Shown piece by piece: positions 1 to 64,000 of a stretch of DNA of 64,000 nucleotides (within the stretch, counting starts at the first letter, position 1; each line of letters starts with the position of its first letter). The notes below the pieces were generated by a model. The model was not told the DNA's origin and did not search any database. It saw only the letters and a list, made by a program, of their open reading frames with translations. The position numbers and the translations under genes were made by a program. Source of the stretch: Telopea speciosissima (lineage: Eukaryota > Streptophyta > Magnoliopsida > Proteales > Proteaceae); contig NC_057919.1 in the NCBI RefSeq assembly GCF_018873765.1, positions 68,380,984 to 68,444,983 on the forward strand. The letters run 5' to 3'.

Positions 1-718
1 CCTCAGAGGGCACGTTCCCAGAACTGCCGGGGGGATTTTGTTCAGAAGCACTAGGGCAGAGGTGACATGCAATAAGTAAAAAAGTGCATCGTAATCTCTG
101 ATTTTACATACATAGAAGCTTTACCTTATGTCTGACCTGTGAGAATGATAAGAGCTAAATTTTAGTTCCTCTAGATTTTACACTGTGTCTTATTCACATA
201 GTGTGTGTGTGTGTGTCTTATTATATGGGTCATGGTTGATTCCCTTGTCATTTCCTGGGCAAAACCTTGGCTAAAACTGGTTCACCTTGTCACCAGTTGC
301 CAAATGGTACTGGGTGACTATCTGTAAGTTGTGCCAACATATAGTATGATGCAGCAACTAGGGTCGTCCTAGCAAACCCGAAGAAGTTTTGTGGTAAAAA
401 CCTCAAATTATACTGGGTATAACTGCTCCTTGCCCCCTTCCATGGGATTCGAACTTTGATAAGAATATTTGAATATAGGAAGCCTTGATCCCTTTACGGA
501 TCCTCTGAAAGACCTTACTAGCAAACTGTTTCAGGACGAAGAGGATGGACTATTGGCATTAGAATGGGAGACTGCCTCCTCTCATAGGATCTAAGTTTTT
601 CACAATAATCACAATAATTTGTAATATGCAATGGTCATGTGTTTTCCTTTCAAGGTGTCGTTTCTAAAATATCTAGTATATAATTCTGTGGTTTCTGAAC
701 TTCTCCCTTTCATTTCAG
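1..718 (+). other. fumarase intron (left edge of window)
   Basis: No exon of the fumarase gene could be recognised here. The first readable exon begins after the AG at 717-718, so this stretch is most simply intron. It holds a (GT)8 microsatellite at 201-216 and nothing else that I recognise. The residues that should precede the first exon in fumarases are not encoded here, so the previous exon lies left of the window. Confidence 0.6.
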
Positions 719-6174
<5,456 letters not shown>

Positions 6175-7193
6175 GCCTAGAAATATGTTAAGAGTTCTTA
6201 ATAATTACTTCCCAGGCTTCAGAGCTGATTTCTCTGAAGTTCCATTTTTGCATCCACATATCAAGCCTTTAGGTGGATTTAGTTGGTTGAGATGTAAAAA
6301 TATGACATTCATGGAATCTTGACAGGCTGGAGTTTTGCCTGAATTTTTCCTGGGGTGCATGCGAGTGATTCTTGCAGTTGATCCAGTTAATAATGGAGCT
6401 GCCGTTGACCATGTAACAGAAGAAAAACTGTTTGAAATGAGAGAATGGTATATTGAATGGAAATATCTAGTCTCAGAGAAGAACTTGTACCATTATTTTC
6501 TGAATTTTCAAATTATTTAACATAAATTGAAGATAAGGCTAAAACCAGGTCATAATAGGCCTGGTGTATCATAATGTCCTTTAGAAAATGATGGGAAGAA
6601 CGGCATGCCCTTTTGGTATTTGATTATGTGAAGCTACAAAACGGTTTTTCAATGAGGCAACTTAGACTTGCCTTTGCTTTCGGTTTGGTTAAAAGATTTT
6701 ATCTCTGCCCAAGTCTAAATCCTGGGATTAAAAAGCATGGTTTTAGAAAATTTGCCAGTTCAATTTGAAGATTTTTTACCACAAAATAAAGGAGCTTAAC
6801 TCATATTTAGCTAAAGCTTATCATGTTTCTACTTATAGACTTCCATAAACCAGCTTCTAAGTGGCAAGAAGGCAAGGTTCAATAATAAGTGTCCAAGCAG
6901 AAGCCCCATAAGCTTTCCCAAACATGCTCTTAATAATGTCACTAGCTTTTATCTTCTTCAGCAGTGCGATTTGAATAGATAGAAGGTGTGATAGAAGTTT
7001 TATATTCTTAGTAGTTTGATTTACTCCATGATTGGAGAATAGAGAAGTTCTCTAATGGTTTTCTCTCTTCTTTTTTTTTTGTTGTGGTGGGGGGGGGGTC
7101 CCCATTCCCTTTCTTAGTCCTTGGCCATAGTCCTTGGCCATCCTTTGCACCGATAGGAAGGGAGGATGATGAATCATCTAATAGGGGTGGGCG
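6175..7193. other. fumarase 3' UTR and intergenic DNA
   Basis: The sequence after the fumarase stop is AT-rich and presumably begins with the 3' UTR. A short ORF at 6335-6520 has no recognisable product. T- and G-homopolymer runs occur at 7071-7098. I see no gene in this stretch. Confidence 0.5.
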
Positions 7194-7601
7194 TTTATTG
7201 AGGAGAGAGAGGGTATGGGATCCATGGGTGGGATGTGTGGTGTCGTGCATAAAAAATTGCGCATTGGCATCGTGCGCTTCTTTTCCTCTAAATAATATAG
7301 GGAGAGGGTTCCCTAAAAAGTAGCATGGCCCCTGCGTTAACGCTTGGGCCAATAGGAGTATTCGGGGAAACATCAACAGAGGTGGGATCTGCCTTTCATA
7401 GGGATGGGGTGGTCATTTGTGCCCCTATATGTCTGGGTCGCTGGGCGCATAGGTCACGCTACCTTTTGGGGTTCTTCCTTCCGATCATATAATATTCACT
7501 GTTAGGAAAAGGAAAATATTGCAATGACGCCAGTGTGTAGATTCCTACTCATGCTTTCTCATATACCACCCATGGACCCTACACACTCTCTCCTCATTAA
7601 A
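7194..7601. mobile_element. foldback repeat, probable MITE
   Basis: About 38 bases at 7194-7231 (TTTATTGAGGAGAGAGAGGG and following) recur as an imperfect inverted copy at 7563-7601. A second inverted pair around AGAGGGTTCCCT (about 7290-7320) and AACCCTCTCCTGTTA (about 7667-7682) suggests a larger foldback structure. The ends and target duplication are not clear. The ORFs here on either strand look like transposon filler. Confidence 0.45.
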
Positions 7602-7851
7602 GCCATATACTGGACGATTCGTTTTCCCATCCCATCAGTGGGATACTACATCCAACGCTGTAGCGAACCCTCTCCTGTTAATAAAAATAGAAAAAAAAAA
7701 TGAACAAGTTTCTCTTGACCTACCTTATTGCTGTTGGATGGGGCATTTTGGACAGAAAGTAGTTTTAGAACTTCGTTGGATATAATGAGAGATTATGATG
7801 GATTGGTAGAAATCTCTTCACCATGAGTGAAAAACCTCTCCTTAAAAGGTG

Positions 7852-7893
7852 AAGGAAAACTTAATTCCCTTAAAAAAAGATTAAGTTTTCCTT
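7852..7893. repeat. perfect 14-bp hairpin
   Basis: AAGGAAAACTTAAT at 7852-7865 is followed after 14 bases by its exact reverse complement at 7880-7893. Weaker inverted similarity continues outside, so this may be the core of a small foldback MITE. Confidence 0.6.
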
Positions 7894-8778
7894 CCCTAGA
7901 GCAGAGAAATTTCTTCTTCACTAATAATGTGACCATGTGATTGGAATCTGTATCATTATCAAACTCTCATCCCTATTGTACATGGTCGAAAATATGCTTC
8001 CCATGATAATCCGAAAGGTCAATGTTAAGATATGACTATTCCCTTTTCACCATGGGTGTAGAGAAACTCAGTCTCTTAAAAAATATTCACTAGATTGACT
8101 TGCATTGGTTAACGTATGTAGCAACACACAATGTCTAGCAAAAATGTGGCAGCATGGATGGGCTGCAAGCTTTAAAACATGTCCCAACTGTTATACTTAC
8201 ATGGTTGATCATGTGACAATTTCTAATCGTATGGATAGGTAAGGAACCCTCTTGGATTAACCACATGCCAACTTATGTACAAAAATTCTACTTCTAATTA
8301 TATTCTCAACTTGTTTTATGTCCACAGATTATATTTTTTGGATGGTCCATTAAATCTTATCTTTTATTTGATAAAAGACTTTATGCACGGCCATGCCTGC
8401 AACCGTTGGATGAGAATAAATAAAACGCTCGTTTGTGGTTGAACACTTCATTATACACGGCCACATACAAACAACGATTGAAACCACATACACGACCACA
8501 TACAAAAACTCAATCGTTGCAATTACATTGCCATGTAACGAAAACTCGACCTTCCCTCAAACAAATAAAAGAATCGACTTTGGAATCTAACAAAAAAGAC
8601 TGGCATTAAGCTATACCACCCCTCACCTTTCCGCCTTTCACAAGAGACAGGGCAACATATTTTGATGTTAAATTAAGTAAACTCCCCCAGGGGAGCTTCC
8701 AAAAATTGACGGGCAAGTCCACCTAAGTAAGGGTGGAGCTCGCTCGCCTCTAAAGGTGTGTTCGCTTTGGTTTGTGTC

Positions 8779-9306
8779 GGCACGACCCGTCGTCACTTAA
8801 CGATCATTGACGAGTCGCCTTACACCCCCAACAGGACAGGTTATTTTTCACCATGAACCCTCCTTTCGTACTTATAAGACCCCCAAGAGCCCCTTCGCAG
8901 TTCAACTTCTCGATGTGGGATTTACTAGTTGGGAAAATTAACCACCCAATGTTTATGCTTATCCGGTTGCCGTGGGCGATTCCAAGGATCGACGGTGATG
9001 AAGACTCATTCCAATCTTTGGTCTCCTTGAAATCCTTTGTCCCCAATTTTATCAATGTTGTCTCTCTCTTTCTCTCTCCATGTCAGTAGAGCTTCTCCAA
9101 CTCCCTCCGGCAACGGCTGGCTCTGGTTCAGGTGTCGGTGCATGTGGAGATTTTGATGGATCAGATTAAGGTGAAGCAATCTCAAGCACAACCTATTTGT
9201 GAGGATCGACAATGAGAGGCAGGGCAGCAGTGGGCGTACGCCGATAAAACCCCATATTTCTCTTTCTTAAAAGGTGAGGATTTCGTTGGTGACGGCGGGT
9301 CGTGCC
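8779..9306. repeat. 18-bp inverted repeat pair bracketing the helicase promoter region
   Basis: GGCACGACCCGTCGTCAC at 8779-8796 recurs inverted at 9289-9306 with one mismatch, about 490 bp apart. This could mark a small terminal-inverted-repeat element next to the likely transcription start of the helicase gene. The 9-bp flanks match at only 6 positions. No convincing ORF lies between the arms. Confidence 0.45.
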
Positions 9307-9499
9307 AGTTTACTTCTTTTTGACTGTTAAGAGGGTTTAGAGACTATTACACACTTACACACAAGCTTTCAGTTCTCCTTCCTCCTCTCGCCGCAACGAA
9401 TGTGTTGAGAACCGAGGAAGAAACCTTCTTTTCATTCCCTCTCTCTCTCTCTCCGTATAAGCGAGGGATTTGTGTTATCTCTACTGCTGAAATCCAAAG
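9307..9499 (+). promoter_or_regulatory. probable 5' UTR exon of the DEAH helicase gene
   Basis: A CT-rich leader-like stretch, with a (CT)n tract near 9440-9452, ends in CCAAAG followed by the plausible donor GTTAGTT at 9500. The helicase ATG lies downstream at 15452, just after a strong acceptor. The simplest model is therefore a non-coding first exon here and a long 5' UTR intron (9500 to about 15414). The exon start is not determinable and no clear TATA box was seen. Confidence 0.4.
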
Positions 9500-11537
9500 G
9501 TTAGTTAAAGCTCTTCTATTTATCTCGCTCGTTTTATTTTCCTCTCCTTGATTGGTTTTGCTTCTCAATTGAACCAATACTTTTTCATCTCCTTTGGTTT
9601 CTTTTCTAGATGGTCGATTTGTCTGTTATTTCTTTTTCTTGGATGAACCTGAGTGAATCCAGTGAAGGTTCAGTAGTGCCTTGCTTTTTCTGTCCGCAAT
9701 AATCAACGTAGCAAAATATACACTTTCCGATTCTAGTTTTTAAATGTTGTTACTTCCAACTGGAATTAATAGGAGGGAATTAAATTTGTGGAAACAAAAC
9801 AGAAGCAAATCCTATAAATTTTGGCACAAAATTATATATTGGAGAAACAGGGGAATTACGAATGGTATAACTGGCAAGCGTACTGTACGGCTGTCGCTTA
9901 ACTCTTCCCAGTCCCAGTTGGGTTAATGTAATACCAATAAACATGGGATAACAACCCTATGCTGGTATGTCTTTAGTGCGGAGATTATGTTTATAAGTGC
10001 TACACTGTTGGTATGTATCTTATACGCCAACCCTACCGAACCGCATATGCTGGCATGTCTTCAGCCCGTGTTGTCTTTGGGATTTAAAAGCGAATTTCAC
10101 ACCCATCTGGGACAGCAAAAAGATTAGCTTATTCCGTTGGTTTCTGGTGTAGAAATAATCATATTAAGCATATGAAGTAAAAGAATCATGGGAATCTATA
10201 TATTTTGTCTTCGTGTTGCAACAATGGTGTTTTCAAGTACATCCAACTCTCCCAACTGTAATATCTGCTTTTCCAACCTGCTTTCACCCTTTGTTTTATT
10301 TTATTTTTTTGGGGTCAAATTTCGCCTTTTATTTGTTGGAGCATATAAAATCTGATCGTTGTGAATGGCTGAACTAGAGTTCAAGGACAAAGTGAGAAAT
10401 TTTCTGAGCATAAAAGGCAATGCCATCATTTATATGTTCTCCAGAAGTTTTATACCCCACTTAAAGACTCACATTAACCTACTGGAAAGCACAGGATGAA
10501 GACAAATACACTTTGTGTAATGAAGACATTGGCACATGTCTAAACCTGTCTAACACAGATTCCATTTTGTAACAAGAGCACTAGGTTTCCAACAACTTTA
10601 ATATAGTATCCAAAGACTTCTGCTGATTTTGCTTTATAAATTATGAAATATGAAATATTTTCCTAAAATGGTTAATTCATGCCATAATGTGATATAATAA
10701 GTAAACTTTAGAACAAGCTGATGTAGATGAAATCAATTGTAAGCTACAAGTTCATGGTTGGAAACAAGATGTTTGTGTAAGAAGGTTTTTAAACTGATTG
10801 GTGTAAATGCACATGGAGCATGAGCATAAAAGGTGTCTAGCATCACAAGATTTGAGAAAATGGATTGGACATAATTAAAGATATGTATGATGGTGCGGTG
10901 ATGAGTGTAAGAACTGTGGGGTGTCAAGGTAATGAATTTCTAATTACAATCGGATTACATCAAGGATCAGCTTTAAGACCTTATTTGTGTGCGCTTATCA
11001 TAGATGATTTAATTAGAGACATTCAAGATGAGGTTCCTTGAATGTATGTTATTTGCTTATGATATTGTTTTGGTGGATGAGACAAAAGTAGAGATTAACG
11101 CCAAGTCGGAGTTATGGAGATCAACTTTGGAATCAAAAGGTTTTAAGATACGTAGAATGAAGACGGAGTACATGGTGTGTAACTTTGGTTACACTAGGAC
11201 GGATAATGAGGTGGTGAAAATTGATGAGAGGGAGATTCTGCAAAGCGATTATTTTAGGTATATGGGCTCAATCATAAATAAAGAAGGTGATAAAGAGGAT
11301 GATGTTTCAGAGTGAAGAGGTGGGTCTAAAATGTTGTGTGATCGGCGTATTCCTTTGAAACTGAAAGGAAAATTTTATAGGACAGTCAGTCATACAACCG
11401 GCTATGATGTATGGTGCAGAATGTTAGGTAGTTAAGAAGCATCATATAGATAAACTCATTATAGTGGAGATGAGGATGTTGAGATAGATGAGTGGCAAAA
11501 CTAGAAAGGATAAAGTAAGGAATGATCATATTACATA

Positions 11538-13680
11538 TGATGCAAATTCATCCCCGAAATGGGCTTCTTTTATTAGGAACAAGTCTAGGGTTGGGTTATA
11601 TACATGTTGGGCCTTTGATCCCATGGGTTTTTTAATGTAATAGGCCACTTTTATAGCCCTAAAGTTAGGGTACATGAGTTGCATACGGGATTAGCCCTAG
11701 ACTTAGTTTATATCATGTTTTTAATGTTTTAAATTGAACCGGTCCAAAACTGGTTTGAACCAGTGATTTAATTTAAGTGATTTTATTAGTTTTTCTTTTA
11801 GTTGTTTAGTTGGGCTAGATTAGGACTTATTTTGAGTCTATTTCAGTTTCCTAGTCAGTTTAAGTTACCTAGTAGGTTAAGGAATGGGTTAGGCCTTTCC
11901 CTTTTAGTGTAGGAGTCTAATTTGGAATCTTTTATATAAGGTTGTAAGGGGGTCAAGTATTGAATACGAATTTGATTAATAAAAATAACTTATGTTTGCT
12001 ACCATTGCTACCAAGGTTTAAAGTATCGGTATCGGGTATCGTATCGGTCGGGTGATTTTAAGAGACGTATCGTATCGTATCATATTGTTTCGGAGATACG
12101 TATCGAACAATACAGATACGCATTGAAATGATCAAAATACACATGGAAATACACTTTTGGAACAAAAAACAATATAAATAAGCAATATATAACAAGTGTC
12201 ATGCATAAACACTGAAATGGTGAATAATGTATAACCAAACAATTGCATTAAATTGAAATTGTTATAAAAGATGAGGTTTCTTACATGTTGTAATCGTCTA
12301 TAGCCATGAAAAGTATTGGATGATGCAAAGGATGTTGTTGTAACACTCCTTGATTCGTTTTTTAGTTAAAAGTGTGAAAAACCAAGATTAAATGCAAGAT
12401 TTTAGACTCTTGGTTGAGAGTTTTCCTTCATTTTTTCGTTAGATTAGGAGTTGTATCGAGTCTGTGAGTGAAAACAGCTTTTTTATGGAATGTATCGATG
12501 GTGTCGGTATGTATCGGTATGTATCGGTACGTATCGGTATGTATCGAGCCGTATCGGCCGATACATATCGTTACATATTAAACCACCCACAGAACCCCTT
12601 ACCAGACGTATCAATGGTATCGTATCGTATCGGCTCGTATTGATAGATATAATTAGAGACAATTTAATTTTTTTTTAAAAGTGATGTATCGGTATGTATC
12701 GTATCGGTATCGATCGATACCGATACGTATCGGTCCATATCGTATTGTATCGGTCGATAGTTTAAACCATGATTGCTGCTGCTGCCTTGCTCTTTTGAGT
12801 GTTGCCTTGTGAGTCATATCAAGGTGAAAGGATTGGTGGATCTCCAGTTGACTCCTTGCGTCTTGTAGACCGGAAGGATTTACTACTCATCTCCTTGCAT
12901 CTTGTAGATCGGGAGGACCTAATTCTGATCTTTGAGCTGCTGCCATTGAAGATCTGCTATACAAGTAAGTAATTTACTTTTTTGACAATCAACCTTCTTC
13001 TCCTAATCCTCTAAACGCAAGCCATCGATCCCCACTGCCAATAATCAATCCCTGCTGCCTTTCTCATCCACCATTAAAAACATAGATCTATTAGAACCCT
13101 AAAACCTGCAACTATTCTTCTTCTCTTCGAGAAGGTCACATATTAGGTGATTTTCGTAAGAATTCTGCCCAGCCAAATCTAACAGTTAGAATCATCTCAA
13201 GTTTTGACCTAACGTTCTTGAACCTAATTCATGAACTCAATTTCAGTTTGGTGCAATTCTGACATGCGGATCTGTTCCTGCTGTGAATTTCCAATTCTGC
13301 CCTTATTGTTATATTGGTCTTCTGAGGTCACAATTAGTATACATATTCTGCTGATTTGTTATTGCTGAATTTTATCAACTAAATTTATATTCGATTACTG
13401 AACATAACCCTAATTTTTTATCTCTAAATTTCCTGGTTAAATTACTGTTTTCCCCTTTTCCTAGTTGTACTAGGATTCCCCCATATTAGCTGATCTAACC
13501 ATTGGATCAATTTCAGCTTTTCAAAATTGTTCCAGTCCCTATTTGGTAAACTCATATGAAATTTGGGATCATTCTAACCATCTGATTTTCTGTTATCAAA
13601 ATTTTCCTTAATCTGAACTATTCTTTGATGAAAAGATCTTGGTTTGGTTCCTAGTTTGATTATTCGAATCTAGGACTACA
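11538..13680 (+). mobile_element. LTR-like repeat, plus-strand copy, inserted in the LINE
   Basis: The sequence runs from TGATGCAAATTC to CTAGGACTACA, so it has TG...CA ends. It interrupts the LINE reading between its DHI and DDVGVAP residues. A TATA-like TATATAAGG lies near 11932 and an AATAAA-type signal near 11979, as in a retrotransposon LTR. A second copy lies inverted at 13966-15223 and matches throughout, including the last 15 bases. Removing the nested hAT element (12012-12771) leaves about 1.38 kb, close to the 1.26 kb of the other copy. No clear 5-bp target duplication was found and no internal retroelement ORF is present, so a solo LTR is the best reading. Confidence 0.65.
12012..12771. 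mobile_element. hAT-like non-autonomous element, CAAGGTT family copy B
   Basis: The element runs from CAAGGTTTAAAGTATCGG to TAGTTTAAACCATG, which are inverted counterparts. The 8-bp flanks are ATTGCTAC (12004-12011) and ATTGCTGC (12772-12779), one mismatch, fitting hAT target duplications. Both subterminal regions (about 12020-12110 and 12490-12760) are built from degenerate repeats of the words GTATCGG and TATCGTATCG. The interior is AT-rich without a transposase ORF. It is nested in the LTR-like repeat. Confidence 0.78.
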
Positions 13681-13965
13681 TTAAGAGATGATGTGGGAGT
13701 AGCGCCGATACATGATAAGCTATGAGAAAGACGTTTGAGGTGGCATGGCCATGTCCGACGGAGGCCTTTAGATTCCCCAGTATGGAGTGTTGATTTGATT
13801 CAGATTGAAGGGACTAAAAGAGCCAGGGCAGACCTAAAATGACCTTAGGAGAAGTGGTGTGGAAAGACATGTATGACCTTGAATAGAGCTGATTCGAGGG
13901 CAAGGATCCATGTAGCCGACCCCATTTAGTTGGGGTAAGGCTGAGTTGTTGTTGTTGATTGTTAA

Positions 13966-15223
13966 TGTAGCTCTAGATAGGAGAAGGATCCTACTAGAGG
14001 CCAAGCAATAGGATCTAAAAAAGAGGGTTGCTGGTTCGAATGGGCAGGATTAGGATTTTAGGTCAATTTCTAGGGTTAGGTTTGGGGAATGGGGATAATT
14101 TTTATATGGTAATGCTAGGCAGGTCTAGGGGAAGCTAGCAGTGAAGATTTGAACAAGATTTGAACAAAATTTCAAATTGCAAAAAATTAGGGTTAGGGTT
14201 TCGGGTTTTGGGTTTTAGATTTTAGGTTGAAATTAGGGCAAGGGGCTAAGGTCGAGTTTTGTACTGATAGGGTATACCACTCGGCCAAGGTATGAAGTCC
14301 AAGTGATGGATGTAAGTGTTAGTTCTGAAAATTCTAGGGTTTTAGGATTAATGGAGGTTAATGGGGAATTAGGGTTTGGGTGGTTGGAAGGGGCTGAGAT
14401 GAATATCGAGTGGAGGGGATGCTAAGGGGAAACTGTGGTCCAAATCTGATGAAATTCTGATGAGGGGTTAATGCTGGACAGGGTTAAGAGTAATTAGGGT
14501 TTATGAAATTTAAATAAAAAACAAAGAGGAATCAATTTGGGGGGGGGGGGGGAAGTAGAGGGTTAGAAACAGAATTGGGTTTCAAACTTACAGTAGAATC
14601 CGTTGGCAGCAAGCTTGGACAGCAGAGAAGGATAGAACCATCTTCAATGGAGATCCTCCCAGCCGTCACGGCATAAGGAGTTGTTGGAGATCCACCTACC
14701 CTTTCCACCTTGATAGAACCTCAAGGATGAACACTCTCAAGGAGCTGCAGCAGCAACAAAAGCAGCAAACACGATTTTTTTTTTAAATTCATAAAACTGT
14801 GAGGGAGCCTCCTACGATTTAATACTTATAATAAAAGGCTAATAGTTAAATCCTAATAAAATCTAAACACTTCCCTCACTTAAATCGTGGAAGGGTAGAA
14901 ATAAACAACTTAAAACCAATTAAAACACTTAAACTAAGAAGATTCCTAAGTAACCAATAGGATATAAGACCCTATTAGTCAATAGAAACATTTCACTTAA
15001 ATTGGACCAGTGGTTCAACAAGTTCAATTTAAAACACTAAAACATGAAAAATAAACTAAGTATTGGGCTAATACCGTATGCAACCTATGTACCCCTAGTT
15101 TAGGCCCATTAAACTGGCCTATTACATAGAAAACCCTTGGGATCAAAGGCCCAACATATATATATCTCAATCCTAGACTTATTTCTAAAGAAATAAGCTC
15201 ATTTCGATGATGAATCTGCATCA
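13966..15223 (-). mobile_element. LTR-like repeat, minus-strand copy
   Basis: On the minus strand it starts TGATGCAGATTC (15223) and ends CTCTAGAGCTACA (13966), matching the copy at 11538-13680 at both ends and in between (CTTTGATCCCA, TTGCATACGG, ATCAAGGTGGAAAGG and others). It begins six bases after the (GTT)n end of the LINE. No target duplication is clear. A 14-base G run lies near 14540. The two copies face each other across the last 280 bp of the LINE. Confidence 0.65.
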
Positions 15224-15451
15224 ACTGTCCTTATGTTGGTGACTATGCTCTTGCATGATAATGAACATGTTATCGTGAGATGTAATGATGATGCACTACC
15301 TGGTTTTGATACATTATTTGTATAAGTTGTTTATCCAAAATTGCTGCCAGTTTGCCCCTAGCAGATTGTTTGTTGGCATGCTCCACTAAGCATTATGATC
15401 CTGCTCACTTTCAGTTGAGTGCCAATGCAGAGTTGAGTTAAAGAGGAGAGG

Positions 15452-18400
15452 ATGCGATCGTGTCATAACAATTTGGAACAGTCTTTGGATGTGGACCAGA
15501 TATTTTTCCAACACAAAGAAGCGTTTCAAGATTCATGGAGGTAAAACCCTTGTTGTTCACAGTTTGATCTTAAGAAAATTTGTATGTTTTGGTTTCAACA
15601 ACTTAATTTTTTTAATGGACTGAAAATATTACCTGCAAATGTGTCATTTGATATTTGATTTCAAATCAATTAACTTATTTTATTGATGAAATGAAAAAGA
15701 TCACCTGCAGGTATAATGAATCTTTTATATTTACATTGCATCAGCACCTTACATGATTGATTTCCCTTGGAAGCAATCCTTGTAAGATTGGGTTGCATAT
15801 ACCTCAGCTTTGTGGGTTACTTCATGTTTGGAAGGTTTTAGATGCATAGGCTACATGAAATCCAGAAGAGATTACCTACGCTATTTTAGGGGGCTCCAAG
15901 CATATTTTTAGCCTAGCAAACATTCTTTTAAAATAATAATAAATTAAAAAAATAAAACTTCTCTCTCTTTGGGTTATGTTTTGTAGTTCCAAAGGTGATG
16001 ATAGCAATGCGATCATCTTGCTGGAAAAGAACAAGAAGAAAACAAATGGGACAAGTCAGGTAAAAACACTAGCTAAACTAAAATGTTATTGTAAATTTGT
16101 GATGCTGTAGTAGGTTATCTATTACTTAATATGCTTCACGATTATTGGATTTCCTTGTATTGGTTGCAAAAAGCTAAACTCAGATGTGAAGAAAAAAGTA
16201 ACAATGAGCAAATCCCAGAAAAGAAAGCTGAAGAAATTGGAGGTATGCATCTCTAGGCCTGTTCTATTAGGCAACCATGCCCATTAGATCTTAGAATAAA
16301 TTATTTCCTTTATGTGCAGGAGGAGAAAGAGAAAGCGGCCTTGTTGGCTTCCAGCATGAGAATCTTGGAGTATGAAAATTTTGTTCTATTTCCTTCTAAA
16401 AAATCATTAGTTGGATTTGCATGCTTTTCCAAACAGAGATGCACAGAATGCATGATTAATAATTGTGAGCAATTTACATTTTCAGGAAGTACAAGATCCG
16501 AGAGGATGCATATTCACTTCTGCAATCTTCGGGGAATATTGGTCAGGTTTGTACCATCAAATAACATTTAGAGAACCAGGACTTGCCATGCCTGGTTCTG
16601 GTTTGCTCTCAACCATGCCTTCAATAACTGTCTTCCACGTGTCAGTTTGCTTATGGTTAAAATTTGGGAGACATACTGTTGACATCAACATCTAACCATG
16701 TCTGAAGTTTTAGACCAAACCATTACGATATATCTACTTGTCATTATCGAGATTTGAGAGTTTTAGGACGGCCAAGAGGGTGCATGAACATAGATGGGAA
16801 GAATCTGACTATATATGGGGCATATGATTGAATTTGTATCTGACATTTGACTCAGATCCAATCCACACCATTACCTAGATATCTAACTATCAGAATTGCC
16901 ACATTACTCTTCCACGTGGTATAACAAGGTTGTGTTTTTCTAAGGTCATTGGGTCAATGGCATGTTGGCAACTTTTTCCTTAACATTTTATTTTTTTCAT
17001 ATTATGGGGGGATTTGAATCTTATTTTACTCAATGAACATGCATAGGTTGAAACTATGAAGGAGAAACGTAGAAGGGCCGTAGAGTTTTCTAAGGCAGGG
17101 TTAGAAGTTGCCCAGGATGAGCGACCCTCAAAGAAAAGGAGTGATGAAAGCAAATCTGATTTTGATGAAGGCCACCAAAATCAGGAGCTCAATAAGGATG
17201 ATTTGCAGTGTCCAGTGATGCCGGACAGAGAAGGTCTTAAAAATATTCATAGGTCTCTGGATGCTTGTCAAGATCCAACTTGTGGCAGCCCACTAGGTTC
17301 AGAGTTTTTATCTGATACTGCCATACCTGCTAAGGGATTCGCCGATGAGGATGATGGCAGAGACATTCAGCACGAAGGGAAGAATTCTTTGCTACCACCA
17401 TGCAATCGTGATGAGATAAAAAGCACCAACCTGCTGGTACCTATAATGTTGATCAAACTTTTAGTGAATGAATTTTGCTTTCATAAATGGGACTTGATGC
17501 TTGTGATGCTTAGCTCTTATTGAAAGATGTGAACTGTGTTGTTTGATGTGAACCAGGATGGAGAGAGGAATGGCCCAAAACCAGATTCACATGGTTCTAG
17601 TGTCCTTGTAGATTCTGCTACCCAGAGACCTATTAGCACCCCAACTGTAGTGCATGTATCAAGACCAAATGAAGTTGAAAGCAAAAGAAAGGATCTTCCA
17701 ATAGTGATGATGGAGCAAGAGATAATGGAGGCTATAAATGAAAATTCTGCACTTATTATATGTGGAGAGACTGGGTGTGGTAAAACTACTCAAGTTCCTC
17801 AGGTGTGCTTGGATTGGATGCTTTTCATATTTTACTAACTGGAATTCTTGGCTAAATTTTTGTTTTCTTTTTTCTTATAATAAAAACTTTGCCTTAATTG
17901 TGCCCTAAGTTCAGCTTTCTCATTGATACTGTGCAGTTCCTTTATGAAGCTGGCTTTGGTTTGAACAAGTCTGGCTCAAAAAGTAGCATAATCGGTGTCA
18001 CCCAACCACGTCGTGTTGCAGTCCTTGCCACGGCCAAGCGAGTGGCATTTGAGCTAGGTCTCCGTCTAGGGAAGGAGGTTGGGTTTCAAGTTAGACATGA
18101 CAAGAAGATCGGGGACCATTGCTCCATCAAGTTCATGACAGATGGAATTTTGCTTCGAGAAGTGCAGGTTCTTCACCAACACGTGTTCATTTGACTGTCA
18201 TTTTGAGAACTCGTTTTATATCATTTCGTTTTTCCTTTTTTTTTATTGAGGAAACTTGTATATATGTATATATATAAATTAAGGGAACTGAAGCTTGCTT
18301 ATGGACGAGGGAGAGATAATATTGTTCATCTTCCATGTATTTTTTCCTTCTCAGATATATTAATTTGCATCTTGAACTTATGTGGGAGTCATAGGACCGG

Positions 18401-21400
18401 TTCAAGTGATGCTAACGCCCCTGATATTGATTGAAGCTTTGGTTGTGGGGTTTTACAAAAGTTCAGGACCAAGAATTTCAAGTGGAGATCTTAGTTGGGA
18501 AGTTTCTGTTTCTCAGGAATCTGATTTCTTATGTCATCACATTCATTTTGGGGATTGATAGAGCAATTTTTTGAGCTTGCTTGAGTCAGGAAAGCAGAAT
18601 CGATTGTTGAGTTTATCATCCTTGATTTTGATCCTTACGTTTTGGGTATTAAAAGATGGGGAACAAGTGCCTCGTATGTAGAAACAAAGGTGCTTGGTGA
18701 GAATGAAATTGAGATTCCACCTGGGCACAAAGGTCTTTTTTTGGATGCTGTTTTTTCCGTTGAAGCAAAAGAATCAAATATCACTTTGAAGCAACAAAGA
18801 ATTATGTAATGGAGTTAACGGAAAAATTATTGTTCCCTGGCTTTTTACTGTTGTGCATTAGCATTTCAAGGGATATGTATATGTCATGAGATTTGAGGTT
18901 CACAACTTCCCTGAGAGCTTCATTGGTAACTCCTATAATTGTTTTCCGGGCTTTCTTTCCATAGGCAGGTTTTTATGGCAATACACTCTGTAAACCCTAA
19001 AAATAAGTGGCTTTCTAGACAATGGTTTTCCAAAAACACTAGTTTTAGGATGTCAGTTGCATAGAGATTGATATTGGTGATCGCTAAAAAGTAAAATCAG
19101 AGATCTGTTAAGGACTCTCTCTCTCTCTCTTGGAGGTCTGCTGAGAATATATTTCATGTGTTAAGTTCCTTGGATATTATTGTTCTCATCAGAACGGCTG
19201 GGTCAATGGAATAGTTATTATCTTCTTATTCTTCTCCCTCTCTTTGCTGTGTATTGATTTTTATTTTTATTTTTTTTATTTTTTTTTTTGGGGGGGGGGG
19301 TGTATGGTTTTGATCTGCTTGATCGAGTTGCTTCTGCTTCTTTTTTCTGGTGGAAATGCAAATGGGCGTATGTGGTTAGGTACTGAAATCTTGTTAATTT
19401 TCACCTGTATGTACATAGCCTAGAGTGTCTAAACCTATCGAAACCTCTGTAATGTTCTTCAAATTGACCTATGGTCCTATATGTATCTTTAGTTAAGCAT
19501 GCTTTAACGCTGCTCTATTATGTCTATTTATTGGTCCATTGATCTTTTAGATCATTGGGGATTCTCTAGTGATTATGTAGGTGTTTCTTGTTTTAAACTC
19601 TCTTTTTTGTTTATGTGATGACTATCTATTCTGTGCAAGATTAGTCCTTTCTTTTGCTGATTGATGAACTGGCATATATTAAATGTACTAAAGTGATTAT
19701 ACTGCTCCCCTACATCATCACATCAATCTATTCTTCTGCTGCAGAGTGATTTCTTGCTTAGGAAGTATTCTGTTATTGTTCTGGATGAGGCTCATGAGAG
19801 AAGCTTGAATACTGATATACTTATTGGAATGCTTTCCCGTATCATACAAATCCGCCAGGTAAGATATTAAAACCACTACTATTGGTTGGCACAGTGCAGA
19901 GTTAAAGTTTATGTCCAGTCTGGCTTATTAATTATGTTTCTTATGATTTTATGCTTCCATGACAGAGGTTATACGAAGAGCAGCAAGAGAAGGTTCTTTC
20001 GGGAGTGAAAATCAGTCCTGAGAATTTAGTATCTCAGTTAAAACTTGTACTTATGAGTGCAACCTTGCGAGTTGAGGACTTTGTTTCAGAAAGGAGGCTA
20101 TTTAATGAAAACCCACCTGTTATAGAAGTTCCAACCAGACAATTTCCTGTTACTGTTCACTTCTCAAAAAGAACCGAGATCGTGGACTACATGGGCCAGG
20201 CTTATAAAAAGGTCTTGTCCATTCACAAGCGGCTTCCACCTGGTGGAATACTCGTTTTTGTCACTGGGCAGAGGGAAGTGGAATATTTGTGCCGCAAACT
20301 ACGTAAAACTTCAAGGGAGCTGACTCAGAAATTTTCCAAGCAGAAGGAGAGTGAGGCCACGGCTGTCTTGGATGTAGATACTAGTGACCAGGGAATTGAC
20401 ATGAAGGATATCAATGAAGCATTTGAGGTGCATGGGTCATCAGACCACCAGAAAACTGACAGATTTAGTTCATGTGATGAGGATCATGATGTTCTTGATG
20501 AGGAAGAGTTCGACTCCTCTGATGATTTGGGAACAGATAGTGAGTTGGAAGTTGATGGTGATGTTGAGGGTTCACTGAAATATGAAAATCATGAGAAAAA
20601 TGGTAAGCATTTTGATGTTCTTGGAGAACCTGGAAGCCTTGCCTCATTGAAGGCTGCTTTTGCAGCTTTGGCCAGCAATAATGCACCCGACCCAACTTCT
20701 GAGGGGAAACTGGATTCTCCCATCACCCCTGGCTCAGAAGGATGTTTGAACCAATCTACTTCCACTTCTACGAAAAAATGTGATATGGCTGATGGTCCTT
20801 GTGCTAGTGCAATGTGTGTCCTGCCTCTTTATGCCATGCTACCTGCAGCAGTACAGCTTCGGGTATTTGAAAAGGTTCCTGAAGGAGAGCGGCTTGTAGT
20901 GGTTGCTACCAATGTGGCTGAAACCTCCTTAACTATTCCAGGCATAAAGTATGTGGTTGACACTGGAAGGGAGAAGGTCAAGAACTACAATTCCTCCAAT
21001 GGTATGGAAACATATGAGATTCACTGGATAAGCAAGGCATCTGCTGCCCAACGTGCAGGAAGAGCCGGCAGAACTGGGCCTGGCCACTGTTACCGTCTCT
21101 ATTCTTCTGCTGTTTTTACTAACATATTTTCTGACTTCTCTATCCCTGAAATATCCAAAATACCTGTTGATGGTGTTGTCCTTCTCATGAAATCAATGGG
21201 TATTGATAAGGTGGGTTTAATTCATTTTCTAAGGCTTGACGTTTCTTTACAGTGGTTGTCGTGCAAAAGCTTCATATATTATGCTTCTTGGGTGGGAATA
21301 TGCTGAAGATTTTAAACATCCATGTGAACACCCATGGGATTTTGGGTGCAGATCACCTAAGTCAAGATCAACCTAGTCAGACGGTCAAAATAATTAATCA

Positions 21401-23178
21401 TTGATGAATTGTTTAAGCTGGTCCAATTATTTTAATTTGGGGTGGGAGATCTAGGTAGCACCTGTAACATCTTTTACTTTGTTTGCACCGTAGTTTTTGT
21501 CTGGTCCATATGGCGGGAATATATGCAGTTTGCAATCTGCATCATTTTCCACTGAAGCATTCTCTTATTAATCTTGAAGAATTATTTGCCTTGTAGTTTT
21601 TATCTTAATATCCAGCAACAATAATTTCATCTTTATTAATTCTTCTGATTGGCTTATTCTTCCCCCTTGCTTTCATGTTCTATTCTCCAGGTTGCAAATT
21701 TCCCATTTCCGACTCCCCCTGAGGCCACTGCCTTGGTGGAAGCTGAGCGTTGCTTAATGGCTCTTGAAGCACTTGATAGTCAAGGAAGACTTACACCCCT
21801 TGGAAGGGCCATGGCAAAGTATCCCATGAGTCCTCGTCACTCTCGTATGCTTCTTACAGTTATTCAAATTATGAAGAAAGTCCAGAGTTATCCAAGGGCA
21901 AATCTTGTTTTTGCTTACACAGTTGCTGCAGCCGCAGCTTTGAGCTTGTCAAATCCTTTTATTATGCAATTTGAGGGAAGCCACAATAATTCAGCTGATT
22001 TGGATAGAGATGATAAAACTGATACTGTTGATACCCCAAAGATTCTGGACAAAGAAGAGAAACTGAGGCAGAAGAAACTGAAAGAAATTACTAAATTGGC
22101 CCGTGCAAAATTCTGCAACCCTAGTAGTGATGCTCTGACAATAGCTTATGCTTTGCAATCATTTGAACACGCAGGGAACCCAACAGAGTTCTGTAAAGAT
22201 AATTCATTACACCTGAAAACCATGGAGGAGATGTCCAAGCTAAGAAAGCAGCTACTCCAATTGGTATTTCATCAAAGCTCTGTTGTTGTACACGAGGATT
22301 TCTTGTGGACATATGGGACTGTTGATGATGTAGAACAGGCTTGGAGGATTTCCTCCAACAGGCATCCTCTATTACTAAATGAGGAGGAGCTCTTAGGACA
22401 AGCTATCTGTGCTGGCTGGGCAGACAGGATTGCCAAGCGCATCAGATTAGTTTCAGTGTCATCAGATAGAGACAGAAAAGCTAATGCACCACGATATCAA
22501 TCTTGCATGGTTAAAGAAACCGTGTTCCTCCATCGTTGGTCATCCGTTTCTCGAACAGCTCCTGAGTTTCTGGTCTATAGTGAACTTCTAAACACAAAAC
22601 GACCATATATGCATGGAGTGACAAGTGTGAAACCAGATTGGCTTGTTAAATATGCTGCATCTCTTTGTAGTTTCTCTACTCCACTTTCAGACCCAAAACC
22701 ATTTTATGAACCCTCAGGTGACCAAGTGTTTTGCTGGGTGAGTCCAACCTTTGGTCCCCATTTATGGCAGCTACCATTGCATAGTTTGCCTGTCAGTAAT
22801 GGTGTGCATAGAGTGACCGTATTTGCTTATGCTTTACTTGAAGGCCAAGTACTGCCTTGCTTAAGATCTGCACAGAAGTTCATGGCAGCCCCTGCTGTTA
22901 CCATTTTGAGGCCTGAGGCAGCAGGTCAAAGACGGGTGGGGAACCTTATAAATGAACTGATGGCTGGTGCAAGGTCAATTGATAGTCGTGCCATGTTGAG
23001 AAAGATCTGGAATGAGAATCCCCAAAAATTGCATTCAGAGATTCGGGACTGGTTTCAGGAGAAATTTCATGATCAATTTGAAAAGCTTTGGGCACAAATG
23101 CATCGTGAGGTTCTTTTGGAGTGTCAAGAACTTTTTCCCAAGAGTGTGAAGAAAGAAAAGAGGAAAAGTAGAGATTAA
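15452..23178 (+). CDS. DEAH-box RNA helicase, DHX37/Dhr1-like (FASCIATED STEM4-type)
   Basis: A nucleolar ATPase of this family remodels U3 snoRNA/pre-18S complexes in small-subunit assembly. The eleven exons are 15452-15540, 15987-16059, 16174-16242, 16320-16369, 16486-16546, 17047-17436, 17557-17802, 17937-18167, 19745-19858, 19966-21210 and 21691-23178 (stop TAA). All phases agree, giving 1351 aa. An in-frame TGA at 15434 upstream of the ATG fixes the start. Motif [11 protein letters not shown] is near residue 314, Ia TQPRR near 348, II DEAH near 417, III SAT near 472, [13 protein letters not shown] near 757 and [15 protein letters not shown] near 803. These are followed by the winged-helix/ratchet region ([17 protein letters not shown]) and the C-terminal OB-fold domain. 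A Lys/Arg-rich N-terminus and an acidic Asp/Glu/Ser insert (about 585-650) between motifs IV and V fit the Dhr1 branch. The gene carries large TE-bearing introns, but the reading frame is intact. Confidence 0.93.
18585..18809 (+). other. unidentified coding-like ORF inside a helicase intron
   Basis: A 74-codon open stretch ending in TAA has balanced, protein-like composition (for example [20 protein letters not shown] and [10 protein letters not shown]). It lies in the 1.6 kb intron between the helicase exons ending at 18167 and starting at 19745. It has no ATG at its beginning and is preceded by an in-frame stop. I do not recognise the family. It may be a captured gene fragment or an old pseudogene piece, or chance. 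Confidence 0.3.
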
Positions 23179-24127
23179 GAGAACTTCACATTTCCTGTTT
23201 GATGTGCCTTGGTTGCTATGTTTACCTGTTGAAATACAGAAACTGAAGAAAAAATGAGCTCAGTGAACCAAATTGAACCTCGACCACGTGAGCCGATGGG
23301 GACCATACACAGCCTGGTGCAGTTCAAAGGCAGCAACTCAATTTGAGGTAATCCTGACAAAGTTTAAATGACTACCTTTGCTTCTTATAGTAATTTCTGT
23401 TTTGAACTTTTTTTTAATCCAGCTTTGCTTTTGCAATGAAGCTAGTTTTGTCTTGGGCTGAACCATGTGGCTAACATTACACAGGAGACATTTTTATCTA
23501 CCGTGCTAATTGCATTCCTCAGGCCTGGGATTGAATCGTGCCTTCAAGCTTCTCACCCCTTACTTATCTAACATCTGTCTGAGAATATGAAAATTTATTT
23601 ACAGCACTGCACCTTTGTATTTATATAGTGAATAGAGTTGGCTGAGGGAAGTAATCATGGACGTTGTCAGGTAGATAAGGATTTTATCCTTTTATATGCT
23701 TAACAAAGGTTGTATTTTTATTGCAAACTGAACGCTGCGGCTAGCTGGGTTGAATTCATTCTATTATGGGAAGAGGAAAAATTTTATGTTGCATAGTGTG
23801 TGACTGTGACCAAAGTTAACATAGAAGAGTTGAGCTTTTTTTTTTTTCTGATTTTGTATTCTGTAAGTACATAATTACATAATGCTTGTTATTTACTTCT
23901 AGTGTATTTTCTGATTTTGTATTCTGAAGCTATTTTTCTGCAGTGTCATTTGGAATTTTCTGTTCCAGTGAATTGAGTTTCACAAATTTTAAAATCTTGC
24001 CCCAAACAATTGGAAACTGGCCAAAATTATGAAAAAGTGGTAGCTTGATGCAGATGCTGGGCTCGACTTCACCATAGAGTCATAGACTTGTACTTGTAGT
24101 AAATAGGTGAAAGCTTTGCTACCGCGC
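23179..24127. other. helicase 3' UTR and intergenic DNA
   Basis: The helicase 3' UTR starts here; its end is not determinable. The rest is AT-rich with a T run near 23836. No further gene was recognised. Confidence 0.5.
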
Positions 24128-24256
24128 ATGTACATGCCAGGGCTGGAAAATGAAGTTTCAGCTGGTTTAAATGATGTTATGACAGTGCTCATGCCAGGGC
24201 TGGAAAATGAATTTTCAGCTGGTTTGAATGATGTTATGACAGTGCTCATTGATTAG
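24128..24256 (+). other. small ORF encoding two copies of a 19-residue repeat
   Basis: ATG at 24128 opens a 42-codon frame ending TAG at 24254-24256. It contains MPGLENEVSAGLNDVMTVL followed by a near-identical second copy (Val to Phe is the only change). The DNA basis is a 57-bp tandem duplication at 24133-24189 and 24190-24246 that keeps the frame. It could be real only if this region is transcribed, and no promoter or homologue is known to me. The opposite strand is also open across the repeat, so coding cannot be inferred from openness alone. Confidence 0.25.
24133..24246. repeat. 57-bp tandem duplication
   Basis: Two adjacent 57-bp units beginning CATGCCAGGGCTGGAAAATG have only two or three differences. 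They lie about 1 kb downstream of the helicase stop codon. The unit length is a multiple of three, so any overlapping frame stays open. Confidence 0.9.
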
Positions 24257-25519
24257 CTTACTAATAATTGGTTCAAATTTTATCCCTTTTTTGGGGGGTT
24301 GCAAGTAAAAAATTTTGAATATTTGCTCTAGTGGCAATTTTCCATGAGGCAAGTTCCACCTCTGATGCATGTTCCCTGCTTTATTAAAGCTTTCAGAAAA
24401 TTTTGTAAATTTAATTTGGACAACTTTGGTCCAACCGCTGAAAACACAAAGGTGTTCAACTTGAGTACATGGTAGTCCATATGGTTGAGTTGGGATGTAA
24501 AACTTGACAAATGGCTAATCCATGGAATGTGTTTTTTTTTTTTTTTTTTAACCTGTGACCTCATGGGAGCCTGCACTATTGGGGCTGGTGTTTGTGGACA
24601 AAATATGGTATCTTGGTAACAGAAACCCACTGGCTCAGTGAAATGGAGTCAGTTGTGGTTTGCTACTGTGTCAATAGTGAATACCATGGAGATGGATTGG
24701 TTTGGTAGTGACTGATAATGATCTTGATGTGAAAACTTTGATTGTGCAATCTAATCAATTGTAGGGTATGATGCCTGCAGCATCATAGAAAAGAATTCTT
24801 ATGATTTGATTGTTTGTTACAAACAACTTAATCAGTTTGGTTTTTTGGAGCATTTTACAATTGACAATTGGTTATTTGTGTCTCTCTTCTTTGGGCTTAA
24901 ATTTGAATGGTACCAAATTCTCTATTTTGCATGATATTTGTGCCGTTTGGAAGGTATTTTAGTTACCTATTTAGTGAGTGCAAGATCTTGCAATTCTATA
25001 TTTGGAAAGTTATAACAAATTTTCTAATAACTTATCTGTTATGGGAGTATTGCTTTAGAAATTTTAATTTCATTAGGAGTTCTACTTACAGTTTCCGTTT
25101 AAATTACTATTCTTATTGTTTTGGTAAGTGGTTAGCACTTGATGCAGATTTCCAGCCATGTCAGGAGAAGAAAGAGGAGAAATCTGGCCAGCATAGCCTG
25201 TGATTTGGTCTGGTCCAACTTTTAACTTGTTTTCTAGTTCTTTCCAGACTCTACAGTTCAGTTCTGGTTCACCAAGTAACAGAAATAATGGGCTCTATTT
25301 AGGACTGTTTTTTCTTTAATTTATTATTATTGTGCTGCTATTAGTCAGGCTGGGATAGGTTATTAAAACTGCAGTCCTGTTTCCAAGTTGTTTTCCTTAT
25401 TATATCAGTTTCCTAGTCAGAGCCAGGCCAGCCGGCAGATTCCCAAATTCACCCTACTTCGTATAACTCTTCCAAGTGTCCAAGGAGATGGAGACACATT
25501 GCTAATTAACTAGCAAGGA

Positions 25520-26280
25520 TTATTTCCAGAGAAGGGAACCTGGGAGGATGAAGCAACAATTCCCTGAACTTGATCTTGAGGACAAGATCTTTTTTTAAGG
25601 GAGGAGTTGTTGCGTACAGGCATGTCTCTCTTTCCCATCATCCACATTGCATGGGAATTATATTCGTGGCAGCTGTAGTGGCATAATAGTAGTTATGTGA
25701 ATAGTTATTGTAACTAGAAGTAATGGGTTCAGTTGGGACTCTCTCATCATGAGAAATGTGGTTGAATAGTAGTTACCTTAATGGAAATTGATCTGTACTC
25801 TTCAAATAGCTTGTATATTATTTCATCCCTAAGGTCTGTAAAAATTATAAAACAACCTAGATCTTACATTACTCCGGTAGACAGACTATCCAGGTATGCT
25901 AGACTGAATAACTTCTCTTTTGAGGAACTTACTGTTAATGTAGGTATTATGTTTAATGAATGAATAGACGTTTTCTTCATCCAAAAAAAAAAAATAGCTT
26001 GTATATTATGAAATGAAGGTGGACTTGGAAACTCCTAATTTATTTCTCTAGATCTTATCTTGAGCATGGGTCAGTGACTTCCTAATAAGCCAAGACGCCA
26101 TGGTTTCGTCTGTAAAGCCAATCTATCTCCCTATTTTCTCTCCACTTCCCACTCTTGTACATATTACAGTTCATGTTTCCTTTGCCGTTTCTTTTCTGAG
26201 TCCGAGTCTGTCCAGCTGTATTCTGTACCAAGTATGTAAGGGGCTAAAGCCCTACTCACGAATTTCTCAATGTTGAAAGG
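25520..26280 (+). mobile_element. Ty3/gypsy 3' end: pol C-terminal tail and LTR remnant
   Basis: Around 25535-25596 the translated fragments TWEDEATI and FPELDLEDKIFF (one frameshift apart) match the conserved C-terminal end of plant gypsy polyproteins after the chromodomain. A purine-rich tract, AAGGGAGGAG, follows, and then TGTTGCG at about 25608, where an LTR should begin. The downstream several hundred bases are LTR-like, but the far end is not defined. A retroposed insert (25822-25992) lies within. The upstream pol is too decayed to read. Confidence 0.55.
25822..25992 (+). mobile_element. retroposed insert with poly(A) tail and 17-bp target duplication
   Basis: The 17-bp sequence AATAGCTTGTATATTAT occurs exactly at 25805-25821 and again at 25993-26009. 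The 171 bases between end in about a dozen A residues. This is the signature of LINE-machinery (target-primed) insertion. The insert has an open frame ending FSFEELTVNVGIMFNE plus stop, then only about 20 bases before the poly(A). It may be the truncated 3' end of a LINE or of a cellular mRNA; the source was not identified. Confidence 0.75.
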
Positions 26281-27539
26281 CTTTGGCTGCTACTTTGGTG
26301 TGTGCATCTCAGGCTTACTCTTGTGGGATTTAAGAGTGTTACTAGGGTGGACTAATATGGATTCAGCAGTTGTCTTTTGCTGTGGTTCAGCAGGTTTATT
26401 CAGGTGGATTTCCGATTTTTCTCTCTTATTTATCCATCTTTTCTCCTGCAAACAGGTCAAAATTTCTTCACCTGCGATTTTATGTTTTTTCTATTTTGTT
26501 TCAATATCTATTATGTTCACAAGATTAATAGCTGCATTAATTCCCATTCAGATGTAGTTATTCTTGGTATTGATTCATCTGTTGAATCCTAGGTTCGGAC
26601 CCTGTTTTAAGGTCAGTTTTCTTAAACAATATTCGGATCCTAGTTCAACTCTCCTTTCTAAAATCTGGTTCCTGAACCTACCTTTGATTTTTGTTTCTGC
26701 TTCTATTTTCAGTTTCAGTTTCCAAAATTTCTTAGTTTTTAAATTTGAATTACAAATTATAGTTTCTGGTTCTATTTTCTGTTGGGGTTTAGGTAACCTT
26801 CTAAAATGGAGTTCTTCAATATCTTAATATCTGACCTTTGGATCTTCTGCAAACTTTGGTGGATTATTCTTCATGCTGACTAGGCCATTCGATCAGACTA
26901 TTAGCCTATCTGATCTGCCTTCGCTTAGTTTTGGATTCCACTAAATCTGGTTTGGTTCCATCCCTGCAATTCTGGTTTAGATGAGGTTTTCTAAACCCTA
27001 AACCAGTGCTTAGATCCCCCCCCCCCCATTACCGTTGCATTCACAAGAGTTGCTAATTTATGATTAGGAATTAATATTCTTAAAGAGTCAAAAATTCTAG
27101 TTTGTGCAGTGTGCTGCCCTTGGGCTAGGACACAGGCATGCAATATGACCACCAAACCCCCTTGGAAAGGTAAAAATTTCTATTGGCGATTGTCATTTCG
27201 TGGGCCAATGTGTCTAGACACAGCCAAGCAATGGCAGCACACCACACATGCTCAGGTATTGTTCTCTTTCTCTGAAAAATTATATACTATATAAAAATGA
27301 TATAAATAGAGGATAATTTGATTAAGTTTTATTTTAAAAATTAGGATATAATCAATCTAGACCATTCCCTCAATGGCCAACGGTCACCATCTATAATTTC
27401 ATCAAGGGATATATACATACTTTTTCTTCCTATGCAACCATTAAATTGGCGTGGGATTTTACAATATATGCAACGTGTAGATACCCCTCCTCTTTAATTA
27501 TAGAATACCAAGCTTGTTTGAAGAATTTGTATAAAATTC
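26281..27539. other. intergenic DNA
   Basis: T-rich sequence with ORFs of biased composition (Phe/Ser/Leu rich) that I regard as chance. A 13-base C run lies near 27007-27019. No gene, RNA or bounded repeat was recognised. Confidence 0.5.
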
Positions 27540-28873
27540 GATATACTAAAATACATCTGAGGTCCCGTAAATTTGTGAAAAAAGATGTTTAGAATACCCA
27601 TTCTTTGAAAATGGACGTTTGGGATGCCTCTTTAAATTAGTTTTAGATTTCAAAATAACATATTTCCAAATTTACCATCTGATCAACTCCACTCCCACCC
27701 CTGATCCACCTTCACCTCCCCTTCCAACCCTGAACCCAACCACCATTGTCGCCGTCAATTTAGCCGCAACCCACCATGCACCCTACCCCTGCCCAGCGCC
27801 ATCTTTTCCCTGCCGCAAATCTCCCAACCAACTCCTCCCTTTCATCACCGCCCTCCCCTACAAAATGTATCCCATGTTTTCGAACTCGGCCAGGAACAAA
27901 TGTCATCGATGTAGCACTGAAATCCAATTCATCATCAACACTGCGGATTAAATCTCTGCAGCCCTTTTCTTCTCCACCTGTAAATCCGACAGTCACGCCA
28001 AAAGCCTCCCAATGAGGCAGTGAAAGGAATTGCAAATTGTAATGCAAAGGGCAAAGACCAGTCTTCCTCGTTGTCGCTGCCGTAAACCACCGCTGCTCTG
28101 CAAGAAAATCTTGGAGAACCCATCTGCAATGGCTTCCCCTTCTGCAACCTCAATAATCCCTCTGCCACTACAGCTTACAAATTTTCTTACCTTCGTCTTC
28201 TTTTCACACGCCTTTTTTCTTCTTAAGTTACTTTTCCAGCCACTTTGCTACATTAGAATATGCGATTCGCACACCTCACTGGATTATTGTGAAGACCACC
28301 TAATTCTCAGTAAACTTTGGATTATCTCAAAACTTCAATCTTCATTCCTTCCACTCCACACCCCCCAAAAAAAATAACGATTCAATAGGGTAAGGAAGAA
28401 AACTCAAAATCACAACTGGTTTATGTTTGAGATGGTCATGTCAGTCTTCGTTCCCTTTTAGAGATGGCACGTCTCTAATCGTAACCGTCGTCCTCCACCT
28501 ATCACTTTGTAATCTGATTATGCTGCTGCTACCTGCTACGCCTTCTAACTACAAACTAACGAACTCCCCTATTGTTTCTCTCCCCCTTGATTGTGTTTCC
28601 TGTTAGAACATTCATGCTCAACCTGCAAACGAAGCTTGAGATGAGTTCCAGCAGGGGATGGGAACAGAAGTGTTGTGGCATTTGCAGATGGGCTGCAACA
28701 GAGGAACGACGGTAGCGGGGTGGAGGATGTGGTAATCGGTGGTGTTTGAAATACCCAGACACAGACTTACAATGGTAAAATTGGAAATAATTCTGATTTT
28801 GAACAACACCTGTTACATAGGAACCCCAAACATCCATTATGCAAATTTAGGGCACCTCAGATTTGATTTACCC
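27540..28873. mobile_element. long-terminal-inverted-repeat element with gene-like GC-rich interior
   Basis: About 130 bases at 27545-27680 (CATCTGAGGTCCCGTAAATTTG and following) are the imperfect reverse complement of about 28740-28873. The paired landmarks include ATCTGAGGT, GTTTGGG and TTCCAAATTTACCAT. The interior, about 27690-28720, is markedly more C- and G-rich than its surroundings, with long open frames on both strands and a Pro/Ser-rich plus-strand translation. That resembles a captured host-gene fragment, as in Pack-MULEs. The ends resemble GGGTAAAT. No clear 9-bp target duplication was found, so Mutator-like origin is inference. Confidence 0.55.
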
Positions 28874-29051
28874 TTCAAAAGAAAATTAGTAAAAGACTGT
28901 TTCCGATTCTTGAATTCAAATGGTTTTAAGAAGTCTGTTATACACTTACCTCATGGTACATTTCTTTACTCCGTAGCGGTGATTAAAGAATTTCTTTTGT
29001 CTACTGAAGAGTTAGAACGATTTCAATAATTAGAGTGGTTGCTATTCTATG

Positions 29052-29129
29052 TAGGGGTGTCAACGGATCGGTTTAACAAAGCAAACCCCAGTCCAGTGAA
29101 CCACTTATTAACAAAGCCCATTTGTACAT

Positions 29130-29160
<31 letters not shown>

Positions 29161-29914
29161 GGAAAAAAAATCTCTGTAAAGAATTGTGGCCTACACCAAC
29201 ACTCCCATCAGTCTATCTCTCTCCTCCCCATATGAAAAAACACCTCTATCACCTTGTTATAAAAAAGAAAGAGAGATAGACTCATGAAAGTACTAACATA
29301 AATCATACTCCATACAAAAAACTGTTCCCCTTTAACCAGGTCGGGCTGACCCTACAATGGCCAAAGCCTCAACCAAAACCCAGCCTAACCCTATCAAAGC
29401 CAACAAAATGCTAGGCCTTTAAACGGATCAGATTCGGGTGCGATACAAATCAAATGTAATCGGTTTCTGATATATCCTGATTGAATACGGATACCTCCAA
29501 ATTTCAGATGGATTCGGATGCAAATCAAATTCAGATTTTCGGCCATCAATATTCACTTCTGTCTTATGTAAACCAAACCTTCCTCCCCCTAGTAGACACA
29601 ATTCACTCTCAATCCATAGTTTTAGATCATGATTCTCTTTTCTTCATTTTCTAAAAATTGTTGAATTTTCAAAAACCCCAAAAATCGTTATTTACTTAAT
29701 TTTTTATAAGTATTCAGATTCAGACTTTTATCTAAATATTCAGATTTTTTTCTGAACATCTCCAAACGAATATGGATGCCCCTAAACAGATACAAATGCA
29801 GATCAAATTTGGATTTTCAATTATCCATTTACAACTCTACAAAATACTAAACCAAGTACTAGCTAGGTTGGGTTAAGACCGAGTCTAGATGGTCATGTTT
29901 CTTTGACACCCATA
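29052..29914. mobile_element. hAT-like element (TAGGGGTGTCAA ends), host of a nested copy
   Basis: The left end TAGGGGTGTCAACGG and the right end's reverse complement TATGGGTGTCAAAGA are inverted repeats of the hAT type. The 8-bp flanks ATTCTATG and ATTTTAGG agree at six positions. It contains an (AT)n tract at about 29129-29160 and a nested element at 29412-29839. No transposase ORF. Confidence 0.5.
29412..29839 (+). mobile_element. hAT-like MITE, TAGGGATGTAAA family, copy 1
   Basis: A 428-bp element homologous along its whole length to 34220-34635 and to the inverted copy at 51736-52160. The shared core includes CCTTCCTCCCCCTAG and CAATTCACTCTCAATCCATA. The ends have decayed from TAGGGATGTAAACGGATC. 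The 8-bp flanks are CAAAATGC (29404-29411) and CAAAATAC (29840-29847), one mismatch. No coding capacity. Confidence 0.8.
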
Positions 29915-31266
29915 ATTTTAGGGATTCTAGCCTTCAAGGTTTTTGGTACTTAATTCAATGGATTGTGAAAATTGATTTTGGGATTTAATTCAATGGCTTA
30001 TGAAAGTTGTGGTTTTCAAGTTGTTTATGATCAAAATAAATATAAAAAAGATCAAGTTTCCGTCTACTCATAGAAGATGGGATCTCATTCACCCAAGCAA
30101 AGGAGATTGCAAAAATCTTTTTGAACGAACTATATCATTAAGAAGGATTTGTGAAATTTAAGATGGTGGGGTTAACCATCCTTTAGGGCAAACGAGGGGG
30201 TGTTTAGGGAAAACCCGCGTTAGTGTTTTTCAAGTGGGGCAATGTGGTAAACATTGTTTGTGAACAGGAAAAGAATTTTCTATGGGACATTGAAATACAC
30301 CAATTGGGATTGTAGTCTTTGCACTTGCCTACTCTTGTGTAGGCAAGTGTTGAACCAAGATAAGATGTTCCTGTACTGTAGCCTGTAATTAATCACATGT
30401 TATTCTTTCTATGTTCTTGGGTGAGGAGGGGGGGGGTGGTTCTTGATTAACAATCTGTGTTCAAAAGTAGTAGTACATCATAAAAAAGTAAAAAACCAAC
30501 TTACCATGTTGCACTGTCTTCATACAGTAAATTTTGTACCTCGTGTAGAATTTAATTGAAATCTTGAAGCTGAGAACACAAAATACATTCTTACCAAATA
30601 ATGAGAACATTGCCTAGAAGCATGTCCAACTAAAATAAATTCTCGATTTAAATTTCTTAAATTCATTTTTAACATTATTGTTAAAAATCGTTTAACAATG
30701 ATGCTAAACAAGGATGTGAGAAATCTAACTCAAGAATATATTTTTGTTGGATCATGAATCAAGACAATATTATCATTCTCAAGTAAAAATACATTCTATT
30801 TTCTAAAAGAGAATGGAAACGCATTACAAACATAACCTAAGTTTTCTTCCAACACCCCAAGATGAATATATCTCAAAATTTTCCATCGGAACGGAAGCAA
30901 TCCCATTAGGGTTTCAAATGATTAACGCAGTCAATGAATGGGTCTTAAAAAAAACTCAGAATCGAATCAAAGAATATGCCTACGACTTTGATGTTTTATC
31001 CAAAAACAAAAAAAAAAAGGCGCCATCGAATCATCAGGAACTGTGACTCCCGCTTCATAATCCTATTAGCCCATTCTTGAAACCTTGGTTCCATGAGATT
31101 GTTTAGGAAGCAATACTAGAAAACAAAGACACCTTATAAAACCAAACAAAGCCCCAACCAGACCATCCGCCCCAAAAAGAAAAAAAAAACAAACACTGAA
31201 GAAATTCGAGATTCATCAAATCCATCAAGGGGGGAGGGGGACGGAAAAGGAGAAGGAAAAAAGGGA
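29915..31266. other. intergenic DNA and probable snoRNA transcript downstream region
   Basis: No gene recognised. A G run lies near 30428-30437. The ORF at 30813-31046 is on the strand opposite the U15 snoRNA and in AT-rich DNA, with no recognisable family. The minus strand below 31266 may still be part of the U15 precursor. I looked there for further box C/D RNAs and found no convincing pair of C and D boxes closed by a stem. Confidence 0.45.
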
Positions 31267-31352
31267 TCTCTCTCAGACAAATGCCTCATTCACATCACGG
31301 TTTTGAATGGATGTTATCAGACTCGTCATCAATTATTGACATCACTGAGAAA
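31267..31352 (-). ncRNA. U15: box C/D small nucleolar RNA U15
   Basis: An 86-nt RNA on the minus strand, too short for ORF calling. In order it has a 5' stem UUUCUC, box C AGUGAUGU (31346-31339), D' box CUGA, C' box CGUGAUGU, D box CUGA (31276-31273) and 3' stem GAGAGA. The two stems pair over six base pairs with one G-U. The guide before D (AUGAGGCAUUUG) pairs with CAAAUGCCUCGU of 25S rRNA. The guide before D' (GAUGACGAG) pairs with CUCGUCAUC, seven bases further on. By the D+5 rule these direct 2'-O-methylation of the last A of CAAA and of the G in CCUCGUC, the positions equivalent to yeast 25S Am2281 and Gm2288. U15 is the known guide for this segment in plants and animals. The rRNA sequence is from memory. 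Confidence 0.85.
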
Positions 31353-31557
31353 CCCCATTTCGTTTTTAGAGAAGATCAGAAAAAAGATTAGAAACTAACC
31401 AAAACCTTACAATAACAAAACTCAAACAGTAGCAAGAAAATAAGAAATGGATCGATAAGAATTGCATTAAACACACAAAGAAACAAATGCCTAACGGAGA
31501 AAGCGATCAGCCTATTATAAACTCTTTGTAATCCAGAATTGGAGTCGTCCCTGGCTA

Positions 31558-31590
31558 ATTTATAGAGTTAGAGATCGAAATTTAGGGTTT
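31558..31590 (-). promoter_or_regulatory. telo-box and TATA box upstream of U15
   Basis: On the minus strand AAACCCTAA (31590-31582), a perfect telo-box, is followed 17 bases later by TATAAAT (31564-31558), about 205 bp upstream of the U15 5' end. Telo-boxes with nearby TATA are characteristic of plant promoters for snoRNA clusters and ribosomal-protein or translation genes. The order and orientation fit Pol II transcription of a U15 precursor. Whether U15 lies in a host-gene intron is open; I found no coding exon downstream. Confidence 0.6.
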
Positions 31591-32210
31591 CTCATACGTT
31601 AAAATTACAAATATCTCCTTACCCTTTCAACTACTGCCGTTTCTTTGGGACGGCGATGGCTGAACCGGAAAAGCAACGGCACTTGGGCAATGGACCAATA
31701 TAAGGGTGACATTCAGTCTGTTAGGGCCAGTTTTAGTTCGGTTTCATTCGTTTCGGTGTGAGAATGGGTGAATCCAAGACCAATCCAACAAGGTTTCATC
31801 GTTTTGGTTCCAGTCCGGTTTGAGTTTGGTTTGACATGTACATGTATCAGTTTCTCATCGGGTTATATCGGTTTGGGTTTGTTTTGATCCGATTTTAAAT
31901 AAATCATAGGAGTGTGAATTGGTCAGTCCGAATAGGTTCGGTTAGGCTTAATTGGTCCCCCCTACTTTGGGATCTCGCACCGTAACTGGCTCGATTAAGT
32001 AATCTATCTTCATAGGCTAAGCATGTTCTTATTTATGAGCGGTCAGTCGAATGCTATTCTATAATCGAACTTATACTAATTAAAGTAACCTATAAAACAG
32101 GCTCATACTAAATAGGCTATAACCTGGCTATGCAAATTTGATCCATATAGTTCCTAATGAAATTCAATTCTTTGGGATGAAAACAAGAAAGAGAGAATGT
32201 TCCTCTCCGA

Positions 32211-32520
32211 TTAATGGCGAAATAAGTAAATCTCAAATTTATTTGGATCTACAGAACACACAGCAGCACTACTAATAGTACCATAAAAGAGTAGTCTATC
32301 TTGAGTGCTGAGCCTCTCTCTAATAGCAAGCCAAAGAATCCATTTTGTTCGAAGAGTGGATTGGGCTTTCCAAACCCATTGCCAACGGACGGTGTTAAGA
32401 TCAGAAAGACTCCCTTGAGCCTCGATCTCATACGCTGATTTGGTATCGAAAACCCCGCAGTTAGAGTGCACCCAAAACCAAGTATCCTGAGCCGACCTAT
32501 ACCGTTGGATTGGGGGACTT
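32211..32520 (-). mobile_element. L1-type LINE fragment, zf-RVT zinc-binding region
   Basis: On the minus strand the translation reads a zf-RVT-like segment: GVFDTKSAYEIEAQ, then VRWQWVWKAQSTLRTKWILW, then RERLSTQDRLLFYG and a Cys. This is the domain that follows reverse transcriptase in plant L1 LINEs. The rest of the element is absent or unreadable on both sides. Confidence 0.65.
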
Positions 32521-32929
32521 CAATCTCATTTGACATGCATATGATGATATTTTGAACAATATAAATGACATTGATTTTGTATTCCATTCATTTTTTGGCC
32601 CATCAACTTCATAGTTTGATAATATTCAATTATCAATTCTTTGTTTTTACTCGGGCCATAATTCTTTATAAACAGCCTACATAATGTGAGATGATAAGTT
32701 AAGAAAAGGTATATTTGGGAAATTTATGGAGTAATTGGGATAAAACAAATAGTCCATAAATACACTTAAATTTATCGGTCCTTAAACGTGTCAGGCTCGG
32801 TCAGGTACCTATCAGTCCATCTCCTTGCACCATAAACGACATGTTTAGCTAACATTTCATACTAGTTTCAGGCTTTAACTGATCGAGACAGATCGGTCCT
32901 ACCAGTGCGGGCTAAGAATTGACACCGCT

Positions 32930-33083
32930 AGTTACGGTGTCTTATCAATTTCGATCTGGTCTTGTTTGGGTTCAATTTCGCAAAACCCTCAATACAAAGT
33001 CGATCCAATAAGCTTCATTTCGATATCAGGTCGGGATGGTTCGGTCCAGTTTCACTGGTTCAGACTAGGCTTTGACACCCCTA
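32930..33083. repeat. terminal part of a TAGGGGTGTCAA-type hAT-like repeat
   Basis: This ends TTTGACACCCCTA at 33083, the reverse complement of a TAGGGGTGTCAA terminus. It shares CGGTGTCTTATC, CAAAACCC, GATCCAATAA and CAGTTTCACTGGTTC with 33700-33807. A left end may lie near 31905, in which case the L1 fragment sits within it, but this is uncertain. Confidence 0.4.
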
Positions 33084-33439
33084 GGCCAATAATTAAGTGA
33101 GGACGAAAGAGAGGCCCCATCACAACCTGTGATCATTTGGGAAGTTTTGATTCAATGGACTTGGGGATCTTGCCACAAGAGTGAGGCTTTATTAAATTTT
33201 TACTATTTTATTAACTAGAAGAAGAACTTTACCAAAAAAACACTAGAAGAAGAAAGCAAAGGCAAAAAATGAAAATAAACACGAATAATGGAGGGTTCAA
33301 AAGACAGTAGGAGAATTGTCTGGATGTAACCGATTCTGATTCAATTCGGATTAAAATCTGCTAATTGAACAAATTCAATTCTGATTCTTGAAACCATGGG
33401 TCTATCCTTTTCCTGTTTTCCAAATGGAAAAGAGCGCTC

Positions 33440-33807
33440 AAAGGGTTTCAGTGTCAATCGGTTGGTTTGGTCCGGTTTCAGTAGTGAGTCCAAAACATGA
33501 TCCAATAAAGGTGCATCAGTTTCGATTTAATTCCGGTTTTGTATTGGTATACTATCGCAGTTGGTTTTGGTTTGCCGTGTAAATATATTCATAAGTATGG
33601 GGGGAAAATTGTATTTTTAATGAATTTCGGACTGGTATCAGTTTCTTACCGAGTTATATCGGTTTCAATCTGATTTTTTAAGTTCAGTTCGGTGTCTTAT
33701 CGATTACAGTGTCACAAAACCCCAATCCGAAATATGATCCGATAAACTTATATCGGTTTCAGTCAGTTTGGCTCGGGTTCATCAGTTCGAGCTAGGTAAC
33801 ACCCCTA
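33440..33807. repeat. TAGGGGTGTCAA-type hAT-like repeat, second copy
   Basis: It begins near GTGTCAATCGGTTGG and ends AACACCCCTA (33807), with many repeats of the word CGGTTTCAG between. Its right 110 bp are homologous to 32930-33083. The target duplication is not readable. It has no coding capacity; the open frame here is a product of the repeat words. Confidence 0.45.
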
Positions 33808-33971
33808 GGGTACAACATCCACCATGACTAATGTTGTGTTTGGTATGCATTCTAGGTTGATTTCGCATTCTTGGGTGACAAAAACACCTATTTTTATCAT
33901 TTGAGAATGTGGCATCGACTTAGAACGCATTCCATGAATACATACCAAACACTACCTAAGACTTTACTAAG

Positions 33972-34647
33972 TAGGGATGTAAACGGATCGGATTCGGCTC
34001 GAATAGTGCTATATCCGCATCCGATTAGCTTTCGAACGGATTCGAATAGTGTTAAACGGACACGGACACGAATACGGATCGGGTATTTTATCCGTTTACA
34101 TGTAAATATAGCTTTTCGGATAGCTATAGCCTATCCGTATCCGCATTTGTTTAGCTTTCGAACGGGTTCGAATAGTGCTAAATGGATACGAAAACGGATT
34201 TTGGCTATTCATTTACATCTAGGGATGTAAACGGATCGGATTCGGATCGGATACGGATCGGATGTGATTGGAGCCGGATATTCCCTGGTCGAATACGGAT
34301 ACCTCTAAACGGATTCGGATGCGGATCGGATTCGGATTTTCGACCATCCGTTTACATCTCTGCCTTGTGTAACCCGGACCTTCCTCCCCCTAGCGGATAC
34401 AATTCACTCTCAATCCATATCTCTTAGATCATGATTCTCTTTTCATCATATTCTAGAACTTACTTAATCTTCAAAAACCCTTGAAATCATTATTTACTTA
34501 ATTTTTTATTATTAAGTATTCGGATTTTGTTTCGGACGGATTTTAATCGGAGTATTCGGATTATTTTCCGGATATCTCTAAACGAATACGGATGCGAATT
34601 CGGATTCGGATTTCGGTTATCCATTTACATCCCTAATTACATCCCTA
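33972..34647. mobile_element. older hAT-like MITE, split by a nested relative
   Basis: It begins TAGGGATGTAAACGGATCGG at 33972. Its right terminus TTTACATC...CCTA is cut in two by the element at 34220-34635, and the last four bases resume at 34644-34647. Without the insertion it is about 252 bp. The subterminal words are CGGATTCG and TTCGAATAGTG. Its outer 8-bp flanks do not match, consistent with greater age. Confidence 0.7.
34220..34635 (+). mobile_element. hAT-like MITE, TAGGGATGTAAA family, copy 2 (nested)
   Basis: A 416-bp element runs from TAGGGATGTAAACGGATCGG to TTTACATCCCTA. The 8-bp target duplication is TTTACATC (34212-34219) and ATTACATC (34636-34643), taken from the terminus of the older element it entered. 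The termini resemble the TAGGGATGAAA ends of maize Ac. It is homologous along its length to 29412-29839 and, inverted, to 51736-52160. No transposase. Confidence 0.85.
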
Positions 34648-36027
34648 GCTGGCATCTTGAATCTTATTCAAGTGGTCAATTCGGCCCAATTCAATCTAGA
34701 TGGGCTGGGCCCGATTATTTCTAAGCATTCCACCCACCATTTTTTAAATTAAAAAAAAAAATAACACTAAATACTAACAAACAAAAATCTCACAACATCA
34801 ATCCTTGCTTTCACAGCCCAGCCCATTTATGGGCTTGAGGATCCCTTGCAACGTGTTGTTCTCTCCCTTTTATGATGCTGTGGTTTGAGCTATTGATATT
34901 TTTCTACTAACATTTATTACTTTGCTTTTCACTATCTACCCCACCATAAATCTCTCTTCTTTTCCTTTAATTTTATGCTGGATTAGGTGAGGGCGTACTG
35001 GGTTGCCTGGGTTGTAAGAGGGCTACTGCTACGTTTTTCTAGTCTCCCTTTATCTCAGCTCCTTTTATTTGGGTTGGCTTGCATCAAGTGGCCATTCTTC
35101 TGTCTTCTTGCTGGTTTGATTGGTGCTACTCACCTTTCTTGCCTCTTTTCTTTCCGTTCTGTTGCTTCTGGGCTTGATTCAGCTCGCTGGATCTTGTTGC
35201 TTTTGTCTGGTAGTGTCTCTAATTATGTCATTCCTTAGCTTACTCCTTCTGGTTTGATTCCCTACGTGGAGTCTTGCCTAATGTTGGTTATTTGGTTTGA
35301 TTTTGCTTAGTTGCTTTTCCATCTGTGCCCTCTTCTTTTACCTTTTCTCAGGTACTTTCATCCTTATGGCATCACGAGGTTCCCCCCGAAGAGCTTTTGG
35401 TTCGGCCTTCAGAAGACCATATCGCAGGACTAATATTGATTATGGCTGGTCTGAGAACCCTTCTACATTGTCGATTACATCGGCTGTGGGGTCTGATGAT
35501 GCCGTCTCCATCCCTCCTGAGATGCTTGCAACCGGACTCAATGGCAGAAATCTGAGTTGCTTTTATAATTAGGATCATCCGGTTTTATTCGGGTTTACTG
35601 TTGGATTCCCCAAACCAACCAAGGAGATCTTTTGGAATCATTTTTCTGGTATTTGGGAGCCTTTAGGGGTTCTCTCTCTTACATGGATTGCTGAAGGGAT
35701 GTTCATTGTCGAAACCTGTTCCATGGCTGCTCGTGACAATCTCCTCAATGTGTGCCCCTAGTGGTGTGGTAGAGCGCTTATCAACCTTGTTACCCACGCT
35801 CTGGACGACGTTCTCTTTGCCTCTGAGAGGGAAGCTGTCCCTGTTTGGGTCCAAGTGAGCCCAGTCCCTCTTTATGCTTTCTCCTATGAAACAATCAAAC
35901 AAGCAGTCTCTTGTGTTGGTAAAGTCTTGAAGCTGTATATGCAGCATGATTTGGGATTACCCTTGACCGTGGCTAGGGTAAAGCGAGGGTAAAGGTCCAA
36001 ATAAAGTGGAGAAGGCCTATTAGCGTA

Positions 36028-36285
36028 TGTAACGGATCAGAAAATGGATAACCACAATTCAAATTTAAATTCAATTTTGAATAAGTCAGTCCACCGTGGG
36101 AGGACTCCTACATTGGTGGAAGTATCCAACTGTGAAGCAAATGAGTTTGATAACATCTCAAACTCCTTCAATGTACAACGAATGTAAAATTCAAATTATT
36201 TTTACGTTACAAATACTTTATAAATACGACTTCCTATCTTGAAGATAAGATAAGGAAGAGTTTCTGATCAAACACAGTTCTATCT
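36028..36285 (+). repeat. copia 5' LTR
   Basis: The 258-bp left LTR. It holds a TATA-like TTTATAAATACG (about 36219-36230) and ends just before the primer-binding site. It differs from the right LTR by about four substitutions, at or near 36034, 36090, 36155 and 36203. Confidence 0.95.
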
Positions 36286-36322
36286 TGGTATCATCCGCCG
36301 TTGACTCACGTCACCGATCATC

Positions 36323-39300
36323 ATGGTTCACTCCGATGACTCAACCACCATTGCTTCCGGCAACGCCTCATTGTCCCTAGTCTCTCCCACCAATATTGTT
36401 TCTCTTCTCCCTATCAAACTTAACAGTACTAACTACTTGCTGTGGAAGTCTCAGTTTCTGCCATTACTCCACGCACATGATCTTTACGGCTTCGTTGATG
36501 GCAGCAACGTTAGCCCTCCACCAACTCTTTCTTCTTCTCCAACCTCTGCCACCGCTGTTCCCACTCCAAACCCTGCGTATACTCTCTGGCGCAGGCAAGA
36601 CCAAATTATTCTTAGCTGGATCATATCCTCTCTTACCGAAGGTGCACTTGCACAGATCGTTGGACTCTCTTCTTCACACGCTGCATGGACCACACTGGAG
36701 CACACTTCTGCGTCTCAGTCTCAAGCACGCATCATGCAACTCAAATATCAACTTCTCCAGATAAAAAAGGGAACTTCCACCATGGCCGAGTATCTTCAAC
36801 GAGTCAAGAATCTCGTTGATAACTTGGCCGTTGTTGCCCACCCGGTTGCTGAATCGGATGTTATACTTGGCATTCTCCGTGGCCTAGGACCTGATTATGA
36901 GGCGTTTGCGACTTCTGTCACCACTCGAATTGATCCGCTGCCATTGGATGATTTCATAGGCTTACTTCTAAGTCAAGAAATCCTTAAGGATCAACGCAAT
37001 TCTCATCAAGAGCTACCAACAGTGGAGGCCAATATGGCTGCCAAGACCAATACGTTAGCAAATGGCGCCTATCGTGGAAGGAATTCTTCCTCCAACAGAG
37101 GTCGTGGCCGTGGGTACCAATACAGCAATTATCGTGGTCGTGCTCCACAAAATGGCAACCAGCAACGTCCTCCATTGCTGCCAACTCCTACTACTTTATG
37201 TCAGATTTGTAACCGTACAAATCACACTGCCAGTACCTGCTTTAACAGGTTCAATCCTAATTACCAGCCTCAAGTTGCACCACCAGCCACTCAAGCCACT
37301 GGTGATGCCACTCCATCAACTCCTGCTGCGTCGTGTGACTATGCGTGGTATCCAGACTCTGGTGCCTCTCATCATATCACTTCTGACATGGCAAATATGA
37401 ACATTAGCTCACCATACACAAGCACTGATCAAGTGCGAGTTGGTAATGGGGCAGGTTTGACCAGAGAACACATTGAAAATTCAACACTTTCAACTTCTTC
37501 TAAATCTCTGTTATTAAATAGTGTTTTACATGTTCCAAGCATCACTAAAAATTTACTGTCTGTGAGTAAGTTTACTAGTGATAATAGTGTTGCTGTTGAA
37601 TTTCATCCTAAGTGTTGCTATGTGAAGGATTTACAAACGGGGAAGATCCTACTGCAAGGCACAACTGAAGCAGGTCTCTACAGACTCAATAAGGCAGATT
37701 CGCCACTCTTATCTTCAAATAATTTTCAGCCAAGTGCACACATTGGCGAAAGAGTTTCCAAATCGATATGGCATGATCGGCTTGGACACCCATCTTTAAA
37801 GTGTTTAGATTTTTTGCTGCGCTCCTCCAGTCTTCCAGTTCAGGCGTCAAAGTCCTCCTCTTCAGTATGCATTTCATGTCAAATGGGAAAATCACACAAA
37901 TTACCATTTGAGGCTAGTCACAATAATGCAAAGTTTCCATTCCATATTGTGCACTTCGACATCTGGGGCCCATCTCCTACTCCATCCGTCCAAGGTTATC
38001 GATATTATATATCCTTTTTGGACGATTATAGTAGGTTCACTTGGATTTATCCACTTGTAAGCCGTTCAGAGGCATTGCCAATTTTTCTTCAATTCAATTC
38101 TCATATTGAAAATTTGTTCAATTGCACAATCAAGACCTTCCAGTCAGATGGGGCAAAGGAATATCAAGCATTTGATTCATTCTTCAAACAAAAAGGAATA
38201 AATCATCAATACTCATGTCCTCACACTTCTGAACAAAATGGAATAGCAGAGCGCAAGCATCGCCATATTGTGGAGACAGGCTATTTTCTAATGGCAAGGG
38301 CTTCTGTACCCTTACAATTTTGGCCAGTCGCTTTTGAAACATCAGCCTATTTAATAAATCAGCTACCAACACCAGTCCTACGGAATCGGTGTCCCTTTAA
38401 AGTTTTATTTGGGTGTGACCCGGATTACAAGCTCCTTCGCACTTTTGGCTGTGCATGCTATCCCTGGCTAAGACCCTATAACAAAAACAAGCTGCAATAC
38501 CGGTCCACTCAATGTATATTCCTTGGATACAGCAGTTACCACAAAGGCTACAAGTGTTTTGACCCTACCATAGGGCGCACTTATGTTTCAAGGCATGTAA
38601 CGTTTAATGAGTGCCTATTTCCTAATGCCAACAAACCACTACCAAATCCAAACCCAAACCGAATGACAAGTCCACTCATCATCACTAGTGACAATGTCAT
38701 AACCCAGGCCCATCGTCCTTCACCAACTCCAATTCCAAATCCAAATAACCCGATTCCAGCTCTAAACGAGCCTGGTCCACAATCACTACAAAACCAACAT
38801 TCACCTAGCCCATCCAACAGTTCGTCTCAGCCTGATATTACTCAACTAGTATCACCAATTGAAGCCCAAACTGAGGCCCAACCAGTACCACAACCAAAAG
38901 CCCAGCCAACACCACAAGCCGAGGTCCAATCTCAGCCAGCCCAACGTACCATGGTTCAACCTCAACATGTGTCTCATCCCATGGTCACACGGCTTCGATC
39001 AGGTGTCACCAAACCTGTGGAAAAACTGAACCTAATGGTCACCAAACATCCTATTCCCACAGCCCTTGTATCCGCATTAGCCTGCCCAGATGATGAGCCC
39101 ACCTCTTACACTGCTGCAAGCAAAGATCCAAAGTGGAGGAATGCAATGAGTGAAGAGCTAAATGCCTTACTCAAAAATGGGACGTGGTAGTTGGTTCCAT
39201 TTAAGCCATCAATGAACCTAGTTGGGAATAAATGGGTCTACAGGGTCAAAAGAAATTCAGATGGGTCAATAAACAGGTATAAGGCACGGTTAGTTGCAAA

Positions 39301-40793
39301 AGGATTTCACCAAAGAGAAGGGATAGACTACTTTGACACCTTCAGTGCTGTTGTCAAGCCTGCGACTATTCGGACCATTTTAACTGTTGCAGTGTCCAAT
39401 GGATGGGTGTTGCGCCAATTAGACATTCAAAATGCATTTTTAAATGGTGCATTACAAGAAGAGGTGTTTATGACTCAACCATAAGGGTTTGTCGATCAGG
39501 CCTGACCCACTCACGTCTGTCATCTAAAGCGAGCCCTATGTGGTCTAAAGCAGGCTCCACGTGCGTGGTCGCATCGTTTGGGCCAATTTCTTATTCATCT
39601 TGCCTTCAAGTCATCCGCAGCTGATACAGCTCTATATGTCCGCAACAAGCAGAAGGACACTTACATACTTGCTGGTGTATGTCAATGACATAGTTGTGAC
39701 TGGCACAAGCACTGTTGTGATCCCACAGTTAATCAAGTCCCTAGGAGAAGAGTTTGCCATTAAGGACTTGGGCACCCTAAACTATTTTCTAGGGGTTGAA
39801 GTGGTGCGCACACCAGGAGGCCTACATCTCTCTCAGTCCAAATATACTTTGGATCTGCTAAAAAAAGCCCAAATGGATGGAGCAAAACCGATGCCTACTC
39901 CAACATCAACTCAGCCTCTTGTTCCAACAGCTGGGTCACCATTTGATGATGTCACACTATATAGGAGCACCGTTGGAGCACTACAGTATTTGACACTGAC
40001 AAGGCCGGATATAGCCTTTGCAGTAAACAAGGTTTGTCAATTCATGCATAGCCCAACAACTGATCATTGGGCTGCAGTGAAGCGCATACTTCGCAACCTA
40101 AAGGAAACAATTGGTCTTGGAATTCAAATTCGGCCTTCAACCACTCTCAAGTTGGTTGCATTCAGTGATGTTGACTGGGCAGGAAGTCCCCATGATCGAC
40201 GATCAACAAGTGGGTATTGTGTCTATCTTGGACACAGCTTAGTCTCATGGAGCTCCAAAAAGCAACACACAGTAGCACGTTCTTCCACAAAAGCCGAGTA
40301 TAAGGCAGTGGCAAATGCAGCAACAGAATTGATGTGGCTTCAGCAGCTGACAAGTGATCTTGGCATCGGCTCATCTCCACCAGTACTATATTGTGACAAT
40401 ATAGGGGCCACTTATTTAGCAGCCAACTCGTTATTCCATGCACGCACAAAACATATTGAAATTGATTATCATTTTGTGCGTGAACATATGGCGGCTAATA
40501 AACTCTCCATCCGATTTTTGCCCAGTAAAGATCAAATCGCAGATGCACTCACAAAGGGCCTCCCTGGTCCACGGTTTCGGTTGTTCAGGGACAAGCTCAC
40601 AGTGTGCACCCGACCGTTTCGCTTGAGGGGGAGTGTAACAGATCAGAAAATGGATAACCACAATTCAAATTTAAATTCAATTTTGAATAAGTCAGTCAAC
40701 CGTGGGAGGACTCCTACATTGGTGGAAGTATCCAACTGTGAAGCAAATGAGTTTGATAACAACTCAAACTCCTTCAATGTACAACGAATGTAA
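36323..40793 (+). pseudogene. copia gag-pol polyprotein, inactivated
   Basis: ATG 36323 opens a 955-codon frame. It holds a gag domain with an RGG-rich stretch, a CCHC zinc knuckle near residue 293 (CQICNRTNHTASTC), protease DSGA near 345, the integrase HHCC domain, and the D,D-35-E core (VHFDIWG, FQSDGAKEY, QNGIAERKH). The frame stops at TAG 39188, just as reverse transcriptase begins. Two more stops follow (TAA 39482, TGA about 39505), then a frameshift near 39675. A third open part, read to 40793, covers the RT catalytic box and RNase H (LVYCDN, HIEIDYHFVREH, ADALTKG). The RT box reads YVND where copia elements have YVDD, so a catalytic Asp is Asn. The copy cannot make a working polyprotein on its own. 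Confidence 0.93.
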
Positions 40794-40891
40794 AATTCAA
40801 ATTATTGTTACGTTACAAATACTTTATAAATACGACTTCCTATCTTGAAGATAAGATAAGGAAGAGTTTCTGATCAAACACAGTTCTATCT
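40634..40891 (+). repeat. copia 3' LTR
   Basis: The 258-bp right LTR, preceded by the polypurine tract and followed by the GCGTA target duplication. The RNase H reading frame runs on into it and stops at 40793. Confidence 0.95.
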
Positions 40892-42309
40892 GCGTACATT
40901 CAAAAATTTGTCATTCGTGAGGGGACCTGCTTCCAGTTGTTCTAAATTATGAGGCGGGCGTTGTGGGCGACTTTGTCATGAGGTAACCTCCTGTCCTACA
41001 ATGGCAGGAGGGCAAGGTACTAGTTCTGGAGATTTCGACCCTTCTACTGGTCTGTTTGAGCAAGCCTTGACACACGCCCTGCAGATGAATTTTACCGGGT
41101 TTGACAGATTTAATGTGCATGAGGATATTATTGCATTCCCTGAGGACCCTCCAGCACCACTTATTACTGAAATATTGTATGATGGAGATGCTGCTGTTAC
41201 TACGGCTCTTGTTGCTACTCATGATCCTGCCCCATTGGTCCCGGTGGACATGGATTGGGAAACACCTCTTTTGGATTACACACATGAGTGGGCTGTGGGC
41301 TTGAATTCTGGTTGCTTTGCTGGGGGGATGAATGAATTACCTATTGTGCCTTCGGTTTCTCCTCTTGAAGACACACTGGTGGACGACCTTGTATCAACTT
41401 ACCTCAACACACCGGCAGTGACACCTGAAGCCAATGTAACTCTCGGATTGGGTTCTCCAAATACTTGTTTGTCGGAGCCTGCAATTCTTGATCTCGACCC
41501 TTCGTTTGGCATCCTTATCGCTGCTCCATTGCCTCCACCTTCTCAAGGCCGGACTGAGCTTTTTATGGGGGACCCTGTTGATGCCCAGCCTTCCAAGAAA
41601 ATAAAATTTGCTTATCCTGAATCCCCTTCCACTCTGGCATCTGAGTTGGACTTTTTCAAAACTGCTCTTCAACACTGCATTTCTTCCTCGTCTGATCCAG
41701 ATTCCTTCCTAGCTCTTGCCAAGTTTTGGATTAATCATTGTGACCTTGCGCCTTCAGGGAGATCAACGCCTATCAACTCGGTACGTAGCAATATACCCTC
41801 TTCAGGCCCAGGCAACACGGTGCACCAATCCTCATCTAATCCGGACTTCCCATCAAGGCTACTCTTTCGAAATGGATCCAGATCGAATCCTCCTTCGTTT
41901 TTTGTGGCAACTGTATCAAATCTTCATGGCATCTCTTTTTGTCTTGCGATTGGGCTAAACACATCTAGGCTGTTGGACCTTTAGGACTACGATCGGAACA
42001 TCTACAGTACCCGAATCTCATGGACATGTGTATTGCTTTTCTTTACAATCATGCCCTAGGACGACATACCTTAGTCTAGTTCTTCAGTGTTTTTATTATA
42101 ATTTGTTATTTTATTTGGACTGTCAGAAATCGGTTGGTTACTTCTTCAGCCAAACCTGACCCTCACTGGGTGCTAAATACTGTGAATAAGTGGATTTTAT
42201 ATTTGAATTTATCCCCCCCCCTTCCATCTCCCCCAACGTTGTACTCCCCTCTTCCCCGGAAGATTATTTCTCCCAAACTTCTAACTGTTTCCCTGTGTTT
42301 GATTTTCCT

Positions 42310-42690
42310 GTGTTAATATGTGCAGGATACAATAGTTCTGGACTGAGTACAGCGGGATGGGCTTTTATTATTATACTAGATGGATGCGTGTTGTTTTTTG
42401 AAGCAGGACAACTAACTCCTAAGATCAAATCGAATTGGAACCAGACCTGCTTAGTATAAAAAAGGGCTTAATATGTGCCAAGGGTATGGGATTGACTGTT
42501 AAGGAAATCTGGTGTGCCAACCAACTAATCACCGAGGTTTTGCCTTCCCCAACCACGAAACCGTGGCCGTGGGAACTTATTAGTGACTTTCTGTTCATAG
42601 TTGATAATGCACCTACTGTTAGCTTCCACTGTAAAAATACCGAGTCTATCCGACTTGCCATATCTCTTGCTAAAGCTGGGCTTTGTAAAC
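42310..42690 (+). pseudogene. L1 RNase H-like domain remnant
   Basis: Read in two frames, STAGWAFIIILDGCVLFFEAG is followed by KKGLICAKGMGLTVKEIW, PWPWELISDF and SFHCKNTESIRLAISLAKAGL. This is the arrangement of the RVT_3 RNase H domain at the C-terminus of plant L1 proteins. At least one frameshift (near 42430) and the lost reverse transcriptase make it a fossil. Confidence 0.6.
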
Positions 42691-42760
42691 ACTATAACAA
42701 ACATGTATATTCCACTAATGTTTAATATACTCTTTTTTCAAGTTTCATCAAAAAACAAAA

Positions 42761-43947
42761 ATGTTGGACCATCTACAAAGCCCATTACTTGACTGAAACT
42801 AACAACTTGGACTGACCTGGACTATACAAACGAGAAACGCAGGTTTTAGAACAAAAGTGAAAGAAATGGCATTTTTGCCTTTTATCAGAGACATCCTTTA
42901 CAATCCACCAGCACAGGTCTGTTAAAGGTTTAACTACAAAAACATCCTCAACCTGGCTTTTCATCTCATATGATTAGGACAATAGGTTCTTCACAGCTTC
43001 TTTAGTTGGAATAAACTTTCTCGTCCCCTTGGCATCCGCTACCGAGGTAAAATCCACACTCGCTTTCTGGTGGAAGTGAAAGAGATTGAAACACACACTT
43101 GAAAAAGAACATGGATATTCTGAAAATATAAAATTTAACAAATAAAATACTTGATGCAAAAAACTTTCCAAAGAGGAGGAGAGAGCAGTAAAATGTAAAA
43201 TGATGGATGAATCTTATTATAAGAACAGGAAACCATCGTCCAGGTTCTTATTCTGGATGCTGATTATTTTTACACACAATATGGCAAACAGAGAACCTTC
43301 TATTCATGAGTACTTCCCCATACTAGCCCTCTATTCTGATTATCCACTAGTACAAACTATTCCATCTATGCAAACCCTTCTGGCTTTTCAGTAGTTACTA
43401 ACAAACAGAAATTCGAGATCATTTTGGCACGGCCCTGCTCTCTCCTGTTATTTCGGCCATTTGAAGTATTCATGAATAGAAAATTTCAAGAATTTAACCT
43501 TTATTTCACAAGAGCAGCAGAAGATCAAAATATCTTAAGGCATGACATGCTTCCATTATAAAGTAACCTTATGTTTTAACAAGAAAATGTGCAGCATTAA
43601 TAGAATTCCTAGACAGAGTGCACAAGCAACAATGACCCAAAAATTAGTAATATGTCATGCCTACCTTACTCATTTACTCGTTTCATTGGCTGAGACTGGA
43701 TTACCAAGACTAGCCGACTTTCCTATGTATATTTGACTTCACTATTTGCGATTTTATTTAATTTTATAGGTTAAGGTACACATCCAATCCAGGAAAGCAG
43801 AAAGGAAAGGACCAAAAACAAAGAGAGAGAGAGAGAGAAGAATAGGAAGAAGTTAAGAAAAAGCACTCTTTTCAACAAAGTTAATCTGTATCTACACATG
43901 GTTACTGAATACCAAAAGCTGATGGCCAGAAGTTACCTTGCTCATTT
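42761..43947. other. intergenic DNA and PP2C 3' UTR
   Basis: No gene was recognised. The 3' UTR of the minus-strand PP2C gene starts below 43948 and its end is unknown. A (GA)n tract lies near 43820-43838. Confidence 0.5.
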
Positions 43948-46900
43948 TCAGGCTGTTTTCTGCAGGGATATGGAGTCAACTGGTTCATGGGGTGAGGAAG
44001 AATGCAAAAAGAGACAAATGGCAGAAATATCATCTGTTGCAATTCCACGTTTCTTACGTCTCCATGCAAGTGCTGCACATTCAACCAGCCGTTTTGCTGA
44101 TTTAGCTCTTTCTGGTGTTGCTGAAACCACTTCTACTGCTTCTTGGTTGGAGATAACATCCCACACCTCAAAAGAAAAAAAAAAAAGGAAAATAAATTTT
44201 AATTAGTTTTCTATCCATGGTTTATATTGTGAGAAAGATCCATTAAAGAGTGTCCTTGAAGATATTCAACAATAAGAACAGGGCTCGGTGAGATGGTCTC
44301 TGTTGGTCTTGGTTTTATGGTATGTGGAAGTCCAGTTAGCACCCAAGTTTCGTGACCATGTTGCTCTCTCTGTGGACAGAGAAAGGAAGCAGGACATTTG
44401 CATATGTAGAAGCTAGTCTTTCCCTACACGGGAGTTTTTCTTCTTTTTTGGATCTCCAGAGGATGGTGTGCATAAAGATCCTACTATCCTAGTTGGACCA
44501 ATAAGAAGGCGGCTTCCGTTGCATGTCTCACATAAGAACTCCTATTGATTTTATTTTTTCTAAGGAAGAGGAAAAGAAAAGCTTTGTAATACCCAAAATC
44601 AAAAGAAGCCAAATATTTCATCAAGAAAACTCATATTCTAATCTTGTGCATATTTTTTAGAGATGTCCATAGCTTATACTAAAAGAATACATTTAGCTGC
44701 CTGTAAATCTTGAGTACTATGTCCTCCTAGATTAGCCAGAAGGTCCAGAACTTGTCATCATGACAAAATAAATATCAAAATAAAGATTATCTACTTCCTT
44801 TGCTAAATCCTCATAACAGTAACTAACATCTTTAAAAAAATAGAGAAACAGTGGGTTATGAGGTAATTTAACAATTACCACTGCCAAGACATACCCCATC
44901 TGTTGCCAGTACAATAAATTGGTCCCTGCTGGTTATATTCCTTTGTGTGACTTCAGGAACAGATATAATCCCGTAGTCCTTTACACAATAGTCTCCAAAG
45001 GCTCTAGACATTGCCAGACCTGGTGTTTCCTCATCTGGCAGCCAGACCCTGTGCACCCCAGGTTCATCCTTTAAACAGAACACCCGCCCTTGGCATTGTG
45101 TTATCCTCTCAGCCTCCTCTGAACAGACATTAACAGAGGGGTTAAAGTTAAGTAGACTGACCCTTTTTATAATTTTTTTGGGGAGGGGGGAGAGAAGAGA
45201 GAGAGAGAGGGGAACTGACGAGGTAGACTTGGCTTGAAGTCAACAGTGAGTTGCACTGGTACCAAGCTTCCATCATCAGAAGTGGTAGCCAACACAGCAC
45301 GAGAGTCCCCAATATTTGCTATAACAATGAGTTCACCCTGACAAAACATCAATTTGAAAGAGCTTCATGCTGGGTCTTAGAGAACTTGACTAAGCATAAA
45401 GTACTAGAGTAGATCATGGTTTATTGAATAAATAAATAAATAAAATTTTCACCCCACATCTTACTTGGAAAAAGGGAACACCATCTCAACAATGTTCATT
45501 AGATTAGAATGGGGGGGGGGGGGGACTAGCATAGTATCATAAGGAGAGGCAAATAAAGAAGATTAAGATACTTATCTACGTTGGCTTTCATCATATATGA
45601 TTAACCTCTAAACCACTATCTATGGGATATAAGGAAATACAAGAAGATCAATCCACCTATTTAACTCTCTCTGGATTTCATAACGTAGGATTAACCTCAT
45701 TACCATTACCTGCTAGTAACGATCACCTACGTCTCCCTTCCAAAACTACTGGTAAGAAAAAGAGAATTTGACTGGCTTAGACCATTTATTGGAATTGTCC
45801 ACCTTTAGCTATTCAATTAACATAACATGGGTCATCAACTCAAACGATCAAATCAAGGTACCACCTCATGGATAAATCATTTCCCTGAACTTGCACCAAA
45901 ATAATGGCATTACCATCCAACCAGTAAACCTTTTACCGGGAATCCATTTGATGTAGTCCAGAGAAGAGGTGGCCTATCAAGTCGGATAGTTCAGATGTCT
46001 GAATCAAGGAAGTGGTATAAGATTCATTAGATTTGAAAGTAAATCTAAGACTAACAGCAAATATACAAATTTCAAAAGTAGCATAAGACTAATTTGGCTC
46101 ATCTTTTGCGGACGTCATTCCAGACCTTAGATGGGAGAATGGAACTTTATTCTTTAAAGTTATTTTACATACAATAGACACCTTCTGATTGAGAGTATAT
46201 ACCCAGTTAGAATTGGGTAGAAATGCTGTGAAATAAGACATGAAAAAAATATATATATATATATATATTTCTTACTATGTCATCATGAAAAATTTTGGTT
46301 TTCCATTCTTCCATCATTAATTCTATGTCTATGGTCATTCATTTGAATCTTTTAGTTTCTTCAAATGGACTGAATATACCAAATGGAACCTAATTGTATA
46401 TTAGCAATTTGATTGTGTCTATTCTAGGCTTTCAAAAGGTTCCCAATTTAAGAACGAAATAGAAATCACACAATTAATTAACAATTGAAATATTATCAAG
46501 CAACCGTTTTCTTCCTCCATGAGTCTATTAAGTGCTTCAAGGATTGTTCAGGACTTCCGCACCACTAATAAATAAATCAGTATCAAACTAACTTCTTTCT
46601 AAACATGTTCTGCTTATCTGTGCTTGAAATGCTTTTTCTCTAAGCTCGGCTACAACCTATAGAGGAATCCACACAATAACAACATGCAAGAAATAAAGTC
46701 TGTATGAAATCTACCAAGGCCCACGTCATATGCGTCACAGACATGAGCAAAGATAATACATTATACATCAGGAAGCTATAATTTGCCCATTTCTTCAGCA
46801 CTTAAACAACATTTATCAATGAAAAGCAAGAAAAACTACAGAGGTTGGAATTTCAAATAAACACACATTCAAAAGCCAACAGGAAAATATAGATTACCAT

Positions 46901-47639
46901 AATTAAGCTACCCCATCTGGTACAAAACACTCTAAACAATAATCTCCTGTTACCTGTCTCACAATTGTCAAAGCAGTCGTACCACTGTAGTAGGAATCAA
47001 TCCTACGACACTGCTCAAGTTCATGGTCAATGGCTGCACAAGTTTTGACATAGGATTCCTTCCATATATCAAATTGATGATGTTTCTTATCGGATTCCAT
47101 GTCAAAATCCGGGTCAAGGGAAGTAAGAGCAACGATCTCCTGCCAATTGCACAGTAAAGATGAAGGCATCGATTGCCTGACTTTTTTTGCTACAAAGTGT
47201 CCCCATGGGCCGTGCCCATCAAAAACTCCGCAGAAGATCATGTCTGTTTGGCATCCAAATTCCTACCAACCAACAAAGAAATCCATATTTCTCAATTAAA
47301 TACAAGAGAGGCGGGTAAAAGTAAAACACAAGCAGAAAACAATGAAACTACGAAGCAATCACATGAAGTTTCAGGTAAAGACCATACAAACCATACCTCC
47401 CACACAATGAAACAATCTTGGTTCACTCCTTTCTTTCCTCCCTTTGAGAAGACAGAGGCGAAATTTTTTGAGCCATCAACATTGACAATGCCCGGAGAAC
47501 GCAATATCAAGTTGTTCTTCTTTGCTTCGTTGGCCATTGCTTCAGCAGCTTCCCTTCCAACATCAACCCCACAATCCTTCCCCTTTATGATGGAAAGAGA
47601 TCTTGCCAATCCATAGAACAGAGACGACAGATGCTCCAT
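43948..47639 (-). CDS. protein phosphatase 2C, clade E, EGR-like
   Basis: A Mg/Mn-dependent Ser/Thr phosphatase. EGR-type members of Arabidopsis clade E act at the plasma membrane in growth and stress signalling. The minus-strand exons are 47639-47397, 47262-46954, 45337-45220, 45118-44895 and 44166-43948 (stop TGA), all in phase, giving 370 aa. The catalytic motifs are intact: GVNQDC near residue 75, FDGHGPWGH near 95, YYSGTTAL near 173, NIGDSRAVL near 193, TPGLAMSRAFGD near 260, LATDGVWDVIS near 295 and DDIS near 345. The start MEHLSSLFYGLARS matches EGR proteins, but residue 2 is Glu where the relatives I know have Gly, so the N-myristoylation signal is missing. The family is about 350-390 aa, so the model looks complete. 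A 5' UTR intron (about 48000 to 47650) is likely. Confidence 0.92.
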
Positions 47640-48004
47640 TACCTCTACAACTCACGCAAACAGGTAGAGTTACAACTCTGAACCTTTCTTTATGCATGGC
47701 TATACTTTAGAATGAAATTCTCGATAGAGTTTAAGAGTCACCTCAAGCAGCAAATACACTGTTCACTAGCTGAATGAGGCGATCTGTCTCCAAAAGTTTA
47801 GGATCTATTAATTTCAGTAATAACAAAAAAATATTCAATCCCGAAAGTAGTCAAACATTCAACATGGATTTCCAACATCTGATAGTTTTTTAAACTCCAA
47901 TTTCGACGCAGTTTCTATTCAGAAAACCGAATTTCAACAACCCAAAAAAAAAAAAAAAAAAGTTCATATTCCGTCTGCGAAATTCGAATAGAGCAAGAAC
48001 CAAA

Positions 48005-48262
48005 AAGGAAACAAGACCTCGTTCTGCGGGCGACAATTTCAAAAACTCGGAAGCTAAAGAGCGGGACTCTGACGGCGTCGGCGAACCGAGAGTTGTCTCA
48101 GCCGGATTCCGAAGAAACTCCGACTAGTTAGACGGAGATATAGAGATGCGAGAGCCTCAGATCGCTTACACTCCATTAGCTTCTGTAACTTAAGGTGAGA
48201 TGATGATGAGAGAGTAACAGAAGAAAGCTACCGTCGTCTGCACAACAAACACACACACACAC
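48005..48262 (-). promoter_or_regulatory. probable 5' UTR exon and core promoter of the PP2C gene
   Basis: This GC-richer block, read on the minus strand, resembles a leader exon ending in AGAACGAG before a possible donor GTCTTG. A matching acceptor, TTGTAG, lies four bases before the ATG environment at about 47645. An (AC)n microsatellite lies at about 48246-48262. No TATA box was identified. Confidence 0.35.
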
Positions 48263-48590
48263 CTGACACCACCGACTAAAGTGTGCGTTAAGGTCTGCGA
48301 CGAAACAAAAAGTAAACTTTTAGGAACAGGTTTAATGGAACATCTTTTCTGATTTTCCGCTTTGAAAAGGTGAGAAAATTTTAGAGGAATCTAATCTTCA
48401 GGAAATTTTTTTTTTTTTTTTGGGTTTGCCAACGAGGAACGTTGATAATGACGTTTGTTAATTATGATTAGATACGTGGAAGAATAATGATAGAGACGTT
48501 GGTTAATCATGTCTTATTAACATATTAATCATATGATTATCATGAGTTAAGACTTGGACCATTTCTCCTAAAAAAACATATTCCCTTTTT

Positions 48591-49447
48591 GGGAAAATTA
48601 CATCCCCTCCCCAATACTTTACCTTATTAAAATTTTCTTCCCTTGACTTTCAATTATTACACTAGGACTCCCTATAGTTTACAATCTATTACAATTAGAC
48701 CGTGTCCATCGAATTTAGCTCGTCTCCAGGGAGGCGTGCACCCAAGGTGCTGCCAAGGAGCATCCAACGGTTGAGTTGTACCACACACATCTCGGTGTAT
48801 GCCTAGAGATGTATGCGACATAGCCCAACGACTGGCAGAGCCCTGTTCGTTCCTTGCTCCCTGGAGACGATCCTAATCCATGTCCATCTATTAAATCGTG
48901 ACATGGCAAAGAAGGAAAAAAATTAATACCCAAAATAACCCTGGGTGCATTAAAGATGACCCTTTTACCCTTGGGTCATTGTTTCTCCTTTGGTCTCAGG
49001 CTCTCAATCTCTAATGTTTGATTTGGTAAACTAAGGGTTTGAAGACTGCGGAGGAAAAAGGAGAATCAAACCGAGAAAACAAAGCAAGATTGTGCTGATA
49101 GCAGGAGTGGAGGTGGGGAGATAGATTACGTCGCAAGCAAGGGTGGAGGAGTTGCAGGAGGAAAAAGAAGAAGAAGAAGAAAGAAGGGTATTTTGGGTCT
49201 TAAGTGAATTAACCCTTACTAACATGACCCAATGGTAAAAGGATCATCTTCAATGCCCCCAGGGTTATTTTGGGCATTAAAATTTTTTCTTCTTTGCCAC
49301 ATCATGATTTAACAGATGGACACTCACGAGTAGGGTCTAATTGTAATAGATTATAAACTATAGAGGTTTCTAGTGTAATACTTGAAAGTTTAGGAGAGGA
49401 AAATTTAATTTTAAAAAAAAAGTACAGGGGAGGGATGTATTTTTACC
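48591..49447. mobile_element. long-inverted-repeat foldback element (Mutator-like ends)
   Basis: The left end GGGAAAATTACATCCC and the right end's reverse complement GGTAAAAATACATCCC open arms that pair for more than 200 bp. Landmarks on both sides include ATTACAATTAGACC, CAAAATAACCCTGGG and CTTTTACC. The left arm is interrupted by a nested element at 48711-48880. The centre, about 49000-49190, is a purine-rich unique stretch with (GAA)n. There is no transposase. T-rich flanks obscure the target duplication. Confidence 0.75.
48711..48880. mobile_element. 170-bp MITE nested in the foldback arm
   Basis: The 8-bp direct repeat TGTCCATC flanks it (48703-48710 and 48881-48888). The terminal inverted repeats of about 23 bp share CGTCTCCAGGGAG. 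The interrupted arm of the host element is continuous again when these bases are removed, which confirms the boundaries. Confidence 0.85.
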
Positions 49448-49980
49448 TTTTTTGTACTTTTTAGTTTTTAATTCAATAAAATAATAAGTTTTAGTTTTTT
49501 AATAGTTATCGTGGTCAAGCTTGAAGCCCTAGCCCCTAGTTCTTATCCAAAAATATCGTATTAAATAAAGAAGCGTGTGGTGTTGGCGATTCATGCGAAA
49601 CGTTACTACGTTGAGCAGTTAGGCCTTATATATTTTTTTAGCGCGAAGGTTTATATGATTGGGAAGTAAAATGATGACACGTAGCATTGGAATTGTTATG
49701 ATGATGTAGGTTAACTATATAATTAAGTAAGTTGTAGGCCCTTGGCTGACGAAAGAACATTAGAAATAGAAAGGATGTTTTTTGTTAAATAAGGAATGTT
49801 CACTAGTTATCACCCGTGAGTTTGGAAAAGCTCCTCCAACTCCAAACATGGAATTAAATATTAATATCGGTGCCGACCAATCTTTATCGATATTTGCCGA
49901 GGCTGACATTAAGAAGTTAATCTTGTATCACTTCAATTGTACTTGTTTTGTAATTAATTTTCTGGAGAAATAACGCAGGT

Positions 49981-50092
49981 TGTGTGTGTGCCAGACATAG
50001 CTTGGTGCGAAAAGATCACCACACATTGGCATCTTTTCACCTTTTTACGGGGTGTGGTAATTTTTTTGCACTGGGTTGTGTCTAGGCATAGG
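49981..50092. mobile_element. short foldback MITE
   Basis: GTGTGTGCCAGACATAGCTT at the left and the reverse complement of the right (TATGCCTAGACACAACCC) are inverted repeats. They are followed inward by TGGTGCGAAAAGATCACC and its counterpart. The total is about 110 bp. No target duplication was assigned. Confidence 0.55.
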
Positions 50093-50112
50093 TATACACG
50101 GATACACAAATT

Positions 50113-50570
50113 TTATTTTTTTGGGGTAAGAAATGAACTTATTTATTGAAACGTGAAAAAACGCAAGGTGTCTGAATTACAAGTATCAGATAACCAAGGA
50201 GTGGAAGGTTGCCAAGCTATCTCACGTGCACAAGACAAGGCTTTCCGAGCCAAGGTGTTAGCCACGTTGTTAATCTATCTGGGAATGTAGTAGTTAAAGG
50301 AAACCGAGTTAAAGTAGGAGAACGCAAGTTTGAGGATGTCCTCTACAACACAAGCCACCCTGACTGGTAGTTGGGGGGCTATAAACAAGGAAACAAGTTG
50401 CAGGCAGTCTGATTCTATCACCAAATCTTCCACTCTTTCAGAAATCGCTAGCAATAAACAAATCGAAGCGCTAAAGCCTCACCTTCCAAGATAGAAGAAA
50501 AGCTTCCTGGGGACAATACAGTAGCAATAGGATCGCCTTTGTCATTTCGAATTATATATCCCAATCCCCC
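50113..50570 (-). mobile_element. L1-type LINE 3' end with RNase H remnant
   Basis: On the minus strand the reading begins near 50565 with a glycine-rich start. It passes NDKGDPIA-like and EGEALALRF segments, then IESD-like and NVANTLARKAL-like segments, all features of the RVT_3 RNase H domain, with stops and frameshifts. The 3' end carries CAATAAATAAGTTCATTTC followed by an A-rich tail (T-rich on the plus strand at 50117-50127). A typical 5'-truncated dead L1. Confidence 0.6.
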
Positions 50571-51275
50571 TACTTCACACACCCACACACAACACCAATT
50601 AGCGTTTCTTTTTCCTTAATTTTATTTTTTTATCTAGTAGCTCTAGACGATTTTCTCTTCTTTTTTTTTAATTAAAATTTAGGGTAAAATCGTTTGATAT
50701 GACCTGATACAATCATGGCATTGGCCGAGAATGATAAAGGATCCTGATACTGAAATTAATAACCATGCCTCCAAGTGGCTACCATGGGAATGAATGATAT
50801 TGCAATTTTTAGAATTGGATATATAAAAAGCAAGGTAAATTGACCAACTATTAAATTTTAGAACCTAATTCAATTAATGGAAAAATGTTTTTACGTTTGA
50901 GAATATGGCATACGTCAGCCCCCCCTATGTCTATCTCTTTCCTCCCCACTATGAAATGATATATTTGCCTCCTATTGGGAGAGGAAAGAGACAGTAGACC
51001 TAGGGCGGACTGTTGGCATATGCCACACCCGGATAGAAAACATCATCCCTTCAATTAATTATTCTCCTATATATGTATTGGTATGTATCGTCATATTTTC
51101 ATGAATGTGTATTATAAATTTGACATCGATGGTTTACTCTCCCGTAGTCTGGATTTATTAAAACCTATATTTAATTTTATTTTATTTTTATTGAGCTAGG
51201 CTTCACAGGTAAACAAGGAACATAGGAATTCTTCACAAATTTTGACTCTCACTATATTGCCATTTACAGCATAAC

Positions 51276-51515
51276 ATGGGATGCTGGGTTTGGGAAATTT
51301 TTACTTTTTGTTCTTTGATTGATATTAAGAATGTTATGAATGAATTCTCAATTGTGTCCATCGTAAAGCACGGACACAAGATTATATTTTTAGCCAATAA
51401 TCTAGCTTCAAGGGCAAGGATGAACAAAATTAAATTAACTATAAAAGATGATGTAGACTATTTTCTTCAGTCTTTTCTCATTTTTATTTCTACTCAAAAA
51501 AATAAAAAAAGGAAA
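51276..51515 (+). mobile_element. possible L1 RNase H C-terminal fragment
   Basis: An 80-codon frame includes IKNVMNEFSIVSIVKHGHKI followed by FLANNLASRARMNK. This resembles the last helix of LINE RNase H domains (R-x-x-N-x-x-A-x-x-LA). The match is short and the rest is AT-rich. Confidence 0.3.
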
Positions 51516-51735
51516 TAGCATACTCATGTTGCCTGCTTTCGTTCATTTCGTCTCAAAGGCTTGTTCAATAATAGTTCAAATTCTTCTAACTGGTTAGTGC
51601 ATTAAGAATTTAATATTTTCGATTAGCATTGAACGAAGTGTTAAAGTAGAGAGAGAAGGGAATTAAAAACCCTCAACCGGCAAAGAAAAAAAAAAAAAAA
51701 AAAAAGAACTACCATGATACTCACATGTTTCTAAA

Positions 51736-52160
51736 TACAGAAAATGGATGACCGAAAATCGATTTGTATCTATATCCGTTCAGAGGGTATTCAGATCTGA
51801 ATTCGAATAATCCGGAACATATAATCCAACTAATGCTAAAAAAATAAGTAATTAATAATCCGGAACATATAATCCAACTAATGCTAAAAAAATAAGTAAT
51901 TAATGATTTTGAGGGTTATTGGAAATTCCACAAGTTCTAAAGAATGAGGAAAAAAGCCAAGACAACTCAAAAACATGGATTGAGAACGAATTATAACTGT
52001 AGGAGGGAAAAGGTCCAAATAACACAAGGCAAGGATGTAAACAAATAATCAAAAATCCGGATTTGATTTGCAATCATATCCATTTAGATATATTCGTATC
52101 CAATCAAGGATATCCAGATCTAATCACATCCAATCTTTATTCAATCTGATTACATCTCTA
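51736..52160 (-). mobile_element. hAT-like MITE, TAGGGATGTAAA family, copy 3 (inverted)
   Basis: The reverse complement of the copies at 29412-29839 and 34220-34635, sharing the internal GGATGTAAAC and ATCCGGATTTG stretches and the CTCAATCC-type core. The 8-bp flanks are TTTCTAAA (51728-51735) and TTTCTAAG (52161-52168), one mismatch. It contains a perfect 48-bp tandem duplication. No coding capacity. Confidence 0.8.
51806..51901. repeat. perfect 48-bp tandem duplication within the hAT copy
   Basis: Two identical adjacent units (51806-51853 and 51854-51901) begin AATAATCCGGAACATATAAT. The other two family copies have a single unit, so the duplication happened after insertion or in this sublineage. 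Confidence 0.92.
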
Positions 52161-53130
52161 TTTCTAAGCCCCAGTATTGATGGTACCAAAATGGATCAAA
52201 TGTATCGACCATTTTTTTTTAACTACACCCCATACCAGCTTGATACAGCCAATATGACCGATTCAATCTCATTACCTTAGGCTATGGATACGGCCCAAAT
52301 CTAACTGTTTCATATTGGTATCAGCCGAGATTGATATGAACACCGATATCGATATCAATACCGATACCAATACAGAGACAGAGACATATATATATATGAT
52401 ATATATGCTTGGTTTTTCATATATATATGCTGGTTACTGAATAAAAATAGTACGTACTTTTAGTTTATACTTGTTGCCATGAGATAAGCGCCATCGCCTG
52501 TCATGCAAAAAGCCAAAATAGAATTGGTCAAAACAGTAGCCGTCCGATGAGATAAGAAGAGTTGCCATTGACGACGAATTTGAATGCATTAATCACGCAG
52601 CAATGTCATGCATTCTCCCATCTTTCATGACTTTTTATTTCCATCATTTCTAAAGTTTTGATAACTAAGTTGGATTTGAAAGAAAATATCTAGTCTAGAT
52701 TGATTCTACTAACTCTATAATTAAAGGAAGGATGAGAGAGTGTGTGTGTGTGTCTGTGTAAAAGGCATAGTTTGAGGTATCAGATCGGATCGATCGATTT
52801 TGGTTGGAGCAGATAAATATCAGTCGAGATCGATCTCGATATCGATTTGATCTAGCTGTATGGATAAGGGTAAAAATGTAAAAAAAAAATTAGTTTTTTT
52901 TATAAGAAAATAGAGACAAAAGTATCATATTTGCCCGAATTTGAGCGATCCCAATCCATATTGGCCCAGCCAATCCCGATCTGATCCAATCGATAACGAA
53001 ATAAGAGGTAAAAATGTAAAAAAAAATTAGTTTTTTAACTAAAAGGTAATTTCTTCTCTAACCTGGTTGCCACAAGCTCAAGGCAAAAGCCCATTAGTAT
53101 AAAGGAGAAAAATAGACACTATTTTTTTTG
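52161..53130. other. intergenic DNA with simple-word repeats
   Basis: This stretch holds (AT)n at about 52386-52430 and (GT)n at about 52740-52752. Stretches built from GATATCGAT/GATCGATC words lie at about 52320-52365 and 52780-52860, similar in style to the word-repeat hAT elements, but I could not fix ends. No gene recognised. Confidence 0.45.
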
Positions 53131-54549
53131 GGTTATTTTCAAATGTCCCCCCGAAAATAGTCAAACTTATAGTTGTTTCCTTGAATTTTTATTAATTTTA
53201 CGTATACCCCTGCTTTCCAAACTAAGTAAATAACCCCTCCTGTTAAACAGATCCGTTATGTTACAACAGATCTCAGTTTTTTAATATTGATGGACCATTC
53301 TGCCCCTTTATAGGGTAGAATGACAAAAATGCCTTTATTTGAAAAAAAATATAAAAAAGCCCTGCCCCAAATCGTGGGGAAGATGAGTTGCAGGTATCTT
53401 TCAACACCTAAGAACTCATGTTCTTGATCATAAACGTCCTCCTGCTCTTCTCCTCCATGTACTTCTTCTTTCTCTTCCTTGTCTTCCACACCGTTAATCT
53501 TCTCGGTCTCCACTATGGGAACAGACATTCCTGAGAGTTTATCATCTGGATTTTCCCCATTCTCAGCTCTGCGACGTTTGCGAGAGCGCAGCGGCCATTC
53601 TTTTCTGCGCTGCCGACGAGGCTGCTATTTGCAGTTCTTGTGACGAGAAGGTATACCTACCTTGATGCCCTCCTATCATTTCTTATCTCCTGCTTCTTCT
53701 GGTGTTCGTTGTTTTGAATTTTGAGTTTTACTTTAGGGCCACCAGAATTCGCATTTTCCCTTTTGATTATGTGGGGTTGTTGGGTTAATATGGCTAGGGG
53801 AAAGAAAACCAGTGGATTTGACTGATTGCAATTTATCTCTTCAGGTTTCATTCTTGTTATCCAAATTTATTCGTTTCTCAATCAGTCCCTCTCTATCTGC
53901 TCTGCAATCCAAGAAAAGAAGCAGATGACCAAACCCTTTTCAGTCTTCACAGTTCAGACTTCAGATACGCACACAGAGATCTCTAGCTCCAACGTGCTAG
54001 TTCGTCACGGATAGTCACGGCAGTAAAGGAGGAAGGGGAGTTAAAACTTGCAGGTTAATAGGTAGGGTCTTTAAGGTTTTAGTTTCTGAATGAAGAGGTT
54101 GAAGCGTTTTCGAGACAGTTTTGGGATTTTGAAGCTCTCCAATGGTGGGAAGGAGGGAAGGAGATGAACCGAAAGAGAGGGAGAGGGAAAGTCTCAAATG
54201 AAAGGGGTGATTGCAAATGGGTTCAATCAAAGGGGTTTGCAGGGATGATTGCAAATGGATTGAAAGATGCCTGCAACTCATCTTCCCCAAATCGATTTGG
54301 GGATTGGGGAAGATGAGTTGCAGGGTTTTTTTTTATTTTTTTAAATAAGGGCATTTTTGTCATTCTATCCTATCAAGGGGGGTAGAATGGTCCATCAATG
54401 TAAAAAAACTGGGATCCATTATAATCTGTCTAACGGGAGAGACTACAGTAATACTTAGTTTGGAAAGCAGGGATGCATGTAAAATTAATGAAAATTAAAA
54501 GAGACAACTGTAAGTTTGGCCATTTTTAAGAGGACATTTGAAAATAACC
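53131..54549. mobile_element. long-inverted-repeat element with captured gene-like interior
   Basis: The left end GGTTATTTTCAAATGTCC and the right end are reverse complements, and the arms pair for about 250 bp. Shared landmarks are TGCTTTCCAAACTAAGTA, GATGGACCATTCT, GAATGACAAAAATGCC and GATGAGTTGCAGG. The T runs at both flanks fit an 8-9 bp T-rich target duplication. The interior (about 53400-54260) has gene-like minus-strand sequence: a Lys/Arg-rich stretch [16 protein letters not shown], then an acidic KEEKEEVHGGEEQEDVYDQE. Upstream of it lies KVKLKIQNNEHQKKQEIRN, next to a GTAGGT donor-like site. This is Pack-MULE-like; the donor gene is not identified. Confidence 0.65.
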
Positions 54550-55180
54550 TTTTTTTTTTTTTTCTTTTTTTTTTTTTTTGATGAAAGGAGACATTATTGG
54601 CGAGCAAGATAATCTATGGGAATCAAGACTTTGCTTTCCACACAATTAGAGCCTTTTTAACTTTCAGAGGTGATTGTTGAATGCTGTAGGAACAGTAAAA
54701 AGAGTAGACATCTCACATCAATCTATTTTGTGGTCCTAAAAAAAGTTAAAAAGGAAGAGGACCTTTGGTTGGTTTTGCTTTGTGGGGATCTCAATTCCAT
54801 TTCGGTGGTGGTTGGACGACACAATAAAAAATGGTCCCACAAATCATCTATAATTGGCTGTTCAGCTAGCTTAGATCCATTCATTAATTAGTGGACTAAG
54901 ATTTTTTATGCAACCCCTCTCCATGGTTGAAGGAAAACCTAATTCAAACCAAAAAAATATTAATTCTTAATTCTTATAATCATTACAGAAGATTAAATTT
55001 TCTAGTTCTTCATTGGTAGTCACATCAAAGGATCAGATCTTATGGTTGAAGAGATTCTTTCTTCATCATGTGTGAAGAAAAATTGGATTCTATTTGCTTT
55101 GATTTAATTTCACTTTCTTTATTTACAACCAAGCGGTCTTAGAGTTCAGATATGCTACCCACATGGGGATGGATGGGGAC
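54550..55180. other. intergenic DNA
   Basis: T-rich start, then AT-rich sequence. Motifs around 54925-55090 (GGTTGAAGGAAAACCTAATT, GAAGAGATTCTTTCTTC) resemble the hairpin region at 7800-7920, suggesting a shared dispersed repeat whose ends I could not define. No gene. Confidence 0.4.
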
Positions 55181-55236
55181 AGATCTGAACCCTCCATGGA
55201 GGTGTGGGACCTATGACCCATGGAGGGGTCAGATCT
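55181..55236. repeat. hairpin with 19-bp arms
   Basis: AGATCTGAACCCTCCATGG at 55181-55199 and its inverted copy at 55218-55236 (one mismatch) are separated by 18 bases. Confidence 0.75.
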
Positions 55237-55567
55237 ACGTGAATGGATTTGCGGTCTTGTACCGTTAACAAATGTACCCTATATTTTATCCTCACATAAG
55301 ACCCTTGTTCATAAAGGATTAAGCATTCATCAGATGTTAAGAGCAAAGCCTTTCGTTGTCAATTTCCCAACAGCTCCAAAGCAACATTTAATAGAATGAA
55401 AAGCCTTCTCCTTTCACTATAGTTTAATGTTTCTGTAGCAGCCATGGTTATTCATATGAAGTTATTGAACCTATTGTTTGGGTTCATAATAACAAAATAA
55501 AAGTTACTCTTGCAAGGTGGAATTGCCACTACATTAGTGTTCTCTTTTGCTCATTCCTCAGCTAGAT

Positions 55568-55663
55568 GTACGTGAACGGCTCACAGTTGTTCAGATAGAA
55601 TCCACTCTGTGGGAATGTTCCATCTAAACGACTGTAAGTCTCACATATGTTCACGTACGTGAA
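55568..55663. repeat. imperfect foldback, probable small MITE
   Basis: GTACGTGAACGGCTCACAG at the left folds on the inverted right half ending TGTTCACGTACGTGAAC. The internal GTTCAGAT and ATCTAAAC are also paired. The edges are approximate. Confidence 0.5.
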
Positions 55664-56538
55664 CATTCATCTCTTCTGAAACCTGCTCCTCTTGGCAACC
55701 AATCTACCAATCCTCTACTTATCACAATCAATTGCTTACTAAAATACTACTCATAAGACAAGAGGCTACTGGCTGGCAGAATATGTAACTACTAAAGACC
55801 TTTTTTTTCCCTTCTTACCTGACTCTATGACTAGTGACCTTATTTATTCCTCTTAAGTTCTATGAAGCACACTTCCCTATTAGAGAGCTACTTTCGGGCA
55901 CGCTAATGGTTGGTTATTTAGTTTTGGCATGTGCCTTACTCAAATAAGGGCACCTATACTTACTATTTCATTTTATCATGAGGTCTTTTTTTTTCCCCCT
56001 TCATATTGGCCACATGACAAATTTGGAAGGTACAAATCAACCTATCTGGTAATGACTCTCACACCCATCTCACATGTCAAATTTCAGCCTTAAACAAATA
56101 GTTTCATCTCACATGTCATTTTTCAGCCTTAATTAACACAAGCACGCCCATCTCACACGACAAATTTTAGCCTTAAACAAGCACCAAAAGTGATTCTAAA
56201 AAGTGGTTTAAAACGAGTACAGACTCAAAATTTCAAAAAGCCATTTTACTCCATAATAGCATTTTTTTTCTCAGCATAATTTTAAGGCACTTCCAATACT
56301 TGCTTTGGACTGAAACTTGACCTTTCTATGTGGAGTGGTGGATGCAGAGTCCAATGTTTTCTATTGTGGCAAAAGTGTGACTTCTTTCATTAATCAAGAA
56401 TGGTCATTACATCTATCATGAATTCAAGACCTTTATTTTTTATTTTTTAGAATTTCTACTGAATTAATACACAAATAATAATTTCTATTGAATTAAATAC
56501 ACAAATAAACTGATAGCCTACTACTTTATGAATGGATT

Positions 56539-56616
56539 GAATGTCCTATAGAGATCTACCCCTCCCCCCCCCCCCCCAAAAAAAAAAAAAAAAAAAAAAG
56601 AATGTCCTACAGAGAT
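56539..56616. repeat. 17-bp direct repeats around a C-run/A-run insertion
   Basis: GAATGTCCTATAGAGAT (56539-56555) recurs with one mismatch at 56600-56616. Between them lie 44 bases made almost only of a C tract followed by a pure A tract. This looks like a retroposition-style insertion consisting almost entirely of homopolymer. It lies about 40-115 bases beyond the PLD stop codon, in its likely 3' UTR. Confidence 0.7.
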
Positions 56617-56654
56617 ATAAACAATGACATTCTTGTCCCTCAAGAAACCCATGC

Positions 56655-59600
56655 TTAGTGGAAGACCTGAGGGGATGCATAGAACTCACTTTCATTGAAC
56701 ACTGGTCTCAAATCTTCTTGACGCATGAAATCTAAGGGAAAAGAAACAAGGAACCCCCTCACTGACTCTAATCTCTGCATTGGATCAGTGGCCTTGATAT
56801 CTCCGTTCTGATAGGATTCTAGCTTCTCAGGAGCTATACCTAGATCAATTGTAGTATACCCTAATTTTTCCCTCCAGCAGGCCATACTTTGCCTAATAGC
56901 ACCTCTGCACACAATAAGTATTATATCAACAACAAAAGCATGGAAATCATGCCATTTGATCACAGAAAGAAGAGACAACATAGTAACAAGTAGTCGCACC
57001 TGGAATGAATAAGATCATTTGGGATGCATGCAAAAACATCCTGGTAGATCATGGTATTTGTCTGCCAAAGAAAAAGAAAAATCTTCCTTGTCATTGGCAT
57101 TTGGGAATCAAATTTACTCAAAAAAATGCATGCAACAATCACATTGATAATTGACTAGTAAAATGCTATTTGCAGAAAATATGCTTCATGGATCTAAGTC
57201 CGCAGTCATGCAGGGACTAAATTATAAGTGAATACAACAAAAGAAAGCCAGAAAGAACAAGAAACTCTGGCTTGGGTGTTGGTTAATCCTTCACTCAGGA
57301 GTTATTCTAGTCAAACTAAATGGTTTGTCCTACCTTGATGGCCATGAGGGGGTGGGTATGTGAAAAAAAAAAAAAACAAAAGTATGCTTTAAAGCAAAGA
57401 CCCTCTTCGTGCATTACGGAGATGAGTACCAAAATTATTCATCCCTGAGGACCATTAAAACCAGAAAATCAGGTTGCTACAATGGCACTAATCATTAGAA
57501 TCTAGCATGATCCCTAGAGGCTGATGGTTAACGTTTAACCCCAGGCCTATTAATTATTTTGGCATGTAAAAGGACACCCACCTAGACCCTTTGGGCCAAG
57601 AGGAGTAGCCATTTTGGGCTCTGCTCAACCAAAGGGTAGTCTTAAATAACCAATAAGAGATCCAGATTGATGACCAAGTGTATGATATGCAACCTCTTCA
57701 GGTAGGACTCTGGTGAAATATATATATTTTTTTCCAAGGTTCTTCAGACTAAAAATATCTTTGCAGAAAGTCTCATTTAATCAATCTCCATGCGGAAGAT
57801 AAAATCATTTCTTAGCCTCTGTACACACTTGTTCATCAAAACAACATCTAAGTCTCATGAAAAAGAAAATCGAATTTAGGCCATCCTTTTGAGAAACGTA
57901 AAGTACTAGTATCTCACTATCTTAGAAAGAAATATACCTTCCCACAAAATTTTAAAGTTTCAAATTGTTATATTTTACAAAATCCAAGAAATATGAATGA
58001 GTTTTCAAGCACAAGGCACAGAGTCATACAAAATCCAATTTTTTGACTCACCTTTGCAGTAGCCATCCAAATATCTTTGTATGTTGCATCAACCACAGGA
58101 TCACTTATTTGACTGACCTGAAATAATAAAGAGCACAAAAGATATGTCATTATGTAACATATAATTAGAATCAATGGATCATCCAAATTGTATCATTTCT
58201 ATCATGCATCTCTGCCCTACGTTTCTACAACCTAATAATGTGTTGTCAAGCACCATCAGGGTGATATGGATGAACTGGCATAAATGGGAGGTCAGTAGGA
58301 AACCAGAATACTCTGCAAATGCTATCCAGTAGGACCTTGATTGGAAAGAATAAGGAGCACTAACTATTAACCCATGATTGTTACATGTAATGTTCTCAAA
58401 GAACCAGTGGATCTACTAAATTCTGCCATTCCTGTCAACTTGTTGCCAAGGTTAAAGAAAATGGAATCGAGGAAAGGATCGGTTTCAGTCGATTCCGATT
58501 CTGATTCAAAGCCGGAATCGGTTGAAACCCTAGAAATTGGAGTCGGGAAGAAACAAAGATCTCTTAAAATCTGTGATTTTTTGGAGTTTTTATTCAATAA
58601 ACTATAGCATCATGCTATCAGAGGTAAGTTTCATTGTTTTCCAGCAATTTTACTGAAAAGAAGAAACAATGGCAAAAATGAAGATCAAACATGAAACCAG
58701 ATGATTCAAAAGAGGGTTGCAGAAATCGGCTGGTCTGCATCAGGATCGGGTGCCACCGATTCCGATTCAAATCGATCGATTCAACTGATCTAATTCCGAT
58801 TCCTCAAAACATGCTTGTCCCTGTCTAATCCTTATACAACCCAATAATGAGATTTTCAAGCACCATTGGGGTGATATGGATAAACTCATTTCAATGGGCA
58901 GCGAAGGAGAGAGCAGAAAATACTCTGCAAATGATACCTAGCAGCACAGATTCCACAACTGAATGAGCTTCCCGTGAGTCAACGTCGACTACAACGCTCA
59001 GTTTTGAGCCTCAACCGGCACAGCAGGTCACGTTTCCATGTGAAATAGGCACTCCATCCATCAATAAATAAGGTTTCTTTAGGGTTAAAACTTTAACAAA
59101 ACACTATTAGTTCAATTTTACTCACCTCTCCTGCACGAAGACCGAGGTGTTCAGACCATAATGAGAGGCGAAGACTAAAAGCAAATTTTCCAGCTTTCCA
59201 AGGCTTCCCAGACATAGATGAGTCAACAAACTCTTTATCTTCAATCAGTACAGCAATCTGAAACAGCAAGATCCATGTGGCAAAATGATAATATGGTGGT
59301 TCAGATAAATGACAGGGATAAGAATATTGAAGAAAGCAAGGAAAGAAGTGATATAAAGGGCATTCAATGAAGCCATCGAGCAGAGATCTTTCTTTTTATT
59401 TGGATAGTTTCTGTTTCTTTAGAAACTTAATTCTAGCCAATGGGTAATATACAAAGTACTATCGGCCTTCACAACCTGACTAATTTGAAGGTGGAAGTCT
59501 TGCTTTTGAGTCTCTAGGAGTGCTCTCAGTTGAAAAGATTGCACTGATCCCTAGTGTAATACAGCACCACCTTGTATTGCCTCTTGCCTTGCAAGTTAAG

Positions 59601-62600
59601 ATGGAGGAGACAAGGAAGAAGCTAACAAGAATATAAAAAATTATAGGGGTGACAATCAACCGAGAATGAAGGCCCATGAAGAATACAGGCCAGGCTCTGG
59701 GCCTATCTAAGTTTCTTTGCAATGACATATATGGTACATAGAATTTTTAAAAGATCTTATAGTTAAGGATTGAATCTTACTCAAAGCATGAATACTTACT
59801 TTTCTTCACAGAGAATATACTATTGTACCACTATAACACCTTACATATGCACTGAAAATGGCATATGCAAGATGAAAATCTCTTACATACTTATTTGCAT
59901 AGTAGGAACACACACATATATTAACGTATTTATGTATACAGTACATATGTATATAGCATATATTATAAAATGAACATTGGTGGGCCAGGCCTGGGGCCTT
60001 GGCACTGGGCCTTAAAACATGAAGCCAAGGCCCAAACTCACAGAAACATGGGACAGGCTGGGATGCCCATCACCACCCTAGTTATTAAGTAATCTCAAGC
60101 CACTAGGACGGGGGGTCTGCAGGAGAAAAGAAAGAAGAAAAAATACAGGACAAACAAGAGAGACATTTTATTATCACAAATTAAAGACGGAAGGACTAGA
60201 CAGCTAAAAGTGCAAAAAGAATTTAGCTCTATCTCTGGATCTATTTTGAATTAATCCAATTATCCAAAAATTAGATCTCCAGTTGACAGAGTAATAACAG
60301 TTAATACACTATATTATACCTCAGAATCTCTTGATCCAAGCAAGCTCCTATCATTTATATTAGCTGATCCAATCAAAGCTAGACGATCATCAATTATCAT
60401 AATCTTACTGTGCACATACACCTGCCAGAAACAATACAAATATAACACAGAGAAAGTAGTAATGCATTCCAAAATGGAAATCTTGTCAATATGTCACTAG
60501 GTCATATACAAAAAATCCAAAGAAAAAATAGCTATATCTCATGCAAGGCACCTAAGAACCTCACCTGACTGGTAGCAATGGGTCCTCCATCCAAAAGTCT
60601 GCCATAAGTTCTTAGACCATAGAAATCTATGTAATCATGTGTTCTAGGACCAAGTAGATCATAAAGGTTATGCAATATTGAATGTTGACCCCTGCAAATG
60701 GTTCGATATTGCCAATGCATTAATGCTCTCACAGATGCTGCACCGCCATCATCCAGACCACCCTGTTTAAATTTGAAGTTCAAAAAAGGAATTAACGAAT
60801 ACGAGTCTTGATACCCAGAACTGGGTACATAACCCAGTTCCATCACTAACCAAGCCATGACCCAGCTTCAGCACTAGCCAAACCCAACTTGCCCATCCAG
60901 CGCCCACTAAGGAAAACGTGTTCAATAAAAATTTGAGAGTGACCAAGAATTAGTACCTGGAAACCAGGCAAAAGCGGTATGACAATAATAACCCTGAAAC
61001 ACTTCTGCTCTTCGTATGCTCGCATTATACGCCTGTATATTGCTTCCAAGACTCTGTTCCGTATTATTTCATCCTCTGCGAGACCTGATATAAAAAATTG
61101 ATTCTGGCAACAAGTGGCCCATTAACATAATAGCTGATTAGTAATGCAAATAGTAAATTGAAACTTTGATATTGAATACAACTGGTACAGGAATATGTTG
61201 AAGGAAGTCATAAATCCACTACCAATCAATGAAGAAGATATTGTGTTCTACATAGGATTAGTACCTCGATGTAGATGAAGTATTCGGCTTTCTCAATAAG
61301 TGAACAATAAGCATTGTGAATACTCGATTCAGTTTGACTTGTACCGGCAGACCATTGCCCAACACTTCGAATAACCTGTACATCAGAGGCATTAAAGTGG
61401 CAGTCTAGCACGAATTAAAAACAAAGAAAAATTAAATCCTCATGGGAGAATAGTTCATCATTTTATATAACCGCTGGAAAATATGAACCCAAAAGGTAAC
61501 CCAACAACATAAAACATGATAAAAATGAAAAATTAATGGCGGGCAAAATTGAGTATTCAAAGTGGGTTTCTGGATATGTAGCAAACCTGGCAATGACATG
61601 GGATTCGTGGGCCAACTTGTCCAGTTTCATCAGCAGAAGCAACCTGATCGCCACGCTCTTGTGTTTCCCACCATTCTTTATCCATATTAAGCAAATCGGA
61701 TTGTGCAACTACATCCACAGATGTTTGGTCCTGAAGATCCATGAAATCGAGGTCATCAACAAAGCCTTCCATCTGCATGTCCGGAACTGAGGGTTCAACT
61801 TTAGACTTCCGTAGAGAGAATGAAATACTTCGACTGACCCTGCTTGGCTGATTGAGGAGTGTCTGTGTCATGTCCAAGCCATTTAACTTTGGGCTCTCAT
61901 TGGCAGTGTCTGCCTCTTGAGGCAAAAGCAATGGGATGTTTTGTAATGATGATCGGGAAGAGAAGGAATCATGCCTTCCAATGCTTTTAGGTTTGTCCTC
62001 TACTTTCTTACTTTCAATCTCTATTTCCTTGCTTCTCCCCATGTAATGTGGAATAACCATGTGCTGCTGAGGCATAAGCAGTGGAATTGCTTGTTCATTT
62101 GGAGCTTTGTTTCTCTGAAAGAATGCATAAATGATTAGAATCCCAACGGAAAATTAAATTTATTGACATGTGAACTGCAACATAAGCAACAAATTGTCAA
62201 CCTTTGCAAAGTTCCAGCGCTGAACGAAGTGCCTTGCCACATCACGGCAAGGTGGCCCCCAAAGAGCACAGTGGACATCATGCCATGGCATACGAGGATA
62301 TTTGCAACGATCTAGCTCATCTTTCATTGTATCTTCCCAAGAATTTGGCTCAGATTCCCTACCACAATAACATTTACATTAAATATAAAGATAGATAAAT
62401 ATAGACTACCAATTTCTTGCAATTATTCTCACGAACTATATTCATATCCTAAATGATGATGCACCTACAACTGTAATATTTAGACCCAAAGTATATACTA
62501 AATATAACCAGGCAGATTTCTTTCTCCCTCTCCAGACCATTGCCTGCTGAAGTTTTGAGTCAGTTCTATATGAGAAGATAGATATATCTACCTTGGGTTG

Positions 62601-63011
62601 TAATAGTCCTTTCCAGGATATATCTGAGGAGGGTAATCACCCACATTGTGTTCAATTGTGTCATAACGGCCAAAGCACAGATCTAGTCCCCCAATAAAGC
62701 AAATCCGGTTGTCAACAATAACAAGTTTTTCATGGTGGGACCTATACGTAACCAGAAACGTTCATCAGCATCTGCAATCCAAATTAATATACCGATTAAC
62801 CAAACAACAACGGAGCTCCTAATTGCAATATTGATGAAAATTTTAACTGGTTTCACATTTGAATTGCATACCATAGATAAACACCAGTTGAGAAATGGTC
62901 TGGATAACGGAGTACCCTCACATTCTCATGAATGTTAAGAAGCCTTCGCTTACTATACATGCTGTTGATTTTCAAAGCAATAGCAACTTCTTTGTAGAGA
63001 AGAATGTAGAT
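56655..63011 (-). CDS. phospholipase D zeta (PX/PH-type), C-terminal part
   Basis: PLD-zeta hydrolyses phosphatidylcholine to phosphatidic acid and acts in membrane traffic, root growth and phosphate-starvation lipid turnover. The minus-strand exons are 63011-62872, 62741-62592, 62358-62202, 62114-61587, 61375-61265, 61103-60957, 60762-60565, 60421-60320, 59257-59126, 58117-58052, 57061-57000 and 56904-56655 (stop TAA), all in phase, giving 680 residues. The first HKD motif is HHEKLVIVD and the second HSKIMIIDD, followed by [10 protein letters not shown]. Both catalytic His-Lys-Asp sets are intact. The long variable stretch in exon 62114-61587 separates them, as in PLD-zeta. The C-terminus ends [14 protein letters not shown], typical of the zeta type. 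The full protein is about 1100 aa, so the PX and PH domains are beyond the right edge. Confidence 0.96.
58231..58938. repeat. about 100-bp direct duplication flanking a hAT copy in a PLD intron
   Basis: 58231-58328 and 58840-58938 share TAATAATG/CAATAATG, TTCAAGCACCAT, GGGTGATATGGAT and TACTCTGCAAATG in the same order at roughly 75-80% identity. The hAT-like copy C lies between them. The duplication is much larger than a target-site duplication, so it predates or is independent of that insertion. Confidence 0.65.
58447..58813. mobile_element. hAT-like non-autonomous element, CAAGGTT family copy C
   Basis: A 367-bp element starts CAAGGTTAAAG and ends TCCTCAAAACATG. The 8-bp flanks CTTGTTGC (58439-58446) and CTTGTCCC (58814-58821) agree at six positions. 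Subterminal regions on both sides are made of the word GATTCCGATTC / GGAATCGG. The ends match copies A (1996-2969) and B (12012-12771). The open frames here are products of the repeat. Confidence 0.65.
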
Positions 63012-63389
63012 CTGCACACCTCATCAATGGATTGCAGTCAAATAAAAGCCAAATTAATCCAGAACAGAAATCCTTAAACAGTTGTCACCCATTGATGCCA
63101 CATTGTCTTTAAATGGTTAGATATGCATGGAAATAAATAAAAATAAGAAAATTTCCGCACAAAGGTATAAACCAGTTTGTTTTTTTTTTTTTTTTGGGGG
63201 GGGGGGTTTAGGGTGGAAACAGTTAAGTATAACCAAAGGCATGAAACATACTGATGCATAATCAAGGTTCTAGAGGCGGTACTAGCAGAGGAATATAAAA
63301 AAAATCAAATTTTGGAATCTTTATGACATGACAACAGCCTTTGACCATATAGCTCACAGCCACCATGAAAGCCAGATTTTTCTGTGACA

Positions 63390-64000
63390 TGACAGCCTGC
63401 AGTTACTGTTCATGTTCAGGTTTTGGTTTGGATAAGATTCTAGATTTTATCCTTGTTAAGCAGTCCAATCGTGTGGTTTTTCTAGAAGTCTAATGTCTTT
63501 CTTTTTTTATTGCAAAGCATATCTTGGATGGAACATTTTCTCTATTCTGAGTTGGCTATCTTCCGTAATTGGTTGTCAAGTCTTTAGGTTAGATTGAAGC
63601 TTTCCTATTGGTTGGACGATGGAAATTCATAATGATAAGATGATGTAAGCTGTCTCCTAAGCCAATCACAGGTTTCTGGAAAAGTTATAAATATATGTAT
63701 TGGCCATAGGCCCTCCCCATAATTTGAAGAATAAAGCTTTGCAGTTTCTGAAATCTAGTTCTGTGGATTCAGACCTACCTCTGTGAATCCAATGGTGTTT
63801 ACCTGGTGGATTCCGGGTGTACTTGGTGGATTCCAATTGAAGACTAATGTGGATTCCTCGATGGAATAGTGGATTCTCCTCGCAAGCTTTGGTTGATTCC
63901 TAGCCTGGGGTTTCGGTGGATTCCTAACCTGTTTTATCCTTCAATCTGTTCTTCTATCCATATATCAAAGTTACAGGTCAGATCTGAACACTCACATCCC
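63390..64000 (+). mobile_element. possible LTR at the right edge, in a PLD intron
   Basis: The sequence has a TATA-like TTATAAATATATG (about 63684) and an AATAAAGC signal about 50 bases later, spaced as in a retrotransposon LTR. It then repeats GTGGATTCC/GGTGGATTCC-like words to the window end. The boundaries and family are not resolved, and it runs off the window. By position it lies in the PLD-zeta intron upstream of the exon at 63011-62872. A T-run/G-run lies at about 63178-63207. Confidence 0.35.

Follow-up and report, generated by a model that had tools for sequence, protein, structure and literature searches.

In the 64,000-nucleotide stretch of Telopea speciosissima DNA analysed here (the window), the minus strand carries at 31267–31352 what is very probably a gene for the plant U15 (SNOR75) box C/D snoRNA, with two targets in 25S rRNA that are described below. 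We hold this identity with confidence because the match to the SNOR75 family, the base pairing with rRNA, rDNA from the same genome, the paralogues and the Arabidopsis literature all point to it. The features of the locus and of its presumed promoter are listed in the direction of the minus strand.

31583–31590, minus strand: telo-box AAACCCTA, with an equivalent in the C5 copy and a single-base difference in C1
31559–31564, minus strand: TATA box of a presumed Pol II promoter, unchanged in the C1 copy and with an equivalent in the C5 copy
31267–31352, minus strand: U15/SNOR75 box C/D snoRNA, predicted mature RNA of about 83–86 nt (RF02539, 66.8 bits; boxes and guides; three further genome matches, of which two exceed the cut-off)
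31347–31352, minus strand: 5′ arm of the terminal stem, UUUCUC, which pairs with GAGAGA at 31272–31267 (one G–U)
31339–31345, minus strand: box C, GUGAUGU, 6/7 to RUGAUGA
31322–31330, minus strand: D′ guide GAUGACGAG, which pairs with 25S CUCGUCAUC and predicts a Gm (Arabidopsis Gm2289; extracts of PMC8053127)
31317–31320, minus strand: box D′, CUGA, as read from the sequence
31304–31312, minus strand: third (accessory) element AUCCAUUCA, which pairs with 25S UGAAUGGAU (core UCCAUUC in 4/4 copies and in the Rfam consensus)
31292–31298, minus strand: candidate box C′, GUGAUGU, 6/7 (identical in C1; C5 has GUGACGA)
31278–31287, minus strand: D guide GAGGCAUUUG, which pairs with 25S CAAAUGCCUC and predicts an Am (Arabidopsis Am2282; extracts of PMC8053127)
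31273–31276, minus strand: box D, CUGA, exact
31267–31272, minus strand: 3′ arm of the terminal stem, GAGAGA, which pairs with UUUCUC (one G–U)

Among 4,227 Rfam families, SNOR75 (RF02539, a plant C/D snoRNA) was the only one to exceed its cut-off in the window, and it did so once, in a whole-length match on the minus strand from 31350 to 31268 that scored 66.8 bits (E 9.4e-12) against a gathering cut-off of 50 bits. This bears out the first-pass annotation, which had called a U15 box C/D snoRNA on this strand. The check that it proposed against the Rfam U15 model gave a divided answer: the plant model SNOR75 was matched, whereas the animal U15 model SNORD15 (RF00067, 146 positions) stayed below threshold at the locus, with 21.4 bits where 75 are required. 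The name U15 is therefore correct for the gene as a plant U15, but not in terms of the SNORD15 model. When compared with the SNOR75 consensus, the window copy shows no change in either guide or in the accessory core AUCCAUUC, but it differs in its D′ box (CUGA against CCGA), in a 3-nt deletion and in the C′ region. The description of the gene as ‘hidden’ was overstated, as the family is already in Rfam and in print, although it is correct that an ORF search misses the gene. There is no second snoRNA over cut-off among the 16 Rfam matches (to E 10) in 28500–33500, where SNOR75 alone passes, and so no sign of a snoRNA cluster; no tRNA genes were found in the 64-kb window, and no repeats of 30 nt or more overlap the snoRNA gene (29000–33500). 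Elsewhere in the window, a gene encoding a DEAH helicase that ends in a C-terminal domain of the DHX37 type lies about 8 kb from the snoRNA (19963–23178, plus strand), and this we take to be a ribosome-biogenesis factor, whilst the frames of a Copia-type LTR retrotransposon (gag, integrase and RVT_2) are found in two pieces at 36305–40793 (plus strand).

The C, D′, C′ and D boxes and the six-pair stem that had been claimed for the 86-mer are all present. Box C agrees with RUGAUGA at six of seven positions, box D is exact, and the terminal stem UUUCUC/GAGAGA is made up of five Watson–Crick pairs and one G–U. The predicted fold of 31260–31360 has an energy of −28.4 kcal/mol (z −2.23; equally stable folds arose in 7 of 200 shuffles), and in this fold the ends pair in a register two bases off that which lies beside box D.

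The D′ guide GAUGACGAG forms nine Watson–Crick pairs with CUCGUCAUC, and the D guide GAGGCAUUUG forms ten with CAAAUGCCUC, or 12 when extended to include one G–U, in agreement with the earlier claim of adjacent antisense elements to 25S rRNA; neither guide falls below the nine continuous pairs that the first-pass annotation had set as a limit. Counted from each box, the guide nucleotide five places upstream lies opposite the G in CUCGUC (D′) and the A in CAAAUG (D), which are 7 nt apart; the same five-nucleotide count thus returns the A and the G that the first-pass annotation had proposed as targets. These nucleotides would correspond to Arabidopsis A2282 and G2289, an equation drawn from extracts of PMC8053127 and from the 7-nt spacing, and not from a numbered 25S sequence. 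The statistics used a 94-nt segment of 25S rRNA that, across the targets, is in accord with the eukaryotic LSU consensus of Rfam. When the 86-mer was shuffled 20,000 times by dinucleotides, no shuffle had three 9-pair stretches to this segment, whilst four had two such stretches and 484 had one.

The genome itself contains 16 rDNA matches with 87–99% identity. Three rDNA copies were read: the targets are intact in L015 (at the place of L009) and base-changed in L010 and L011, which were taken for decaying rDNA copies. In L015, the three targets stand in order at 3478–3489, 3485–3493 and 3510–3518, inside a match to LSU_rRNA_eukarya (Rfam), and the alignment to a plant 25S rRNA that had been suggested as a check therefore finds them intact and in order in the same genome. 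L015 is an interrupted rDNA copy, from which 3,941 rRNA bases, a part of the rRNAs, were searched with the snoRNA; over these bases single 9-pair matches occur at chance level. Eight matches had at least nine pairs with no more than one G–U, five of them elsewhere than the targets and two of those five free of G–U, one of these two exact matches being that of the third element with 18S rRNA. Of all eight, those of the D and D′ guides are the only ones to end beside a box.

The third element was absent from the first-pass annotation. It pairs with the rRNA at 9/9 positions (AUCCAUUCA with UGAAUGGAU), starting 16 nt past the end of the D′ target. The UCCAUUC core is common to the four genome copies and the Rfam consensus; the full nine pairs are formed by the window copy only, with eight in the C1 copy and seven in the C5 copy. 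The nine pairs of AUCCAUUCA with UGAAUGGAU supply the extra pairing that belongs to a plant U15, and the element fits the ‘common extra pair’ of Arabidopsis U15, which is placed on the top loop (extracts of PMC8053127), the two being compared by description and not letter by letter.

In Arabidopsis, 25S Am2282 and Gm2289 have been found by RiboMeth-seq and assigned to the D and D′ guides of U15 (extracts of PMC8053127). In the Telopea gene the pairing itself is observed, and the methylation of both 25S nucleotides we infer from Arabidopsis. One difference concerns box C′, which was not recognised in Arabidopsis U15.1a according to the Figure 2 legend of the same paper, whereas the window copy has GUGAUGU at this place, one mismatch from the motif. 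Indeed, the C′ boxes of the three copies over cut-off read GUGAUGU, GUGAUGU and GUGACGA, each one mismatch from RUGAUGA, and under the rather doubtful clamp scheme given below a recognisable C′ box in these copies would support full D′ activity. Somewhat against the assignment stands another survey: for helix 71 of Arabidopsis, Gm2278 and Cm2283 are named under another numbering, and the A is not mentioned in the extracts of that source (PMC8351944). Extracts from the main texts of PMC9175010 and PMC7464842 do not mention U15.

Human 28S Am3764 is the equivalent of the D-guide target, and in yeast the sites of snR13 (L2280/L2281) and of snR75, which marks L2288, are equivalent to the plant U15 sites. 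Yeast thus employs two separate RNAs for sites that one plant U15 serves. In animals, SNORD15 (U15) has been linked to human 28S Am3764 (extracts of PMC8393311). Yeast snR13 has been reported to mark L2280 and L2281, two adjacent nucleotides, from one guide, whereas the window U15 has two guides; mutating the extra pairing of snR13 lowers both modifications (extracts of PMC5389607). This stimulation of methylation by extra base-pairing resembles the arrangement in the window U15, which also has an additional, third element that pairs with rRNA.

Sequences that match the rRNA target were also encountered outside plants. Four contigs (L001–L004) filed under bacterial metagenome-assembled genomes, three of a tubeworm endosymbiont and one of a Planctomycetaceae, contain a short piece of 28S rRNA from TAGCCAAATG, the snoRNA target, joined to other sequence; in viral contigs the rRNA target was not found. 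In L001, the sole contig tested, the 28S piece is joined to a reverse-transcriptase element, which has an RVT_1 frame and a weak zinc finger. Whole L001 and L003 gave no Rfam match at gathering threshold, and the end of L001 alone matched LSU_rRNA_eukarya. The junction at TAGCCAAATG is one that we take to be the R2 site, and the four contigs look like R2 retrotransposons of contaminating eukaryotes.

Upstream of the snoRNA, a telo-box and a TATA box had been claimed at about 205 bp and in the right order, and they are indeed present at 31590–31583 and 31564–31559, the TATA box ending 207 nt above 31352. Relative to the 5′ end of the Rfam match, they lie 240 and 214 nt upstream, respectively. 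A telo-box followed by a TATA box across a gap of 10–30 nt occurs once in the window, against a mean of 0.01 in shuffles (seen in 1 of 100). Telo-boxes alone are not rare (nine in the window against 3.5 expected), and four copies of AAACCCTA lie within about 310 bases at 14194–14502 (minus strand). In the TeloSII rule for plant snoRNA promoters, a telo-box and a Site II element are found within 1 kb of each other in any order, with a TATA box downstream (extracts of PMC4660826). The nearest upstream Site II of the window gene is at 32362–32367, 1,017 nt from the snoRNA and 772 nt above the telo-box, and so within the 1 kb of this loose rule, yet this says little because there are 72 Site II elements in the 64 kb. 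The promoter block 31541–31610 has two matches in the genome, itself and the C1 copy, and is therefore not a repeat. The best support for the putative window promoter comes from the C5 copy, where the telo-box, TATA box and Site II lie 258, 229 and 224 nt upstream of the Rfam 5′ end, all within 40 nt.

The genome search covered 823 Mb in 1,287 contigs, and 55 of 275,520 first-look candidates were scored, so that the copy number is a lower bound. At least four SNOR75 matches were found: C5 (73.9 bits), C1 (69.3), the window copy (66.8) and C2 (41.9), the first three of which exceed the 50-bit cut-off. About 2 kb of the window locus (30885–33148, minus strand) recurs at C1 as a duplicate with 79% identity by BLAST, perhaps as the result of a whole-genome duplication. 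In global alignments with gaps left out, the window and C1 copies are identical at 79/82 positions of the snoRNA (1 gap), 58/64 of the TATA surroundings, 174/197 of the upstream part, 157/178 of the leader, 147/159 of the sequence that directly follows the snoRNA (12 gaps) and 119/141 of 31027–30886. The snoRNA is more conserved than the upstream part, the leader and 31027–30886; the sequence directly after it comes close to it in conservation, so that the snoRNA does not stand out sharply. The C1 telo-box has one base changed, and its TATA box is unchanged. Between the C5 copy and the window, the BLAST matches consist of the snoRNA and four short ones elsewhere, with none to the window promoter or leader. 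The C2 copy (L008 1501–1584) is damaged in that box C is lost; it resembles the C5 locus, and the 700 nt upstream of it contain neither an exact telo-box nor TATAAA nor a Site II element.

Two further readings concern how the gene is expressed, and either can hold together with its identity as U15. The snoRNA might be released from an intron or the leader of a longer, perhaps protein-coding, transcript, and an ATG frame does begin downstream at 31094 (MEPRFQEWANRIMKRESQFLMIR...), whose counterpart in C1 reads MEAAFKESADRIRNPESQILMIR before a stop and closes with GTAAG, a sequence resembling a splice donor. This frame was considered as a first coding exon and rejected, being retained as a rival only: with 55/69 positions identical it ranks last in conservation among the seven stretches compared with C1, and the window lacks the donor-like GT. 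At C1, a 92-aa frame lies about 1.2 kb past the snoRNA, and for this frame the window offers no convincing counterpart (best E 1.7). Its region gave no Pfam match (114 aa), and a likeness of the frame to 6-phosphogluconolactonase is unsupported by any search. With a TATA box and a telo-box directly upstream of the snoRNA as well, release from a host transcript is judged unlikely. The other reading is that the window gene is a segmental or whole-genome duplicate that is no longer transcribed, with C5 and C1 doing the work. At least two other genome copies exceed the cut-off, the window and C1 loci are duplicated over about 2 kb so that one could be redundant, and the fourth copy (L008) is visibly damaged. 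The boxes, both guides and the TATA box of the window copy are nevertheless intact, and its snoRNA differs from that of C1 at just 3 of 82 aligned bases, which makes a silent copy quite improbable. That the locus is a chance string resembling a C/D snoRNA, whose boxes are short and whose single 9-nt rRNA matches are common, is scarcely credible in view of the Rfam E value of 9.4e-12, the 0 of 20,000 shuffles and the presence of paralogues. On balance, a functioning U15 gene that is transcribed from a promoter of its own is the most likely reading of the locus.

A scheme for such a gene can be proposed, in which transcription and processing are predicted from the sequence. RNA polymerase II would start just past the TATA box and yield a precursor with a leader of about 180 nt, and trimming to the terminal stem would leave an RNA of 83–86 nt. 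Once bound by the C/D core proteins, namely fibrillarin, Nop56, Nop58 and the 15.5K protein, this RNA would direct 2′-O-methylation of the A in CAAAUG of 25S rRNA through its D guide, and of the G in CUCGUC through its D′ guide. The rRNA targets of D and D′ overlap by three bases, CUC, and the two full duplexes therefore cannot form together. The third element, which would lie in the D′–C′ loop, should be able to pair with UGAAUGGAU in either guide state and could hold the rRNA during an exchange of guides; what has been published for Arabidopsis is the extra pair, and not the exchange. A bolder and rather doubtful extension is that the third element acts as a shared clamp, which stays on the rRNA as D and D′ alternate, such that one visit of the snoRNP methylates both nucleotides.

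Taken by its structure, rRNA pairing, paralogues and promoter-like elements, the locus is probably a real, functional plant U15 gene, apparently intact and an ordinary plant gene for a small RNA that places two methyl marks on the ribosome. The family, its targets and the extra pairing are already in print for Arabidopsis, so that beyond annotation the scientific gain is small, and what is added here is one further plant U15 gene. It illustrates that non-coding genes to which an ORF search is blind can be recognised by careful inspection of the raw sequence. A plant U15 gene and two usable paralogues are now available for comparison, and this U15 gene could help to settle whether the two methylations are coupled through the accessory pairing.
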